NCBI GenBank assembly: GCA_030752795.1
Contig: JASMDM010000061.1
Span: 1 to 64,000, forward strand
DNA length: 64,000 nt
Source: SAR202 cluster bacterium
Lineage (GTDB): Bacteria; Chloroflexota; Dehalococcoidia; Lucifugimonadales; UBA1123
Reading direction: 5' to 3'
In this document: positions 1 through 64,000 of the stretch, piece after piece
Layout: each line of letters opens with the position of its first letter
Numbering within the stretch: the stretch's first letter is position 1
Notes under the pieces: model-generated
Seen by the model: only the letters and a program-made list of their open reading frames with translations
Database searches by the model: none
What the model was told of the DNA's origin: nothing
Position numbers and translations under genes: made by a program

Positions 1-77
1 TGCACAACGATGATCACGATCATCGCGTCGGGGTGCCCTTGCCATTGGGTCAGGAGGGACTCAGTCCCGTCGACCAC
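1..77 (-). CDS. 5' fragment of an unidentified gene of the oxidase operon (runs off the left edge)
   Basis: Downstream of coxD on the same strand a very good ribosome site (GGAGGAGGG) stands 5-6 nt before a GTG at 77-75, and the frame stays open to the window edge, giving about 25 codons. The first residues are polar and then turn hydrophobic (a run of I and V), as at the start of a membrane protein. Position suggests another oxidase-operon gene such as an assembly or membrane factor, but too little is present to name a family. The claim rests on the ribosome site and the open frame. Confidence 0.45.
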   Translation of the reverse strand, partial: MVDGTESLLTQWQGHPDAMIVIIVV

Positions 78-114
78 GTTTGCCCTCCTCCGATCGCCGG
101 CTCAACACAGTCGG

Positions 115-456
115 TTACACGAACACCTGGAACAACCCTAGGAGCGCGAAGACCACTGTGACGGCCAGCACGACTCCCGTAACGAACATCGCCGAGAATA
201 GGCGCGCGTCGTATTTCAGATGCATGTAGAACATCGCGACGAGCGCGAATTTGACGGCCGAGAGTATCGCGAGCACCGGGATGATCCCGTAGCCCAATGA
301 CGTGACGTAGAACACCCCGATCTCGACGCCGGTTATCGCCACGAGGGTCATCGCGACCTTGAAGTACGTCGCCGGCGTTGGGTGTCCGGTGTGGACAGCC
401 GCTGACTGCATCGCCTCCTGGGTTTGCTGTGACGGCCGCGCCGATTGGTCGATCAT
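115..456 (-). CDS. coxD: Cytochrome c oxidase subunit IV-like protein (caa3 type)
   Basis: Small inner-membrane subunit of a haem-copper terminal oxidase, 113 residues, the usual size for prokaryotic COX4/CtaF proteins. Three hydrophobic segments are visible at about residues 31-52, 57-80 and 86-110. The family signature FYMHLKYD sits at the end of the second helix. The ATG at 456 follows a GGAGA ribosome site. It lies 46 nt downstream of coxC on the same strand, the normal order coxC-coxD. The role in supporting the catalytic core is inferred from the family; the catalytic subunits I and II are not in this window. Confidence 0.85.
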   Translation of the reverse strand: MIDQSARPSQQTQEAMQSAAVHTGHPTPATYFKVAMTLVAITGVEIGVFYVTSLGYGIIPVLAILSAVKFALVAMFYMHLKYDARLFSAMFVTGVVLAVTVVFALLGLFQVFV

Positions 457-502
457 CTTTGTCTCCGATCGCTGGGTTCGAGTGTCTCCGGCTTCGAGGT
501 CA

Positions 503-1125
503 CTAATTGAACCCTTCGAACACGCCGAACAGGTAAACCACCGTGAAGATGACGATCCACACGACGTCGACGAAGTGCCAATAGAGCGCAGCTATATCGA
601 CGTCGAGGTTGCGCTCCGGAGTCACGCCTCCTGATTTGAATGACAGAAAGAAAAGCGAAAGCAGCCAGATGACTCCACCGATCACGTGCGCTCCGTGAAA
701 GCCGGTGAGTGTAAAGAACGTGGTCCCAAACAGGTTCGTCTTGGGGGTTAATCCGTGCTGGGCGAAATCCCGGAACTCGAACGTCAGGAACGCAGGAACG
801 TCATTCCCAGCAACGCAGTGGACGCAAGCCAGATTCGGAACCCCTTGAGATTTCCCTTGGTCAGGCTGGAGTACGCCAGAACCATGCTCATCGAGCTCAT
901 CAAGAGCACGAACGTAATCACCGAGGTAACCGGGATGCTGAACACGTCCTCGGGCAGCGGACCTGCGATGCTCTTGTCTTTGTAGATCAGGTAGGTGGCG
1001 ATCAGAGTCCCGAAGAACATGCAGTCCGAGCCGAGGAACGCCCACATCAAGAGCTTTCGATTGTTCAGTCCGGTTGAGGTTGCTTCGTGCCCGTCCGCGT
1101 GAGAAATAGCTGTTGCTTGCGCCAC
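503..1125 (-). pseudogene. coxC: Cytochrome c oxidase subunit III, frameshifted by an 8-bp tandem duplication
   Basis: Membrane subunit III of the haem-copper oxidase. Two frames each carry half of the protein: a GTG start at 1125 (GGAG ribosome site) gives the N-terminal helices and stops at 784, and another frame gives the C-terminal half with the family stretch GFHGAHVIGG and ends at 503. The break falls exactly on a perfect tandem repeat of CAGGAACG (785-792 and 793-800, plus strand). Removing one copy joins LLGMTFL to TFEFRDFAQHGL and restores a 204-residue subunit III. So either the gene was inactivated recently by duplication, or one unit is an assembly error. It lies between a small membrane peptide gene and coxD. 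Confidence 0.8.
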
Positions 1126-1140
1126 TTAACGTCTCCGGTT

Positions 1141-1299
1141 CTAGTGGTTCGATTGGGATTCGGCGAACGCCGGATCGTTGAGCGGCCCGAAAGACCAAGC
1201 GTATACGCCGATCGTCCCGATGAGCGCTCCGAGAATGGCGAATGCGAAGATTACATCGTTGAAGACGAGGCCATATGCTATTCTGGGGTTGGCTGGCAA
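1141..1299 (-). CDS. Small single-TM peptide upstream of coxC
   Basis: From a possible TTG start at 1299 this frame encodes 52 residues with one clear membrane helix (VIFAFAILGALIGTIGVYAW) and a short polar tail. It ends 15 nt before coxC on the same strand. Small one-helix accessory subunits exist in some haem-copper oxidases, and the place in the operon fits that idea, but it could equally be the remnant C-terminus of a lost larger gene, since no coxA or coxB lies upstream and a plus-strand gene begins at 1354. The start is weak, with no clear ribosome site. Confidence 0.4.
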   Translation of the reverse strand: MPANPRIAYGLVFNDVIFAFAILGALIGTIGVYAWSFGPLNDPAFAESQSNH

Positions 1300-1353
1300 A
1301 GAATGTCCCGGTTCGACCGATCGTGAGAATGGCGCCTTGCGGGGAGGCAGACA

Positions 1354-1590
1354 ATGTCGAAGATCGCAACTTGGGCCGGTGGAGTCATCCTCATCGTCAG
1401 CTTGCTTGTCATCAGCGGATACGCGACTTACTTCTTCGCCAAGGACGTACTCGGCGACTCCGACGTGCCGCTTGCTCTCAGAGTGGCGATCCCCGCCTCG
1501 GCTGTCGGCGCGCTCGCGCTGCTGGGCGTGGCGCTTGGCGATCGACTTCGCGCGCGCAAACACGAACACCTCGAAGGAGCCGACTATTGA
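1354..1590 (+). CDS. Small two-TM membrane protein of unknown function
   Basis: A 78-residue protein starting at an ATG with a GGGAGG ribosome site 6 nt upstream. It has two hydrophobic segments (about residues 7-29 and 42-62) followed by a basic stretch and a charged C-terminus. I do not recognise a family. Its stop codon overlaps the TTG start of the next gene (ATTGA overlap), so the two are probably co-translated. A membrane partner for the downstream YbjQ-type protein is a guess from coupling only. Confidence 0.6.
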   Translation: MSKIATWAGGVILIVSLLVISGYATYFFAKDVLGDSDVPLALRVAIPASAVGALALLGVALGDRLRARKHEHLEGADY

Positions 1591-1913
1591 TCCTGACAAC
1601 TACGGACACGATCGGAAACCGGAACGTCACAAACGTGTTGGGGTTGGTGAGTGGGAGCTCGGTCCGGGCGAGGCATGTGGGCAAAGACATCACGGCTGTC
1701 TTCCGCAACATCGTCGGCGGCGACGTGCCAGAGTACACGAAGTTGATGGCGGAGTCGAGAGAGGTCGCGCTCGCCCGCCTGACGGAACGCGCCGAAGGCA
1801 TGGGCGCCAACGCGGTGGTCGGCCTGCGAATCATGACGTCGATGATCATGAGCGGCGCGGCGGAGATCCTGGCGTACGGTACCGCGGTGGTTGTGGACGA
1901 TGCGGCAGGGTGA
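1587..1913 (+). CDS. YbjQ/UPF0145 family protein
   Basis: A 108-residue protein matching the YbjQ (UPF0145, DUF74) family in length and landmarks: an N-terminal beta strand with TTTDTIGN, the glycine-rich GLVSGSSVRARHVGKDI, a helix with REVALARLTERAEGMGANAVVGLR, and a C-terminal strand ending AYGTAVVV. Such proteins form small oligomers of unknown biochemical role. The TTG start at 1587 overlaps the stop of the preceding membrane protein and has GAAGGAG upstream, which decides the start. Confidence 0.8.
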   Translation: MILTTTDTIGNRNVTNVLGLVSGSSVRARHVGKDITAVFRNIVGGDVPEYTKLMAESREVALARLTERAEGMGANAVVGLRIMTSMIMSGAAEILAYGTAVVVDDAAG

Positions 1914-2458
1914 GGGGCTGGCGTCGGCCGTACTTTGATCTGTCAGGGCGTTCGACAGGTTTCCAAATAACGGCTCACCTTTCAAGCACGATTTGGGTGG
2001 CTCGAGGTTGCCCTGGGCGTCCAGACAGGGAGCGGGACTTTTGTGTGTGGCGACCCTTCGCCAGGCTCAGGGTGACCGGGTTTGGGAGTGGGCCCTCCCC
2101 TACATCCGTTCGTGGTGAGCTTGTCGAACCACCTTGACTGGACCAGTTTCGTAGGCGAGTCGAGTACCCTTTGATCAACGCCTGCTTCCAACTAACGGCT
2201 CGAAATTGGTCTCCCTGCGGGGCCCCAGATTCTTCGTCCTTCCGCCCGCGCGCGGAAGGATCAGAATGACACTGTGTTGTGGCACCGTTGCTGCCCCATT
2301 CATTGTCCGACCCTCGAAAAAGGTGCTCACCACGAACGCACTAAGTGGCGCCGCACATGAGTCGAGTCTCGTAACCTACGAACCGGATGGGTCGCCAATC
2401 GACGAGCTGGGAATTCGACGTCGTCGGGCCAGGCACCGAGACCGATACTTCCGCGGCC
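1914..2458. repeat. 545-bp gene-free stretch with degenerate dispersed repeats
   Basis: No convincing gene is seen here. Two repeat modules found elsewhere in the window are present: a degenerate copy of the CTTCGCCAGGCTCAGG type (2053-2077) with the partner GTGAGCTTGTCGAACCAC at 2115-2132, and a copy of the AGATTCTTCG...CAGAATGACAC module (2226-2271), here with an internal GC-rich hairpin (CCTTCCGC/GCGGAAGG). The rest carries no readable signal. Confidence 0.6.
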
Positions 2459-3625
2459 CTAGAACACGAATTCCGGGCCGGGGATGTATGCGAAGCGCTC
2501 TAAAGCGTCTTCGCGGAGGGTGAAGCCCAGTCCGGGCTCGGTTGGGGCATGAACCGTGCCGTTTTGGATGTCGTAGGGCTCCACGAACAGCTCGTTCATC
2601 ATCGGCATGTATCCTTGGCTGACCTCGAGGATGTGACAGTTGGGCGCGGCCATCGCCATGTGCATGCTGGCCGCGAAGAGCACGCCCGATCCCCAGGCGT
2701 GTGGCGCGAGCCGGATGCCTTTGGCCGAAGCCATCGCTGCGATGCGCCTGATCTCGGTGAAACCTCCCGCTCGTGCGATATCCGGTTGGGCGATGTCGAC
2801 GGCGCGATGCCGGAACAGGTCCTCGAAGTCGAACCGAGTGAACTCGCGTTCACCGGTTGCGATGGGGATCGTTGTCGAGCGCCGGACTTCGGCGAGGCCG
2901 ACGTGGTCGTCTGGGGAGATCGGCTCCTCGAACCAGTCGATGTCGAATTCCTCGAGTCGCCGAGCGAGCCTGATCGCCGTGGAGGTGTCGAGCGAGCCAT
3001 GCGCGTCAACCATGAGCTCGACCGACGGCCCGATGCCGCGACGGGCGGCGGCGACGCGCTTCACGGTGTTCTCGACGGAGAATCCGTCTCTGCCTACTAC
3101 TCGCATCTTGACGGCGGTAAATCCCCAGGCGGCGTAGCCCGCCATCTCTTGCTCCGCTTCGTCGCCAGGCGCCCATCCTCCAGAGGCGTAGCCGCGCACC
3201 GAATCTCTGGTTGCGCCCAACGCCTGATAGATCGGGATGCCGAGCTTCTTGGCCTTTACGTCCCAGATAGCGATGTCTACGCCCGCGATCGCCTCCATGG
3301 TTACACCGCGTCGCCCGTCGCCGGGTTGGGCGTGTCCTCGATCCAAAGCCGGCTTCCAGCGGGAGCCGTTGTACATCTTCTCGTAGAGTCGCTCGGAAAA
3401 CATCGGGTCTTCTCCGACCAGAGCGGGGGCGAGATCGTGCTCCACCAGTCCGCAGAGCACGAGCGGGCTGCCCAGTGACGCACCGATTCCGGTCAACCCC
3501 TCGTCGGTCTCCACCTGGACCAACACCGCGTCGCTCTTGACCTTCGTGCCGAGGTCGGTGCGGTGCTGACGCTCTGGTGGGACAGGGTCGGACATCGGAA
3601 TTGCTCGTACGGCGGTAATCTTCAT
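2459..3625 (-). CDS. Enolase-superfamily (mandelate racemase/muconate lactonizing) sugar-acid dehydratase-like enzyme
   Basis: A 388-residue cytoplasmic enzyme with an N-terminal capping domain and a TIM barrel. Metal and catalytic positions are visible in barrel order: AVKMR (KxK-like, with Arg at the second position), MVDAHGS (Asp ligand), WFEEPI (Glu ligand), ATGERE (Glu ligand), AQPDIARAGG (Asp) and APHAWGS (His of the Asp-His dyad). This is the mandelate racemase subgroup, whose members mostly dehydrate acid sugars; the substrate cannot be read. I chose the ATG at 3625 (MKITAV) because AAGGAG lies upstream and family members start this way; a longer in-frame start at 3661 is less likely. 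Flanked by gene-free repeat DNA on both sides. Confidence 0.85.
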   Translation of the reverse strand: MKITAVRAIPMSDPVPPERQHRTDLGTKVKSDAVLVQVETDEGLTGIGASLGSPLVLCGLVEHDLAPALVGEDPMFSERLYEKMYNGSRWKPALDRGHAQPGDGRRGVTMEAIAGVDIAIWDVKAKKLGIPIYQALGATRDSVRGYASGGWAPGDEAEQEMAGYAAWGFTAVKMRVVGRDGFSVENTVKRVAAARRGIGPSVELMVDAHGSLDTSTAIRLARRLEEFDIDWFEEPISPDDHVGLAEVRRSTTIPIATGEREFTRFDFEDLFRHRAVDIAQPDIARAGGFTEIRRIAAMASAKGIRLAPHAWGSGVLFAASMHMAMAAPNCHILEVSQGYMPMMNELFVEPYDIQNGTVHAPTEPGLGFTLREDALERFAYIPGPEFVF

Positions 3626-4026
3626 CGGGCATGGCTCCTTGATTTTCGCGTTGTGGGTCACATTATCCCATGTTTCCGCGTTTTACGATGATCCTCAATG
3701 TCGTTAAGGTAGTCAATAATCAGTTTTGCTCTACGCTTCTCGCTAACTGTGCCTACCGCAGAAAGAGAAACTTCTGGAGTCCTGCGGGCAATTGTGTGCG
3801 GCCAACGACCAAATTCTTCGGCTGCGGCCTCAGAATGACACATATTACTCGGCGTTACCTATTTTGTTTGTCACCGTGACGACATTAAATTCGGTCGACA
3901 GGTGCGTCAAGAGACGGGAGCAGTCAAATTCCCGGGTCGTCGGGCGCGGGTCCGCTGATCAACTGAAGTGCAATTCCCGTGATATAATTCCCCGCACCAT
4001 TCCCAGGCGAGCTGTTCAAGGAATCT
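3626..4026. repeat. Gene-free stretch holding one copy of the dispersed repeat family
   Basis: No gene is visible. Bases about 3770-3895 match copies near 26.1, 51.1 and 59.7 kb: a segment around GGAGTCCTGCGGGCAA, then AACGACCAAATTCTTCGG, CGGCCTCAGAATGACACA and a T-rich end. The remainder (3626-3770, 3900-4026) shows AT-rich patches that may hold promoters for the divergent genes, but no clear hexamer pair stands out. Confidence 0.6.
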
Positions 4027-5259
4027 TTGGCCCTGCTTTCATACCTGACCGCAAACTCCGTCTGGGCTTCCTCGTTTCGGTACCGAGACTATCGCCTGCT
4101 GTGGGCATCCACGGTCGTGCAGTCGATCGGCATGGGCATGGAGTTCGTGGCGCTGGGCTGGCTCGTGTTGGAGCTCACCGACTCCGCGTTCATGGTCGGT
4201 GTGGCGTCGGCCGCGCGGATGGCGCCTTTCTTCTTCTTGGGCATCTTCGCTGGCGCCGTTGCCGATCGGGTCGAACGCCGGTTGTTTCTGCGATGGATCA
4301 CGCTCGCGGGTTCGGCGATCTCCGGCATAACCGCGTTCGTGCTCTTCAGAGGGCTGGAACAGGTTTGGCCCGTCATCGCGTTGACCTCCGGGATGGGCTG
4401 CGTCTGGGCGTTCACGATGACTGTGCGGCAGGCCTACACGTTCGACATCGTCGGGCCCGAAATCGCTCTCAACGGACTGTCGTTGACCGCGTTCAGCCAG
4501 CGGTTGGGCGGCGTGTTCGGCGCGCTGGCCGGCGGATTTATCATCGAGACGGTGGGCATCGACGGGCAATACCTGGCGATAAGCGCCATGTACGCGCTCA
4601 CGGCCGTGGTGCTCCTGTTTACGCGAGAAGCCGGTCAATCAGCGATCGCTACGCCAGATTCGGTCTGGAAGAACCTCGTCGGATACTTCCGGCTTCTGGG
4701 CGGCAACCGGACCCTGATGCTTCTCATGATGCTCGCCGCGATTACCGAGGTGTTCGGGTTCACGCACCAGAGCCTGCTTCCTGTGCTCGCGAGAGACGAG
4801 CTCGACATGGGCCCGTCGGGCCTCGGCATCATGGGCGCTTTCAGGCAGGGCGGGGGTATGATAGGCTTGATTTTCCTGGCCAGCCTGAAAGATTTCAGAC
4901 ACAAAGGGATGGCCATGTTCGTGCTAGCCGCGGGGTTCGGCCTGGGGCAGATGGCGTTCTCGTTGGCCGATGACGTCGCCGTCTTCATTGTCAGTCTCGT
5001 GGTCGTGAACGCTTGCGCTTCGGCCGTCGACACACTGTACAAGATGCTCATGCAATCCAACGTTTCCAACGAGGAACGCGGGAGAGCAATGGGGTCCTGG
5101 GTCCTGAGCATTGGCGTCGCGCCCGTGGGTCACATCGGCATAGGGGCGATGGCATCGGCTTTCGGAGCGCCCGGAGCGTTGCTGGTCAACGGATCGATCT
5201 TGCTGGGCGTCAGCGCGCTGACCGCGATCGGCATGCCGAAGATGCGGAGGTTGGAGTGA
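4027..5259 (+). CDS. MFS transporter (MFS_3/EntS-like)
   Basis: A 410-residue polytopic inner-membrane protein with about twelve hydrophobic segments. The N-terminus SSFRYRDYRLLWASTVVQ, the loop GAVADRVERR (an A-motif-like GxxADRxxRR) and the central loop before ALTREAG-type sequence match the MFS_3 group of proton-driven exporters. A TTG at 4027 is the only start close to the first helix and no strong ribosome site is visible, so the first residues are uncertain. It is followed 7 nt later by a histidine phosphatase and then a paralogous MFS gene. The substrate is unknown. Confidence 0.8.
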   Translation: MALLSYLTANSVWASSFRYRDYRLLWASTVVQSIGMGMEFVALGWLVLELTDSAFMVGVASAARMAPFFFLGIFAGAVADRVERRLFLRWITLAGSAISGITAFVLFRGLEQVWPVIALTSGMGCVWAFTMTVRQAYTFDIVGPEIALNGLSLTAFSQRLGGVFGALAGGFIIETVGIDGQYLAISAMYALTAVVLLFTREAGQSAIATPDSVWKNLVGYFRLLGGNRTLMLLMMLAAITEVFGFTHQSLLPVLARDELDMGPSGLGIMGAFRQGGGMIGLIFLASLKDFRHKGMAMFVLAAGFGLGQMAFSLADDVAVFIVSLVVVNACASAVDTLYKMLMQSNVSNEERGRAMGSWVLSIGVAPVGHIGIGAMASAFGAPGALLVNGSILLGVSALTAIGMPKMRRLE

Positions 5260-5266
5260 CGGGAAG

Positions 5267-5911
5267 ATGAACCTGATTTTCGTGAGACACGGCGAAAGCG
5301 TGGGCAATGCTGCACGACGGTGGCAGGGGCACGCCAACGCCGCGCTATCGGACTTGGGCCGCGAGCAGGCCCGGAAACTGCGCGAGCGATTCGCCGCGGT
5401 TGGATACACACCGACTCACATCTACGCGAGCCCGCAGAGCCGCGCATTCGACACGGCCGCGATAGCCTCAGAGCACTGGAACCTGCCGATCACCGCGTGG
5501 GACGACCTGATGGAGGTCGATGTGGGCGTGATCTCGGGGCTGACGTGGGACGAGTTCGCATTGCGGTTCCCGGAAACGGCCGCCGTGTTTGCGAAGAACC
5601 GGAATTGGGACGAGATCCCCTTCGCCGAGAAGATGAGCGATCGCAGCGAACGCGCTCGACGGGCCCTCGACCGACTGATAGCGGATCACACCAACGACGA
5701 TCGCGTAGCAGTGTTCGCCCACGGCGGCATCATCAGCCACCTGTTCGCCGAGCTCATGGGCAGCAAACGATTATGGAGCGTCCACGCCGAGAACACCGCG
5801 GTATACGAGTTCAACGTTGACGTTGACCTCTGGGACCAAGACGGAACCGCGCTGAACGTCTCGAATCTGTGGCGCATCGTCCGATTCAACGACACTTCTC
5901 ATCTTGCGTAG
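5267..5911 (+). CDS. Histidine phosphatase family protein (phosphoglycerate mutase-like)
   Basis: A 214-residue cytosolic phosphatase. The catalytic RHGES is at residues 7-11 (phospho-accepting His8), the second catalytic His is in FAHGG near residue 152, and Glu in the EVDVGVISGLTWDEF stretch occupies the acid/base region. The length is typical of cofactor-independent phosphatases of this clan, such as CobC/PhoE relatives. It starts 7 nt after the MFS gene, so the two are co-transcribed. The true substrate (sugar phosphate, nucleotide or other) cannot be read from sequence. Confidence 0.85.
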   Translation: MNLIFVRHGESVGNAARRWQGHANAALSDLGREQARKLRERFAAVGYTPTHIYASPQSRAFDTAAIASEHWNLPITAWDDLMEVDVGVISGLTWDEFALRFPETAAVFAKNRNWDEIPFAEKMSDRSERARRALDRLIADHTNDDRVAVFAHGGIISHLFAELMGSKRLWSVHAENTAVYEFNVDVDLWDQDGTALNVSNLWRIVRFNDTSHLA

Positions 5912-6010
5912 ACGCTCAAAGTCACCTTGACCGACGTAAGCCCACGGGTGTAGCCTTTCTCGGTACACCTGCATACCTTTTCTGCAATCCTCATTCGCCT
6001 TGGAGCGGCG

Positions 6011-7312
6011 TTGCCCCAAACACCTGCGAAATCACCCGGGCCTGCTCCGGAGCCGTCGCCCCCTCAGGCGCCTCAAGAACAAACTTCTCGGTTCTCGTGG
6101 GCTCGATACACGATGTTCGAGTCGTTCCAATACCGCGATTTTCGCTGGTTGTGGGCTGGCGGTCTCGTCTCGTTCATGGCGATGAACATGCAGATGATTA
6201 CGCGCGGCTGGCTCGTGCTTCGCCTGCAGGACGATTCACCGTTTGCTTTGGCTCTGGTCATGTTGTCGTTCGCCGCGCCGCAGACTTTCATGTCGCTGAT
6301 CGGTGGAGCGCTGGCCGATCGCCTACCGAGAAAGCATCTGGTCATTTTCAGCCAATCCGGCAACGCACTGCTGACCCTTTTGCTGGGAATTCTGGATTTT
6401 TCGGGAGTGATTCAGTTTTGGCATGTGCTGGCCATTGGTGTGGGCAACGGCGCGATGATGTCGTTCAACATGCCAAGCCGGGCGGCCATCGTATCGGAGA
6501 TCGTTCCCGAACGCTCTTTGGTGAACGCGATCTCGCTCAACAATTCAGGGATGAACCTCACTCGCATCTTCGGACCCGCGCTGGCGGGGTTCCTTATCGT
6601 GTTCATCGACACTGCCGGAGTGTTTTTCATCGTCTCGGGAATCTACGTGTTCGCGGTCGTTTCCATGTTCATGGTTAAGGCAGGGTCAACTCCGGTGGCC
6701 AGATCGCGCAAGAGTGTCGCCGGCGATATCAAGGCAGGTTTTACCTACGCATTTTCCGATGCTCGGTTGACGGGAATCGTCAGCTTGGCGTTGATATCGA
6801 CTCTGTTCGGGTTTTCGTTCTGGGCGTTGATGCCCGCCTGGGCTCGAGAGGCCTTGAACGTGCAATCCGACGGGCTGGGCATGCTCATGATGATCATGGG
6901 CATTGGCGCACTGGCAGGCACCCTCGGATTGGCTGGGCGCCGCGACATGAAACACAAGGGGCGCGTGTTGCTCGGATCGTGCATTATCTGGGGAGTCTCG
7001 CTCGCGGTATTTTCTCAGCTTACCAACTACGCCATGGCCGTCCCGTTTCTGCTTATCATCGGCGCCGTCAGTTCCATATTCATGTCTCTCAACATGACGC
7101 TGTTGCAGGTGTTAGCCGCTCCCGAGATGCGCGGGCGGATGATGAGCATCAACATGGTGACATTCGGGGCCATGCCGCTGAGCGCGCTGCCGTTCGGCGC
7201 CATGGCAGAGCGCATCGGCACACCCGACGCTCTGCTGATCAGCGGAATCCTGCTCGGATCGTTGACGTTGATCTTTGCTTTCGCCAACCCGACGTTCCGC
7301 AAGATCCAGTAG
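6011..7312 (+). CDS. MFS transporter, paralogue of the gene at 4027
   Basis: A 433-residue inner-membrane protein of the same MFS_3 type as the gene at 4027: both begin with an S-F-[QR]-YRD-[FY]-R-x-LW motif ahead of helix 1, and both have the GALADRLPRK-type A-motif loop. Here a Pro/Gln-rich tail of about 34 residues precedes the conserved start, so the ATG at 6113 may be the real start instead of the TTG at 6011. The pair of paralogues around a phosphatase suggests either heteromeric work or tandem duplication with insertion. No substrate signature is visible. Confidence 0.8.
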   Translation: MPQTPAKSPGPAPEPSPPQAPQEQTSRFSWARYTMFESFQYRDFRWLWAGGLVSFMAMNMQMITRGWLVLRLQDDSPFALALVMLSFAAPQTFMSLIGGALADRLPRKHLVIFSQSGNALLTLLLGILDFSGVIQFWHVLAIGVGNGAMMSFNMPSRAAIVSEIVPERSLVNAISLNNSGMNLTRIFGPALAGFLIVFIDTAGVFFIVSGIYVFAVVSMFMVKAGSTPVARSRKSVAGDIKAGFTYAFSDARLTGIVSLALISTLFGFSFWALMPAWAREALNVQSDGLGMLMMIMGIGALAGTLGLAGRRDMKHKGRVLLGSCIIWGVSLAVFSQLTNYAMAVPFLLIIGAVSSIFMSLNMTLLQVLAAPEMRGRMMSINMVTFGAMPLSALPFGAMAERIGTPDALLISGILLGSLTLIFAFANPTFRKIQ

Positions 7313-7423
7313 CCGCGGCTTTCACTTCGGCCCCTTGACGCCTGTTCTTATGCGATGTTAGCCTCGCTGCGATCGATCCCAACCGCATGGGATGTCGCCG
7401 TATTAACATCGGGAGAGTAGACC

Positions 7424-8479
7424 GTGTCGGATAACACCATGCGTGGGAAAGCGCAAACCGTACTGGGTCCCGTCGAGCCAAGCGAGCTCGGCCCGACGAT
7501 GACCCACGAGCACCTGTTCATCGACTTTCGGGTCATGTTCAACCCCCCCGCCGACGCCACGATACAAGACAAGGCTATGCAGCCGATCACCTTGGAGAAC
7601 GTCGGTTGGGTGAGCTACAACCAGTACAGCAGCCTCGACAACCTGATGGTGCTCGAAGAAGACGTCGCGATCGACGAGGCGCGGCTGTTCAAGCGCGTAG
7701 GCGGCGGGACGATAGTCGACGCCACGACGATTGGAATCGGGCGGGACCCGCTGGCCCTGGCGCGTGTGGCGCGCGACGTCGGAATCAACATCGTCATGGG
7801 CGCGGGCTTCTACGTCGACCCCACCCACGCCGACGACATGGACGACCGGTCCGTGGACGACCTCGCCCGCCAGATCATCGGCGACATCCAGGACGGAGTT
7901 GGCGACACCGGGATCAAGGCGGGGATCATCGGCGAGATCGGTTGCTCGTGGCCCCTGACCGACAACGAACGCAAGGTGCTTCACGCAGCCGCTTCGGCGC
8001 AGCAAAAGACTGGGGCGTCGATCCTGATTCATCCGGGACGCGACGAAGGCGCGCCCGTCGAGATCATCGAGGTTCTGGCGGAAGCCGGCGCCGAGATAAG
8101 TCGAGTCATCATGGGGCACCTAGACCGAACAGTTGCCGATTTCGACAACTTGCAGCGTCTGGCGAGTACAGGGTGTTGTCTGGAATGGGACCTGTTCGGA
8201 AACGAATCCTCGTACTACCCACTGTCAGACATCGATATGCCGAGCGATGCCCAACGATTGCACTTCATCCGGCGAATCATCGAGGCCGAAGCGTGCGGCG
8301 ACAGAGTCGTGATCGCTCACGATATCTGCACGAAGCACCGGCTCGTCCGGTACGGCGGCCACGGTTACGGTCACATATTGGAGAACATCGTGCCTCGGAT
8401 GCGGCGAAAAAGGTTTGCCGAAGAACAGATCCAAGCGATTACGGTGGATAACCCGGCTCGTCTCTTGTCGTTCGTCTGA
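7424..8479 (+). CDS. Phosphotriesterase-family metallohydrolase (PHP/lactonase-like)
   Basis: A 351-residue amidohydrolase-superfamily TIM barrel. Metal ligands are readable: THEHLF (HxH), GEIGCS, HPGRD (His), GHLDR (His) and AHDI (Asp). At the position of the carbamylated Lys of phosphotriesterase this protein has Glu (GEIG), as in phosphotriesterase homology proteins. Those enzymes are lactonases, esterases or phosphodiesterases in several pathways, and the natural substrate here is unknown. The GTG at 7424 is the first start before the conserved GPVEPSELGPTMTHEH. It stands alone, about 110 bp after the MFS gene. Confidence 0.85.
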   Translation: MSDNTMRGKAQTVLGPVEPSELGPTMTHEHLFIDFRVMFNPPADATIQDKAMQPITLENVGWVSYNQYSSLDNLMVLEEDVAIDEARLFKRVGGGTIVDATTIGIGRDPLALARVARDVGINIVMGAGFYVDPTHADDMDDRSVDDLARQIIGDIQDGVGDTGIKAGIIGEIGCSWPLTDNERKVLHAAASAQQKTGASILIHPGRDEGAPVEIIEVLAEAGAEISRVIMGHLDRTVADFDNLQRLASTGCCLEWDLFGNESSYYPLSDIDMPSDAQRLHFIRRIIEAEACGDRVVIAHDICTKHRLVRYGGHGYGHILENIVPRMRRKRFAEEQIQAITVDNPARLLSFV

Positions 8480-8524
8480 TCGGCTTGCGATCGGATCGTT
8501 TGCTGACGCGGATTGGTAGGCTCG

Positions 8525-9199
8525 TCACTCGACCCACGGCAACAGGGTGACGCCGTGATGGCACGTGTAAGCGACGAGCAGGCCCTTGATGATCTTGCCT
8601 ACCAACACGATCGCCATGAAACGCTTGAACGGATAGCCCACCGTGCCTGCGGCGACCCCGACGACGTCGAAAATAGGGTTTGGTATCGCTGACACGATGA
8701 ACAGGACCAACGTGCCGCGCTTTTCCATCCAGCTCCGGAATTTTGGCCGGACCGCACGGTAGAACGGCATGCGGTCGAAGATCGAGTGGCCGCCGTAACC
8801 GACCGCGTAACCCGACCATTCGCCCAACGACTCCCCGACGCCCGCGAGAGTACCTAGGACGAATGGGTCCAGGGTGGTGCTCAGTCCGCAAACCGTGAGC
8901 ATCGCGGGCACTGGCAACACTAACGAGACAGCGCCAAACCAACTTACCAGGAACACGCCCGGATATCCGGCGACTTTGGAGGGCGAGACGTAGTCGCGGA
9001 GCGTCCATGCCACGATGGCCAATATGACGGCGGCGACCAACGCGGCCAAAGGCAGCCAACGTTGATGGCGAATCCACAGGCTGGCGGATCCGCCTGATTC
9101 TGCTGAGACCTGCCCGTGCAAACTCGCGTCGCCCTTTCGCTGCATCGAGAATCGGTCGATAACACCGTGTGGGCCTTGAACGACGCTGTAGCCTAACAT
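8525..9199 (-). CDS. DedA/VTT-domain membrane protein
   Basis: A 224-residue integral membrane protein. After about 45 polar residues come a first helix (LPLAALVAAVILAIVAW), then the VTT/SNARE-associated domain with VLPVPAMLTVCG, the GESLGEWSGYAVGYGG segment typical of DedA proteins, FRSWMEKRGTLVLFIVSAIPNP and a last helix near the C-terminus. DedA relatives act as lipid flippases or scramblases and in membrane homeostasis; the exact role here is not known. Convergent with the phosphotriesterase-like gene, 45 bp apart. A shorter start (MQRKGD) is possible. Confidence 0.8.
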   Translation of the reverse strand: MLGYSVVQGPHGVIDRFSMQRKGDASLHGQVSAESGGSASLWIRHQRWLPLAALVAAVILAIVAWTLRDYVSPSKVAGYPGVFLVSWFGAVSLVLPVPAMLTVCGLSTTLDPFVLGTLAGVGESLGEWSGYAVGYGGHSIFDRMPFYRAVRPKFRSWMEKRGTLVLFIVSAIPNPIFDVVGVAAGTVGYPFKRFMAIVLVGKIIKGLLVAYTCHHGVTLLPWVE

Positions 9200-9346
9200 C
9201 GATCAGGCCCTGCCCTGGGAAAACCCTGCCGAGCGTTCGGACTGAACTCGAATGACTCGTTCGAATCCGCGACGCCACGGCCGGAGCCGATGACCGGCCA
9301 GCGCGATTGGTGCTGTCGGACCGCCAGGTTCACTTCGAATTATACG

Positions 9347-10186
9347 TTAACGCGAGAGAAATTCCAGTGTTAGAGAGTTGAATTCGTCGGAGCGCTTCAT
9401 ATGTGGCCAATGGCCGCAACTGCCGAACACGTGGATGTCCGTCCGCGGATCCGACAGTTCCGCGCGATGGGCGTGTTTGACCGGCAGTATCTTGTCCTCG
9501 GTCCCCCAAGCGATCAGCACCGGCATCTCGAGCTCTTTCAGCCGCCTGTGGAGGATGTACTCGGATTTGACGCCGAGAATGGAAACGGTGTTCCGAATCA
9601 CCTTGAGTGCAGCCCGTCGCGCCCCCGGCGATCGATTGGCTCTTTTGAGCTCGTCCAGCAACTCCGGTGTGACGAAGCTTTGATCGCCGAACGCTGTCTT
9701 GAGCATGACGCCCGTGCTGCCCACAAACCGGCTGGTCATCAGCTCGCCCAGAACCTTGAGTGACGCGATTCTGAGTCCCCCGTTGACCTCGCGCCCGAGA
9801 CATGCGCTGCCAACCAACATCAACCGAGAGACGATGTTCGGGTGGGCAAGGGCGGTCATCAACGAAAGGCCTCCGCCCATGGAGTGGCCGATCAACGCCG
9901 GCCGTTCGATGCCCAGCGATTCGAAGAATCCTCGCAGGAAGTAAACCATCGAATCCGCGTCGTATGACAGGTCCGGTTTTTCCGAATCGCCGTGGCCGGG
10001 CAGGTCCAGAGCGAAAACCTTGTGGCGTCGGGACAGCGGTTCGATGTTGTCGCGCCACGTGATCACCGACTCGCCGAGACCGTGGATCAGCGCGACAGGA
10101 CGACCGTTTCCGGAGACGACGTAGTGTGTCTTGACGCCGCCAACGGTAACGAATTCGGATTTTCCATGCAGGATCGTCATCGTCAT
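9347..10186 (-). CDS. Alpha/beta hydrolase
   Basis: A 279-residue cytosolic hydrolase. The oxyanion segment IHGLGES (about 34-40), the nucleophile elbow GHSMGG (Ser102), the acid in WGTEDKIL and the base in GSCGHWPHM form the usual triad. The fold resembles carboxylesterases and meta-cleavage hydrolases, but no substrate is implied. I chose ATG 10186 (MTMTIL) over an upstream start because the extra 17 residues look like non-coding leader. It sits about 150 bp downstream of the DedA gene on the same strand as clpC, but is separated from clpC by about 100 bp. Confidence 0.8.
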   Translation of the reverse strand: MTMTILHGKSEFVTVGGVKTHYVVSGNGRPVALIHGLGESVITWRDNIEPLSRRHKVFALDLPGHGDSEKPDLSYDADSMVYFLRGFFESLGIERPALIGHSMGGGLSLMTALAHPNIVSRLMLVGSACLGREVNGGLRIASLKVLGELMTSRFVGSTGVMLKTAFGDQSFVTPELLDELKRANRSPGARRAALKVIRNTVSILGVKSEYILHRRLKELEMPVLIAWGTEDKILPVKHAHRAELSDPRTDIHVFGSCGHWPHMKRSDEFNSLTLEFLSR

Positions 10187-10288
10187 AAAAGTATATCCGA
10201 AACTCGAACCGGCGAAAACGAACAACGGGCGCCGCATTTGCGACGCCCGTTGTTCAGCTAATGTAAAAACCGGCGGCCTCCAATGCGG

Positions 10289-12736
10289 TCAGACCGTCGC
10301 GGCAACGAGCTCTGTCTGCTCGGCCTCGAACGTCAGCCCTTCGTCTCCTGCGTCCACGATGACGTGGCTGCCCAGCTTGAACTCTCGTGACAGCATCCGT
10401 TTCGACAGCGCGTTCTCTACGTGGCGTTGAATCGCTCGACGCAGAGGCCGTGCGCCGTAGACCCGATCGAAGCCCTCGCTGGCGAGCCATGCCCTGGCGG
10501 CTTCGGTTAACTCGATCGTGACGCCGTGTTCCCTGAGTCGTGAAGCGACTTCGTCGATCATGAGGTCCACGATTTCGTGTGTCTGATCTCGCGTGAGTTC
10601 GTCGAACACGATGATGTCGTCGATGCGGTTCAGGAATTCGGGCCGGAAAGTGCGCTTCAGGGCGTCTTCGATCGATGCTCGCAGCTTGACTGACGCGTCC
10701 ACCTCGTCGGCGCTTCGAAGGAATCCGACTGGCTCTTTGTCGACCGCCGTCATGCTCAGGTTGGACGTCATTATGACTAGGGTGTTGCGGAAGTCGACCG
10801 TCCTGCCATGGCCGTCGGTCAGGCGGCCGTCTTCCAGAACCTGGAGCAACGCGTTGAACACGTCGGGGTGCGCTTTCTCGATCTCGTCGAACAGCACGAC
10901 GCGGAACGGCCTGCGCCGGACCGCCTCGGTGAGTTGTCCGCCTTCGTCGTATCCGACGTAGCCGGGCGGCGCGCCGATCAGCCTGGATACGCTGTGCTTT
11001 TCCATGTACTCAGACATGTCGATGCGGACTAGGTTCTGCTCGTCGTCGAACAGATACTCGGCCAGGGCGCGTGCGAGCTCAGTCTTGCCGACGCCTGTCG
11101 GACCAAGGAAGATAAAGCTGCCCATCGGCCGCTTCGGGTCTTTGAGGCCGGATCGGGCTCTGCGAACCGCGTCCGACACTGCCGTGATCGCCGACTCCTG
11201 GCCGACGACCCTGGCGTGCAGCCGGTCTTCCATATGTAGGAGCTTTTCCGCCTCGCTTTCAAGCAGCCTGTCAACCGGGATGCCTGTCCAGATCGCGATC
11301 AGCTCACCGATGGATTCGGCGTCGATGACCATCCCCACGTCGGAGCGGGATATCTCGGCCCTCGAGCTCGCGTACTCTTCCGCCAACCGCATACGCTCGC
11401 CTCTCAACTCGGCGGCCTGTTGATACTCGGCTTGCTGAGAGGCCGCTTCCTCCTCGATCTCCAAGCGGCGCAGGCGGGCTTCCTGTTCCCGCAAATCCGG
11501 CGGGAGCGCGTGCACGTCCATGCGGAGCTTGGCCGAGGCTTCGTCGATCAAGTCGACCGCCTTGTCCGGGAGCAGTCGGTCGGATATGTACCGTTGGCTC
11601 ATGCGAACGGCGGCTTCGATGGCCTTATCCTCGACTCGAACCTTGTGGTGAGCCTCGTATCGAGGGCGGAGGCTCTTGAGCATCTCGATAGCCGTGTCGG
11701 CGTCCGGTTCTTCGACCAAAACGGGTTGGAATCGACGCTCGAGCGCGGCGTCCTTTTCGATGTAGCGGCGGTACTCTTCCTCGGTCGTTGCGCCGATGCA
11801 CTGGAGTTCACCGCGAGCGAGCGCTGGTTTCATCAAGTTGGAGGCGTCGAGTCCGCCCTCGGCAGCTCCCGCGCCCACAACGTTGTGTATCTCGTCGATG
11901 AAGAGGATTATCTCGCCTTTGGCTTGCTTGATCTCTTCCATGACGGCCTTGAGTCGCTCTTCAAACTCGCCCCTGAATTTGGACCCTGCGACCAGCAACC
12001 CCATGTCGAGCGCCAGCACGCGGCGTCCGGCGAGCTCGTCGGGCGCGTCTTCCGACACGATGGCCTGGGCCAACCCCTCGGCGATGGCCGTCTTGCCGAC
12101 GCCGGCGCCCCCGATCAGGACGGCGTTGTTCTTGGTGCGCCGGATGAGCGTTTGCATCGCGCGGCCGATTTCCATGTTGCGGCCGACGACCGGGTCCAGC
12201 CTGCCGTCTCTGGCGAGTTGCGTCAGATCGATGCTGAAACGCTCGAGGGACTGATAGTGGCTCTCGGCTCGTGGATCGGTGACTCGGTGGTTGCCGCGCA
12301 CCTTTTGCAGCGCCTGGTAGACGCGCTCCGTGTCGACGCCGTGCTCACGGAGGACGCGGGCGACATCGCCTTCGTCCTCTTGAGTCAACGCGACAAGCAG
12401 GTGCTCCGAGCCGATGAATTCGTCACCGAGACGGTCCGCCTCGGCCTTTGCCCTTCCGAGCAGCGCCTCTGCTCTGGGGGTCATGAATATCTGGTTTGCG
12501 CCACGCTCAAGCGTCGGAACTTCGGCCAGAAGAATGTCCAGTTTGGAGCGAATTGCATCCGGAGACGCGCCGAGCTCGGAGAGAACCGCGAGCGGGACGC
12601 TTTTGGTTTGCTCCAGCAATGCCATCAAGACGTGCTCGGAGTCCCATTGGCTGTGCCGGTAGCGGCGAACGATCTCCTGGGACGTGCCCAGGGCTTTTTG
12701 TGCTTGTTCGGTGAAGTTGTCGGGTCGTAGAACCAT
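10289..12736 (-). CDS. clpC: ATP-dependent Clp protease ATP-binding subunit ClpC
   Basis: An 815-residue class I Hsp100 unfoldase. In order: an N domain with two Clp_N repeats (about 1-145), a first AAA+ module with Walker A GGAGVGKT (209-216) and the [12 protein letters not shown] box, a short middle domain with a UVR-like stretch [13 protein letters not shown] as in ClpC and not the long coil of ClpB, and a second AAA+ module with GPTGVGKT (545-552). A VGF tripeptide at 670-672 lies where the ClpP-docking loop is expected, so it probably works with ClpP. It starts at an ATG with AGAGGCG upstream; the leader holds a promoter candidate and a hairpin. Confidence 0.92.
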
Positions 12737-12777
12737 TGAATCGCCTCTTGTAAAGTGATGCTGTGGATATGTTTAAT

Positions 12778-12796
12778 GCGCTTTGTGTATAAGCGC
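12778..12796 (-). promoter_or_regulatory. Inverted repeat in the clpC leader
   Basis: GCGCTT and AAGCGC form a perfect 6-bp stem with a 7-nt loop between the predicted clpC -10 and its start codon, close to the expected 5' end of the mRNA. It could bind a stress repressor or shape the leader RNA. It is not a CIRCE or an HspR box. Confidence 0.35.
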
Positions 12797-12806
12797 GAGT
12801 CATTCT

Positions 12807-12835
12807 ATAATATCAATAACATTGATACGATGCAA
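12807..12835 (-). promoter_or_regulatory. Candidate promoter of clpC
   Basis: On the minus strand TTGCAT (12835-12830) and TATTAT (12812-12807) are spaced by 17 bp in an AT-rich patch upstream of clpC. The -10 matches the consensus in five of six positions and the -35 only in TTG. Transcription would start near 12800, just upstream of the leader hairpin. Confidence 0.4.
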
Positions 12836-12920
12836 CTAAAGGCAAGATCGATCTTGACTTTGGAAATCTGCGGTGACAGACTAGAGCGCAGTTTGATTGG
12901 CAGACTTCGGAGATTAGCGT

Positions 12921-13586
12921 TTGATCATAGACATTCACACCCATACGTTCCCGACCTCGGTCGACAGCATGATTACGGCGGACGAATTGATCGAGGAGGC
13001 GAAACGAATCGGACTCGACGGCGTTTGCATCACCGACCACGACGGCTTCTGGGATCATACTGAAGTATTCGAGCTCTCCAAACGGCACAACTTTCTGGTG
13101 CTGCCAGGTTGCGAGGTAACCACCGAAGAAGGCCACCTGCTGGTATACGGTTTGCGAAACTACATCTTCGGAATGCACCGCGCCACGTTCGTCAAAAACC
13201 TCGTCGATGAAGACGGCGGCGCGATGGTGGTGGCGCATCCGTATCGGCGTACATATCGCAAACATGCCGACAGCAGCCCTGCCGCATACTATGAGATGCT
13301 GGAAAGAGCTTCGAGGAATCAAGTGTTCTCGATGATCGACGGTGTCGAGGTGCTGAACGGTCGAGGGTCCGAGGAAGAAAACGCCTTCTCTCACGAGATG
13401 GCTCGATGGTTCAAGCTTCCCGGCACCGGCGCGAGCGACGCTCACAAGCTCAGCGATCTCGGAACTTTCGCCACCGAGTTTCACGGCGTTATCAAGAATC
13501 TGGACGATCTCATCCGGGAAATCAGAGCCGGCGCCTTCAGCCCTATCGTGCTCGATGGCGCGCGGGCGGAACACAGTCACGGGTAG
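12921..13586 (+). CDS. PHP-domain metal-dependent phosphoesterase
   Basis: A 221-residue protein of the PHP superfamily (YciV/TrpH-like). Metal ligands: IDIHTHTF near the N-terminus, TDHDGFW, PGCEVTTEEGHLL, VVAHPYR and the C-terminal GASDAH. Relatives hydrolyse nucleotides or phosphoesters such as 3',5'-nucleoside bisphosphate. The start is TTG 12921, since residue 2 onward is already the first strand. It is divergent from clpC across a 184-bp spacer that holds the clpC promoter. Confidence 0.8.
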   Translation: MIIDIHTHTFPTSVDSMITADELIEEAKRIGLDGVCITDHDGFWDHTEVFELSKRHNFLVLPGCEVTTEEGHLLVYGLRNYIFGMHRATFVKNLVDEDGGAMVVAHPYRRTYRKHADSSPAAYYEMLERASRNQVFSMIDGVEVLNGRGSEEENAFSHEMARWFKLPGTGASDAHKLSDLGTFATEFHGVIKNLDDLIREIRAGAFSPIVLDGARAEHSHG

Positions 13587-13716
13587 TGCCTCGATCCATG
13601 ACAGCCAGCACCCCCGGCAAGACCAATCAGCTCGCTCTGCATTCGTGCGCCGAAAGCAGGCATTCGAAACCGGAGACCAGTGACACTCGACACGGGACCG
13701 TTCTCGAGGCGGCCCA

Positions 13717-14694
13717 GTGAGTGCGATACTTCACATCGAAGACCTGCACACCCATTTCACATCGAAAGAGGGTACGATCAAGGCCGTCAACGGGGTGTCG
13801 CTCGAGTTGGGAGAAGACACCGTCCTCGGCCTCGTCGGCGAAAGCGGTTCGGGAAAGACCATGACCGCGCTGTCGATCATGCAGTTGGTGCCATTTCCCG
13901 GCAAGATCGTCCAGGGCAAGATCGTCTACGACGGCCGCGACATGATGACGATGGGTGAGCGCGACCTGCGCAAACTGAGAGGCAATGAGGTTTCGCTCAT
14001 TTTCCAAGATGCCGGCGCAGCGTTAAATCCCGTGGTCCAAATCGGCCAGCAGGTCGAAGAAGTGATGCTCGAGCACGCGCCCGTAACGAAACGGCAAGCG
14101 CGAAATCGGGCCGTCGAATTGCTGGTGCAGATGGGGATTCCGGACGCGGCAAAGATGTTGGATCGGTATCCGTTCCAGCTCAGCGGAGGTATGGCGCAGC
14201 GTGTGCTTATGGCAATCGGGATTGCTCAGAAACCGCGCGTGTTGATCGCCGACGAACCGACATCGAACCTGGACGTAACGCTGCAGGCCGAGATGCTGCA
14301 CCGCCTCAGGCTGCTTCGCGAAGAAGCCCACACGTCAATCCTTCTCATCACGCACGATCTCGGTGTGATCGCTCAGATGGCTCAGGCAGTTGCCGTGATG
14401 TACGGCGGCTCAATCGTTGAGTACGCGGATACGATTACGCTCTACAAGCGGCCGTTGCATCCGTACACATGGGGGCTGTTCCAGGCGTTGCCTCGGATGG
14501 ATTCACCGGAGCGGTCGCTTCAACCCTTGGCGGGCACGCCGCTGACGATGCTGGACCCGCCGGACCGATGCCCGTTCCTGGAACGTTGCAACAAGGCGGT
14601 CAACGAGTGCCGAACAGAACCTCGACCGGCCCAGGTCGAGCTGGAGCCCGGACACTATCTGGCTTGCTACAACCCCATCGTTCCGGTGGGGTGA
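13717..14694 (+). CDS. Oligopeptide/dipeptide ABC transporter ATP-binding protein
   Basis: A 325-residue ATPase of the DppD/OppD type. Walker A GESGSGKT, Q-loop FQDAGAALNP, signature LSGGMAQR, Walker B LIADEPTSNLD and the H-loop THDLG are all present. The C-terminal oligo_HPY region has the CPFLERC...C...C pattern that holds an Fe-S cluster in several relatives. GTG 13717 is the start. No permease, binding protein or second ATPase lies next to it, so it must work with components encoded elsewhere. Confidence 0.88.
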   Translation: MSAILHIEDLHTHFTSKEGTIKAVNGVSLELGEDTVLGLVGESGSGKTMTALSIMQLVPFPGKIVQGKIVYDGRDMMTMGERDLRKLRGNEVSLIFQDAGAALNPVVQIGQQVEEVMLEHAPVTKRQARNRAVELLVQMGIPDAAKMLDRYPFQLSGGMAQRVLMAIGIAQKPRVLIADEPTSNLDVTLQAEMLHRLRLLREEAHTSILLITHDLGVIAQMAQAVAVMYGGSIVEYADTITLYKRPLHPYTWGLFQALPRMDSPERSLQPLAGTPLTMLDPPDRCPFLERCNKAVNECRTEPRPAQVELEPGHYLACYNPIVPVG

Positions 14695-14788
14695 CCGTCA
14701 GAGACGGCTCTATTTACGCCGACCACGATCCGCCGTATGGCTGGATCGCATGTTGTTGGCGCCTTCGATTGCTCTCGACGCTTGACGG

Positions 14789-15760
14789 TCACCGAGCGCG
14801 ATTCTCACCCGCCAGTTTGACGCCCAGATTTTCGAGCATGTCGTCGGCCATCGTGTTCAGGTCGTATGACGGAGACCAATCCCACTCCTCACGGGCCGCC
14901 GTGTCGTCGAGCGAGTTGGGCCATGAGTCGGCGATCCCCTGTCGCAGTGGATCGACCTCGTAGTCGACGCTGAAGCCGGGGACCTTGCCGGAGATGACTC
15001 CGGCCAGTTCCGCCGGAGTGAAGCTCACCGCGCCGACGTTGAAGTCGGTGTGATGCTTGAGCCGCGAGCCGTCCGCGTGTGCGAGGTCGACGATCGCCTT
15101 TATGCAGTCGGGCATGTACATCATCGGCAGGCGTGTGTCGGGGCGTAGGTAGCAGATGTATCGACCTTCCCGTATCGCGCCGTAGAAGATGGCGACCGCG
15201 TAGTCCGTTGTGCCCGCGGTCGGTTCAGTCTTCCAACTAATGATTCCAGGCAGCCGCAAACCTCGAACGTCTAGGCCCAGCTTGTCGACGTAGTAGTTGC
15301 CCATGAGTTCGCCGAAAACCTTCGAGATGCCGTACAGCGTGGCGGGGCGTTGCAGCGTCTCGTTCGGTGTTTCGTCCTGGGGTGTGTCGGGGCCGAATGC
15401 GGCTATCGAACTCGGCAGGATGAGCTGGTCAAGGTCGTTGTCGACCGCGGCTTCCAGCACGTTGTAGAGCCCGTCGATGTTAACGGAGTGCGCTCGTTGC
15501 CGGTTTGACTCGGCGAAAGCCGACAGCACCGAGCTCATGTGATACACGGTCCCGACATCGTGATCGCGCAAAGATCTCTGCACGCTTTCGCCGTCGGTTA
15601 CGTCGATGGTGATTGCCGGACCGGCGTCGCGCATGTCGTCCGGCATCGGCGTCCGGTGACCGGCGGCGATTACGTTGCCGGACCCGTATCGCTCACGCAG
15701 GGCCGGGACGAGCTCGGAGCCGATCTGCCCTGCGGCGCCCGTGACGAGTATCTTTCGCAT
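14789..15760 (-). CDS. L-threonine 3-dehydrogenase, SDR/UDP-galactose-epimerase-like type
   Basis: A 323-residue extended SDR. Nucleotide-binding TGAAGQIGSELV at residues 7-18, SSIAAFGP and the YGISK catalytic Tyr-Lys pair are visible. GTTDYAVAIFYGAI and the stretch DTRLPMMYMPDCIKAI are diagnostic of the GalE-like L-threonine dehydrogenases that oxidise threonine to 2-amino-3-ketobutyrate with NAD+. It starts 9 nt after the stop of the ArsM-like gene and is probably coupled to it, which is an odd pairing. No ketobutyrate-CoA ligase is present nearby. Confidence 0.82.
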   Translation of the reverse strand: MRKILVTGAAGQIGSELVPALRERYGSGNVIAAGHRTPMPDDMRDAGPAITIDVTDGESVQRSLRDHDVGTVYHMSSVLSAFAESNRQRAHSVNIDGLYNVLEAAVDNDLDQLILPSSIAAFGPDTPQDETPNETLQRPATLYGISKVFGELMGNYYVDKLGLDVRGLRLPGIISWKTEPTAGTTDYAVAIFYGAIREGRYICYLRPDTRLPMMYMPDCIKAIVDLAHADGSRLKHHTDFNVGAVSFTPAELAGVISGKVPGFSVDYEVDPLRQGIADSWPNSLDDTAAREEWDWSPSYDLNTMADDMLENLGVKLAGENRAR

Positions 15761-15769
15761 AGGCGACGG

Positions 15770-16609
15770 TCAGGCCGATCTTGACTTGACGGCCGTGAAC
15801 TTGACGCTCGCGACCCTGCCTGCAACGAGGGCAAGATCCGCAGCGCTGGGAGGAGGACAGAATTCCTCTCCCGGGCAACTCGCCAATGCCCTCAATTCAT
15901 CATTGGACAGGATGTGGCGGTTCACGGTCCGCAGGTCTCCGAAACCCGCGTCTGACACCATCCGCCAATAGCCGGACTCGGCGATCGCTCCCCCCAGACA
16001 CCCGGCCCCGGCCGCCTGGAACCGCTCCCTGAGTTCAGGCGCCATCTCTTCCGTCAAGGCAATGTCCGAAATTGCCAACCGTCCGCCGGGCTTGAGAATT
16101 CGATAGGCTTCGCGATACACGGCGTCCTTGTCAGGACAGAGGTTGATGACACAGTTTGATATGACGACATCGGCGATGCTGTCCGGAAGGTCGAGCTCGG
16201 CGATGTCGCCGACGTGGAGTTTGACACGGCCTGCCAGGCCCTTCTCGGCCACGGCCTGGTGAGCCCGCTCGATCATCCGAGACGAAAAATCGACCCCAAT
16301 CGCTCGACCGTCGGAGGTTGCTCTTTCAGCGGCCAACACCAGATCGATCCCGGCGCCGCATCCGAGGTCCACGACCACATCACCGGATTTAATATCGGCG
16401 AAACCGACTGGGTTTCCGCACCCTCTGGACAGATCGAGGGCTACTTGAGGCACATCGGCGAGATCCGAGGGAGCGTACAATCCTTGATCGATCGCATAGC
16501 CCGAACCGGGCTGAGCTTGGCTCGATCAACACGCCTGCCCGTTGCCGCCACTCTCGGCAAACGCCCCGTATCTGGTTTTGACGGCTTGCTTTACTTCCGC
16601 GAGTTGCAT
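15770..16609 (-). CDS. ArsM-like SAM-dependent methyltransferase with in-frame UGA (candidate selenoprotein)
   Basis: Read through one UGA, this is a 279-residue arsenite-methyltransferase-like protein. The ATG at 16609 has a GGAGGA ribosome site 5 nt upstream; codon 28 (16528-16526) is TGA, directly after Cys27, where ArsM proteins have a Cys pair after the YGxxAExGG stretch. The frame then continues into SAM motif I (VVDLGCGAGIDLVLA), GVDFSSRMIERA, SNCVINLCPDK and LKPGGRLAISDI, all typical of ArsM. The UGA starts a 44-nt hairpin described separately. Without readthrough the only later start is a TTG with no ribosome site that would drop the conserved N-terminus. Methylation of As(III) or another metalloid is inferred from the family; the Sec reading is a hypothesis. 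Confidence 0.72.
16485..16528 (-). promoter_or_regulatory. SECIS-like hairpin beginning at the UGA of the ArsM-like gene
   Basis: Reading the minus strand from the UGA: TGATCGA pairs perfectly with TCGATCA at the far end (7 bp, including the UGA itself), and inside it AGCCCG pairs with CGGGCT (6 bp) around the tri-loop GTT. The apical loop begins 19 nt after the UGA and its first base is G. Size, spacing and loop G fit the known form of bacterial SECIS elements. A small competing stem (GAGC/GCTC) also exists. No folding program was run. Confidence 0.55.
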
Positions 16610-16784
16610 CTGCGTCCTCCCTGTGCATATCGGCATGGCGCGATGGTATCACGAACAAGCGCTGACACTGAACAGCCGTTGTGTTTCGTCAGCGGTGTGG
16701 CAGATGTGCCCTCGTTAGCAGGTTCTGTCGAGCACGAGCGTGGGATCGACGAGTTTGCCGATTCGAGGCAGTTTCTTTGCCGGT

Positions 16785-17735
16785 TCAGCTAGTCATCGCG
16801 TCGGGAAAGCCGGCGAGCTCAACCTTGGGATTGGCAGTCTCCCAGTCTCTGGCGCGGCGCAGCACGTCTGAATTCGGATCTTGACCCAACGGGCAGAGGG
16901 CCAGGCAGGCGACTTTGCACATTCTGTTGCCGAAACTGTCGATAGCTCGATGATCGCTTGCGGCATAGTTGGCGCCCGGCAGGTCCATGGGATAGCCTTG
17001 CTTGATGTTCGCGCGTATCTCCTCAAAGGTCGTTCCCCGGCTGCCGCAATCCGAAGAGCATCTGTAGTGGTTGACGCGTCCATCGGGAGATATGGCCCGC
17101 GTTGGGCACACATCGACACAGATCGTGCAATTCGGAGGGCAAGGGTCGTCTTCCAACGGCTCCTCGTTCTCCAGGACGGCAGTTGTGACGACGCAACCCA
17201 GGCGTACTCGTGTCCCAAACCTGGGAGTCGCAACGAGGCCGTTCCTGGCCCTGCGACCCATTCCTGACAGCACGGCGGCGCGCTTCATGCTGAATACCCC
17301 GTACAACGGCGCGGTGGCGGTTTCATCTCCGTCGGCTTCGTGGTTGAACCGAGCGCCCACGAGCGCGCCCAACGGCAGCGTCCGACGCGAGCGAGCCTCC
17401 AGCCAACGCGCGAGGTCGTAGCAAATCGAATTCAGGAGTCGATTGAGGTGCACGTAGCCAAAGTTGCCGAAGGCATACGTGGTCTTGGCGTCTGAAACGT
17501 TCGACTCGATCACTCCTCCCAGTTGGCCGATGCCAAGCACTATCACACTGCGGGCGGGCGGCAACAGATCGGTCGGACCGTATCCGGAAGGTCGGTAGTC
17601 GAATACCTTCGAGGCATCAGATAACTGTGGCGTCTGCCATCTCTCCACCGCGGCCACGCCAACGAGGTCAGCGCCAAGTTCCTGCGCTCGTTGCTTAATC
17701 TGTTGGGTCAGTCCCTCGATATCCTGTGCACACAC
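16785..17735 (-). CDS. QueG-like (epoxyqueuosine-reductase-type) Fe-S oxidoreductase
   Basis: A 316-residue cytosolic protein. The C-terminal half carries a ferredoxin-like cluster motif CPPNCTICVDVCPT, then CSSDCG and CKVACLALCPLG, enough Cys for two [4Fe-4S] clusters. The N-terminal part (LGADLVGVAAVERW, PPARSVIVLGIG, LNSICYDLARWLE) matches the cobalamin-binding module shared by QueG and reductive dehalogenases. There is no Tat signal, so respiratory dehalogenation is unlikely. The start is GTG 17735 with GGAG upstream. True QueG is usually longer, so this may be a paralogue with another substrate. Confidence 0.7.
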   Translation of the reverse strand: MCAQDIEGLTQQIKQRAQELGADLVGVAAVERWQTPQLSDASKVFDYRPSGYGPTDLLPPARSVIVLGIGQLGGVIESNVSDAKTTYAFGNFGYVHLNRLLNSICYDLARWLEARSRRTLPLGALVGARFNHEADGDETATAPLYGVFSMKRAAVLSGMGRRARNGLVATPRFGTRVRLGCVVTTAVLENEEPLEDDPCPPNCTICVDVCPTRAISPDGRVNHYRCSSDCGSRGTTFEEIRANIKQGYPMDLPGANYAASDHRAIDSFGNRMCKVACLALCPLGQDPNSDVLRRARDWETANPKVELAGFPDAMTS

Positions 17736-17893
17736 GCGAAACTCCGTTACGATATCGTGCTAAATGGGTGACGCCAAATTGGCTCATGATCGGGACGCAC
17801 ATCTACGGGCGGGCGCGACCGCTGGATTCGCCGGACGGCGCTGCGAACTGGAACGTGTCTCGCATCGCGAACGTATCGAATACACCCCATGTG

Positions 17894-19219
17894 CTACGGC
17901 ACGTCCGCCGCGTAGCCGGTCCCTATTTGGTCGAGACGCTCCAACTCGGCGTACTCGGCATCGGATACGCCGATGATTTCTTTGTAGACGTACTCGTTGT
18001 CTTGACCGAGGCCCACCGGGTGCCTGCGAAGGTTGTTGGGCGTCTTGGACATGTTGAAGATCAGGCCCGGATATGAACGCGTCCCGGTATCGGGGCCGGT
18101 GAGGTCCTGGAAGAAGCCTCGGTCGCCCAGCTGCGGGCAAGCGAATGCGTCCGCTTCGTCCTGGACGGGCCCGGCGGCGACTCCGGCGGCTTGAAGCTGG
18201 TGGAAGAGTTCGAACCGGTCGCGAGTCTTCGTCCATTCGGCGACGTGCGCGTCGAGCTCTTTCTGGCGCCGATGCCTGCTCACCTGGTCGACGAACTTTT
18301 CGTCGTTGGTCCAATCTGGGTTGCCCATGACGTTGCACAAAGCGGCCCACTCGTCCTGAGTGCCGACGTCGATGACGATCCACCGGTCTTCCCCTTCGCA
18401 CGGGTAGGCGTTGTGCGGAGCGTGCGTCGGGTGACGGTTTCCTTGGGGTTCCGTGACCCGTTGGTTCATCGAGTAGTCGAGCATGAATTCGCCCATATAC
18501 GGAACGAAGCCCTCGGCCAGCGCCATCTCGATCTGCTGGCCTTTGCCAGTGCGTTTGCGTTGCCGCAACGCCAGCATGACGGCGAATGCGCCCTGCACAC
18601 CAGCGGCGGCGTCGCCTGTGAACGAGTCTCCGGTCATGGACGGGTCCATGTCCGTGTACCCGCGAATGTGATGGTGACCGGTCATGCCCTCCATGTGGGT
18701 GCCGAAAGTTCGGTAGTTCTTGTACGGACCGGTGAGTCCGTACCCGGGCATCCGCAACTGAATCAATCGCGGATTGATCTCGCTCAGCTCCTCGTAGGTC
18801 GCCTGTGCGCGTTCGATGGTCTCGGGCACGTTGTTCTCAATGAAGACGTCCGACTTGGCGACGAGACGCCGGAATATATCTCGGCCCTCGGGCGTCATGA
18901 TGTCGACGGTCATGCTTTTTTTATTGCGGGCGTGGCTGTTGAACGAAGGCGACCGGTTGAACGGCGTCTCGCCGGGGTCCCAATCAGGAAACGCGTAGAA
19001 CAGCGAGCCTGCTGTCGCCGTGGAGTTTCTGACCGCGTCGACCTGCTCCTTAGTAACGTGTGCGGTCTGGCCCCGCGTGGACGGCTGCATCCGGTTTCGC
19101 GGCTCGACGCGTATCACCTCGGCGCCCCATTCTGCGAGGAGTTGGGTGCAATGGGGACCGGCCCACACGACGGTTACGTCGATGATTCGAATGCCTTCCA
19201 GGGGCAGTTTCTTGCTCAT
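17894..19219 (-). CDS. CaiB/BaiF-family (class III) CoA-transferase
   Basis: A 441-residue cytosolic enzyme. N-terminal LEGIRIIDVTVVWAGPHCTQ and AEWGAEVIRVEPR, the SFNSHARNKKSMTVD stretch, and TGDSFTGDAAAGVQGAFAV with Asp at the usual catalytic position identify a family III CoA-transferase, which moves CoA between an acyl-CoA and a carboxylic acid through an aspartyl-CoA anhydride. The substrate cannot be read. A second, diverged CoA-transferase lies 100 bp downstream on the same strand, so the two may act in one acyl-CoA pathway with the crotonase at 21.3 kb. Confidence 0.88.
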   Translation of the reverse strand: MSKKLPLEGIRIIDVTVVWAGPHCTQLLAEWGAEVIRVEPRNRMQPSTRGQTAHVTKEQVDAVRNSTATAGSLFYAFPDWDPGETPFNRSPSFNSHARNKKSMTVDIMTPEGRDIFRRLVAKSDVFIENNVPETIERAQATYEELSEINPRLIQLRMPGYGLTGPYKNYRTFGTHMEGMTGHHHIRGYTDMDPSMTGDSFTGDAAAGVQGAFAVMLALRQRKRTGKGQQIEMALAEGFVPYMGEFMLDYSMNQRVTEPQGNRHPTHAPHNAYPCEGEDRWIVIDVGTQDEWAALCNVMGNPDWTNDEKFVDQVSRHRRQKELDAHVAEWTKTRDRFELFHQLQAAGVAAGPVQDEADAFACPQLGDRGFFQDLTGPDTGTRSYPGLIFNMSKTPNNLRRHPVGLGQDNEYVYKEIIGVSDAEYAELERLDQIGTGYAADVP

Positions 19220-19319
19220 TGTTGCTCGACTCTCAATTTTTCAGCACGGACAGCGATAACGTTTTTCGTCGCCTAGGCTTGGCTTCGGGGGTTCCGGTGT
19301 GACGGGGCCTGGCGCAAGG

Positions 19320-20528
19320 TCAGACGATCCCGCGCTCCCTCAACTCTGCTATGTCTTCAGCGGAGCGGCCGAGCTCGCTCAGCACCTCGTCGGTGTGTTG
19401 CCCCAGAAGCGGCGCCGGCGAACGATGCGGCAACTCGGCGCCATACATCTTGAACGGCCTGCCCGGGTAGGTCAGTTCGCCGGCCCGGGGATGTTCGATC
19501 GGGTCCCAGAAGCCGCGCTCGGCAAAATGCGGATCGTGGAAGATGTCTTCGACGTTGTTGATCGGCCCGGCCAGAAGGTGGTGTTCTTGGGCGACAGTCA
19601 CTGCCTCGAGCATCGTGTGTTCCATCAGCCACGGAATGTAGTACTCGTCGAAGAGGTAAGCCGCTTCGGGGTCGGAACGGCCGGCAGGGTTGCTCAAGAC
19701 CGGATGATCGGCCAATTCCGGGTGGCCGATCATCTCGCAGATGTTACGAAAACGGGGACCGAACCCCAGGATGTTGACGTAACCGTCCGCGCATGGCCTG
19801 GTTCCTGACGCGACGCGCACCGCGGGGTCGGGACGGGAACCGAGGTAGCCCGTGTAGGAGTGAGCGGTCAGCCACACGACCCGCCGGTCCCTGAATCCGG
19901 CCTGGGTCTCGTAAACAGAGACGTCGATGTGCTGGCCTTCGCCGGAATCCTCGGCATCGAACAGCGCTAACGTCGATGCGTAGGCCGCGACCGAACCCGA
20001 GTGCATCGCCACGATGTTGCCGGCCAACTTCAACGGCTCGCGATCCGCGTGCCCCGTGATGTTCATCGGACCGCCCATCGCGTAGGCGACGAGGTCGGAT
20101 GACTTCAGATCGCGGTAAGGCCCGGTTTGGCCGAAGTTCGAGATCGACGCGACGACGACAGCGGGATTTATGGCTTCGAGCTCATCGTAGCCGAGCCCCA
20201 ACCGATCCATCACGCCGGGGCGGAAATTCTCGACGACGATGTCGGCGGTGGCTGCCAAGTCTTTTGCAATCTGCGCGCCAGCAGGATCCTTGAGGTCGAG
20301 CGTGATCCCGCGTTTGCTCGTGTTCAGGTGCAGGAACATCCCGCTTTTCTCAGGATGGGGCTCATCGCCTGGATAGGGACCCATAGCCCTCGCAGAATCA
20401 CCGGCTCCGGGCCTCTCGACCTTGATCACGTCGGCGCCGTAGTCACCAAGCAGCTTGGTGCATTGCGGTCCGGCTACGTGGTGAGTCAGGTCCAGAACCC
20501 GGACTCCAGCCAAAGCGTTGTCGAACAT
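19320..20528 (-). CDS. CaiB/BaiF-family CoA-transferase (second copy)
   Basis: A 402-residue class III CoA-transferase starting MFDNALAGVRVLDLTHHV; the ATG at 20528 has GGAG upstream, and the in-frame extension to 20792 looks non-coding. Landmarks: GPQCTKLLGDYGADVIKVE, LNTSKRGITLDLKDP, the FGQTGPYRDLKSSDLVAYA region and the C-terminal GQHTDEVLSELG. At the usual catalytic Asp position the local sequence is LKSSDLVAYAMGG. It is clearly diverged from the neighbour at 17894, so this is not a recent duplication. Confidence 0.87.
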   Translation of the reverse strand: MFDNALAGVRVLDLTHHVAGPQCTKLLGDYGADVIKVERPGAGDSARAMGPYPGDEPHPEKSGMFLHLNTSKRGITLDLKDPAGAQIAKDLAATADIVVENFRPGVMDRLGLGYDELEAINPAVVVASISNFGQTGPYRDLKSSDLVAYAMGGPMNITGHADREPLKLAGNIVAMHSGSVAAYASTLALFDAEDSGEGQHIDVSVYETQAGFRDRRVVWLTAHSYTGYLGSRPDPAVRVASGTRPCADGYVNILGFGPRFRNICEMIGHPELADHPVLSNPAGRSDPEAAYLFDEYYIPWLMEHTMLEAVTVAQEHHLLAGPINNVEDIFHDPHFAERGFWDPIEHPRAGELTYPGRPFKMYGAELPHRSPAPLLGQHTDEVLSELGRSAEDIAELRERGIV

Positions 20529-20810
20529 TTTCGTATTCTCCGGCCGTGTTTCTTCACAATCGAGAATGTAACGCAGCGGTGTGGGGACCGGCCTATGGCC
20601 GAACGGCGCGAGCAACGCCTGAAATCGACGATCCGCTGCCTCGTCGCCAATGGGCCGTAAGCTATCAGCGTACGCCGCGCGCGTCAAGGCGACGTCGGAT
20701 TGAGCTCGATCCAGCGCCGGAGCATGCTGGAATGTTCGGCCAGCGTCGATGCCCTGGGCGTGCTTGACCCGCTTCACGCCCGCAGCTAACATTGTGCCAA
20801 GGTGAAAATC

Positions 20811-21239
20811 ATGGATCTACTGTTTATATGCCGAGACGCACTGGAAGACTCGTTGCTGAGTACGATCGCGATGGCGATCGAGGCGCGGAAAGCGAACGCT
20901 GAAACGGGAATTGTCTTTACGGGCGAATCCGTTGCCGCCCTGTCGGGGCAGTCCTTCGACTGGTCGCCCTTGCTTCGGGATTGGGGCACTCGGGTGCGTG
21001 TCTCCCGGACCGCCACGGAGATGGGTTATCCCCTCGCCAAAGCCTGGGACGCTCGATGGACGAAGCCTCTTCAGCTTCTGCCTGCGGCCCGGGAAACGGG
21101 CGTCCGCCTCATCGCATGCCCGCTTTGGTCGAAACTACTGGGCGTCGAGGAGAGATTGCCGGAAGAACTCGAGCGTCCGGATATGGCCGCGCTGATCCAA
21201 GAATTGCGGCAGAGTGACAAAGTCATCGGCAGTTACTAA
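20811..21239 (+). CDS. DsrE-family-like protein
   Basis: A 142-residue protein starting MDLLFICRDALEDSL. The fold pattern (beta strand with a Cys at residue 7, a helix with SLLSTIAMAIEARK, a strand with GIVFTGESVAAL, a C-terminal VRLIACPLWSKLLGV with a second Cys) resembles DsrE/DsrF-like sulphur-carrier or peroxiredoxin-like small proteins. The ATG at 20811 is preferred because AAGGTG sits 7 nt upstream and would otherwise include the GTG at 20802. It precedes the crotonase by 12 nt and is likely in one operon with it. The assignment is by fold pattern only. Confidence 0.55.
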   Translation: MDLLFICRDALEDSLLSTIAMAIEARKANAETGIVFTGESVAALSGQSFDWSPLLRDWGTRVRVSRTATEMGYPLAKAWDARWTKPLQLLPAARETGVRLIACPLWSKLLGVEERLPEELERPDMAALIQELRQSDKVIGSY

Positions 21240-21251
21240 AAGGAGAGCTTC

Positions 21252-22112
21252 ATGGGATGGACCGACTGGACACAGCCCGAAGGATTTCGACGCCCTGTGC
21301 ACGTCATTTACGAGAAGAAGCAGCATGAGGAACTTGGAGGCGGCATCGCGCGCCTAACCATGAACCGCCCCGAGGTTCTCAACGCGTTCACCGGCCAGAC
21401 ATACTCGGAGTTTGCCCGAGCCATGAAAGACGCCGAGGACGACCGGTCAATAGCGGCCATCATCGTCACCGGCTCCGGCGGCAACTTTTGCAGCGGCGGC
21501 GACGTGATGTGGGAGGCAGAGGCGAGTTTCGAAGAATCGGCGGGCTCTGAGCCTGGGTTGAATCGGCTCGTGCGAATGTGCCCGAAGGTGGTTATCGCGG
21601 TGGTAGAAGGGTACGCGATCGGCGGCGGCAACCATCTGGCCTACACGTGCGACATCACTTTAGCCGCTGACACCGCGATATTCGGTCACAACGGCCCCCG
21701 CGTGGGTAGCCCCCATCACGGATACACAGTGGCGCTGGCCGCTCTGACCATCGGGATGAAGCGAGCCAAAGAGATGCATTTCTTCCTCCCTCGGTACACG
21801 GCCCAAGAGGCATACGATTTGGGCATGGTCAACAAAGTTGTCCCAGAGTTTGAGCTGGACAACGAAGTGGATAAATGGTGCGAACAGCTCCTCACGATGA
21901 GTCCGACCTGCATCCAACTCCGCAAACGGTCGTTCAACGCCTTGATGGACATGGCCCGGGCATTCACCGGCCCGACCGGTGAATTGCTCCAGAAGCATGC
22001 TCCCGACTTCCTCGGAAGCGCCGAGCGTCAGGAATGCCTGGCGGCTTTCACCGAGATGAGGACGCCACGACCATACGCGGTCTACGCCGCAGAGCAAACG
22101 GCAACTGCCTAG
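21252..22112 (+). CDS. Enoyl-CoA hydratase/isomerase (crotonase) family protein, MenB/BadI-like
   Basis: A 286-residue crotonase-fold enzyme. Oxyanion-hole segments GSGGNFCSGGDVMWE and EGYAIGGGNHLAYTCDI are clear, and HNGPRVGSPHHGYT recalls the MenB and 2-ketocyclohexanecarboxyl-CoA hydrolase branch (GPRVGSFxxGYG), although the residues after GS differ. An AAGGAG ribosome site precedes ATG 21252. It acts on an acyl-CoA; ring cleavage is possible but not proven. Its 3' end overlaps the convergent comEC by 65 bp. Confidence 0.82.
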   Translation: MGWTDWTQPEGFRRPVHVIYEKKQHEELGGGIARLTMNRPEVLNAFTGQTYSEFARAMKDAEDDRSIAAIIVTGSGGNFCSGGDVMWEAEASFEESAGSEPGLNRLVRMCPKVVIAVVEGYAIGGGNHLAYTCDITLAADTAIFGHNGPRVGSPHHGYTVALAALTIGMKRAKEMHFFLPRYTAQEAYDLGMVNKVVPEFELDNEVDKWCEQLLTMSPTCIQLRKRSFNALMDMARAFTGPTGELLQKHAPDFLGSAERQECLAAFTEMRTPRPYAVYAAEQTATA

Positions 22113-24596
22113 GCGGGCGCTTAACGTCCGTGTGAGCGAGCGGCGCAACTCGGCAGCGTTCGGTTTCGACGGTGATGGATTTGCCGTCCGTGAGCACCTC
22201 GATCGACCCACGATCCATCGTGACGTAAATGTTGTCATCGAGGACGTGTTGTTTCAGATGTTTCAGGATTTCCGTGTGAGGGTGATCGAAGCGATTGCCC
22301 ACTCCGGCCGAGATGACCGCGAGTACAGGTTTGACCGCGCTCAGGAATCGTTCCGAGGACGAGCTTCGGCTGCCGTTGTGTCCGACCTTCAAGACGTGGC
22401 TGTTGAGCTCGGCGACCGAGTTGGTCATCAGGGACTCGCCTTCGCGGAACGTGTCGCCGGAAAGCAGGAAGCTGATCTCGCTGTACACGACCCGCACCGC
22501 CACGGACGCGTTGTCGATGTCGGAAGCCGTGTTGTTCAGCAGCCGGGTTGGCGGTCCGAGAACCTCGATCACGACGCCGTCGTCGAACGCCAGCGCCATG
22601 CCTCGGTTCAGTGACAGTTCGACGGCGCCCTCGTTGCCCACGACCCGGCGCCAATCTGCATACTGAGGCGTATCGTAGTCGAATTCTCGTTCGAGGACGT
22701 GCCGCACGTCGTATCGCTCCAAAATCTCCGTCAAGCCCGACACATGGTCGCTGTGCGGATGCGTGAGAACAGCCAGGTCGATGGACCGTGCCCAGAAAGG
22801 CAGCGTTGAACTCACGGCCTGCGCAGCGTTGGCCGGAGACGGCCCGCCATCGACGACGATGCGATGGCCTCCCGGCGTCGTGATGATCGCCATATCGCCC
22901 TGTCCAACGTCTGCGAAGACGACGCGGAGATCGTTGCCGGGAAGCGTGATCGCGACGATCCACAGCAACCACGCGACCGCGAAGGCCAACACGACTAACG
23001 GCCACGTCGCGCCTCGCGAGCGGTTCGACCAGTCTCGCTCCCAAGCGCGCGCAAGCGACCAGAGCTTGATGGCCTGCCGCCTGACGGTTCGGTTGAATAT
23101 GGCGGCACACGCTGCCACGTAATACACCCACACCAGGATCGATGCGAACCTTCCGGTCTCGACCAATGCGCCAGGAACGCTGCCAACGAGCGATGCAACG
23201 CTTGCGATGTACGCCGAGCTCACCCACGCGATCCAACCGAACGGCGCCGCAAGCCAACTTGAAACCAAACCGATCGATCCCGCCAAAGCGCTGGACTCAA
23301 GGGCGAGTGGCAAGATCGGCATAGTGATCAGCGTCGACGGCAAGCCGACCAAGGAAACCTGCTGGAAGTGGAACGCCACCAAAGGCACGGTTGCCACGGT
23401 CGTCGCGATCGTCACGGCCATCGCTTCGATGACCAGACGGGCAATCGCCGGGCCAACGCCGTCGCGGTCTTGGGTCAACTCGAGCTTCGCGGCAGCCCAC
23501 TCGGACATCCGCGTGCTCAACATCGCGATGCCGGTCATGGCTGCGAAGCTGAGTTGAAACGAGAAGTCCGACAGCACACGCGGCTCGGCCGCGACCATTA
23601 TCGAGGCTGCCAGCGCCAAGGACGGCAGCACGCTCCGAGGTCGACCCACGGCCAAAGCGCCCAAGTACGCAACGCCCATGATCGCGGCTCGGATCGCCGA
23701 CGGAGGCGCGCCCGCGATCAGCGTGTACGACACGATCATCAGCAGCGGCCAGATCAGGTATAACTGGTGACGCCGACCGACGGCTGATGCGCTCAGCGAA
23801 AGACTGATGCCGTGCAATACCCCGACGTGCAGCCCCGAGATCGCCAGCAAGTGGGATGTCCCGGAGCGCCGGAAGTCGGCGACGAGCTCGTCCGGCAGCT
23901 TGTCGCGGATGCCGAGCAGCACTGCCTGAGCGAACGACGCTTGAGGCTCGGGGATCGTGCGTCCGAGGGAGTCGGACAGCTTGTGACGGAGCTTGTATAG
24001 GTTGCGATAGATTGCGGCGCCCTCGCCATCGTTCAGCAGCACCGGCTCGGAGAACGTCATCACGGTCCCGATGCGTTGACGCTGAGATACGCCGGATAGT
24101 CGAACTCGTCGAGCTGTTCCGGTGGCGTGAGGACGCCGGTCAGAGCCAAACGGTCGTCGTATCGGAAGAACGGCTTCTCCCTGGCGCGAGCGATGTTGGA
24201 GGTTTCGCTGACCAGAACCAGAACCTCACCGTCGGCTACGGTCCAATCAGAGCCTCCGGAAAACCGCACGCGCTCGACAACCAACTTGAGGCGCGTCGCT
24301 TGTCCAGCGGCGGATGGGTCGCCGGTCACGACGCCCTCGACAACGAGATCTGGCATGCTGTGGAACCGGTCCAGAGATCGCGCGGCGTCAACTTCGTCGA
24401 TCGAGGCGCGGAGCATTCCGAGGACGAGGAAGGGCACGGCGAGCACCGGCAGGATGCGCCATCGCAGGCTGACGGCCAACGGCACTGCCAGCACTGCAGA
24501 TACAAGGAACAGTGCGACGGCCCACAGCGATCCGTCAAGGTCGACGCCTAGCAGAACTCCGACGACGAACGCCGCGGAGAGGACCGGAAGTCGCAA
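22048..24596 (-). CDS. comEC: DNA internalization-related competence protein ComEC/Rec2 (one-base frameshift)
   Basis: Competence membrane channel for single-stranded DNA uptake. The first part (24596-24060) has the DUF4131 region with N-terminal helices and ends after FDYPAYLSVN; the second continues in another frame with the competence domain (HLLAISGLHVGVLHG) and the C-terminal metallo-beta-lactamase domain (LTHPHSDHVSGL, VGHNGS). Adding one G near 24073 (AACGCATC to AACGGCATC) fuses the frames as YLSVNGIGTVMTFSEP and gives one 849-residue protein, so this is a -1 indel. It may be a sequencing error or a real break. Convergent with the crotonase gene. Confidence 0.85.
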
Positions 24597-24693
24597 CGCG
24601 TCACTCCACTCATATTCAGGTTGATGGCGAGTGTATCACGCGGGTGATGGACAAGCAGCATCCAGGATGCTGGCGATGACCAGTGACAGATTG

Positions 24694-25833
24694 TCAATCC
24701 GCGAGGCGGGCCAGTGCGCGTTCGTCGATCTCGATACCGAGGCCCGGGCCGGTGGGGACTGCGACGTAGCCGCCGACCTGGTCGAACGGTTCTTCGACCA
24801 AGCCTTCGCGAATGCCGCTGGGGGTTCGGTCGAACTCCATCACCGGCTCCTGGACGAACGGCACCGGATCGCCGGAGGGCGGGCACGGCGGGATCGCCGC
24901 CGCCACATGCAGCGAGGCCGCGATCATGATCGGCGAGCCCCAGACGTGAGGGTTGACCTGGATGCCGAACGCGTTGGCCATCGCCGCCACGTTTCGCATC
25001 TCCGTGATGCCGCCGACATTGATCACGTCGGGCTGGGCGATGTCATACGCCCGCCTCGCGAGGAAATCCTTGAACTCGTACCGAGTGCGAAGGTTCTCGC
25101 CGCCGGAGACAGCCATCGGAACTCCAGCTTTGACTTGGAGGTAGCCTTCAATATCCTGTGCGTTGACCGGTTCTTCGAACCAGAGGATGTCGTGCTCGGC
25201 GATCCGCTGGCCGAGCCTGATCGCGGACGCAGCGTTGTACGCTTGATTGGCGTCGATCATCAGCTTGACGTCCGGGCCGATGGCGTTGCGCAGGGCTGCG
25301 ACCCGCTTGACGTCGTCGTCCATCGGCAAACCGCCGACCTTGGTCTTCATGCCCATGAAGCCGGCTTCGACGTAGCCGGTCGCTTCGTCGAGCAACCGAG
25401 TGGGGAACTCGCCTTCGGTGTAGTAGAGCCCGGTGGCGTAGACGGCGACGCGATCGCGGATTCGTCCGCCGAGGAGATCGGAGACTGACAGACCGGTCGC
25501 TTTGCCGGCGATGTCCCAGAGCGCGGTGTCGACGGCGCTGAGCGCGGAGCCGCCGAATCCGACCGCAACGTTGGCGTTGTACAGCCGCGCAAACATCTTC
25601 TGCCAGAGTCCGACACGGTTCGTCGGATCCTGGCCGATCAGCGCCGGTTCCAGCACCTCGTGCACCGCGGTAGCGGCCGGCCCGCCCGCGCCTTCGCCCC
25701 AGCCGACGATCCCCTCGTCCGTCGACACCTTCACGATGCCAGCGGTCCGGCGATCGATCCAACCCTGGGACCACCCAAACGGTCTTTCGAGCGGCGAGCT
25801 CAGAGAATAGGTCTCGATTCCGGTGATCTTCAC
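24694..25833 (-). CDS. Enolase-superfamily (mandelate racemase/muconate lactonizing) enzyme, second copy
   Basis: A 379-residue sugar-acid dehydratase-like enzyme. Active-site residues in order: GMKTKVGG (KxK motif), MIDANQAYN (Asp ligand), WFEEPV and SGGEN (Glu ligands), AQPDVINVGG and NPHVWGS (Asp-His dyad). All canonical residues of the mandelate racemase subgroup are present. GTG 25833 has a perfect AGGAGG 6 nt upstream, which decides against the TTG at 25857. It is divergent from the DUF1537 kinase and aldolase genes across repeat DNA; together they could form a dehydration, phosphorylation and aldol-cleavage path for an acid sugar. Confidence 0.86.
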   Translation of the reverse strand: MKITGIETYSLSSPLERPFGWSQGWIDRRTAGIVKVSTDEGIVGWGEGAGGPAATAVHEVLEPALIGQDPTNRVGLWQKMFARLYNANVAVGFGGSALSAVDTALWDIAGKATGLSVSDLLGGRIRDRVAVYATGLYYTEGEFPTRLLDEATGYVEAGFMGMKTKVGGLPMDDDVKRVAALRNAIGPDVKLMIDANQAYNAASAIRLGQRIAEHDILWFEEPVNAQDIEGYLQVKAGVPMAVSGGENLRTRYEFKDFLARRAYDIAQPDVINVGGITEMRNVAAMANAFGIQVNPHVWGSPIMIAASLHVAAAIPPCPPSGDPVPFVQEPVMEFDRTPSGIREGLVEEPFDQVGGYVAVPTGPGLGIEIDERALARLAD

Positions 25834-26655
25834 GGAGGGCCTCCTGCCGGTGCTCAATGATGGAAAATGCGGGGCACGGCACCGTTACGTGACGAGTCTA
25901 TCAACGCGACATTCGAGGGTCAATCGTGGCACAACGGCGGCCTCGAATAACCGAGTGCCGAGGCCAAAGGAGCGTTGCGACGTTGGTGCTCTGGCCGTTC
26001 ACGCCCAAGCCAACCCTGGATCGCCGCGCGGAGGCCACAGACGCAATGCGTGGGTCAGAATGACACATGGCGGTTGCCACCACCGTATCAGAGCATGAAA
26101 ACTAGGCTTGGCCCTGATGGCGATAAACAATATAAGTGGCATTGTCCGAAATGTGTCATTCTGATCCTTCCGCGCGCGGAAGGACGAAGAATCTGGTCGT
26201 TGAACACCCATTGTTGCCCGCGGGACGCCAGAAGTTTCTGCATCTGCGAAAGGTCCAGCGCGCAAGAAAGCGTTAAGCAAAACGATTTGGGTTGATGAAC
26301 ATAACGGCTTAAGCGACGCTTGCGCGTGGGCGGCCCTTCGACAGGCTCAGGGCGAACGGATGGGTGCTTGGCTCGCCATCGACGGATGCTCAGGATCGCG
26401 ACACGCGTTGGGGACAGTGTATTTAGTTGATGACCATCAGGCCGACACCGCGCAGCTATTTTAACACCAATGACACCTAATGTCCGGCACACATTATTAT
26501 GTTTATCGCCATCACGACCAAGCTCTGAGAGGCGTCGGGCACGGCTTGACATCGCCCCGTCGTCAGCCGAGAATCGCGTCACGCGTCGGTCCCTCGTTAA
26601 TTCTCACGTCTGACGGCGGCACGCGAGCGCTGGATCGAAAGCAATTACACGCCTG
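25834..26655. repeat. 822-bp gene-free stretch with a long copy of the dispersed composite repeat
   Basis: About 26040-26470 is homologous, in the same orientation, to about 50965-51420: shared blocks include ATGGCGGTTGCCAC, TGGCCCTGATGGCGATAAAC, the GAAGAATCTGGTCG module, CCCTTCGACAGGCTCAGG and TATTTAGTTGATGACCAT, in the same order with substitutions and small indels. No reading frame is shared between the copies, so it is a non-coding repeat. The flanks (25834-26035, 26475-26655) show nothing I can name. Confidence 0.7.
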
Positions 26656-28062
26656 ATGACAAACCGCCTCCCATTCAAACAGACCCTCGACTCGCTTCCC
26701 GATGAGTGGTCGATCGACCCGATCCCGGCCATCCGAAGCTCGATTGCGAGAACCGGCGCCAAGCTGGCGGTTCTGGATGACGACCCGACAGGCGCCCAGA
26801 CCGTGCACGATGTGGCGGTTTTGACAGACTGGTCCGTCGACGCGATCGTCGAAGAGCTCGCCACTGACCTTCCGGCGATGTTTCTGGTTACGAATTCGAG
26901 GAGCATGCCGCTCGCGCGGGCGCAGGCAGTTACCGCCGAGGCAGGGCGCAACTTGCGTGAGGCATCGGCTCGTACCGGGCGTCGAATCGACGTGGTGATC
27001 CGGGGCGATTCGACGTTGCGCGGCCACTTCATCGGCGAGTTGACTGCCCTGGAACAGGCTCTCGGCAAGGGAAACGATGCGTGGTTGTTGATTCCATTCT
27101 TTTCCGAGGGCGGGCGCTACACGATTGACGACGTCCACTACGTTTCGGACGACGAATGGCTGACACCGGCGGGCGATACCGAGTTCGCACGAGACACGGT
27201 GTTCAGCTACCGTTCCTCGAACTTGCGAAAGTGGGTCGAAGAGATGACGGACGGGAGCGTGAGCGCCGCCGACGTAGCTTCGATCTCGATCAACGACCTT
27301 CGGCTCGGCGGACCGGAGCGAGTTACCGAGGTATTGTCTGATCTCGAGGGCGGTCGAGTCTGCGTCGTCAACGCTGTTGCGATGCGCGACCTCGAGGTGC
27401 TGGCGCAGAGCCTGTTGGCAGCCGAAGAGCGAGGGCAGCGGTTCTTGTACCGGAGCGCGGCGTCGTTTGTGCGGGCCAGGTTGGGCCAGACCGGTCGAGA
27501 GTTGTTGACTGCCGATGACCTGGACCTGCCGAAGTCGGGAGGCGCGTTGATCGTCGTAGGCTCGCACGTGGCACGGACCAACGGCCAGCTCGACGAATTG
27601 CTCCGACGACCTGGAATCGCGAGCGTCGAGATCGATGTCGCGGAGCTCGTATCCGACGCTGGCACTCGGGAGACGGCTCGTGTGGCGGGCTTCGCCTCCG
27701 GTCAGCTTCGGAAGGGGCGAGACGTCGCGATCTATACGAGCAGAACTGTGCTCACGGGCATCAACGTTGCAGAGAACCTGGCGATCGGCGAGAGGATTGC
27801 CAGCGGGGTCGTCGAGGCGGTCCGGGGGGTCGAACAGCGACCGAGGTACGTGATCGTGAAGGGCGGGACGACGGCGAGCAACGTGGCTACTCGATCTTTT
27901 GGCGTGGCCAGAGCCGTCGGCAGAGGCCAGGTGGCTCCAGGTGTGCCAGTCTGGGATCTCGGCCCCGAAAGCAGATTTCCGGGTCTCAAACTGGTGGTGT
28001 TTCCCGGGAACGTCGGAGACCCTGACGCCCTGGTTGAGGTGGTTGTAAAGCTGAGCGCGTAG
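26656..28062 (+). CDS. Four-carbon acid sugar kinase family protein (DUF1537)
   Basis: A 468-residue kinase. The N-terminal substrate domain opens with LAVLDDDPTGAQTVHDVAVLT, the hallmark of DUF1537 (OtnK/YgbK) enzymes, followed by IRGDSTLRGHF and IPFFSEGGRYT. The C-terminal nucleotide domain has VVGSHVARTNGQL, the VKGGTTASNV loop and FPGNVGDPDAL. Characterised members phosphorylate erythronate, threonate or similar tetronates. It is followed 60 bp later by a class II aldolase, which would cleave the product; the specific substrate is not readable. Confidence 0.88.
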   Translation: MTNRLPFKQTLDSLPDEWSIDPIPAIRSSIARTGAKLAVLDDDPTGAQTVHDVAVLTDWSVDAIVEELATDLPAMFLVTNSRSMPLARAQAVTAEAGRNLREASARTGRRIDVVIRGDSTLRGHFIGELTALEQALGKGNDAWLLIPFFSEGGRYTIDDVHYVSDDEWLTPAGDTEFARDTVFSYRSSNLRKWVEEMTDGSVSAADVASISINDLRLGGPERVTEVLSDLEGGRVCVVNAVAMRDLEVLAQSLLAAEERGQRFLYRSAASFVRARLGQTGRELLTADDLDLPKSGGALIVVGSHVARTNGQLDELLRRPGIASVEIDVAELVSDAGTRETARVAGFASGQLRKGRDVAIYTSRTVLTGINVAENLAIGERIASGVVEAVRGVEQRPRYVIVKGGTTASNVATRSFGVARAVGRGQVAPGVPVWDLGPESRFPGLKLVVFPGNVGDPDALVEVVVKLSA

Positions 28063-28122
28063 CCTTTCGAACGGTCACGCCGCCAAGTGAACGGCGAATC
28101 CAAGGCAACGCAAAGGACCCAT

Positions 28123-28965
28123 ATGCTAGTCAACACACTCGCATTGTTGAGGATGGCCGAACGAGGTGAATTTGCCATCGGCGCTTTCAACGTGTACAAC
28201 CTGGAGGGCGCTCTGGCGGTCGTCCAGGCCGCGGAAGCGGCTGCCAGCCCGGTGATGCTCCAGATCATGGGAGGGTCGACCAAACGAGTTGGACGGCCCC
28301 TGGCGGCATTGTGCTTGGAGGCGGCGAGTTCGGCCAGCATGCCAATGGCGGTCCACCTGGATCATTGCTCCTCCCGCGACGAAATCGAAGGGTGGTTGGA
28401 GGCAGGGTTGAAGTCCGTGATGGCCGACGGCTCGGATCTCGACTATGAGGCCAACGTGGAGTTCACACGGGACATCGCCAAGACGGTCCATTACAATGAC
28501 GGCGTCGTCGAGGCGGAGCTGGGTCGGCTCACCGGCGAAGAGGACGGCCTGACGATTCCGGATTACGAATCGAAGCTGACGGACCCTGCACGGGCCGCGG
28601 ATTTCGTCGAACGGACCGGAGCAGACGTTCTGGACGTGTGCATCGGCAACGTCCACGGTCGCTATAGATCCGACCCTCGCCTGGACTTTGAGCGATTGGA
28701 GGCGATCGAACGGACCGTCACTGCGCCCTTGGCGCTTCATGGGGGCTCGGGCTTGGACGACGATTCAGTTCGCCGCTGCATCGAATTGGGCGTTCGCAAG
28801 ATCAACGTGAATACGGAACTGCGAACCGCCTACGTGCGGTCACTGGCGGAATCGGTGTCAGCGGGCGATCAGCCGGAGTTCGTGGACGTGATGGACAGGG
28901 CCGTGGCGGCGATGCGAGACGTCGTCGCAGGAAAGCTCCGACTGTTCGGTTCGTCCGGCGGTTAG
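28123..28965 (+). CDS. Class II fructose-bisphosphate/tagatose-bisphosphate-type aldolase
   Basis: A 280-residue zinc aldolase. HLDHCSS carries the catalytic Asp and a zinc His, EAELGRLTGEED follows, GNVHGRY and LHGGSGL give the other zinc His residues, and KINVNTELR binds phosphate. ATG 28123 has AGGA upstream; an upstream GTG would add 12 unrelated residues. Class II aldolases of this size (GatY/KbaY/FbaA group) cleave ketose or acid-sugar phosphates to DHAP or glyceraldehyde phosphate. The neighbouring DUF1537 kinase points to an acid-sugar phosphate substrate. Confidence 0.87.
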   Translation: MLVNTLALLRMAERGEFAIGAFNVYNLEGALAVVQAAEAAASPVMLQIMGGSTKRVGRPLAALCLEAASSASMPMAVHLDHCSSRDEIEGWLEAGLKSVMADGSDLDYEANVEFTRDIAKTVHYNDGVVEAELGRLTGEEDGLTIPDYESKLTDPARAADFVERTGADVLDVCIGNVHGRYRSDPRLDFERLEAIERTVTAPLALHGGSGLDDDSVRRCIELGVRKINVNTELRTAYVRSLAESVSAGDQPEFVDVMDRAVAAMRDVVAGKLRLFGSSGG

Positions 28966-29102
28966 GCGGCGGATGTCGCACGTCGAGACGGTGTTGCAGG
29001 CGCGGCGCGAATGGGTTGAAGGGGTATGTTCGGTACGTGGCGCTCGAAATACGGAGGAAACAATTGGTCCCGACCGGACCTAATAGTTGAGGAGGCATTT
29101 GG

Positions 29103-29921
29103 ATGGGAAAGCTTGATGGAAAAGTAGCGGTCATCACCGGCGCCAGCCGGGGGATCGGCAGGGACATGGCGGTGGTGTTCGCTCGCGAGGGAGCGAAAGT
29201 GGTGGTGTCCGCGCGGACCGAGAACGAAGGCGACTTCCGTATTCCGGGCAGCATTGCGACCGCCGTGGATCGCATCAAAGAAGAGGGCGGCGAGGCGATC
29301 GGCATTCGTTGCGACGTCACGCAAGAGGACGAGATCCAGGCGCTGTTTGACCAAACCGTCGAACACTACGGCCGGCTCGACATCCTGGTCAACAACGCCG
29401 CCGTTCTGATCCCAGGAAAGATCGAGGACATGCAGGTTCGCCACTGGGATCTGCTATACCGCATCAACATCCGCGGCCCGTTCGTCGGCTGCAAGCTGGT
29501 CGTGCCGCAGATGCGAAAGCAACAATATGGGCACATCATCAACATCTCCTCCGTTGGCGCGATCGGTCCGGGAGAGGGCCCGTACACGGAAACCGGCGGC
29601 GGCGGCACGGCATATGGCTCCGGCAAAGCGCACATGGAGCGCATGACCCAGGGCATGGCTCAAGAGGTGTGGCAAGACGGCATCGCAGTCAACGCTCTGT
29701 CCCCGAGACTAGCGATCGCGTCAGAAGGCCAGCGTTGGTTCCGCGGCGGCAAAGCATACTCCGGCGCACGTGAGGACGGCATCATCATGGGCGACGCTGG
29801 AGCGATCATGTGCGAGCAGGATCCCAAGACCTACACCGGAAAGATTCTGTACGACGAAGACGTGCTTACCGACGCGGGAGTCACCGACTTCTCGCAGTAC
29901 ACGATTATCGCCGACGAATAG
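29103..29921 (+). CDS. SDR family NAD(P)-dependent oxidoreductase
   Basis: A 272-residue short-chain dehydrogenase. TGASRGIG near the N-terminus binds the cofactor, LVNNAAV follows, and the active site is Tyr171-Lys175 in AYGSGKA with the Ser in NISSVGA. Behind strand 2 the sequence VSARTENEG resembles NADP-using relatives. A GAGGAGG ribosome site precedes ATG 29103. The gene lies downstream of the kinase and aldolase and probably serves the same catabolic set. A hairpin terminator candidate follows 70 bp downstream. Confidence 0.85.
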   Translation: MGKLDGKVAVITGASRGIGRDMAVVFAREGAKVVVSARTENEGDFRIPGSIATAVDRIKEEGGEAIGIRCDVTQEDEIQALFDQTVEHYGRLDILVNNAAVLIPGKIEDMQVRHWDLLYRINIRGPFVGCKLVVPQMRKQQYGHIINISSVGAIGPGEGPYTETGGGGTAYGSGKAHMERMTQGMAQEVWQDGIAVNALSPRLAIASEGQRWFRGGKAYSGAREDGIIMGDAGAIMCEQDPKTYTGKILYDEDVLTDAGVTDFSQYTIIADE

Positions 29922-29989
29922 CGACCGGTCCGGCCGAGGGTCGTTGGCCCGAGGCGTTCAGTGAAACTCGTCGAGGAATGATTACGGTG

Positions 29990-30030
29990 CGAGCCCGTCC
30001 CTTCCCGGTGCAGGTGAAGGGATGGGCTCG
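29990..30030 (+). terminator. Hairpin terminator candidate after the SDR gene
   Basis: Arms 29990-30004 and 30016-30030 (CGAGCCCGTCCCTTC against GAAGGGATGGGCTCG) pair along 15 positions with a single G.T, closing an 11-nt loop. Only a short TTGT follows, so termination may be partial. Confidence 0.55.
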
Positions 30031-30060
30031 TTGTATGCGCCAGCAAAGTAGGGGTTTGGC

Positions 30061-30912
30061 ATGCTCACGGATTTAGTGGAAGTCACTACTGCCGACGGGA
30101 TCACGCTCGGCGGAGCTTACTTCGAGCCGCGAGAGGTGGCCAACGATTCGTCGATAGACGCACTGTGTTTCTTTCACGGCGACGGCGGGCATTTCTATCG
30201 GACCCTTTATCTCGAACTTGGGCAACGGCTGGCGGAGCGAGGAATCGCCTTCATCGCCGCCAATCGAAGAGGACATGACATCGTCGCTGGCGGAGCGCCC
30301 GGAGGACCGCCGAAAGGCTACGCGTACGAGTCGGTGGACGAATCGAGACTCGATTACGCGGCATGGCTGGGACTGCTCGAAGAACGCGGGCATCGGAGCG
30401 TTGCCATCGGCGGGCACAGCGGAGGCGCGGTCAGGGCCGTGTACGCTCAATCGAAGGAGCACTACGCCATCGTTCGAGGCGTCATCGCGGTGTCACCCGG
30501 TGAGTACGAACACGACGGCGTCGTCGCACTTCACGGAGATCTGTTTGCCGAGACGTTCGCGCGTGCAGAACAGGAAATCGCGGACGGCAGGGCGGGGACG
30601 TTGTTCACGCCCGGCATGCCATGGGGCTCTACCTGGACCGCGCAGTCGTTCGTGGATTGCTTCAATCCTGACTGCCGCTACAGCGTGAACGCCCGGGTGA
30701 CGGATACGGGATGCCCGACGCTGTTTGTGTTCGGTTCGGAGGAGTGCTTCGGACCGCAGGTGCTCCCGGTCTGCGGAGAAGCGATGCGGCGTCTGAGAGA
30801 AGCCAGCCATTCGCACGTGACTGTCGAGGTGATCGACGGCGCCAACCACGGCTACCAAAGCCGGGACTTGGAGCTGTTCGAGATGATATATGGGTGGCTG
30901 AGCTCGGCGTGA
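30061..30912 (+). CDS. Alpha/beta hydrolase family protein
   Basis: A 283-residue serine hydrolase. FFHGDGGHFY gives the oxyanion region, GGHSGG holds the nucleophile (Ser120), the acid is probably in FGSEECFG and the base in GANHGYQ. The fold resembles dienelactone-hydrolase or acyl-peptidase-like esterases, but no substrate is evident. It begins just after the hairpin at 30030 and converges with the alcohol dehydrogenase gene, 22 bp apart. Confidence 0.78.
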   Translation: MLTDLVEVTTADGITLGGAYFEPREVANDSSIDALCFFHGDGGHFYRTLYLELGQRLAERGIAFIAANRRGHDIVAGGAPGGPPKGYAYESVDESRLDYAAWLGLLEERGHRSVAIGGHSGGAVRAVYAQSKEHYAIVRGVIAVSPGEYEHDGVVALHGDLFAETFARAEQEIADGRAGTLFTPGMPWGSTWTAQSFVDCFNPDCRYSVNARVTDTGCPTLFVFGSEECFGPQVLPVCGEAMRRLREASHSHVTVEVIDGANHGYQSRDLELFEMIYGWLSSA

Positions 30913-30934
30913 CGTTCAGTCGGATTCGGTGGCG

Positions 30935-31960
30935 TCAAATGGTCAGGACGGTCCGGCCCACCGGTGGGCGACGCCTGAGGGTTTCGAGGGCTTCGCTCAA
31001 ACCCTCTATCGCAACCGTCTCCGAGACAACCGGCTTGAGGCGGCCTGTTTCGACCAATCGAACCACGTCTACGACATCCTGCAGCGTCGATGCTCTCGTG
31101 CCCATGATGTCCCATTGGCCGTGGATGAGGTCCGCGGTATCCACGCTGAGGGGAGCGCCGTAAGCGTACCCAACGACCATCAGCCGACCGTTCGGCTTCA
31201 GGCACTTCACCGCGTCGCTCAGGACGCCGGTCACGGCGCTGCCGCCAACGCACTCGACGACGGCGTCGGCTTTTGCGCCTCGCGTCAACGCGTCGATTTG
31301 TGCGGGCAAAGGCTCTTCACTTGCGTCCACGGTCTCCGCGCCGAACTCTCGCGCGGCGGCGAGTTTGTCCGGTTCCACGTCCGCGGCGATGACCCGCGCG
31401 CCCATCGTCATGGCGAGCTGCACGGCGTGGATGCCGAGCCCGCCGACGCCGACCACGACGACGGTTTCGCCGGCGCGAACCCTGGCCCGTCGAGCGAGCG
31501 CGTGGTAGCAAGTTGCCGCCGCGTCGGGAAGAACGGACGCCTGCGTGAGGGGCACGGACGAATCGATCTTCACCGCGTTTCGAGCCGGCGCCTTAATGTA
31601 TTCGGCGAACCCTCCGTCCATCTCGAATCCGATTCGGGGCGCGTTGAGGCACAGGTTCTCGCGGCCGACACGGCAGGGGTCGCACAGACCGCATCCGACG
31701 GTGGGGTAGAGCGTGACATGATCGCCCGTGGCCAGACCGGCGACCTCTGAGCCGACCTCGGCGATTTCGCCCGCCGCCTCGTGTCCCGATACGTGGGGCA
31801 GACTCACGCCCGGCACAAGTCCGTCGACGATCTTCAGATCGGTGGCGCACAGTCCGGCGGCGCGCACCCGCACGAGCACGTCGCGCGGTCCGATCGTCGG
31901 GTCGGGAACGTCGCGCCAGACGGGCGGTTGGTTGAACGCTTCTAGAACCATCGCCTTCAT
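30935..31960 (-). CDS. Zinc-type alcohol dehydrogenase (MDR superfamily)
   Basis: A 341-residue medium-chain dehydrogenase. Catalytic zinc ligands: the Cys in AAGLCATD, GHEAAGE and the later region; structural zinc Cys: CGLCDPCRVGRENLC. The coenzyme-binding GVGGLG is followed by an Asp (AADVEPDKL), which favours NAD+. The ATG at 31960 has AAGGAG upstream. It oxidises an unknown polyol or alcohol, and the surrounding acid-sugar genes suggest a sugar or polyol role. Confidence 0.87.
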   Translation of the reverse strand: MKAMVLEAFNQPPVWRDVPDPTIGPRDVLVRVRAAGLCATDLKIVDGLVPGVSLPHVSGHEAAGEIAEVGSEVAGLATGDHVTLYPTVGCGLCDPCRVGRENLCLNAPRIGFEMDGGFAEYIKAPARNAVKIDSSVPLTQASVLPDAAATCYHALARRARVRAGETVVVVGVGGLGIHAVQLAMTMGARVIAADVEPDKLAAAREFGAETVDASEEPLPAQIDALTRGAKADAVVECVGGSAVTGVLSDAVKCLKPNGRLMVVGYAYGAPLSVDTADLIHGQWDIMGTRASTLQDVVDVVRLVETGRLKPVVSETVAIEGLSEALETLRRRPPVGRTVLTI

Positions 31961-32051
31961 GTTGCGACTCCTTCGAGATTCACCGCAGTCTATCGATAGC
32001 TCGCCAACGCGGCACAGGTAGGGCGGTCCCCAATAAGAGGCGCGAGATGCT

Positions 32052-33176
32052 CTAGCGCGCGAATCTGGCGGGAGAGAACGCTTCGATGTCGAGCCCCGGG
32101 TCTCCGGTGGTGATCAGGTCTGCCGTGATCCGACCGACCGCGGGGCCGAGCAGGATGCCCTTGCGCCCGGTTCCGGTAGCCAGATACGCGCCTCGGACGC
32201 CGGGAGCCTGTCCCATGATGAGTTCGCCATCGGACGCGACGGGGCGCAGGCAAGCGGTCTGCTGCACTAATTGGGCTTCGGTCAGCGAAGGGGCCATCTT
32301 CAGAAGCGTGCCCATGATCGCGTCACGAGCCTCGGTCGTGGTGTTTTCGTCGTAGCCCGCGTGTTCCTCGGTCGTGCCGGTCCAGAGCAAGCCGTCGGGT
32401 TTCGTGGTGGCGTAGTGGCCTTCCCAGCCGAGCGAGCACTCGAAAGGACGGCCGGGCGCGCGCAGTCGGAGTATCTGGCCTTTCAGCGGTAATATCTCGA
32501 TCGGAGTGTCGATCCAATCAGACACGGCGTCGCTCCATGGGCCAGCCGCGAGAACGACCGTTTCGCAGTCGACCACCTCGTCGCTCAGAACGACGCCGGT
32601 GACGCGGCCGCTCTCGCGCCGCAGGCCGGTGACTTCGCCGTGCCGAATGAGCGATCCTTGGGTCTCGACTACTTGCGCCAACGCCAACACCAGACGATAG
32701 GGTTCGACGTCCGCTTGACCGATGGTGTGAACCGCGCCCTGAATCTCTTCGGATATCCGCGGTTCTATGGACCTGGCCGCCGCGGCGTCGAGCCATTCGA
32801 CCTGGCAGCCTTCGGGCGCCTGGAACGTCGCGAGCCGCTCTTTCGCCGCCCGGACCTCTTCGTCGGTGAACGTCAGCGCCACTGAGGGACGTTCTCGGTA
32901 CTCGGTGTTGATGCCGGACTCCTCAGGCAGGCTCTTGCTGAGATCGCGATGGATGCGCATGCCTTCGTTGGTCAATTGAGCTCCGGGAGTGAGCTGTCCG
33001 GAGGCGCCGGTCTCGCCAGTCGGGCTGAGGCCGCCGTACGCGAAACCCGACGCGTGGCTGCCGACCGAATCGCGTTCGATGATCGTGCTCCGCACGCCCC
33101 GCTTGCCGAGGAAATAGGCGGTGGCTATGCCAACGATCCCGCCACCGACAATCACCACGCCGTCGTTCTGCGTCAC
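32052..33176 (-). CDS. FAD-dependent amine/glycine oxidase-like oxidoreductase (DAO family)
   Basis: A 374-residue flavoenzyme. The dinucleotide-binding VVIVGGGIVGIATAYFLGKRG begins at residue 7, SHASGFAYGGLSP follows, and C-terminal CLRPVASDGELIMGQ with TGTGRKGILLGPAVG closes the FAD site, as in glycine oxidase (ThiO) and D-amino-acid dehydrogenases. GTG 33176 has GGAGG 7 nt upstream. It stands 91 bp from the alcohol dehydrogenase on the same strand. Its amine or amino-acid substrate is unknown. Confidence 0.85.
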   Translation of the reverse strand: MTQNDGVVIVGGGIVGIATAYFLGKRGVRSTIIERDSVGSHASGFAYGGLSPTGETGASGQLTPGAQLTNEGMRIHRDLSKSLPEESGINTEYRERPSVALTFTDEEVRAAKERLATFQAPEGCQVEWLDAAAARSIEPRISEEIQGAVHTIGQADVEPYRLVLALAQVVETQGSLIRHGEVTGLRRESGRVTGVVLSDEVVDCETVVLAAGPWSDAVSDWIDTPIEILPLKGQILRLRAPGRPFECSLGWEGHYATTKPDGLLWTGTTEEHAGYDENTTTEARDAIMGTLLKMAPSLTEAQLVQQTACLRPVASDGELIMGQAPGVRGAYLATGTGRKGILLGPAVGRITADLITTGDPGLDIEAFSPARFAR

Positions 33177-33438
33177 GTTTTCGCCTCCATGGTTGCTTCA
33201 ATGCGCATAGTCATGGGCAGCATGGTAGTCGATTGAGGCGCCTCGATCAATCCGTGGAAGAATCCTCACGGACGACCCGAAGATTTTACAGCCTGGCAGT
33301 TGGTCATCGCGGCGACAAAAGGCTAGAATACTCTGAGTCGATGTGTGATCATTCTTGATCGAGTTGCAATGCCTGATCGTGGCTCGGATTGGGCGAGACT
33401 CGGCGCGCGCGCCGAGTCCAGTACATCGAAGGACCACA

Positions 33439-34878
33439 ATGGACAGGTGGATAGACATCCTCGCCCGCGGGTTGACGCTCCGCAAGTTGGCGTTCGTGGG
33501 CACCGCCATGCCGCTGAGCTTTTTGGCGGTGTATTCGTACGTGTGGCTGGTGCCTGCCCGAAACCTGCTCGATACGAGTTGGGGCGCGCCGCTCCTGATA
33601 GCCACGGTCGGGCTCTCGATTGCGGCATTCTCGGCGTTGATATTCGGCGCCATCGCCAGGTTGCAACACCGCGTAGAGCGGCTCTCGACCGTCGCGGAGC
33701 GCCGAAACGTCCAACTCCGATCGCTCAATGACGCGAGTCTGGTTCTCTCGCGAGAGATGCTGGCTTCGACGTTCCTGCAGCGTGTGGCCGACCTCAGCCG
33801 GGAACTGGTTCGAGCCAAGTATGCCACGCTGTTCGTATTCGGCGAAAACGGGAGGGAAGGGACACAACAAAGATCGGGCATGGGCGAGGCAACTCAAGAT
33901 GCGATGCACGGTCCGCCGACCAGGGCTGGGCTGCTCGGACTCGTAACGAACCAGGAAGGCCCCATGCGAATCGACCGCATGTCTGAGCACCCTGCATTCA
34001 CCGGGTTCCCGCCGAATCATCCGGCAATGACGACGTTCCTGGGCGTCCCTATCCGTTACGCGGGCAAATCTCTTGGCAGCCTGTACATGACCGAAAAGCA
34101 GGGCGGCGGCGTATTCACGGCCGAGGACGAAGAAATCGCCCTCATGTTCGCTAATCAAGCGGCCGTGGCCATTCAGAATTCCCGATTGTACGACCAGGTG
34201 CAAACGCTGGCAATTGAAGCCGAACGAAGCCGGATTTCGCGTGAGATGCACGACGGCCTGGCGCAAGTGCTGAGCTTCGTGAACACTAAGGCGCTCGCGG
34301 TAGAAGCATTCCTGAAACAAGACGACGTCAAGTCCGCTCGGGAACACGTGACCGAACTCAGCGAAGCGGCACGTGAAGTGTATCGGGATATCAGAGAGGG
34401 AATTCTCGCTCTGCGCACACGTGTCGGACTCGACGCGACCCTGCGTGAAGTGCTCGATGAATACGTTTTCGAGTACGAACACTTGGCGAAACTTCAGGTT
34501 GTCGTCGGTTGGGAAATCAGTCCGGACGAGTTGGGGCTCGAGCCGTTCCAAGAGGTGCAAATTCTGCGGATTATTCAAGAGTCTCTGACGAACGTTCGAA
34601 AGCACTCGGACGCGACCGCCGTTTCGCTCGACGTCGTGGCCAGCAAAAACGATCTGGTGATCGAGATCAACGACAATGGCAACGGCTTCAATCCACTTGC
34701 CCCGATTCGAGGCGAGTGGCCGCACTTTGGCATCCAGGCCATGCGCGAGAGAGCCGAAACAATCGGCGGGACGCTGGAGATTGAGAGCGCGCCCGGACAG
34801 GGCGCTACGGTTCGTCTACGCGTTCCCGACGTCGTACGCTCCGCTGTCACAGACGGGGTCGTCGGGGGCGGGCAATGA
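33439..34878 (+). CDS. GAF-domain sensor histidine kinase (NarL/LiaS type)
   Basis: A 479-residue membrane kinase. Two helices (about residues 16-38 and 50-73) are followed by a coiled linker, a GAF domain (about 95-245), a HisKA_3 domain with SRISREMHDGLAQ (phospho-acceptor His271) and a HATPase with RIIQESLTNVRKHS, the N box, and DNGNGF. ATG 33439 has AAGGA upstream. The stop overlaps the start of the response regulator by 4 bp (ATGA), so they form one unit. The signal sensed by the GAF domain is unknown. Confidence 0.9.
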   Translation: MDRWIDILARGLTLRKLAFVGTAMPLSFLAVYSYVWLVPARNLLDTSWGAPLLIATVGLSIAAFSALIFGAIARLQHRVERLSTVAERRNVQLRSLNDASLVLSREMLASTFLQRVADLSRELVRAKYATLFVFGENGREGTQQRSGMGEATQDAMHGPPTRAGLLGLVTNQEGPMRIDRMSEHPAFTGFPPNHPAMTTFLGVPIRYAGKSLGSLYMTEKQGGGVFTAEDEEIALMFANQAAVAIQNSRLYDQVQTLAIEAERSRISREMHDGLAQVLSFVNTKALAVEAFLKQDDVKSAREHVTELSEAAREVYRDIREGILALRTRVGLDATLREVLDEYVFEYEHLAKLQVVVGWEISPDELGLEPFQEVQILRIIQESLTNVRKHSDATAVSLDVVASKNDLVIEINDNGNGFNPLAPIRGEWPHFGIQAMRERAETIGGTLEIESAPGQGATVRLRVPDVVRSAVTDGVVGGGQ

Positions 34879-35528
34879 AGGTGATGCTCGTCGACGATCA
34901 TCCGTTGGTGCGCAACGGCATCGCCAGCCTGCTGAACGCGGCTGGTCACGAAGTCGTCGCGGAAGTGGGCAGCGGCCAGGAGGCAATCGAGGCGCTGATC
35001 GATGCAACTCCGGATCTCGTGCTCATGGACATTCGCATGCCGGGGATGAGCGGGCTCGAAGTGACCCGGGTGATCAAAGCCCGACATCCCGATACGAAAG
35101 TCGTTATGCTGACCGTGTCCGACGACGAGCAAGATTTGTTCGAGGCGGTCAAAAGCGGCGCTCACGGGTATCTGCTCAAGGACCTGGAAGCCGCTGATTT
35201 CTTCGACGCCCTCGACGTCATCCAGCGCGGAGAGGCCGTGCTCCCGACGCGGCTGGCGGGCAAGTTGCTGGATGAGTTCCGATCCCAGTCCGTGCACGTC
35301 GGCGAGGCGCCGGAAGACCATCCGCTGAGTTCGCGCGAGCAAGAGATCCTGGCACTCGTGGCTCAGGGCCTGACGAACCGAGAGGTGGCGGAGAAGTCGT
35401 TTATCAGCGAGAACACCGTCAAGTTCCACATGAAGAACATCCTCGACAAGCTGCACCTGCAAAACCGATCGCAGGTCGTTGCGTGGGCCGCGCGACGAGA
35501 ATCCGGCAACCCGCCGAGAGGCCGGTAG
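34875..35528 (+). CDS. LuxR/NarL-family response regulator
   Basis: A 217-residue regulator. The receiver domain has the acidic pair DDHPLV near the N-terminus, phospho-acceptor Asp52 in LMDIRMPG, and Lys in LLKDLEA; the C-terminal helix-turn-helix (LSSREQEILALVAQGLTNREVAEK) is of the LuxR type. It is translationally coupled to the histidine kinase. Target genes are unknown; the convergent metalloid island next door is a candidate only by proximity. Confidence 0.92.
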   Translation: MKVMLVDDHPLVRNGIASLLNAAGHEVVAEVGSGQEAIEALIDATPDLVLMDIRMPGMSGLEVTRVIKARHPDTKVVMLTVSDDEQDLFEAVKSGAHGYLLKDLEAADFFDALDVIQRGEAVLPTRLAGKLLDEFRSQSVHVGEAPEDHPLSSREQEILALVAQGLTNREVAEKSFISENTVKFHMKNILDKLHLQNRSQVVAWAARRESGNPPRGR

Positions 35529-35532
35529 CGAG

Positions 35533-35925
35533 TTACGCTCGGTGCGTCCGCATTGCCAACAGCGCGACCCCAAGCCCGATCAGCGCGACAGGCCACAACC
35601 AGGCGCCAGCCGAATCGCCCAGGCCGATCGCAAGCAGCACCACGCCGAAGACGAGGCTCGCTCCCGCTTTGCCGCGTAGCTCGGGGACGAGTACACGGAT
35701 TACCGTTCCGAGCAGAACGAGAACTCCGGTTCCGACGAAGAATACTGCCCATCCATTCCACCAGGCTAGGGCGCTTGTATTCCAGATCGCATCGACGAGC
35801 GCCACCAAGCCTCCCCACAAAAGCACCGCGCCCCATCCGATTTTGTCGAGTTCGTCGGCCTGCCACAGATCGCCGCACAGGCCGGGTTCTGTCTGATCGT
35901 CTGAATATTGCTTTAGCTGGATCAT
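35533..35925 (-). CDS. Four-TM membrane protein, end of the metalloid-type operon
   Basis: A 130-residue protein with a polar, Cys-containing N-terminus (EPGLCGDLWQADELDKIGWG) and four hydrophobic segments rich in Gly and Leu. Helix arrangement recalls LiaF/DUF-type small membrane proteins, but I do not recognise the family. Its ATG overlaps the stop of the DUF2892 gene by 4 bp, so it is translated with it. It converges with the response regulator, 4 bp apart. Confidence 0.7.
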   Translation of the reverse strand: MIQLKQYSDDQTEPGLCGDLWQADELDKIGWGAVLLWGGLVALVDAIWNTSALAWWNGWAVFFVGTGVLVLLGTVIRVLVPELRGKAGASLVFGVVLLAIGLGDSAGAWLWPVALIGLGVALLAMRTHRA

Positions 35926-36215
35926 GGTGTCATCTCAAATGGAGAGTTCGGAATCGCCAATCGAGCGCTGGCTTCGACTGCGTCGAGCGCGGATGTCGCG
36001 CCCCGGTTGCGGCGGGTGGATATCCCGAAGGGGATGTATCCTGGGCAGTCGCTCGTGGCGCCGGTCACGATCGGCACTATTGCGTAGGCCGAGATTCCGA
36101 TCCCCGCCGGGTCGCCCTGGGCGCCGCCCAGCCACCAAATGCCAGTCAGAAGCAATGCCGTGCCGGCAACGACCCTGACTGATCTGTCGAGCCAACCCAT
36201 GTTCTTCGTGAGCAT
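35922..36215 (-). CDS. DUF2892 (YgaP-type inner membrane) protein
   Basis: A 97-residue membrane protein. MLTKNMGWLDRSVRVVAG and ATSDCPGYIPFGIST flank two helices; this is the pattern of the membrane part of YgaP-like proteins, which in other bacteria are fused or linked to rhodanese domains. The ATG at 36215 has AAGGAG 7 nt upstream. After the domain comes a tail of about 30 residues. The adjacent genes have thiol or metalloid chemistry in common, which fits a sulphur-linked role, but no rhodanese is present here. Confidence 0.8.
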   Translation of the reverse strand: MLTKNMGWLDRSVRVVAGTALLLTGIWWLGGAQGDPAGIGISAYAIVPIVTGATSDCPGYIPFGISTRRNRGATSALDAVEASARLAIPNSPFEMTP

Positions 36216-36353
36216 TGTTCTGTCTCCTTCGGTTGATGTCGTGGCAGCTTCGATTCGGCCTATCGTTCTCTTCACATAGACGTTGCGGATCCCGAAAGGA
36301 CGCAACCGATCGGATATTTTCGTAAGCTGCGCAGCTTGGCATTCCGGTGGCCC

Positions 36354-36615
36354 TCAGACGTTCTGCGAGAATATCGTCATCACGCCGTGGGCGCAGATCA
36401 AGGATGCATAACAGCTTAGCCGTCAATGTCGTCGGTTCGGTTGAAGCGATGATCGAGGCCACGTGGTCGAAGCTGTGATCAGAGCCGAAGATGTAGTGGC
36501 GTACCGGGATTGCGCCGTTGAATATACAGGACACGACCATCGCGCCGATTACGCCCAGCGGGCCGAATATGAGCAGCCTATTCCGTTTGTCATTCGAATT
36601 AATCAACGTAGTCAT
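36354..36615 (-). CDS. Small one-TM protein, 3' end uncertain
   Basis: An ATG at 36615 with a strong GGAGG 7 nt upstream begins MTTLINSNDKRNRLLIFG and a clear membrane helix with one Cys, followed by a His/Asp-rich segment (FGSDHSFDHVASIIAST). After about residue 65 this frame becomes Arg/Asp-rich and runs into the next gene, whereas the +1 frame gives a natural-looking tail ending SQNV at 36354. A frameshift near 36410 is therefore likely, and the end given here assumes it. Family unknown. Confidence 0.4.
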
Positions 36616-36739
36616 TGCAAGTCCTCCAATCAGACGTTTTCTTCGATATCAGTTCGTCTCCACGTATTCGACGGCAGCAGGTTGACGGCGGCGTCAGCCG
36701 TGTCGACGTGTAGAATGCCCCCGGCATTCAGCCTCAGCC

Positions 36740-37140
36740 TCAGCCGTACCAGGGTTTTTCGTAGGGCTCGATGCGCAGGTCCTCAACCAGCTTGTTGAAG
36801 CCGCTGAAAAGGTCCACAACCGCCATCAGCTCCGTGACGCCCTCGTTGTCCAGGCCCAACTTCTGCGCCGAAGAAGTGTGGACGTGTATTCAATAGTCAC
36901 AACCGTTCACCGCGGAGACGGCCACGGCGACGATTTCTTTAGTCAGGTGGTCCAGTTTCCCCGGCTCTACCGTCACTGACTTGACCTTGTTCCAGTTGGC
37001 CTCCAGATAGTCGGGTTTGGAAGCCATGGCATTGTAGAGATTGGGGACGAAGTCGAGGTCAAGTTGCGCCATGATCTCCCCGTAGAGATCTTTGACTTTG
37101 CCGATGCTTCTTCTTCCAATATCAATTTGACCGACGCCAT
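36740..37140 (-). CDS. AhpD-like (carboxymuconolactone decarboxylase family) protein with CxxU motif, candidate selenoprotein
   Basis: Read through one UGA and one single-base indel, this is a 133-residue AhpD-like protein. N-terminus MASVKLILEEEAS (ATG 37140), then a -1 shift near 37102 (TCGGCAAAG for an expected TCGGGCAAAG) into GKVKDLYGEIMAQLDLDFVP. The redox motif is NGCDY followed by TGA (36892-36890) and then IHVHTSSAQKLGLD, where family members have CxxC followed by H-x-x-x-A/S. The frame then runs on through EPYEKPWYG to a second TGA at 36742-36740. So the resolving Cys is replaced by UGA, in a family that already has described selenoprotein members. A SECIS-like hairpin follows. The role would be thiol peroxidase or disulphide reductase. 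Confidence 0.7.
36854..36892 (-). promoter_or_regulatory. SECIS-like hairpin after the UGA of the AhpD-like gene
   Basis: Six nt after the UGA, GTCCA pairs with TGGGC (one G.U) and, after one bulged C, ACTTCT pairs perfectly with AGAAGT, closing the loop TCGGCGC: 11 base pairs in all. The apical loop begins 18 nt after the UGA and contains G residues. An alternative register (CTTC/GAAG) puts GG first in the loop. Spacing matches the hairpin in the ArsM-like gene (19 nt). Judged by eye only. Confidence 0.55.
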
Positions 37141-37216
37141 CTTGGTTTCTCCGTGCTGCTAGGGGTTGACGCGTCGGGCTCCGGTCCCCTTTGCACGCGG
37201 GTGACGGTTGTGCGTC

Positions 37217-37252
37217 GGGGTGGTTCGGCAGGCTCACTGCGAACGGGTGGGT
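37217..37252. repeat. Partial copy of the AGGCTCA...GCGAACGG repeat
   Basis: GTTCGGCAGGCTCACTGCGA is a diverged copy of the repeat core found at 26.3 and 51.2 kb, lying between two genes of the metalloid island. Confidence 0.4.
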
Positions 37253-37317
37253 GCGATGTGCCGCCTAAGTTGGCCTGTTTCACGTCGATTTGGCGAACGC
37301 AATCCGGATCTGAAACG

Positions 37318-37536
37318 TTAGAGGACCCGCGGGACTGGCTCTTTCTTCGTCGACTCGAACATCGACTTGAACATGTCGGGCATCGGATGTTCGGCGCCCG
37401 GGCTTGCCATGGGTCCGCAGCCGGCCATCATGTTTAGCATCTTCGCGCTCGACGGCCGGGAATTTGTTCCGGAGCAACAACTTTCGGCCATGGACGGCAT
37501 CATCGCCTCCATCATCTTCTTCATGTCGTGCATCAT
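37318..37536 (-). CDS. Met/Cys-rich small protein
   Basis: A 72-residue protein starting MMHDMKKMMEAMM, with AESCCSG in the first third and LNMMAGCGPM in the middle; about one residue in five is Met. AGAAGG precedes the ATG. I do not know a family. The Met and Cys clusters suggest soft-metal or metalloid binding, which fits the island, but this is inference from composition. It lies between the decayed arsM and the AhpD-like gene on the same strand. Confidence 0.6.
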   Translation of the reverse strand: MMHDMKKMMEAMMPSMAESCCSGTNSRPSSAKMLNMMAGCGPMASPGAEHPMPDMFKSMFESTKKEPVPRVL

Positions 37537-37684
37537 CGTTGGGCCTTCTGAGGCGATCGGTCGCCTCGTGTTCGGATTACGGATCCACGCGGCGAAGTGT
37601 ATCGAGCGACGTCAGCCAACTCCGGTCGAATGAAGCTGGCTGATATCGGTTTACGCCCAATCCGCGCGCGGCGATTCGCTGGCG

Positions 37685-38489
37685 TTACTCAGCGGGCTTG
37701 ACCACCTGCACGACGGCTGACAGGACGTAGTCTCGGGCGTCGCTGCCGGAAACCCACTCGTCGAGCACTTCGGTGTGCTCGTCCTTGGGCCGAATCTCGA
37801 TCCCTTTAAATCCGGCTTCGGTCAAGGCCGCTTCGACCTGCCCGAACCCGGCGGCGCCGCTGACGCAGGAAGCCACGAGGTCAAGGTCGTTGCGTGCCGA
37901 GCCAGGGAGCTCCCCGGAGGCAACGACGTCGGAGATCGACAGCCGTCCGCCTGGTTTCAGGACGCGATAGGCTTCGCGATAGACAGCCGACTTGTCTGGT
38001 GACAGGTTGATCACGCAGTTGGACAGAATCACGTCGGCGGTGTCGTCAGCGACCGGCAGGTTCTCGATCGCGCCGAGCCTGAACTCGACCGTGTCGTAGC
38101 CGTTGTTGCTGGCGTTCGCCCTGGCCCGTTTCTCCGACGTGCTGGACCGCGAGGAAGCAATCCAAGCCGCAGCCGCAGCCGAGGTCGATCACCGTTTCTC
38201 CGGGCCGGATGTCGGCGGTCGCGCCTGGGTTTCCGCTCCCGAGGCTCATGTTGGCCGCGGCGGGGATGCTAACGAGTTCGGCTTCCGAGTACCCCGTGGA
38301 GCAGGAGCACAAGGACGCGTTGGATATTTCGTTGCCCGACGACTGTGGCTCTGTGCCGCACGATGACGGACCGCATCCGCAATCCGGTTCAGGCGCCGCC
38401 GCCGGCTTTGGCTCGCCGCGCGTGTCCGCTCCGGCGCAGTGCTCTCTGACCGCTGTCCTGATCGTGTCGTTAGTGTGTTGCTCGCTCAT
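37685..38489 (-). pseudogene. Second ArsM-like arsenite methyltransferase, broken by an internal deletion
   Basis: The ATG at 38489 (GGGAG upstream) opens [17 protein letters not shown], a Cys-rich N-terminus ([22 protein letters not shown]) and SAM motif I ([15 protein letters not shown]). After QHVGETG the frame is lost; another frame resumes with [19 protein letters not shown] and continues through SNCVINLSPDK and LKPGGRLSISDV to the stop at 37685. Compared with the gene at 15.8 kb, about a dozen residues are missing at the junction (about 38125-38140), including the GVD stretch that holds the SAM ribose, and the reading frame is shifted. So this copy is probably inactive, or misassembled. 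Confidence 0.7.
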
Positions 38490-38530
38490 GAAAACTCCCG
38501 CTATGTTGATTGCATCCGATTGTTTCGCCG

Positions 38531-38704
38531 TTACCAATACATGCCCGAATTCCTTAACCGGTGGGCAGCTTTGAAGTCCTTCAAGGCTTCGTCTGCCGTT
38601 GGGGTACCGCAGCAGATCCGCGGCCGATGTCGCAGCACGCTGCTGAAATAACTCCCGAGTTCCTTTCTGGGCGACCACTTGCTTCTGAACAACTGTTTGA
38701 ACAT
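38531..38704 (-). CDS. 57-residue Cys-pair micro-protein
   Basis: ATG 38704 has AAGGAGG 5 nt upstream, one of the best ribosome sites of the window. The product is basic, with [18 protein letters not shown] in the middle, and ends RNSGMYW. No family is recognised. It is the first gene of the minus-strand unit divergent from arsR and precedes the decayed arsM by about 40 bp. The adjacent Cys pair recurs in most proteins of this island. Confidence 0.6.
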
Positions 38705-38802
38705 TTGAGCCTCCTTTTCATTGGCGTTTGATTCATAGACGCGGCTCGCGGAAAAAGGACGCAAACATATTCCGTGCTTCTCCCGGCGGGACTCGATCGG
38801 CG

Positions 38803-38820
38803 TCGATCGAATTCGATCGA
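38803..38820. promoter_or_regulatory. 18-bp perfect palindrome in the arsR divergent spacer
   Basis: TCGATCGAATTCGATCGA reads the same on both strands. It lies between the arsR promoter and the minus-strand operon start, just downstream of a weak minus-strand promoter (TTGCTT, 16 bp, CATTAT). A dimeric repressor or activator site for the minus-strand operon is plausible. Confidence 0.45.
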
Positions 38821-38868
38821 TAATGGGTACGCTCACGCGCGAAGCAAATCATGAGAATCGATGTGGCA

Positions 38869-38896
38869 TTGACAAATGCGAGGAATTCAGTATAAT
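38869..38896 (+). promoter_or_regulatory. Consensus sigma-70 promoter of arsR (leaderless)
   Basis: TTGACA (38869-38874) and TATAAT (38891-38896) both match the consensus in all six positions, with a 16-bp spacer. The arsR ATG is at 38904, only 7 nt after the -10, so transcription should start at or next to the start codon and the mRNA is leaderless; no ribosome site is seen. Confidence 0.75.
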
Positions 38897-38921
38897 ACGA
38901 TGTATGTCGAATTATCGTATT
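38894..38921 (+). promoter_or_regulatory. Candidate ArsR operator
   Basis: AATACGAT and ATCGTATT are perfect 8-bp inverted repeats separated by 12 bp. They overlap the -10 box, the transcription start and the first codons of arsR, so bound repressor would block its own promoter. The half-site spacing fits a winged-helix dimer. Confidence 0.6.
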
Positions 38922-39266
38922 GAAGACCACATACAGTATGCAGAGATGTTCGCCGCGCTGTCGAATCCGAACCGGCTGCGCATCTTCTTGCGGTTGATGG
39001 ACTGCTGCGGCTCCGACATGCCGGCTTCTTGTACGCCGGATGAGCTGACAGGCGCCTGTGTCGGCGACCTTGGTCAGGACATGGGCATCGCGCCGTCCAC
39101 CGTTTCACACCACATCAAGGAGCTCTACCGCGCAGGGTTGATCGAGACGATCAGGCAGGGCAAACAAATCGAGTGCCGCATCGCCCCGAGCAAGCTCGTC
39201 GATCTGGCGGCGTTCTTCAACGGCCCCGCCGTACAAGAGGCGCCAACGGAGTGCGCGGTCGCCTAA
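38904..39266 (+). CDS. arsR: ArsR/SmtB-family metalloid-responsive repressor
   Basis: A 120-residue winged-helix regulator. YAEMFAALSNPNRLRIFLRL is the ArsR N-terminal signature, and the recognition helix is IAPSTVSHHIKELYRAGLIE. Between helices 2 and 3 is an insert with five Cys: DCCGSDMPASCTPDELTGAC and flanks, which replaces the classic CVC site and should bind a thiophilic ion such as As(III) or Sb(III). The ATG at 38904 is supported by the promoter geometry (leaderless). It is followed by a sigma factor and is divergent from the arsM/ahpD-like unit. Confidence 0.88.
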   Translation: MSNYRIEDHIQYAEMFAALSNPNRLRIFLRLMDCCGSDMPASCTPDELTGACVGDLGQDMGIAPSTVSHHIKELYRAGLIETIRQGKQIECRIAPSKLVDLAAFFNGPAVQEAPTECAVA

Positions 39267-39314
39267 CAGCCAAACTTTGCGGCGCCCGATACAGAGCCGC
39301 ACGCGGAGAATCCG

Positions 39315-39933
39315 ATGCAAACTGAGACATTGGCACGACACGAAGCCCGCGCGGGCGCTACTGAAGAACTCTGGGATTCGTTCGGAGATCGACTGAAAGA
39401 TTTTGTGCGCAAGCATGCCCGGAACGACGCCGACGTCGACGACATTCTCCAGGACGTTTTCGTCAAGGTTCATCGCGGGGTTGGGACGCTGCGTCAGCAG
39501 GATCGGCTTGTTCCGTGGCTCTTCCAGATCGCGCGAAACACGATCACCGACCACTATCGCCGCCAATCAAAGCTGGCGGACGGACTCGAAGAAGATGTGC
39601 CTGAGATGGCGGCTGAACGGTCTCGATGACGAGCGCGAAGCGTATTCATGGGTCAAGGCGATGGTGGATGAGCTCCCGCCAGCGTATCGCGAAGCGATCT
39701 TGCTTACCGAGTACGACGGGATCTCTCAACGTGAGATGTCGCGCCAACTTGGCATCTCATTCTCCGGCGCCAAGTCTCGTGTTCAGCGGGCGAGAGCCAA
39801 ACTGAAGGACAAGCTGCTGGACTGCTGCCATTTCGAGCTTGACCGGCGCGGCGGCGTGATCGACTATCGCTCCAAAGAGTCCGTGTGCGGATGCAGCTCC
39901 GCCCCGAACACGCAGGCCGCTATCGCTCGATAA
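39315..39933 (+). CDS. SigZ-like ECF sigma factor (one-base frameshift)
   Basis: Region 2 (DADVDDILQDVFVKVHRGV and RLVPWLFQIARNTITDHYRRQ) is in the first frame, which stops at 39629; region 4 (LPPAYREAILLTEYDGISQREMS) is in the +1 frame, ending 39933. Dropping one base near 39621-39624 joins AAERS to DDEREA and gives 205 residues. The C-terminal DCCHFELDRRGGVIDYR is the mark of SigZ-type sigma factors and contains a Cys pair that could sense thiol stress or metalloid. It follows arsR by 48 bp on the same strand. Real inactivation or a sequencing error are both possible. Confidence 0.75.
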
Positions 39934-40349
39934 CCAACGGGCCGAGGACGGATCTCGCCGCTCCGCGGGCGGGCGTATCGTTCGCCCAGAATGGGTGACC
40001 TTTAGGACGCTCACGCACGAAATCGCCGTGCAGCGGGCAACTCCAGGCGACACATCTTTCGGGTGATATCGGTGTCGGCGCCATGGCCCGTGGATCGATG
40101 GCGTCCTTTCAGCGATGACTGTCAGTGCAACGCTCGCTGCTCTTCAAAATTCGGGTGATTCTCACCACACGCCTTACCTACCCGACGGGGTAGGCGGCCG
40201 CCTACCCTGCTGTTCGTAAAACTACCCGCAAGCCCCTACTTGCAGACGGATCGCGCGTTCCCGCGACGCGGTAGAGTAATTCTATTGCGCCAATCGCGAA
40301 CCCATAAAGCCGTCTTGCGGCCTGTAAACAGGAACCGGGGGCTGAATAG
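39934..40349. other. 416-bp spacer before the molybdoenzyme operon
   Basis: No gene is seen. A GGGCG/CGCCC hairpin lies near 39975 after the sigma gene, and the three-segment structure at 40177-40207 is described separately. The promoter of the operon is expected here, but no clear hexamer pair is visible. Confidence 0.5.
40177..40207 (+). promoter_or_regulatory. Alternating palindrome with mutually exclusive stems
   Basis: CCTACCC (40177-40183), GGGTAGG (40188-40194) and CCTACCC (40201-40207) give two exclusive pairings, first with second or second with third. The second choice is the perfect 20-bp palindrome GGGTAGGCGGCCGCCTACCC. It could be a protein-binding site, a terminator for the sigma gene, or an RNA switch 143 nt upstream of the operon. 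Confidence 0.5.
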
Positions 40350-43300
40350 ATGACCGACCACACCGGGTACGAAAACTCCAGATTCTCACGCCGACAATTC
40401 TTGAAGATTAGCGGCGCGACTCTCGGCGCCGCCGCCGCGGTCATGTCGTTGGAAAAGACCGCGTTCCTCCAGAACGTCGATGAGATCGAAAATCCACTTG
40501 AGTTCTACCCGAGCCGAAACTGGGAGCACGTCTACCGCGACCAGTACCGAACCGACTACTCGTTCTCGTTCGTGTGCGCTCCCAACGACACGCACAACTG
40601 CCGCCTCCGTGCTCACGTACGTAACGGTGTGATCACGCGCATCGAGCAAGCGTACGACGTATCGGAGTATCGGGACCTCGACGGCAACAAAGCCACCGCA
40701 ACCTGGCACCCCCGCGGCTGCCTAAAGGGCCTGGCGTACGCCCGCCGAGTCTACAGTCCCAACCGAATAAAGACGCCGGTTGTTCGCAAGGGTTGGAAGC
40801 AGTGGCGTGACGACGGCTTCCCTCGGCTTGCCGACGGCCTCCCCGACCGCAAGTACTTCAAGCGCGGCGAGGACGAATGGGTGCCGATTTCGTGGGCCGA
40901 GGGCGAAGGGCTTGTCGCCCAAGGGATGACCAAGATCGCGGCTGACTACAGTTCGCCTCAAGGGGCCGACTGGTTGAAGCAGCAAGGCTTCGCGCCGGAG
41001 ATGATTGAAACGCTTAAGGACGCCGACGGCGACTACGCCGGCGTTCGGACCTTCAAGATGCGCGGCGGAATGGCATTCCTGGGGGCAACGCGCTTGGCCG
41101 CCGCTTACAGGTTCAGCAACATGCTCGCCCTTCTGGACAACCACATCAGGGGCAAAGGTCCCGAGAAGTCCATGGGCACACGGATGTTCGACAACTACGC
41201 ATGGCACACGGACCTGCCTCCCGGGCACCCCATGGTTCACGGCGCCCAGACCTTCGATCAGGAGTTTCACGATTTCTGGAACTCCGACCTGATCATAATG
41301 ACCGGCCTGAACTTGGTCAGCAACAAGATGGCCGACCCCATCTGGTGGCAGGCCGCGATCGAACGCAATAAGAAGATCGTGGTCATCGCACCTGAGTACA
41401 GCGCATCGTCGCCAAAAGGCGACTATTGGCTCAGCATACGTCAAGGAACCGACACCGCGCTGATGCTCGGTGTCGCTCACCTCTTGATCCGCGACGAAAC
41501 CTACGACGCGACGTACATCAAGCGCTTCAGCGATTTCCCGATGCTTGTCCGAGAGGACAACCTTAAGATGCTCCGCCTGGAGGACTTGACGCAGACCACG
41601 ATCGAACTGGATGCGGGTGACACCTGGGTGGAGCACGACGGCGAAAACGCCCAGAAGATCGACGAGCCGTTGAAGACGACGGGAGTGATGGCGCTGCGGG
41701 ACGGCCGATTGCTTGCCCCTAGCCGCACAACCGTCGGCCAATATCTCGAGGACCTGATGGGCGAAAACGGTCTGACGTTGGATGACATCCAAGAGGACTG
41801 GCAAGGAGACGTGCAGACCGTCGACGGCCCTGTAAGGGTCCGCTCGGTCTTGAATCTGTACAGAGAGCTCACTGAGGAGTACACGCCCGAAAACGTGGAG
41901 AAGCTCACCACGATCAAGGGAGACCTCGTCCGCCGGCTGACCGACGACATCGTGGCGGCCGGAAGCACCGCGTTCCTCACCGGCATGGGCATGAACATGT
42001 ACTTCCACAACGACCTGATCAATCGGGCCTATTACGTGGTCGCGACGCTCACCGGCAACGTCGGAAAACCCGGCGGCAATGTGGGAAGTTACGCTGGCAA
42101 CTACAAGGCGCCCGTGTTCAACGGCACGCCGTCGTACGTCGCCGAGGACCCGTTCGCCCCGACTTTGGATCCCACGGTGGACGGCAGAGACATCAAAAAG
42201 CGTGGCTACAGCAAGTTCGAGTCGGTCCACTTCTGGGACCACGGCGACAAACCGCTGATAATCGATACCCCCAACGACGGTCGTGTCGTCATGACCGGGG
42301 AAAGCCACATGCCCAGCCCGACAAAAGTGATCTGGGCTGTCAACGCGAACCTGTTGGGAGTGGCCAAGTGGCACTACAACCAGATAGCCAACACGTTGCC
42401 CAGGCACGAGTTGTGGGTCGCGCAGGACTCCGAATGGAACATGACCTGCGAGTACGCCGACATCGTGTTCCCCGTTGATTCATGGGTTGAGTTCAAGCAC
42501 CCGGACATGACCGCCTCATGCACTAATCCTTTCGTACAAATATTCCCGCGGGGCGGAATTCCGCGGATTCACAACACGCGGCATGACATCGAAGTATTCG
42601 CCAACGTGGCTAAAGCCCTCGGTGAACAGACCGGGGAGGAGCGTTTCATCGACTACTGGAAATTCGTCCACGAGGGCAACGTCGAGGTCTACATCCAGCG
42701 CATCATTGACGCCAGCAATGGCTTGCGCGGATACAACGTCCGCGAGATGCTCGCCGCGGACACCGGTTTCCTAGTGATGTTCCGCACCTATCCGCGGGTC
42801 CCCGGATGGGAGCAAATACAGGAGAGCAAGCCGTTCTGGACTCGCACCGGCCGCTTGGAGCTCTACCGCGACGAGGACGAGTGGATAGACCAGGGAGAGA
42901 ACCTGATCGTCCATCGAGAGCCGATCGAGGCGACGCCCTATCAACCGCGAGTCATCGTGGCGCCGAAAGATTTCCTCACCCTGCGCCCACGCGACTACGG
43001 CATCACGGACGAAGTGACCGACGGTGACGCCAAGGCGCTCTACAACAAAATGATGACGACGGGCGATTTGGTTGCCACGGAGAACCCTCTGCGCGCAAAG
43101 GGTCTGGTGTTCACTCTGAGCACGCCGAAGCCGCGTCATCGCACTCACTCTTCTTGGGGAAGCAGTGACTGGAACGTCATCTGGGCTTCTAACTTCGGCG
43201 ACCCCTACCGCAGAGACCAACGGATGCCATGGGTGGGCGAAGAAGAAGTCGACATGCACCCCGAAGACGGCATGAACCACGGCATCAGCGACGGGGATTA

Positions 43301-43817
43301 CGTCTGGGTCGACGCCGACCCCGCGGATCGCCCCTACATAGGGTTCAAGGAAAGCGACCCCTTCTACGAGGTTGCACGTCTGAAGATACGAGTCCACTTC
43401 AACAACGCTCTGCCGAAAGGCATGCTGATGATCATCCACGGAGGGGCCGGCGCCACTCACAAGTCAGTCCAAGCGCAGAAAACCAACGCCGACGGCTCCT
43501 CGTTGACGAGCACCGGTTACACCGCAGCTTTCCGGAACGGCTCCCAGCAGAGCACCGTCAGGGGCTACCTCCAACCGACACAGATGACGGAGAGCCTGGT
43601 TCACAAGGACTATTTCACCAACCACATCAAGCAAGGGTTCCAGGTCGACACTCACACGCCGACGGGTGCGCCGAAAGAGGTGTTGGTGAAAATCACCAAG
43701 GCCGAGGACGGCGGTTTGGACGGCGAAGGCATCTGGGCGCCCGCGAACCGAGGCACGACTCCCGGATCAGAGAACGAAAACATGAAGCGATTCCTGAGCG
43801 GAGGGTTCATTTCGTGA
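40350..43817 (+). CDS. Type II DMSO-reductase-family molybdopterin oxidoreductase, alpha subunit (NxrA/EbdA/NarG-like)
   Basis: An 1155-residue catalytic subunit. A Tat signal (FSRRQFLKISG) at residues 11-21 shows export. Cluster FS0 ligands appear as Cys76-x3-Asp80-x3-Cys84 plus Cys124; the usual type II pattern is His-x3-Cys-x3-Cys...Cys. The bis-MGD molybdenum ligand is probably Asp288 in WHTDLPPGHPM, as in ethylbenzene dehydrogenase and nitrite oxidoreductase, followed by FWNSDLIIMTGLN. The operon order alpha, beta, gamma, TorD is that of ebd, ddh and clr loci. The substrate may be nitrite/nitrate, (per)chlorate, a hydrocarbon or a sulphide; sequence alone does not decide. Confidence 0.9.
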   Translation: MTDHTGYENSRFSRRQFLKISGATLGAAAAVMSLEKTAFLQNVDEIENPLEFYPSRNWEHVYRDQYRTDYSFSFVCAPNDTHNCRLRAHVRNGVITRIEQAYDVSEYRDLDGNKATATWHPRGCLKGLAYARRVYSPNRIKTPVVRKGWKQWRDDGFPRLADGLPDRKYFKRGEDEWVPISWAEGEGLVAQGMTKIAADYSSPQGADWLKQQGFAPEMIETLKDADGDYAGVRTFKMRGGMAFLGATRLAAAYRFSNMLALLDNHIRGKGPEKSMGTRMFDNYAWHTDLPPGHPMVHGAQTFDQEFHDFWNSDLIIMTGLNLVSNKMADPIWWQAAIERNKKIVVIAPEYSASSPKGDYWLSIRQGTDTALMLGVAHLLIRDETYDATYIKRFSDFPMLVREDNLKMLRLEDLTQTTIELDAGDTWVEHDGENAQKIDEPLKTTGVMALRDGRLLAPSRTTVGQYLEDLMGENGLTLDDIQEDWQGDVQTVDGPVRVRSVLNLYRELTEEYTPENVEKLTTIKGDLVRRLTDDIVAAGSTAFLTGMGMNMYFHNDLINRAYYVVATLTGNVGKPGGNVGSYAGNYKAPVFNGTPSYVAEDPFAPTLDPTVDGRDIKKRGYSKFESVHFWDHGDKPLIIDTPNDGRVVMTGESHMPSPTKVIWAVNANLLGVAKWHYNQIANTLPRHELWVAQDSEWNMTCEYADIVFPVDSWVEFKHPDMTASCTNPFVQIFPRGGIPRIHNTRHDIEVFANVAKALGEQTGEERFIDYWKFVHEGNVEVYIQRIIDASNGLRGYNVREMLAADTGFLVMFRTYPRVPGWEQIQESKPFWTRTGRLELYRDEDEWIDQGENLIVHREPIEATPYQPRVIVAPKDFLTLRPRDYGITDEVTDGDAKALYNKMMTTGDLVATENPLRAKGLVFTLSTPKPRHRTHSSWGSSDWNVIWASNFGDPYRRDQRMPWVGEEEVDMHPEDGMNHGISDGDYVWVDADPADRPYIGFKESDPFYEVARLKIRVHFNNALPKGMLMIIHGGAGATHKSVQAQKTNADGSSLTSTGYTAAFRNGSQQSTVRGYLQPTQMTESLVHKDYFTNHIKQGFQVDTHTPTGAPKEVLVKITKAEDGGLDGEGIWAPANRGTTPGSENENMKRFLSGGFIS

Positions 43818-43985
43818 TTGGGGTAACACTCTCTCGCTCAAATTCAAGGTCCTTGGGAAGGAGTGGAGCAGAACCGTGGCGCTTTGCTGCTTCGCTCTCT
43901 CCCCCGGGGTTCCAATCAAATGGAGCGTCGTTAAGGTTCCATCTCGATGGGCCCGCGGCACACAAAGCGCAAGAGGAGAAGTCAG

Positions 43986-44288
43986 ATGCCGACTAAGAAC
44001 TTCGACCCCCATGATCCTTTCGATCTTGTGGGCACGGTCATTCCCAGCGAGGATGGAGTTGACGGCGTGGAAGAGATGGCCCGCGCCCTCGTCTCCGAGT
44101 ACTTGACGATGGGATGGGATCCAGACGTCATCTATGACCTGTTCAAGAAGCCTCAATACCGAGGCCCGAACATCATCTATCGGCAGATGGGCGAAGAATA
44201 CGTACGGAATCTGATCGCTGACGAACGCGAGAGCCATCGCGCGATGATGGCCCGCATCTTAGGCGAATCGGTCCTCGAGGAGGTATAG
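43986..44288 (+). CDS. Unknown 100-residue protein between alpha and beta subunit genes
   Basis: ATG 43986 has AGAGGAGAAG upstream, and the stop lies 3 nt before the beta subunit ATG, so expression is coupled. The product is acidic, all-helical in look (GVEEMARALVSEYLTMGWDP, YRQMGEEYVRNLIADE) and has no signal, TM segment or Cys. I do not recognise the family. Being placed inside a Mo-enzyme operon next to beta suggests a maturation or assembly factor. Confidence 0.7.
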   Translation: MPTKNFDPHDPFDLVGTVIPSEDGVDGVEEMARALVSEYLTMGWDPDVIYDLFKKPQYRGPNIIYRQMGEEYVRNLIADERESHRAMMARILGESVLEEV

Positions 44289-44291
44289 GCT

Positions 44292-45410
<1,119 letters not shown>

Positions 45411-45472
45411 GCGGGCGTTACCGTTTGAACGAATTCATCGAAGTGCGTTTGAGATTTTAGGAAGAAGAGGCA

Positions 45473-46531
45473 ATGGATAAGAGATTTCTCTTCCTGTTTG
45501 TCGCGGCCCTGTTGGCGGTGTCAGCGCTTGCAACGACTCTAAACATGGCGACCGCGGCAGCCGTAGACACAGAGGTTGTCTCGACCTACATCGACGAGGA
45601 TCTGCCTTTGGCCGATCCGAATTCGCCGATGTGGGACCAGGCTCCGCTCGCGGACGTCGCCCTGAGCGGGCAGGTCGTGATCGCGCCGACTAACGAACAG
45701 AACTCCGTTACAAGCATGAAGGTCCGTTCGTTGAACAACGGCAAGTGGGCAGCCTTCCTGCTTGAATGGGACGATCCCACCATGGACTCAGGGGGTGGCC
45801 TGCTGGATTTCAAGGACTCTGCGGCCATCCAGTTCCCATCTGTGGCGGGAGAGCCTTTCTACTGCATGGGGATGGCTGGCGGCACCGTCGAGATTCTCCA
45901 CTGGCGGGCGGACTTCCAGCGGGACATTGAGATTGGAATGCCCAACGCCCAGGACATCTACCCCAACATGTGGGTCAACATCTATCCGGTGGACGATTCG
46001 GTGAAATTCGGCGACTCAACGCAGTTCCTGACCGGAAGATCGGCAGGGAACCCATTGTCGCTCCCTGAAAAGGACTCCCCCGTGGAGGACATCGTCGCCG
46101 GTGGATTCGGAACCCTGACCAACCAGGATCACAACGACGCCGTTGGTTGGGCCGAATGGAACGACGGCGCTTGGAAAGCGGTAATCGGACGCCCTACGAT
46201 CACATCGGACATGACAGACGCTCAATTGACAGCAGGTCTCGAGACATCCTTGGCCCTGGCGGCTTGGGACGGCGGCAACGACGAAATCGACGGCAAGAAA
46301 TCGGTGTCGACGTGGCTGACCCTGAAGATCGAGGGCGGCCCGCAAGCCGCGACGCCCGCCGCCACGACTCCCGACACGGCGCCCGCGCCAGCGCCGCCGG
46401 CTGCGGTGGATCCGGAAGACGACGACGTTTTGAACGGCCTTACGATAGTAATGATCATCATATTCGCCGCTCTTGTGGTGGTTGCTTCCACGGTGAGTTG
46501 GTTCGTCGCCCGGAGGACAACAAATGCATGA
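45473..46531 (+). CDS. Ethylbenzene-dehydrogenase-type haem-b gamma subunit with C-terminal membrane anchor
   Basis: A 352-residue protein. A Sec signal peptide (about 1-29) is followed by the haem-binding domain (about 35-285) of the EbdC/DdhC/ClrC family; candidate axial ligands are Met in FYCMGMAGG (about 132-134) and a Lys in the WKAVIGRP or GKKSVSTW region. After a Pro/Ala linker with many Pro there is a C-terminal helix (TIVMIIIFAALVVVASTVSW). Classical gamma subunits are soluble in the periplasm; this one is anchored. It overlaps the TorD gene by 8 bp. Confidence 0.82.
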   Translation: MDKRFLFLFVAALLAVSALATTLNMATAAAVDTEVVSTYIDEDLPLADPNSPMWDQAPLADVALSGQVVIAPTNEQNSVTSMKVRSLNNGKWAAFLLEWDDPTMDSGGGLLDFKDSAAIQFPSVAGEPFYCMGMAGGTVEILHWRADFQRDIEIGMPNAQDIYPNMWVNIYPVDDSVKFGDSTQFLTGRSAGNPLSLPEKDSPVEDIVAGGFGTLTNQDHNDAVGWAEWNDGAWKAVIGRPTITSDMTDAQLTAGLETSLALAAWDGGNDEIDGKKSVSTWLTLKIEGGPQAATPAATTPDTAPAPAPPAAVDPEDDDVLNGLTIVMIIIFAALVVVASTVSWFVARRTTNA

Positions 46532-47159
46532 CGTTGAGACTAGTCTCGCGAGATCGGTTTTCTACGAAGTGGCGTCTCTTGGATTTTCTTACCCGTCCGA
46601 CGAGGTTTTGGACTACGTCAGCGAACAGTTGGCCGGATTGTCGTTGACGGTCAAGGCGGCAGGTTTCGACCCCGACACCGCGAAAAAATGCGCGACGTTT
46701 TTGAGCCTGGGCACTACTCTCGACCGAGACGAAATTAAGCGCGGGTACACCGAGCTCTTCATCGGCGGGCAACAGTGCCGGCTGGATGAGAGCGAATACA
46801 GTGAGCACATCTTCTACCGCCAGCAACGCATGGCCGACGCGGCTGGCTTCTACCGAGCTTTCGGATTCGAAGTGGCGACGGACGGGCATCAACGGGCTGA
46901 TTTCATCGGGGCCGAGCTCGAGTTCATGCACGTGCTCCTGTTGAAGCAAGCCTATGCGATCGAAAAAAGCTGGGAAGACAAGGCCGAGGCGTGTTTGGAC
47001 GCCGAAGGCGAGTTCTTCCACGAGCACCTGGAGTGGTGGATACCTACGCTCTGCGAGAAGATGAGGGAAGTGAGCTCATGCGCTTACTACATGTCGCTCA
47101 GCGAGTACCTGGAGTCGTTGGCTCGCAGCGAAACATCCGTGTATCCGCTTCCAGTATAG
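46524..47159 (+). CDS. TorD/NarJ-type molybdoenzyme chaperone (delta)
   Basis: A 211-residue all-helical chaperone. RSVFYEVASLGFSYPSDEVL at the N-terminus, YTELFIGGQQC in the middle and YRAFGFEVATDGHQRADFIGAELEFMHVL match the TorD/DmsD/NarJ family that guards the alpha subunit while the cofactor is loaded. The start overlaps the gamma gene (ATG at 46524). The position after gamma is as in ebdABCD. Confidence 0.86.
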   Translation: MHDVETSLARSVFYEVASLGFSYPSDEVLDYVSEQLAGLSLTVKAAGFDPDTAKKCATFLSLGTTLDRDEIKRGYTELFIGGQQCRLDESEYSEHIFYRQQRMADAAGFYRAFGFEVATDGHQRADFIGAELEFMHVLLLKQAYAIEKSWEDKAEACLDAEGEFFHEHLEWWIPTLCEKMREVSSCAYYMSLSEYLESLARSETSVYPLPV

Positions 47160-48127
47160 AGCGTGCGCTTCCCGCGTTCGCGGGCGTATTGGTCGCGGCC
47201 GTCCTGATCGAACTTCTGCTGTTCAGAATGTTTGCAAGGACCGGAATCTACTTGTTCAAGGACGACACGCCCAGGTGGGTGTACGACGTCTACCAGACGC
47301 TTGTCTGGATCGGCAACACGCTTTTCAACTTCGCGGCGATCTTGACCGTACTGTTGTTCGCGGTCGCCGCCGGTTACTTATGGATGCGGCGGCGAACGTT
47401 CGGTGGGTTGCTGCCCGTGCTGGCGGTGGCGATGGTCGTCTGGCACCTGGCTTTGTTCGTCGTCTATCCGTCGGCGATTCTGTCACTGCTCTACCTGGCT
47501 CTGTCGGTCGCCATGGTGGTTGCGTCGGTGGCCGCGTCGTGGCGTGCGATGACGCGTATGGGCCGAACAGCGATGCTGCTCCTCACGGCGTCGTTTACGT
47601 GCGTCTACTATTTTGAAGCAATCGCGCCTTTGAGAATCGCCGGAGTGAGCTTTGCCGATCACGGCATCGGCGTATTCCAGTTCGGCGAGGCGGTGGCCGG
47701 CTTGGCCATCGTAGCGGCGTTCGTGGCTTGGGGACGAACCCGAAGTGTTCGCGTGCTTGCAGTTCCCGCCGTCGTCGGCTTGTTGATGGTCGGAAGCTAC
47801 GTCTCCGGCCCCGAACGGTTGCCGCTCATCAGCACATGGTCGATGGGCGTGATCATGAACATGCCGTTCGCCGCGTACGCGGTGGCGATACCGCTGATGA
47901 TGGTCACGATTTTGCGACTGAGCGTTTCGGGCCAACCGCTTTTGGGATTCGGTCTGGCGCTGATGTTCTTCAGTCACCGAATGCTGCCGCTGACCTACTT
48001 CAACATGCTCATCCTTGGCGGGTTCCTTCTTGCCGCCATCGCGCTGAACGCGGGCCGGACCTCGCGGCTCGCCGACGGGCGCCGCACCGAGGTCCTGCCT
48101 GCATCGCTCGATCACTCGCCCATCTGA
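47078..48127 (+). CDS. Polytopic membrane protein of the molybdoenzyme operon
   Basis: About ten hydrophobic helices in 349 residues, beginning with RALPAFAGVLVAAVLIELLL. His, Met and Phe occur in helices 4-9 (MVVWHLALF, FSHRMLPLTYF), but no clear NrfD, NarI or cytochrome b signature is seen. The ATG at 47078 lies 82 nt inside torD with AGGGAAG upstream; a later ATG (MFARTG) would cut the first helix. It may link the periplasmic enzyme to the quinone pool or be a haem-b protein; neither is proven. Confidence 0.65.
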   Translation: MRLLHVAQRVPGVVGSQRNIRVSASSIERALPAFAGVLVAAVLIELLLFRMFARTGIYLFKDDTPRWVYDVYQTLVWIGNTLFNFAAILTVLLFAVAAGYLWMRRRTFGGLLPVLAVAMVVWHLALFVVYPSAILSLLYLALSVAMVVASVAASWRAMTRMGRTAMLLLTASFTCVYYFEAIAPLRIAGVSFADHGIGVFQFGEAVAGLAIVAAFVAWGRTRSVRVLAVPAVVGLLMVGSYVSGPERLPLISTWSMGVIMNMPFAAYAVAIPLMMVTILRLSVSGQPLLGFGLALMFFSHRMLPLTYFNMLILGGFLLAAIALNAGRTSRLADGRRTEVLPASLDHSPI

Positions 48128-48182
48128 AACGACAAAGGCCAATCAACGGGTGCTTGGCGTTTTGTGCCGTGATCGGCGATCT

Positions 48183-48956
48183 CTACCCCAGCGACTCGAC
48201 GGTCTGGTCTTCGACGCCCGGCATGACCCATGGCGGGCGGGGCGTCGTGTCGAACTTGACGCCGGGAGCGTCCGGGTGCACGCCCGCAAACGTCAGATTC
48301 ATCGGCTCGAGGTATTCGATCTCGCCATTAACCAGCCGGAACGAGCGATCGTGGCCCGGATAGATGACGTCGGCCTCGTCCAGGATGCGACTGATGCTCT
48401 TTTCGGCGTCGCGTTCGTTCCAGAACACGAGCGGGTTCGTCTTCGTGAGCGCCACGTTGGCGTAGTGCAGGACGTCGCCGGTGACCGCGCAAACGCCGTC
48501 GTCGGTGTCGACCAGCACGGTGATGCTGCCCGGCGAATGGCCGGGCGTGTGGATGATGCGTACGCCGGGCTCGATCTCGTATCCTTCTTCGACTTCGACG
48601 ATGTCGGGCTGGAACTCGACCATCGCTCCGGACCAGGCCGGGGTCGCCCAGTCGTTCGGGTGCGGGTGTTGGGCGTATTTGCGCTCCCAGGGATGGACGA
48701 GCATGGGCGTCTTCGTGAACAGGTCGAAGTTCTGGCTGTGGTCCCAGTGTGCGTGACTCATCACGGTGATGTCGATGTCGTCGTAGGCTAGTCCACGTTC
48801 TTGGAGGGCCTGCTGGAGCGCCAGCCTCCGGCCCACGTGGCCGACGTCCACCAACGTCTTCTTTTCGCCCGTGATCAGCAGACTGCTGCAAAAGCCTGGA
48901 ATTCCCTGGTCCGTGCGGAAAGGGAAGCCGTGAAGCAACACATCGATTTTCGGCAT
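48183..48956 (-). CDS. MBL-fold metallohydrolase (lactonase-like)
   Basis: A 257-residue zinc hydrolase. MSHAHWDHS gives the HxHxDH motif, HTPGHSPGS the next His, TGDVLHY the bridging Asp and YPGHDRSF the last His. The pattern and length are those of N-acyl-homoserine-lactonase-like enzymes. The ATG at 48956 has CAGGAG upstream. It converges with the membrane protein gene, 55 bp apart. Confidence 0.84.
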   Translation of the reverse strand: MPKIDVLLHGFPFRTDQGIPGFCSSLLITGEKKTLVDVGHVGRRLALQQALQERGLAYDDIDITVMSHAHWDHSQNFDLFTKTPMLVHPWERKYAQHPHPNDWATPAWSGAMVEFQPDIVEVEEGYEIEPGVRIIHTPGHSPGSITVLVDTDDGVCAVTGDVLHYANVALTKTNPLVFWNERDAEKSISRILDEADVIYPGHDRSFRLVNGEIEYLEPMNLTFAGVHPDAPGVKFDTTPRPPWVMPGVEDQTVESLG

Positions 48957-49170
48957 GACGGTCTCCTGATATCAGTTTGCAGCGTCCCTGCAGACACCGG
49001 CGCCATTATATACCCTGCGAATTGTCAGGCATCCTGCGAGCCGCGACTCCGTCCACATACATCACGTGCACCCGTTTGACCCGGTTTTGTGTCGAACGTA
49101 TAATCGCGTGGCATTCGCCCCATCAAGAGCTCGACGCCGCAGCCGAGAGCCGACGCTAGGAGGTGTGCCC

Positions 49171-50727
49171 ATGGCACAGAACCAGTACGACGCGATCATC
49201 ATTGGCGGCGGTCACAACGGTCTGGTTACAGCGGGCTATCTGGCGAAAGACGGGCTCTCGGTGTTGGTGCTCGAACGGCTCGACAAGGTCGGTGGGGCGT
49301 GTTCCACCGACGAGATCTTCCCCGGCTTCTTCGGCCCCATGTGCGCCTACATCTGCTACTTGCTTCAGGGCAAGGTCATCGACGACCTGAAACTCCGCGA
49401 GCACGGCCTCGAGATCATCCCGCTGCCAGGCTCACGCGGGGGATCGAGCGGTCTCCATCCGTTCCTCGACGGCACACACTTGAAAGGGCCCGGTATCGAA
49501 TCTGCGTATGACGTCGCCGAACAGTTGCGGGGATTCTCTGAGCACGATGCGCGGTTATACGGCGGCTGGGCTTCGTTCTGGGAGCAGGCGTCCGGGATTC
49601 TTCATCCGTACTTTCTCACGGACCCGCCCACGCTGGCCGATCTCATGGACGACGTTCGCGGGACCAGACGCGAAGAGGTGCTTGAGAAGATGCTCACATG
49701 GAGCATGATGGACCTCGTACACCACTACTTCGACGATGACCGGGTGAGGGCGCAGTTCCTGGGCATCCCGGAGGCGAATCCCAGCGCCGCCGGAAGTGTC
49801 ATGAGCCACGCGTACTTCGATACGACGCACCTCGTTCGACCGCAGGATCGTGGAATACCGCGAGGGAGCATGGGCGCGATATCCGCAGCGCTGGAGAGTT
49901 CGATCAAGAGCCTTGGCGCTGAGATCAGGACAGGGACTGCCGTGCGCGACGTGATCGTCGAAAACGGCCAGGCGATGGGCGTTCGGTTGTTGAGCGGCGA
50001 GGAGATCAGCGGCTTCGTCGTCGTGTCGAACGCGGATCCGATCCGCACGTTCACGACGCTCGTGGATCCCGCTGACGCCGGTGAGGAACTCGTTCAGAAA
50101 GCGAAGGACTGGAAAACGGTCGCCGGATGCGTCAAATTCCTAGCCGCGCTAAAAGAGCCTCCGGACTTCTCCCGGTATCTTGGGGCCGGATACGATCGAA
50201 ACGCCATCGTGAACGTCAATATTTGCCCGTCGGTCGAATACTTCCAGAAGAGCTGGGACGACGCGCAGGCCGGTCGACTGACCGACAGTCCGTTGATGCA
50301 CATCCAGATGCCGTCGATCGTTGACCCCGCGTTGACCCCTCGCGGCGGCGTGATGCTGTCGAACTGGGCGCTGTACTTCCCGCCCAAGCTCAACGACCGG
50401 TCGTGGGCGGACGCGGGACCCGAGCTCGGCGAGCGGATCATCGAATTGCTGACCGAATACGCGCCGAACTTCCGCGACAGTCTCATCGACTGGACAGTGC
50501 AAACGCCCGACGACATCGAAGCGCGGACCTGGATCACAGCGGGCAACATTCGCCACGGAGACATCATCCCGCAGCAGATGCTGTACAACCGCTTCCCGTA
50601 CCGTACGCCAATACGAAACTTCTACCTGTGTGGGGGCGGCACGCATCCGGGCGGCGAGGTCACCGGCGCCCCCGGCCACAACGCGGCCAGTGCGATACTG
50701 AAGGATTTGCAGCGGGTGGCGCAGTAG
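49171..50727 (+). CDS. FAD-dependent oxidoreductase of the phytoene-desaturase/PYROXD2 type
   Basis: A 518-residue flavoprotein. The N-terminal YDAIIIGGGHNGLVTAGYLA and LERLDKVGGAC bind FAD, RGSMGAISAALESSIKSLGAE is the middle motif of this family, and the C-terminal FYLCGGGTHPGGEVTGAPGHN closes the FAD site. AGGAGGTG lies 7 nt before ATG 49171. Family members dehydrogenate isoprenoids or unknown hydrophobic substrates. It is the first plus-strand gene before the CoA-ester cluster, but separated from it by about 850 bp of repeats. Confidence 0.87.
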   Translation: MAQNQYDAIIIGGGHNGLVTAGYLAKDGLSVLVLERLDKVGGACSTDEIFPGFFGPMCAYICYLLQGKVIDDLKLREHGLEIIPLPGSRGGSSGLHPFLDGTHLKGPGIESAYDVAEQLRGFSEHDARLYGGWASFWEQASGILHPYFLTDPPTLADLMDDVRGTRREEVLEKMLTWSMMDLVHHYFDDDRVRAQFLGIPEANPSAAGSVMSHAYFDTTHLVRPQDRGIPRGSMGAISAALESSIKSLGAEIRTGTAVRDVIVENGQAMGVRLLSGEEISGFVVVSNADPIRTFTTLVDPADAGEELVQKAKDWKTVAGCVKFLAALKEPPDFSRYLGAGYDRNAIVNVNICPSVEYFQKSWDDAQAGRLTDSPLMHIQMPSIVDPALTPRGGVMLSNWALYFPPKLNDRSWADAGPELGERIIELLTEYAPNFRDSLIDWTVQTPDDIEARTWITAGNIRHGDIIPQQMLYNRFPYRTPIRNFYLCGGGTHPGGEVTGAPGHNAASAILKDLQRVAQ

Positions 50728-51582
50728 CGAAGGCCGCCCTCCGCTGGACCGGCCGGTGCACGGGATGCGAGACGGCAGGACTCCCCGAGACGCGGGGGAT
50801 CGGATCTGTGTTCGACCAGATGTTTTTTGCAGCGGAAGGCTCAGAGTGACTCGTGGCGGTTGCCACCAACGTGGCAAAGTGTGAAAACTGGCTTGGCCTG
50901 AAGGGCCAGAGCACCAATGACAGAGGTGGGCTCGGCCCTATGGCCCACCCCGCACAGGCATTTTCATACCGATGACCCATGGCGGTTGCCACAGCCGTGA
51001 CAAAGATGAAAACTGGCTTGGCCCTGATGGCGATAAACAAAATAAACAGTGCCGAACAATCTGTGTCATTCAGAGGCCGCAGCCGAAGAATCTGGTCGCT
51101 GAACACGCCTGTTTGCCCGCAGGTCTCCAGAAGTTTCTCCTTCTGCGGAAAGCCCAGCATGGTAAGAAACGTTGAGAACAACGTATTGGGTCAATTACCG
51201 TAACGGCTCAAGCGACTCTTGAGTGTGGGCGGCCCTTCGACAGGCTCAGGGCGAGCGGATGGGTGCGTGGCTCATCATGGGCGGATGCTCAGCATCGCGA
51301 GACACGTTGGGCACAACTTATTTAGTTGATGACCATAAGGGCCAGAGCACCTATGACGGACGTAGGCTCGGGCTTCTAGCCCACCCTGGGTGCCTACTTT
51401 CAAACCAATGACATCATCGGTCCCCGTGGCGTTTCGGTTGAGTTCGACCGTACGTATACGATGGGATATGCGTGCCTCTGTGTCGCCGTTATTCGTAGTT
51501 AGCGATGATTGTTGCAGGCGGGGCCGCAAATCTGAACGTTTGTGGTAAGCTAAGCGGAAATCCCCAGGCGTGGAGCAGCAGC
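50728..51582. repeat. 855-bp stretch filled by the long composite repeat (copy D)
   Basis: 50809-51420 holds a diverged AGCGGAAGGCTCAGAGTGAC module, two head-to-tail units with TGGCGGTTGCCAC...GAAAACTGGCTTGGCC (50853-50907 and 50979-51025), then the full series shared with 26040-26470, and small palindromes around GGGCCAGAGCACC. No gene is seen. The last 100 bp may hold the promoter of the CoA-transferase gene. Confidence 0.7.
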
Positions 51583-52428
51583 ATGAACAACGGCACGCCG
51601 GCCACGGTTTTTTCGGAGCGCGAATTCCAGGTTTGCCTCCTTGCCAGCCTCGTCAGCGAAGGGCGAAGCTATTGGGTGGCGGGTGGCGGCGGTCCGCTGT
51701 ACGCCGTGTTGCTGGCCCAGGCTTTCCACGCCCCCCATGCGACCTACATCACCGAGGACGGCGTCATCGCGCCTGAGCCCGCGCTGCCGTTTGATCCGAT
51801 CGGCGGGATGGTGAGCAGTCGAGCGGGCTACCGCGCGCTCGAGTGGGGCACGATGAACACGGCTGGCGACTATGCCCGGCTCGGCCACATGGACTACGGC
51901 ATCATCAACACGCTACAGATTGATCCGTACGGCAACATTAACTCCACGTGGTTGGGCGACTATGCGACCGAGGGCAGGCGATTCGGCGGACCGGGCGGCG
52001 CGGACTCGATCGCGGCGTTGTGTTGGCGGACGATCCTGGCCACGGACCAGCAGGAGCGCAAGTTCGTCCCCCAGATGGATTTCATCAGTTCGCCGGGATT
52101 CCTGGACGGCACGCCGGGCGCCAGAGAGGCAGCCGGACTGCCGACGGAAACGGGCCCGTGGCGCGTCGCGACGCCCTGGGCGCTGTTCGATTATGAGGAA
52201 GAGAGCCGTCATCTACGCTTGATGGCTCGATCGCCCTGGGTCACGACGGAGCAGGTGCTGAGCGAGATGGGGTTCCGTCCGCGACTCGCCGAAAACATCG
52301 ACGTGTTGGACCCGCCGACCGAGGAACAACTAGAAATCCTACGAACGAAGCTCGACGTGGACGGGCGGTTCTCGTCGTCCGAGAAGATGGTTCAACGCAC
52401 GGAGAACGGGAAGTACGAGCTGTTGTGA
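51583..52428 (+). CDS. Class I CoA-transferase subunit B-like protein
   Basis: A 281-residue protein similar to glutaconate CoA-transferase beta and related IpdB proteins. YWVAGGGGPLYAVLLAQA, the motif TYITEDGVIAPEP with Glu at the place of the catalytic residue, GIINTLQIDPYGNINSTWLGD and FGGPGGADSIAAL are readable. ATG 51583 has GGAG 7 nt upstream and matches the family N-terminus. The A subunit is not adjacent but lies at 56.9 kb in the same direction, with nitroreductase-like genes in between. Confidence 0.82.
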   Translation: MNNGTPATVFSEREFQVCLLASLVSEGRSYWVAGGGGPLYAVLLAQAFHAPHATYITEDGVIAPEPALPFDPIGGMVSSRAGYRALEWGTMNTAGDYARLGHMDYGIINTLQIDPYGNINSTWLGDYATEGRRFGGPGGADSIAALCWRTILATDQQERKFVPQMDFISSPGFLDGTPGAREAAGLPTETGPWRVATPWALFDYEEESRHLRLMARSPWVTTEQVLSEMGFRPRLAENIDVLDPPTEEQLEILRTKLDVDGRFSSSEKMVQRTENGKYELL

Positions 52429-52811
52429 CGCAGGTGACGGGTTCGGCCTGAAGGCCGAGATCACCGGCCGAGCGAGGAAACGGTGGTGCTCTGGCCGTTT
52501 ACGGCCAAGCCCGTTAAAGACACGAAATAAGCAGCGGTTGTTAATGGCCCAAACTGCAACCCGTAAGGGCGGGTTGCAAACCCGCCCGCCGGTCTGGACT
52601 ACGTGACGCCAGGAATAAGAAGCATCACCATGGTCCACACACCAGGTACGAGGTGATATTCGAGCGAAACCCGCGGGAGGGTTTGAAACCCTCCCCGACA
52701 ACGACGGATCGTGTCGTGCGAATCAGCAGATCAACGCAGCCGAGACAGCAACCAATAGGCAACCCACAACCACGAGCTCACATACCGCACCAGACCAGGA
52801 GGAACGCGATC
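52429..52811. repeat. Spacer with four short palindromic repeats
   Basis: Palindromes: GGCCTGAAGGCC (52447-52458), TGGCCGTTTACGGCCA (about 52492-52507), GGGCGGGTTGCAAACCCGCCC (given as arms GGGCGGGTT/AACCCGCCC, about 52568-52588) and GGGAGGGTTT/AAACCCTCCC (about 52674-52694). Such REP-like units may form mRNA hairpins. No gene is seen. Confidence 0.6.
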
Positions 52812-54170
52812 ATGGTTGACAAGAATGCACCAATTCCGCATCCGGGAATCGACGGCGCGTGGCCGCTGTTCGACACGATGTTCAAGCGTCGCAGCCGGCG
52901 CTTTTCGGCCGGGGCTCAGATTCCGGGAGGCGCGACCGAATTTGTTTCGTCCAAGCTGCCGATGCCGCTCGACGAGACCGAGGAGGCGTTCCTCGTTTGG
53001 GCCGCCACCGGGGTCACCGGGCAGGTGCTCGCCGACCTGCCGTTCCGCGACGACGACGGACAAGACGCCGGAGGCAACACGATACTGACCTGGCGCGGGT
53101 TGACGTACGCGAGCCCGTGCGCGTCGCACGAAACCCGACTGTTCTACTGGAACGACGAGGGCACATACTTCGTCAAATACGAGAACGTAGACCCGACAAA
53201 GGTCCTGGAGTTCGAAGACAAAAGCGACTGGGAGAAGGTTCTCCGCTTCGCTCGCGCAAGCCGTGTCAAGCTGTTCGACGGGCGCCCTCAGTTTCCGCAC
53301 GAGCGCGGCGTGATGCTGCCGTTCAACCTGTGGGACTCGGATATCTCGGGCGCGACGGTCTTCCTGCCGGTGCTCGACTGCACCTACGAGACGATCAACG
53401 TGCTGTTGTTGACGATCGGCTACGGCACCGGTGCGGCGGTGATCGACGACATCGGCGGAAACAACGCCTACGCTGGATGCGAAAAGTGGGTTAAGTCGGG
53501 GTTGCTAGACGAGAAGCGAGTCATACCTCTATCGTCGCTGGGCACGGTGTCGGTCGTCGAAGTCGGGTTTATGATGCAGAACCTCCAGCTCGCCGTTCAG
53601 GCGATGGGTCTGGGCGGTTGGGTGCACGCGGCGCCCGTCGACACGGTGCTCATGGGTGGCACGCCGCTGGCCGAAGGGCTCGGGTTCAGGTTCGACACTC
53701 CGAAAGTGTCGCTGCCGGGCCGTCAGGGTCTCGGCGGACCGATCCCTGTCGGATTGGACGGCTTCATGGAGCCGTTCATCCCGCCGTATTACGCGAACAT
53801 GGACGCCGCCGTCGATGCCGTCGTGGACATCAAGTTCGGGACCGGCGGCATCTACACCCCGGACACGACATCCACGCCGCTGAAAGACTCCGAGGGATTC
53901 ATCGCCGACGTGCCGCCGCACACCGAAGACGTGATCCAGTGCGTCAAGGACATCTGCAACTACGCGTGGGATAAATACGGCCGATTCCCGGTCGGGACCG
54001 ATCCGATCCAGACGCATTCGTGGTTCCAGGCTCATCATCTTGACCTGGACTTCTACGATCAGTACTATGCGCCGGGCGCTTACACGTCTACGCAGGCCAA
54101 CCACCTGGAGGACTGGCACAGCGCGGTAGCGAAGCAGGCGATCGAAAACACGATGACGACAACACGGTAG
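52812..54170 (+). CDS. Nitroreductase-fold protein, long form
   Basis: A 452-residue protein. The first 80 residues (FKRRSRRFSAGAQIPGGATE, LDETEEAFLVWAATGVTGQV) resemble the FMN-binding start of nitroreductase-family enzymes, where RRSxRxF is followed by an early helix. The remainder holds no motif I can name but has the two-helix pattern QLAVQAMGLGGWVHAAP expected near the FMN site. AGGAGG precedes ATG 52812. It is much longer than normal nitroreductases (about 200), so its family assignment is moderate. It leads a run of three such genes. Confidence 0.6.
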   Translation: MVDKNAPIPHPGIDGAWPLFDTMFKRRSRRFSAGAQIPGGATEFVSSKLPMPLDETEEAFLVWAATGVTGQVLADLPFRDDDGQDAGGNTILTWRGLTYASPCASHETRLFYWNDEGTYFVKYENVDPTKVLEFEDKSDWEKVLRFARASRVKLFDGRPQFPHERGVMLPFNLWDSDISGATVFLPVLDCTYETINVLLLTIGYGTGAAVIDDIGGNNAYAGCEKWVKSGLLDEKRVIPLSSLGTVSVVEVGFMMQNLQLAVQAMGLGGWVHAAPVDTVLMGGTPLAEGLGFRFDTPKVSLPGRQGLGGPIPVGLDGFMEPFIPPYYANMDAAVDAVVDIKFGTGGIYTPDTTSTPLKDSEGFIADVPPHTEDVIQCVKDICNYAWDKYGRFPVGTDPIQTHSWFQAHHLDLDFYDQYYAPGAYTSTQANHLEDWHSAVAKQAIENTMTTTR

Positions 54171-54185
54171 AACGAAGGATCAGCT

Positions 54186-54398
54186 ATGCGCGTGGAATCG
54201 GGAGCGGGCAACTTCGAGATGACCGTGTACAAGGTTGAGCCCCGCGGCAGGAACCTGGTGCTCAAATCGAACATGGGCGTCTGGGTGTCGGACGTGATTC
54301 TGGAGCCAAGGGAGATATTCCAGTTGCTGTGGCTGCATTTCCGGCCCAAAGCGCTGCTGTATCTGCTCCGGCTTCCGTGGCTGGCGGTGCGAGGTTAG
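54186..54398 (+). CDS. Small conserved-looking protein of unknown function
   Basis: A 70-residue protein starting MRVESGAGNFEMTVYKVEPR, mostly beta with a C-terminal hydrophobic helix (EIFQLLWLHFRPKALLYLLR). AAGGA precedes the ATG, and it begins 16 nt after the long nitroreductase gene, so it is likely co-transcribed. I do not recognise it. A weak hairpin (CCAC/GTGG followed by CTTTTATTT) lies right after the stop and may end transcription. Confidence 0.6.
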   Translation: MRVESGAGNFEMTVYKVEPRGRNLVLKSNMGVWVSDVILEPREIFQLLWLHFRPKALLYLLRLPWLAVRG

Positions 54399-54701
54399 GC
54401 CACTCGTGGCTTTTATTTGCGCTAGACGTAGCCCGACGAAACGTGATTGATAAATCGAGACATGGATAATCTGCGAGTGGTCACATTCTTGTCGCAGGAC
54501 GATCAACGGATCGAGGGTCTGCCGTTTTGGCGCATCAGTGTCGAGGGTGGCCCCAACGCATGGATGACTGACTGCAGGGCCCCTAATCCTCCTCCTTCTG
54601 CGGAAGGATCAGGATGACGGTCAAGACCAGGCAGCGGCCTGCCGGCGATGCAGACGAACATCGCAGCGTGGATCGTCCGCGAATGAAGGAAAGGACACAG
54701 T
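54399..54701. other. Spacer with a doubtful 51-codon ORF and a repeat copy
   Basis: An ATG at 54462 opens 51 codons (MDNLRVVTFLSQDDQRIEGL...) up to 54617, but the last ten codons come from a dispersed repeat copy (CTTCTGCGGAAGGATCAGGA, 54594-54613) and no good ribosome site is present. I do not call it a gene with confidence. Confidence 0.35.
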
Positions 54702-55529
54702 ATGGATTTCAAGGAAGCCGTGGGATGGCGGCGTTCGATCCGCTATTTCCAGCCTTGGCGGCCAGTCGAGCGAGAGAAGATTCAGGCGATCTTGGAGTCG
54801 GCTCGCCTTGTTCCGAAGCCTTTGGGCGTGGACTTCGTGCGAAGCCTGGTCGTGTACAGAGACGACCTCTCCGCCGAGGACCTGGAAGCGCTCAAGACGC
54901 CGACGACTACCGCACAGCTCGACATGGCGCCCATTTACATCTTCTGGTTCGCGGACCTCGACGCTCTAAGCCGCGCCGCGGACGGAGCGAACCTGAAAGC
55001 GCTGGCAGACGTGGGAGCGCTTCCGGCCAGTCACGGCTGGAGCGACGAGTACGTTGACGACGTTGTCGTGCCTCAGGTGTACCGCCGCATCCTGGAAGAC
55101 CCAGAAGTCATCAGTGTGCCAACGCCTGGTGGTGAACCGGTCAACTACTCTCGCAGTCTGATGACGATGGCTCGAACCGCGGTCGGCATTGCGCACGCGC
55201 ACGCACTGCTTTGCGCCTTCGACGAGGGCGTCGGCACGCAGCTCACCGCGCTCAACGCCTCGCGAATCATGGACATCCCAAGCTCGTGGATGCCGGCGTC
55301 AGGGATGCTGGTCGGTTACCACGCCGAGTCGTGGGAGGCTGGCGGGCAGCGACCCCGTGAACCGTTCGAGGACGACTTCTTCGAAGGACGATACGGCGTG
55401 CCGTTCCATCGCGATCAGGCGGTCGTCGACGAGCTCGAAAAAGCAGGCATGATCCAGCCCGGGGCGCCGCTGCGCTGGCGACGGCAAGAAATTCGTGGGC
55501 TCGCCCGAATGTTCGGGCTGCCAGAGTAA
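54702..55529 (+). CDS. Nitroreductase family protein
   Basis: A 275-residue FMN oxidoreductase-like protein. WRRSIRYFQPWRPVEREKIQ at the N-terminus is the FMN phosphate-binding start, LDMAPIYIFWFADLDA the next strand, and MARTAVGIAHAHALLCAFDEGVGTQL the central helix contacting FMN. Compared with classic nitroreductases it has a longer C-terminal extension. AAGGA and GGAC precede ATG 54702. The next gene at 55544 is a diverged paralogue starting 14 nt later, so they may form a heterodimer. Confidence 0.78.
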   Translation: MDFKEAVGWRRSIRYFQPWRPVEREKIQAILESARLVPKPLGVDFVRSLVVYRDDLSAEDLEALKTPTTTAQLDMAPIYIFWFADLDALSRAADGANLKALADVGALPASHGWSDEYVDDVVVPQVYRRILEDPEVISVPTPGGEPVNYSRSLMTMARTAVGIAHAHALLCAFDEGVGTQLTALNASRIMDIPSSWMPASGMLVGYHAESWEAGGQRPREPFEDDFFEGRYGVPFHRDQAVVDELEKAGMIQPGAPLRWRRQEIRGLARMFGLPE

Positions 55530-55543
55530 TCGCAGGAGACACC

Positions 55544-56347
55544 ATGGAATTCAAAAGAGTTATCGGTTCGCGCAGAGATACGCGCATGTTCCTGCCGTGG
55601 AAGCCGGTCGAACGGGAAAAGATACAAAAGATGCTCGAGACCGCGCTGCTCTCATCAAGGGCTGTGAATACCGCGTGGGGCAAGGCGGTCGTCACATATC
55701 GAGACTGGCTCACGGACGAGCAACGGGACTCGCTGAAGACGCCGATCGGAGCGGTGGAGTACGATCTGGCGCCGGTGTATATCTTCTGGTATTTCGACAT
55801 GGATGCGAGCGGATCGGCGGTTCGCGAGAAGCGCTGGCCGACCGTCGCCTCGGGCGCGCTGGTCGATGTCGGGGCCTTGAACCCCACGCACGGTTGGAGC
55901 CGACGATACGTTAACAACGTCGTGTTGCCTGAAGTGCTGACACCGGGCATCTCCCGAGGGCTTCAGCGTGGCGGTAACGCCGACGCTGCCCTGGCGATGG
56001 AGGCTGCGCTGTTGACCGCGGTCGACGAAGGGCTCGGCGCGTGCCTGGTACCGTTCGTCGAACAAGCGGCCAAAGAGATTCTAGGTGTGCCCGACACCTG
56101 GGAACCGGTGTTGGCTATCCTTGTTGGCTACCCCGCGGAGTCGCTCGAAGGGATGGGGCAGAACCCGTCCCCGATCACGGAGGAAACCGCTTTCGAGGGC
56201 ACCCTCGAGACCCCGTTCTGGCGCGACGAAGGCGTTCTCGACCGGCTTCGGCAGGAGGGCATGCTTCAGCGAGAGGCGCCGATGCCGTGGCGCGAGGAAG
56301 AGGTCAAGCGTCTGGGTAAGATGCTCGGCATAACGGAAGAAGAGTAG
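55544..56347 (+). CDS. Nitroreductase family protein, paralogue
   Basis: A 267-residue protein of the same architecture as the previous gene: SRRDTRMFLPWKPVEREKIQ, LAPVYIFWYFDMDASG, AALAMEAALLTAVDEGLGACLVPF, and a C-terminal REAPMPWREEEVKRLGKMLG similar to the GAPLRWRRQEIRGLARMFG end of its neighbour. CAGGAG precedes ATG 55544. The two share gene order and C-terminal extension and differ in the active-site region. Substrate unknown; reduction of an enone or nitro group, or flavin-dependent dehydrogenation of a CoA ester, are options. Confidence 0.78.
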   Translation: MEFKRVIGSRRDTRMFLPWKPVEREKIQKMLETALLSSRAVNTAWGKAVVTYRDWLTDEQRDSLKTPIGAVEYDLAPVYIFWYFDMDASGSAVREKRWPTVASGALVDVGALNPTHGWSRRYVNNVVLPEVLTPGISRGLQRGGNADAALAMEAALLTAVDEGLGACLVPFVEQAAKEILGVPDTWEPVLAILVGYPAESLEGMGQNPSPITEETAFEGTLETPFWRDEGVLDRLRQEGMLQREAPMPWREEEVKRLGKMLGITEEE

Positions 56348-56358
56348 ACACCTGAACG

Positions 56359-56422
56359 AACTCGAACCCGGACTTCTACCCCCGTGCTGGAATCGCGAGG
56401 GTAGAAGTCCGGGTTCGGAGTT
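56359..56422. terminator. Large inverted repeat after the nitroreductase genes
   Basis: CGAACCCGGACTTCTACCC (56363-56381) and its exact complement (56399-56417) form a 19-bp perfect stem with a 17-nt loop, extended by AACT/AGTT outside one bulge. There is no T-run, so it may be a REP-like unit or a factor-independent block used in both directions. Confidence 0.6.
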
Positions 56423-56447
56423 GTTGAACGATTCAAGGAGACATACT

Positions 56448-56780
56448 GTGGTTGACGACATTCGGAGTTTCGGTTCCGTGCAGACCTGGCGCGACGGCTT
56501 CGCCGAATACTGGGGTGACGCCACCGTAGAAGACGACGCAATCGATACCCTTGAGCAATTCTGTGAGATGTTACGCAATGATCCCGACGCAATAATAGCC
56601 GAGTGCCTGCGTCCCCGAGCGTCCGGCGAGGAACTCATGATGCGCACACGAGCTCGCAGAAAGTACATTGAGCACATCCAGGCGTTCGAAACTGAGCATG
56701 AAAGCCGAAAGATGGGCAACTCGGTGCGAAGCTTCTTCATACACAACGGCGTGGCGATGAACCCGAGCATCGTGCGTTAG
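56448..56780 (+). CDS. Small protein resembling the core-binding domain of a tyrosine recombinase
   Basis: A 110-residue helical protein. GTG 56448 has AAGGAG 7 nt upstream. The segment RRKYIEHIQAFETEHESRK followed by MGNSVRSFFIHNGVAM resembles the N-terminal SAM-like domain of phage-type integrases, where a helix pair precedes a short FFxxNG turn. No catalytic Arg-His-Arg-Tyr domain follows, so it is a fragment of an integrase or a stand-alone DNA-binding protein. It lies right after a large palindrome. Confidence 0.5.
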   Translation: MVDDIRSFGSVQTWRDGFAEYWGDATVEDDAIDTLEQFCEMLRNDPDAIIAECLRPRASGEELMMRTRARRKYIEHIQAFETEHESRKMGNSVRSFFIHNGVAMNPSIVR

Positions 56781-56837
56781 CGCATCCGGTGCGGGGATTT
56801 ATCAACTGAGGAGGGCGAACGGCCGAACTTGCTTTTT

Positions 56838-56868
56838 TCCGTTCGTGGTGAGCTTGTCGAACCACCCC
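56838..56868. repeat. Copy of the GTTCGTGGTGAGCTTGTCGA repeat
   Basis: Nearly identical to 2107-2134. The unit has GTTCG/CGAAC ends and is the complement-like partner of the CTTCGACAGGCTCAGG module found elsewhere. Confidence 0.6.
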
Positions 56869-56933
56869 GTCGGTGGAACGTATCGCGCGATATTTGTAAC
56901 AAATCGGAGACTCGGGAAAATAACATAGCGAAC

Positions 56934-57908
56934 ATGAAGATCCTTGACGAAGGCAAAGCTGAATACTTCCCGGTAGACCTGGACGGGTTCCGCCGGTGGA
57001 TCCGCGACCACAAGAACCGGACGATGGAATCGAAGCTCATGACGGAGCGGGAGGCCATCGGACGATTCGTGGACGACGGCGACTACCTGGTCTACGACTG
57101 CGAGTACATCCATCGAGGTCCGGCAGCGCTCGAACGCGAGCTTATTCGGCAGAAGAAGAAAGACTTGTGGATCGGCGGCAAGTTCACGTACGTGGACATC
57201 GGCCTCATGATCGCGGCCGCGTGCATCAGCAAGATCGACGTTGGCTTCTTCGGAGCCGGCCCGGGCATCACCAAGGCTATGCTGGACGGCGACGTTCAGA
57301 TGTTCGAATACAGCAACGTCGTGATGACGATGCGCCTTTCCGCTGGCGCGATGGGCATCCCGTTCATACCTGTTCGCTCGTTCGGCGGTACATCGGGATT
57401 CGAGCACTCGGGCGCAAAATTGGTCGAGGATCCATTCACCGGATCGCCGACCGTCGTGGCGCCGGCGCTGAACCCTGATGTCGCGCTCATTCACGTTCAT
57501 CAAGCCGACATCTACGGCAACGCCCGCGTGTTCGGCACCGGCATCTCTCACCGAGACGCCGCGCTAGCTTCGCGCAAGGTGGTCATTTCCGCAGAGGAGA
57601 TCGTCGACACCGAAGAGATCAGGCGCGACCCGGGTCGGACGTCGATCCCGTTCTATGCTGTCGATGCAGTGGTGGAAGCGCCGTTTGGTGCGTACCCGGG
57701 CGAGGTCCAGGGCCAGTACGCGGTGGACGGCGAGCACGTTGGAGAGGTCTTCGGCGCGGTTCGAGGCGCCGGAGACATTGACGCATATCTGGAACGATAC
57801 ATCTACAGCGTCGCCGACAATCAGGAAATGCTGGAGAAGCGAGTAGGCGTCGCCAAGCTGCTTGAGCTCAGGCGACGAGCGAAAATCAAAGACGGGTACC
57901 GAGCATGA
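56934..57908 (+). CDS. Class I CoA-transferase subunit A-like protein
   Basis: A 324-residue protein like glutaconate CoA-transferase alpha/IpdA. ESKLMTEREAIGRFVDDGDY, VDIGLMIAAACISKIDVGFFGAG, the segment NVVMTMRLSAGAMGIPFIPV, and ALIHVHQADIYGNARVFG are the family landmarks. ATG 56934 gives the expected N-terminus; an upstream start would read through a repeat. It is followed 16 nt later by the DUF35 gene and then thiolase, so this end of the cluster is one operon. It probably pairs with the B subunit at 51.6 kb. Confidence 0.84.
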   Translation: MKILDEGKAEYFPVDLDGFRRWIRDHKNRTMESKLMTEREAIGRFVDDGDYLVYDCEYIHRGPAALERELIRQKKKDLWIGGKFTYVDIGLMIAAACISKIDVGFFGAGPGITKAMLDGDVQMFEYSNVVMTMRLSAGAMGIPFIPVRSFGGTSGFEHSGAKLVEDPFTGSPTVVAPALNPDVALIHVHQADIYGNARVFGTGISHRDAALASRKVVISAEEIVDTEEIRRDPGRTSIPFYAVDAVVEAPFGAYPGEVQGQYAVDGEHVGEVFGAVRGAGDIDAYLERYIYSVADNQEMLEKRVGVAKLLELRRRAKIKDGYRA

Positions 57909-57924
57909 GACATTGGGAGAATTC

Positions 57925-58353
57925 ATGAGCCAGGAAACACAATCCGGCAAGGTCTCCGTCGCGCCGGAACGCATGAGGCTGAATGAAGACGGCACGGAAG
58001 GCGTGTTTCTCGGCACGAAGTGCAACGAGTGCGGACTTTGCGTGCTCGGCGACTCCGTGTTCTGCGTGCGGTGCACCTCCGGCGACCTGGCGGCCGTCGA
58101 CCTGAGCTCGGACGGCACGCTCTACAGCTACACGATCATCCACGCGCCGCCGGCCGGATGGAAGGGGCTGGTGCCGTACGTCCTCGGATCGGTCAAATTG
58201 CCAGAGGGGCCGCAGGTGCTGTCCGAGGTAATCGACCTCGATCCGGAGACGATCGAGATCGACATGCCGATGACGATGGTGCTTCGAGCAGGCGAGGCCG
58301 ACGACGAAGGCCGGGAGATTACGTTATATAAGTGGCAGGCGATGGGCGCCTGA
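57925..58353 (+). CDS. Zn-ribbon/OB-fold DUF35 protein
   Basis: A 142-residue protein. GTKCNECGLCVLGDSVFCVRC is the rubredoxin-like zinc ribbon, followed by an OB fold (GTLYSYTIIHAPPAGWKGLV, YVLGSVKLPEGPQVL). DUF35 proteins bind next to thiolase-like partners and, in steroid catabolism, form retro-aldolase complexes with Ltp-type thiolases. A thiolase follows at 58491. GGGAGA precedes ATG 57925. Confidence 0.85.
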   Translation: MSQETQSGKVSVAPERMRLNEDGTEGVFLGTKCNECGLCVLGDSVFCVRCTSGDLAAVDLSSDGTLYSYTIIHAPPAGWKGLVPYVLGSVKLPEGPQVLSEVIDLDPETIEIDMPMTMVLRAGEADDEGREITLYKWQAMGA

Positions 58354-58371
58354 CGAATAGTGAGGCCAGGG

Positions 58372-58436
58372 TCGGCCTGAAGGCCGAGCCCACCAAGCAA
58401 CAGTGATCTGGCCCTTCAGGGCCAATCCGCCATCCC
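58372..58436. repeat. Two short palindromes between DUF35 and thiolase genes
   Basis: GGCCTGAAGGCC (58375-58386) also occurs at 52447, and TGGCCCTTCAGGGCCA is a 16-bp palindrome near 58411-58426. They belong to the same small-palindrome set as the spacer at 52.4 kb. Confidence 0.55.
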
Positions 58437-58490
58437 CGAGCAAGTTCCGGATCAAACCGCCTAACCGACAAACCCGAGAGGTGAGAACCG

Positions 58491-59639
58491 ATGCTGAAGC
58501 AACCGAGTCGTGAAGTCGTTGTGGCGGGCGTTGGCCTGCATCCATTCGGCCGCTTCCCCGGCGGATCGATCCAGTCGATGTCTCGCCAGGCGGTCCAAGA
58601 AGCGCTGAAAGACGCCGGCGTCGGTTTCAAGGACATCGAGGTAGCCTACTTCGGACAGGTCTACTATGAAGGCATGTCGATGGGCGAGTCGGTCCTGCGC
58701 GGACTCGGGCTCACGACGATCCCGATCATGAACGTGGACAACGCATGCTCGTCGGGCTCGAGCGCCTTCTGGCAGGCGTTCTGGTGCATCGGCATGGGCA
58801 TGTTCGATGTCGCGCTTGCCATCGGCGCGGAGCGAGTTCCGCGTGGCCCGGTAGGCGTCACCGGCAGCGCGAGCCCCGACCGGCTGCTTGGCTCCGACCA
58901 CATGATGGCGTCCTACGCCCTGGGCATGCAGCGCTACATGCACGACTACGATGCCCCGGCGACGTCCATCGCCCAAGTGGCGGTGAAGGCCAAGCAGAAC
59001 GCGGTGCACAATCCGTACGCGCAGTTCCACAAGCCAGCGACGATCGAGGAGGTCATGACCTCTCGAATGATCGCTGACCCGCTGACCCTGTTCCAATGCT
59101 GCCCGACGAGCGAGGGCGCGTCCGCCGCGGTGCTAATCGCGAAAGACGCGCTGGACCGCTTCCAAGGCCAGCCCGACCGCGCTGTGTCGATCCGAGGCGC
59201 GGTGCTCCGCACCAGCGGCTACCAGGCGCAGGGCGACAGCGAAGCCGATTCAGGATCGGTGACCACTCTCGCGGCCAACCAGGCGTACGAGATGGCGGGC
59301 GCGGGTCCGGGCGACATGAACGTCATCCAGGTCCACGACGCGGCAACGATCGGCGAGATCACCCAACTCGAGGGCTTGCAGATCGTTGGCGAGGGCGAGG
59401 CTTGGCGAGCGACCCAGGACGGCCGCACCGCGATCAACGGCGACATCCCGGTCAACACCGACGGCGGACTCCAGGCGATGGGGCACCCCTTCGGCGCGAC
59501 GGGCATCCGTCAGGTTCACGAGCTCGTCACCCAGCTCCGCGGCGAGGCCGGACAGCGCCAGGTCTCCGGCGCACGCCTGGGCATCGCCCAGAACGCCGGC
59601 GCGGGCGGCGTATGCACGGTGCACATCTTCGAGAAGTAG
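58491..59639 (+). CDS. Thiolase-family protein (lipid-transfer/SCPx type)
   Basis: A 382-residue thiolase-fold enzyme. The nucleophile is in DNACSSGSSAF (about Cys86), HDAATIGEI gives the first His, and GHPFGATG the second. The last Cys is in GGVCTVHI; the strict GG-CxGxG end of degradative thiolases is lacking, as in SCPx/Ltp proteins. GAGAGGTGAG precedes ATG 58491. With DUF35 directly upstream it likely forms a thiolase-DUF35 complex that cleaves or makes a C-C bond in a CoA ester. Confidence 0.87.
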   Translation: MLKQPSREVVVAGVGLHPFGRFPGGSIQSMSRQAVQEALKDAGVGFKDIEVAYFGQVYYEGMSMGESVLRGLGLTTIPIMNVDNACSSGSSAFWQAFWCIGMGMFDVALAIGAERVPRGPVGVTGSASPDRLLGSDHMMASYALGMQRYMHDYDAPATSIAQVAVKAKQNAVHNPYAQFHKPATIEEVMTSRMIADPLTLFQCCPTSEGASAAVLIAKDALDRFQGQPDRAVSIRGAVLRTSGYQAQGDSEADSGSVTTLAANQAYEMAGAGPGDMNVIQVHDAATIGEITQLEGLQIVGEGEAWRATQDGRTAINGDIPVNTDGGLQAMGHPFGATGIRQVHELVTQLRGEAGQRQVSGARLGIAQNAGAGGVCTVHIFEK

Positions 59640-59912
59640 GGGCTGGATGTCGGGGAAGGCTTGGCCGTGATGGTCATCAACTAAATACGTTGCGCGCGTT
59701 TCTTGCGATGACGAGCCTTGCCTCAAGGAGAATCCTCTGGAGTCTTGGGGGCAACATCGCGTGTTCAACGACCAGATTCTTCGGCTGCGGCCTCAGAATG
59801 ACACATTTTGTTCGGCGCTACTTGTTTTGTTTATCGCCGTAACGGCCAGAGCACCTGTGCCGAGGATTGCGCGCGCGATGGCGAGCGATCCTCTGGCGAG
59901 TTCTCGCTGAGG
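59640..59912. repeat. Repeat copy B between thiolase and toxin genes
   Basis: 59668-59860 carries, in the opposite orientation to the long copies, TGGTCATCAACTAAATACG, then the GTTCAACGACCAGATTCTTC module with CCTCAGAATGACACA and GTTTATCGCCGTAACGGCC. No gene is seen. Confidence 0.65.
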
Positions 59913-60167
59913 TCAGTAGATCTCACCCCTGGGACCGATGGCGACTACGTCAACCGAATGTGAGTCTTGGTCCACAGTGAACATCACCCTCAAGTTGCCA
60001 ACGCGGTACCAGTACGTACCAGCGGATCCCCTGATCGGCCTCACATTTCGGGAAGCAAACGGATCACGGCGCAATTCATCGAAACATCGATTGAGTCTCC
60101 GCACCATTTTTGGGTCAACTCGATTGTAGTACCTATCGGCGCGTCTCGAGAGGACAATGTCATACAT
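59913..60167 (-). CDS. RelE/ParE-family toxin
   Basis: An 84-residue toxin-like protein starting MYDIVLSRRADRYYNRVDPK; KMVRRLNRCFDELRRDPF, NVRPIRGSAGTYWYRVGNLR and VMFTVDQDSHSVDVVAIGPR follow the RelE/ParE fold with basic residues of an mRNA interferase near the end. The start at 60167 overlaps the antitoxin stop by 8 bp; a longer start (60203) is possible. Antitoxin-first order and overlap are typical of type II systems. Confidence 0.8.
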   Translation of the reverse strand: MYDIVLSRRADRYYNRVDPKMVRRLNRCFDELRRDPFASRNVRPIRGSAGTYWYRVGNLRVMFTVDQDSHSVDVVAIGPRGEIY

Positions 60168-60375
60168 CGGTCCGTTTGTTTTCGGGCCATCGGACAAACT
60201 CACCGCGCCGAATCTCTTCTTTGCCTAGTTCAACTTCCCGGAGTTCGTTGTCGGTGAGTTCGTCTGGCTCGCGCAACGCGACCCTGATGAAATTCGCCAC
60301 CTCCGGCAGTAGGGGGTCGGCGAGTTGGTCAACTAGGTCGTGAACTTCTTCGCGTGTCGCCTTCTCGGTACTCAT
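60160..60375 (-). CDS. Antitoxin of the RelE/ParE pair
   Basis: A 71-residue acidic, helical protein (MSTEKATREEVHDLVDQLAD, PEVANFIRVALRE, ELREVELGKEEIRRGEFVRW). The GGGAG before ATG 60375 is usable. It overlaps the toxin gene and is of the short antitoxin class seen with ParE/RelE toxins. No clear DNA-binding motif can be read. Confidence 0.75.
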   Translation of the reverse strand: MSTEKATREEVHDLVDQLADPLLPEVANFIRVALREPDELTDNELREVELGKEEIRRGEFVRWPENKRTDV

Positions 60376-60455
60376 TTGAGACGCTCCCATCGCCGATCCG
60401 GGTACTCATATTTTGCACCAAATTGGGTCTCGGAACAACTCGATCTCATGTTTCC

Positions 60456-60659
60456 TTAACGGTTCTCTTGGGTTAATTCTTCACGGAGTTCTTTGTAGTT
60501 TCTGAATTCCGTGTCTGATTCGACAGCTTTTTCGAGTTTGAGGATATCCTGAAGATCTTCCAACTCTTCGATGAGTTGACTATACTCCTCAATGCTAAGT
60601 AAGACGGCTTGCCTTCGGCCCTTGTCGTCTACCAAATACTGCAGGTTGAGTTGTGCCAT
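60456..60659 (-). CDS. Phd/YefM-like antitoxin without its own toxin
   Basis: A 67-residue protein: QYLVDDKGRRQAVLLSIEEY is the Phd/YefM start, followed by a long acidic helix with EELEDLQDILKLEKAVESD. AAGGAAG lies upstream. No toxin gene follows in the 80 bp before the next antitoxin, so it is an orphan or serves the same toxin. Confidence 0.7.
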   Translation of the reverse strand: MAQLNLQYLVDDKGRRQAVLLSIEEYSQLIEELEDLQDILKLEKAVESDTEFRNYKELREELTQENR

Positions 60660-60731
60660 CTGAACACTCTTCCTTTTATCGCAACCGCGTTTGGAATCCA
60701 TCGGATCGGATTTCTGCGATGAGACTTCACC

Positions 60732-63212
60732 CTACCCCCGCAGCTCAGTGTCGAGTTGGCGGGTGAGCTGGCGGATGATGTCGCCTTGGAATTTGTCGAC
60801 TTCCTCCGAGGTTAGCGTGTCGCGTTGGGATTGGAACACTACTCGGAAGGCGACGGATTTCTTGCCGTCAGGCACGCCTTCGCCCTCGTAGACGTCGAAC
60901 GGGGTGCTGCGAATGACCATGCGGTGGCGGTCGACGATTTGTTGGATGCGGGCTGACAACACGTCGGCGTCGACGACTAGAGCCAGGTCGCGGTAGGACT
61001 CGGGGAAGCGGCTTGCGGCGCGGTAGGTCAGGTCGACGTCGGAGGCGACGCTCAGCAGCGCCTCCATGTCGATGTCGAACATCGCAACAGGGTAGCCGTC
61101 GAGCTCGAAGCGGTCGAGGACATCGGCTCTGACTTCGCCGACGACTCCGATGCGCGTGTTCCCGGCCAGCAGACTCGCGGTGCGTCCGGGATGCATGATC
61201 GGGTCGTCAGACGCTTCGTAGACGACATCGACCCCCAAGCCCGCGAACATGTACTCGAGTGCGCCCTTCGCGTCGAAGAAGCCCATCTCGGCTTCATCGG
61301 CAGTCCAGGACGTCCGGAATCGTGGGCCCGACAGCGCGCCCACCAGCATCTCTTTTTCGTCGGGCAGATCGCGTTCTTTGGCTTCCGCCTGCGGCACGTA
61401 CACGCGGCCAACCTCGAAGATACGAATGCCGTCGCTCTGCGCCATGCGTCGGTTCGATGCGAGCGTCATCAGCACGCTGGCTCGTAGGCTGGTGCGCAGG
61501 TACTCCCACTCGACGCTCATCGGGTTCGATATGCGCAACGGGGGGTTGGCGTCATCGACGGCGCCGACGCTCTCCAGACGGTCGAGCGTGGTTAGCGGGT
61601 ACGAGATCGTCTCTTGCAGGCCTGCCGACGCCATCAGGTCCTTGACCGCGTCCTTGAACTCGGTCATCGGTTGAGGCTCCCAGTGAGGGATCGACGTCGA
61701 GAGCATAGTCGTCGGGATCGAGTCGTAACCGACTATGCGAGCAACTTCCTCGACGAGATCGTCTTCGATGGAAATGTCGGAGCGCCAATAAGGCGGCTTG
61801 AGCCACAATGCATTGGTCCGTTCATCGACCGGTCCGGCCTCGACGGCTTCGATCAGGGCGATGAGTCCGCCTGGTTCAGGCGCTTTCTCGAACCCGAGCG
61901 ACGTTAGGACACGCTCGATCTGCGGTATCGAGTAGTCGACGCCCAGCACTTGCTTGACCCGGCTTCGGCTGATTTTGACCGCCTTGGGTTCTTGGTCGTT
62001 CGGATACAGATCGACGATGCCTGACGCTGCCTGACCGCCACACAGGTCCAGGATGAGCTTCGTGGCGCGCCTCAGCGCCAACGGGGCCAACGATGCTCGG
62101 ATGCCGCGCTCGAAACGATACGAGGCTTCGGTGTTCATGCCCAGCAGTGTGCGCGTTCGCCTTGTGTTGATCGGGCTGAAGTTGGCCGATTCAAGCAGCA
62201 CAGATGTCGTCTGTTCCGTCATCTCGGAGTTCGAACCGCCCATGACTCCCGCCAGTCCGACGGCGTCGTGTGCGTCAGCGATGGTCAACATCGGCGGGTC
62301 AAGCTTTCGGCTTTCGCCGTCCAGTGTCTCGAACACCTCGCCTTCGCGAGCAGCGCGGACGATCACCGTGCGGTCGTTGACCTTGTCGTAGTCGAAGGCG
62401 TGGAGCGGCTGGCCGTACTCGAGCATGACGAAGTTGGTGACGTCGACGATGTTGCTGATGGGCCGTTGTCCCGCTTTGATCAGCGCCTGCTGCATCCACT
62501 CTGGCGAGGGGCCGATCGTGATTCCGGAGATCAGGCTGGCCGTGTATCGATAACAGAGATCAGGGTCTGCCACTTCGATCTTGATCCGGCCTTCAATCGC
62601 CTCGCCTTCTTCGGGATACGAGATATCCGGTTCGGTGGCCGGTTGGCCTGTGAGCACGGCAACCTCGTGGGCGATGCCCAGGATCGACAGGCAGTCCGGT
62701 CGGTTGGGCGTAACCTCGACGTCGAGGATGGCGTCGCCCAGGTAATCGACAAGCGGCGTGCCCACGACGGCGGACTCGTCCAGCACTAGGATGCCGTCAT
62801 GGCTCTCGTCGAGGCCGAGTTCCATCGTGGAGCAGACCATGCCAGCGGACTCGACGCCCCGAATCTTGGTCCGTTTCAGTTCCGCGACGCCTCGTGCGCG
62901 CGGACTGAACAGCCTGGCGCCCTCGCGAGCGAAAGCGATCTTTTGCCCGGCAGCAACGTTCGGCGCCCCGCACACAACGGTCGCGGTCTCGCCGTTACCC
63001 AGATCGACCGTCGGGAGCGACAACCGGTCCGCGTTTGGGTGCGGGTTGACCTCCAGCACGTGGCCGACGACGACCTTGTCATGGTCCCAGTTTTCGCCGA
63101 TCTGCTCGACGTAGCCGACTTCGACGCCCGCCATGGTGAGCCGGTGAGCGAGCTCCTTCGGCGAATCGGTGATCGGGACGTAATTCTTCAACCAGGATAT
63201 CGGTACAAGCAT
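60732..63212 (-). CDS. pheT: Phenylalanine-tRNA ligase beta subunit
   Basis: An 826-residue subunit. MLVPISWLKNYVPITDSPKE at the start, the EMAP-like tRNA-binding domain (about 42-155, VLEVNPHPNADRLSLPTVDL), B3/4 editing and B5 domains, and the C-terminal FDX-ACB anticodon-binding domain (FPESYRDLALVVDADV...). ATG 63212 is the family start. It follows pheS by 44 bp and forms with it the (alpha-beta)2 enzyme charging tRNA-Phe. Confidence 0.95.
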   Translation of the reverse strand: MLVPISWLKNYVPITDSPKELAHRLTMAGVEVGYVEQIGENWDHDKVVVGHVLEVNPHPNADRLSLPTVDLGNGETATVVCGAPNVAAGQKIAFAREGARLFSPRARGVAELKRTKIRGVESAGMVCSTMELGLDESHDGILVLDESAVVGTPLVDYLGDAILDVEVTPNRPDCLSILGIAHEVAVLTGQPATEPDISYPEEGEAIEGRIKIEVADPDLCYRYTASLISGITIGPSPEWMQQALIKAGQRPISNIVDVTNFVMLEYGQPLHAFDYDKVNDRTVIVRAAREGEVFETLDGESRKLDPPMLTIADAHDAVGLAGVMGGSNSEMTEQTTSVLLESANFSPINTRRTRTLLGMNTEASYRFERGIRASLAPLALRRATKLILDLCGGQAASGIVDLYPNDQEPKAVKISRSRVKQVLGVDYSIPQIERVLTSLGFEKAPEPGGLIALIEAVEAGPVDERTNALWLKPPYWRSDISIEDDLVEEVARIVGYDSIPTTMLSTSIPHWEPQPMTEFKDAVKDLMASAGLQETISYPLTTLDRLESVGAVDDANPPLRISNPMSVEWEYLRTSLRASVLMTLASNRRMAQSDGIRIFEVGRVYVPQAEAKERDLPDEKEMLVGALSGPRFRTSWTADEAEMGFFDAKGALEYMFAGLGVDVVYEASDDPIMHPGRTASLLAGNTRIGVVGEVRADVLDRFELDGYPVAMFDIDMEALLSVASDVDLTYRAASRFPESYRDLALVVDADVLSARIQQIVDRHRMVIRSTPFDVYEGEGVPDGKKSVAFRVVFQSQRDTLTSEEVDKFQGDIIRQLTRQLDTELRG

Positions 63213-63256
63213 TCGAACCTCTTGTTTTGCAGATGAGTCAGAGAAACCGTTTGCAG

Positions 63257-64000
63257 CTACGCAAACTGGCGCAGGAATCGTAGGTCGTTGGCGTAGAAGA
63301 GGCGGATGTCTTCGATGCCGTATTTGAGCAGGGCGATGCGCTCCGGGCCCATCCCGAAGGCGAAGCCGGTGTAGATGTTCGGGTCGTAGCCGACGCCTTC
63401 GAGCACCTTTGGGTGGACCATTCCCGCGCCCATGATTTCGATCCAGCCGGTGTCGGCGCAGACGCGACAGCCCTTGCCGTCGCAGAGGAAGCAGTCGATG
63501 GACATGTCGACGCCCGGTTCGACGAAGGGGAAGTAGTCGCAGCGGAATCGAACCTTGCGATCGACGCCGAAGATGCGGCGCGCAAATTCGTACAACGTGC
63601 CCTTGAGGTCGGCCATGGTGATGCCACGGTCGACGGCAAGGCCTTCGACTTGGTAGAAGTGCCACTCGTGGGTGGGGTCGGTGGCCTCGTATCGGTAGCA
63701 ACGGCCAGGCACGACGACCCTGACAGGCGGGTCGGTCTTCTCCATGATTCGCGCCTGCATCGGCGATGTGTGGGTTCGCATGAGCATGGGGTACTCACCG
63801 TCTTCGTCGGTGTGGTCCACCCACAGGGTCGCCCACATGTCTCGAGCCGGATGCCCTTTGGGGATGTTGAGCTTTTCGAAGTTGTAGGTGTCCCATTCGA
63901 CTTCGGGACCCTCGACGACGCTGAATCCCATCGAAGTGAAGGCGTTGCATATATCTCGAACGATACGCGTCGTCGGGTGCAGCCCGCCACGTGGCGTTGG
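63257..64000 (-). CDS. pheS: Phenylalanine-tRNA ligase alpha subunit, 3' part (runs off the right edge)
   Basis: The window holds the last 247 codons. [22 protein letters not shown] at the edge is the start of the class II catalytic domain; [14 protein letters not shown] is motif 2 region, the insert [20 protein letters not shown] is a zinc-ribbon seen in bacterial PheS, and [18 protein letters not shown] is motif 3. The N-terminal coiled coil is outside the window. Confidence 0.95.

Follow-up and report, generated by a model that had tools for sequence, protein, structure and literature searches.

A predicted AhpD-like CxxU selenoprotein family with a candidate second, C-terminal selenocysteine

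AhpD-like or CMD-domain selenoproteins of bacteria, whose existence had also been noted in an earlier, sequence-only reading of the locus treated here, have been known with a CxxU site since the Sargasso Sea analysis of 2005 and, as AhpD-like 1 and AhpD-like 2, from the GOS analysis of 2008 (PMC1088965; PMC2398784, as far as the consulted parts of both describe them). In the stretch of 64,000 nucleotides analyzed in the present study (contig JASMDM010000061.1 of a SAR202 cluster bacterium; hereafter the window) an AhpD/CMD-family gene is located on the minus strand (36734..37140), running from ATG 37140 to a third in-frame TGA as the proposed stop, with a frame broken near 37102. Its translation reads ...AVNGCDY-TGA-IHVHTSSAQKLGLDNEGVTELMAVVDLFSGFNKLVEDLRIEPYEKPWYG-TGA, which raises the question whether the first of these two TGA codons, or even both, might specify selenocysteine (Sec).

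The gene holds a true CMD/AhpD domain. Alignment with the CMD/AhpD families, a check proposed together with the sequence-only reading, gave 60.1 bits for the read-through protein against profile PF02627 (cut-off 23) and 55.2 bits against the AhpD core TIGR00778 (cut-off 27.8), in agreement with the claim of an AhpD/CMD-type protein with C-D-Y-TGA at the CxxC site; among the CMD matches in the source genome the window gene scored best, and its start, MASVK, agrees with that of the relatives. The spacing E-x11-C-x2-C-x3-H, which we take to be the proton-relay motif of AhpD as in the M. tuberculosis protein, is present as E55, C67, U70 and H74, Sec taking the place of the second Cys, and the predicted U70 presumably sits where AhpD has its nucleophilic cysteine. 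The AhpD-core protein 2OUW of Rhodospirillum rubrum is the closest solved structure in sequence (E 5e-20) as well as in fold (Foldseek E 2.5e-08, with about 38% identical residues in the latter alignment).

The comparison rests on six relatives (L033, L034, L051, L053, L054 and L058), three of which are incomplete, being truncated or internally deleted remnants (L051 4995-5140; L034 323-640; L058 1460-1650). A search for further copies covered 393 genomes from the class, 400 from the phylum, 25 from the order that includes genome G273, 29 from the class of genome G474 and 75 from that of the L034-bearing genome, and it added only L053 and L054 (each in a genome belonging to the window's class), the truncated L058 and a duplicate of the L033 record; a further locus, L065 in G474, matches L033. 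Among eight genomes of the family the gene was present in the window's genome only, and the relatives are scattered over Chloroflexota, an anammox planctomycete bin and a deltaproteobacterial bin. Scattered and partial copies fit a mobile and often lost gene, although binning errors are a possible cause of this distribution. No relatives were found in the viral contigs searched, and the plasmids searched yielded only relatives below 60% identity.

The first TGA (36890..36892, minus strand), which would turn the CxxC site into C-D-Y-U, is common to the window gene and two other lineages, L033 (ACGY-TGA-MEVHTS) and L034 (GCEY-TGA-LAVHTS), and the frame of the family is kept beyond it, as the sequence-only reading had observed; in L053 and L054 the codon is TGC (GCSY-TGC-IEVYTG). 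Between window and L033, dN/dS was 0.184/0.90 upstream and 0.149/0.71 downstream of this codon. Values so similar on either side indicate that the region after the TGA has been translated, and they point to equal purifying selection before and after it. In the two Cys relatives, L053 and L054, the E and H of the AhpD proton relay are replaced by A and Y, and hence their chemistry may differ from that of the Sec forms.

According to published rules, a bacterial SECIS element (bSECIS) has a stem of 4-16 bp and a loop of 3-9 nt with G in one of the first two places, 16-37 nt from the UGA (PMC13188914). The sequence-only reading had described an 11-bp hairpin beginning 6 nt past the first TGA, and folding of this candidate SECIS 1 (36854..36883, minus strand) resolved it, from the same position, into 5 bp plus 6 bp with one bulged C at about -12 kcal/mol; the upper stem, ACTTCT/AGAAGT, lies at 36877-36859. 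All three genes compared keep its shape, one pair having changed in a compensatory way, and the pair-shuffle test of this hairpin covers these three sequences only. In L033 and L034 the hairpin agrees with the bSECIS rules, whereas in the window the stem is present and the strict loop rule fails, because a T.C mismatch below the loop places the loop G third.

The source genome (3.5 Mb in 116 contigs) encodes the components required for decoding. The sequence-only reading would have had to be given up in a genome without selB and selC; both were detected, selB with 326 bits after its pieces had been joined (cut-off 242) and tRNA-Sec (selC) with 71.9 bits (gathering threshold 47), in addition to selA with 545 bits (cut-off 268) and selD with 366 bits, above its cut-off. 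The selD gene carries an in-frame TGA of its own at the canonical SCAG-U-AAK place (L028, contig C44), and contig C44 holds selD, selA and tRNA-Sec together. The genomes bearing L033 and L034 also have selA. The proposal of a C-x-x-U AhpD-like selenoprotein is thus strongly supported, because the TGA is shared, relatives have Cys in its place, selection is equal on both sides and the Sec machinery is present; we regard the first UGA as very probably a Sec codon in this gene family, a degree of confidence which applies to the CxxU site and extends neither to the tail nor to the substrate.

The state of the window copy itself could be read differently, namely as that of a pseudogene, in which the TGA would be one nonsense mutation among several lesions in a decaying cluster of arsenic genes. 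The sequence-only reading had already pointed to a 1-nt indel at 37102 which breaks the gene, and comparison with the relatives located it at 37100..37104 (minus strand), where the frame of L033, L034 and L058 runs through EATGKV without a break and the window has one nucleotide fewer: ATG 37140 to Ser 37104-37102 lie in one frame, the remainder from about 37102 in another. With this nucleotide missing, the window copy as assembled would give only a short peptide, while relatives with an unbroken start exist. Upstream follow a small ORF rich in Met and Cys, an arsenite methyltransferase gene (arsM; 37688-38490, minus strand) which has lost about 12 residues and suffered a frame shift, a divergent ArsR/SmtB-type regulator (38823-39266) and, beside the latter, a SigZ-type ECF sigma factor gene (39315-39930, plus strand) split by a frame shift near 39610, the third broken gene within 3 kb, whereas long genes in the rest of the window are unbroken. 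Given the missing nucleotide and the broken neighbors, decay or a local assembly error may affect the window copy, which may be non-functional. Such decay is compatible with the data and yet leaves the TGA unexplained, since the codon is common to L033 and L034, constraint is equal on both sides and relatives have Cys in its place; a pseudogene origin of the TGA is therefore considered very improbable. A changed genetic code, with UGA read organism-wide as Trp or Cys, would account for an in-frame UGA inside a conserved gene, but is still less credible and indeed close to negligible: relatives show Cys and not Trp at both TGA sites, table 11 leaves long window genes open, no stop codon is commoner than UGA in the control set described below, and the Sec machinery is present. 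Conservation of the TGA, its pairing with Cys in relatives and the presence of the Sec genes led us to reject both nonsense mutation and a changed code as its cause.

The second TGA (36740..36742, minus strand) had been taken by the sequence-only reading as the natural C-terminus, and this part of it probably needs correction: the codon more likely stands for a Sec that precedes a single last residue and the stop. It aligns with the Cys of KPWYG-C-G in L053 and of the KPWFG-type tail in L054, the codon being TGC in both, and these two proteins run past the KPWYG/KPWFG-type end into Cys-Gly (CGATGN, CGGH). TGA is found at this place in L033 and L051, and all three genes with a tail TGA have a stop exactly one codon later (TGA-AGC-TAG in L033, TGA-GGA-TAG in L051, TGA-GGC-TGA in the window), which in the window is the third in-frame TGA (36734..36736, minus strand). 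In L051 the CxxU region is gone, yet the KPWYG-TGA tail and the 3' hairpin described in the following are kept.

Ten nucleotides after the second TGA of the window lies a hairpin, GAATGCC-GGG-GGCATTC (candidate SECIS 2; 36713..36729, minus strand), which agrees with the bSECIS rules and has counterparts in L033 and L051 (ACGGATACC-GTT-GGTATTCGT and CCTGAATGC-CGTGA-GCATTCAGG). The three stems comprise 7, 9 and 9 bp, and the loops, GGG, GTT and CGTGA (G[G/U]), begin 17-20 nt after the TGA. Two pairs are changed on both sides, and the shuffle test covers these three sequences only. When the criterion was tightened to a stem of at least 7 bp and a distance of at most 21 nt from the TGA, such a hairpin was found in all three genes with a tail TGA, in neither of the two Cys relatives and in 2 of 354 controls, the latter being TGA codons that terminate open frames of 220 codons or more in all sequences analyzed. 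L053 has a weaker hairpin remnant, AATGC-CGTGA-GCATT.

These observations have to be weighed against the main rival to a second Sec, according to which the protein has a single Sec at the CxxU site, translation ends normally at the second UGA, the Cys tails of L053 and L054 arose by one-step loss of this stop, and the hairpin serves as a terminator or in another capacity. In favor of this rival, genes often end in UGA, a change from TGA to TGC needs one substitution only, and beyond Cys-Gly the tails of L053 and L054 differ. Against it stand the SECIS-like hairpin at the right distance behind three of three tail TGA codons, but behind only 2 of 354 control stops and in neither Cys relative, and the real stop exactly one codon on in each of the three genes. 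An intrinsic terminator is also unlikely, because no run of T follows the hairpin. We therefore regard the single-Sec explanation as possible, though doubtful, and favor, with some reserve, decoding of the second UGA as Sec in a tail KPWYG-U-(G/S). With the same reserve, the genes may be assigned to a double-Sec AhpD subfamily with CxxU and a C-terminal G-U-(G/S)-stop, in which one SECIS would be situated within the gene and the second past the coding end. The predicted protein, probably CxxU...GU(G/S)-stop, would carry its last Sec on a flexible tail; in a structure model residues 129-135, which form the tail, are disordered (pLDDT below 50).

In the best explanation the gene product would be an AhpD/CMD-fold thiol-selenol oxidoreductase of a scattered and rare subfamily. 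It is strongly supported that SelB and tRNA-Sec would insert Sec at UGA 36892-36890 under the control of the hairpin following it, to give C-x-x-U in the catalytic motif, while UGA 36742-36740 would, with fair probability, be decoded under the second hairpin past the coding end to give the flexible ...KPWYG-U-(G/S) tail. By analogy with AhpD-type peroxidases and disulfide reductases, CxxU might reduce a peroxide, a disulfide or a metalloid-thiol substrate. Animal thioredoxin reductase has a Sec near its C-terminus, on a tail which passes electrons, and the tail selenol could likewise pass electrons to or from CxxU. The neighboring arsM and arsR genes hint at a link to arsenic or metal stress.

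With the Sargasso Sea and GOS proteins, as described in the consulted parts of these papers, the window gene shares the PF02627/COG2128 fold family, the C-x-x-U site and a hairpin within the gene after the UGA; in those parts, however, one Sec and neither a C-terminal Sec nor a 3' SECIS is reported, the proteins being set apart here by these descriptions. A review of 2026 lists stand-alone AhpD-like proteins that have one Sec each, a fusion of ArsM and AhpD that has three and, in other families, Sec near the C-terminus, among them, in the part consulted, the UXX-star families of Haft and colleagues (PMC13188914). No AhpD protein with a C-terminal Sec was found in this review, and Haft and Tolstoy (2025) could describe such a subfamily. 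NCBIfam models of AhpD-type (seleno)proteins show detectable similarity around the CxxU site, but with the 119 residues that follow the frame break as query all stayed far below their cut-offs: NF041047 (GSU3128) with 20.2 of 110 bits, NF041238 (AhpD_rel_CFYUT) with 24.1 of 175, TIGR01926 with 55.6 of 81.8 and NF041537, the ArsM/AhpD fusion, with 25.9 of 510. The fusion unites ArsM and AhpD in one protein, whereas in the window they are separate genes. The UXX-star families, as far as described, and thioredoxin reductase resemble the window protein in a Sec few residues from the end and a proposed redox or metal-binding tail; they have other folds, however, whereas here the predicted tail Sec belongs to an AhpD domain which already has CxxU, and lies one residue from the stop. 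New, as a prediction, is thus the candidate second, C-terminal Sec in the AhpD family, the CxxU kind being already known.

If this prediction is true, the protein would parallel, in bacteria and in an unrelated fold, the Sec tail that animal thioredoxin reductase carries, and a seemingly natural UGA stop could hide a Sec codon with its SECIS past the annotated gene end. Gene callers would then stop at one or the other of the two UGA codons, and both Sec would escape them. The signature, a UGA, one codon, a stop, a SECIS-like hairpin and Cys in relatives, could be searched for in any genome.

Met/Cys-rich small ORFs lie directly upstream of the AhpD gene both in the window (37318-37536, minus strand) and in L058 (about 1117-1425); a Pfam search of these ORFs gave no match, and they are possible metal-binding partners. 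The arsM adjoining the AhpD gene (38490-37688) was considered as a second Sec case and rejected, the CxxG residue being Cys (TGC) and the break consisting of a deletion and a frame shift. The ArsM Sec case of the sequence-only reading is more likely the arsM at 15.8-16.6 kb. This second arsenite-methyltransferase-like gene (15770-16620, minus strand) reads MQLAEVKQAVKTRYGAFAESGGNGQAC-TGA-SSQAQPGSGYAIDQ... through a TGA at 16528-16526, which may replace a Cys next to a Cys (C-U).
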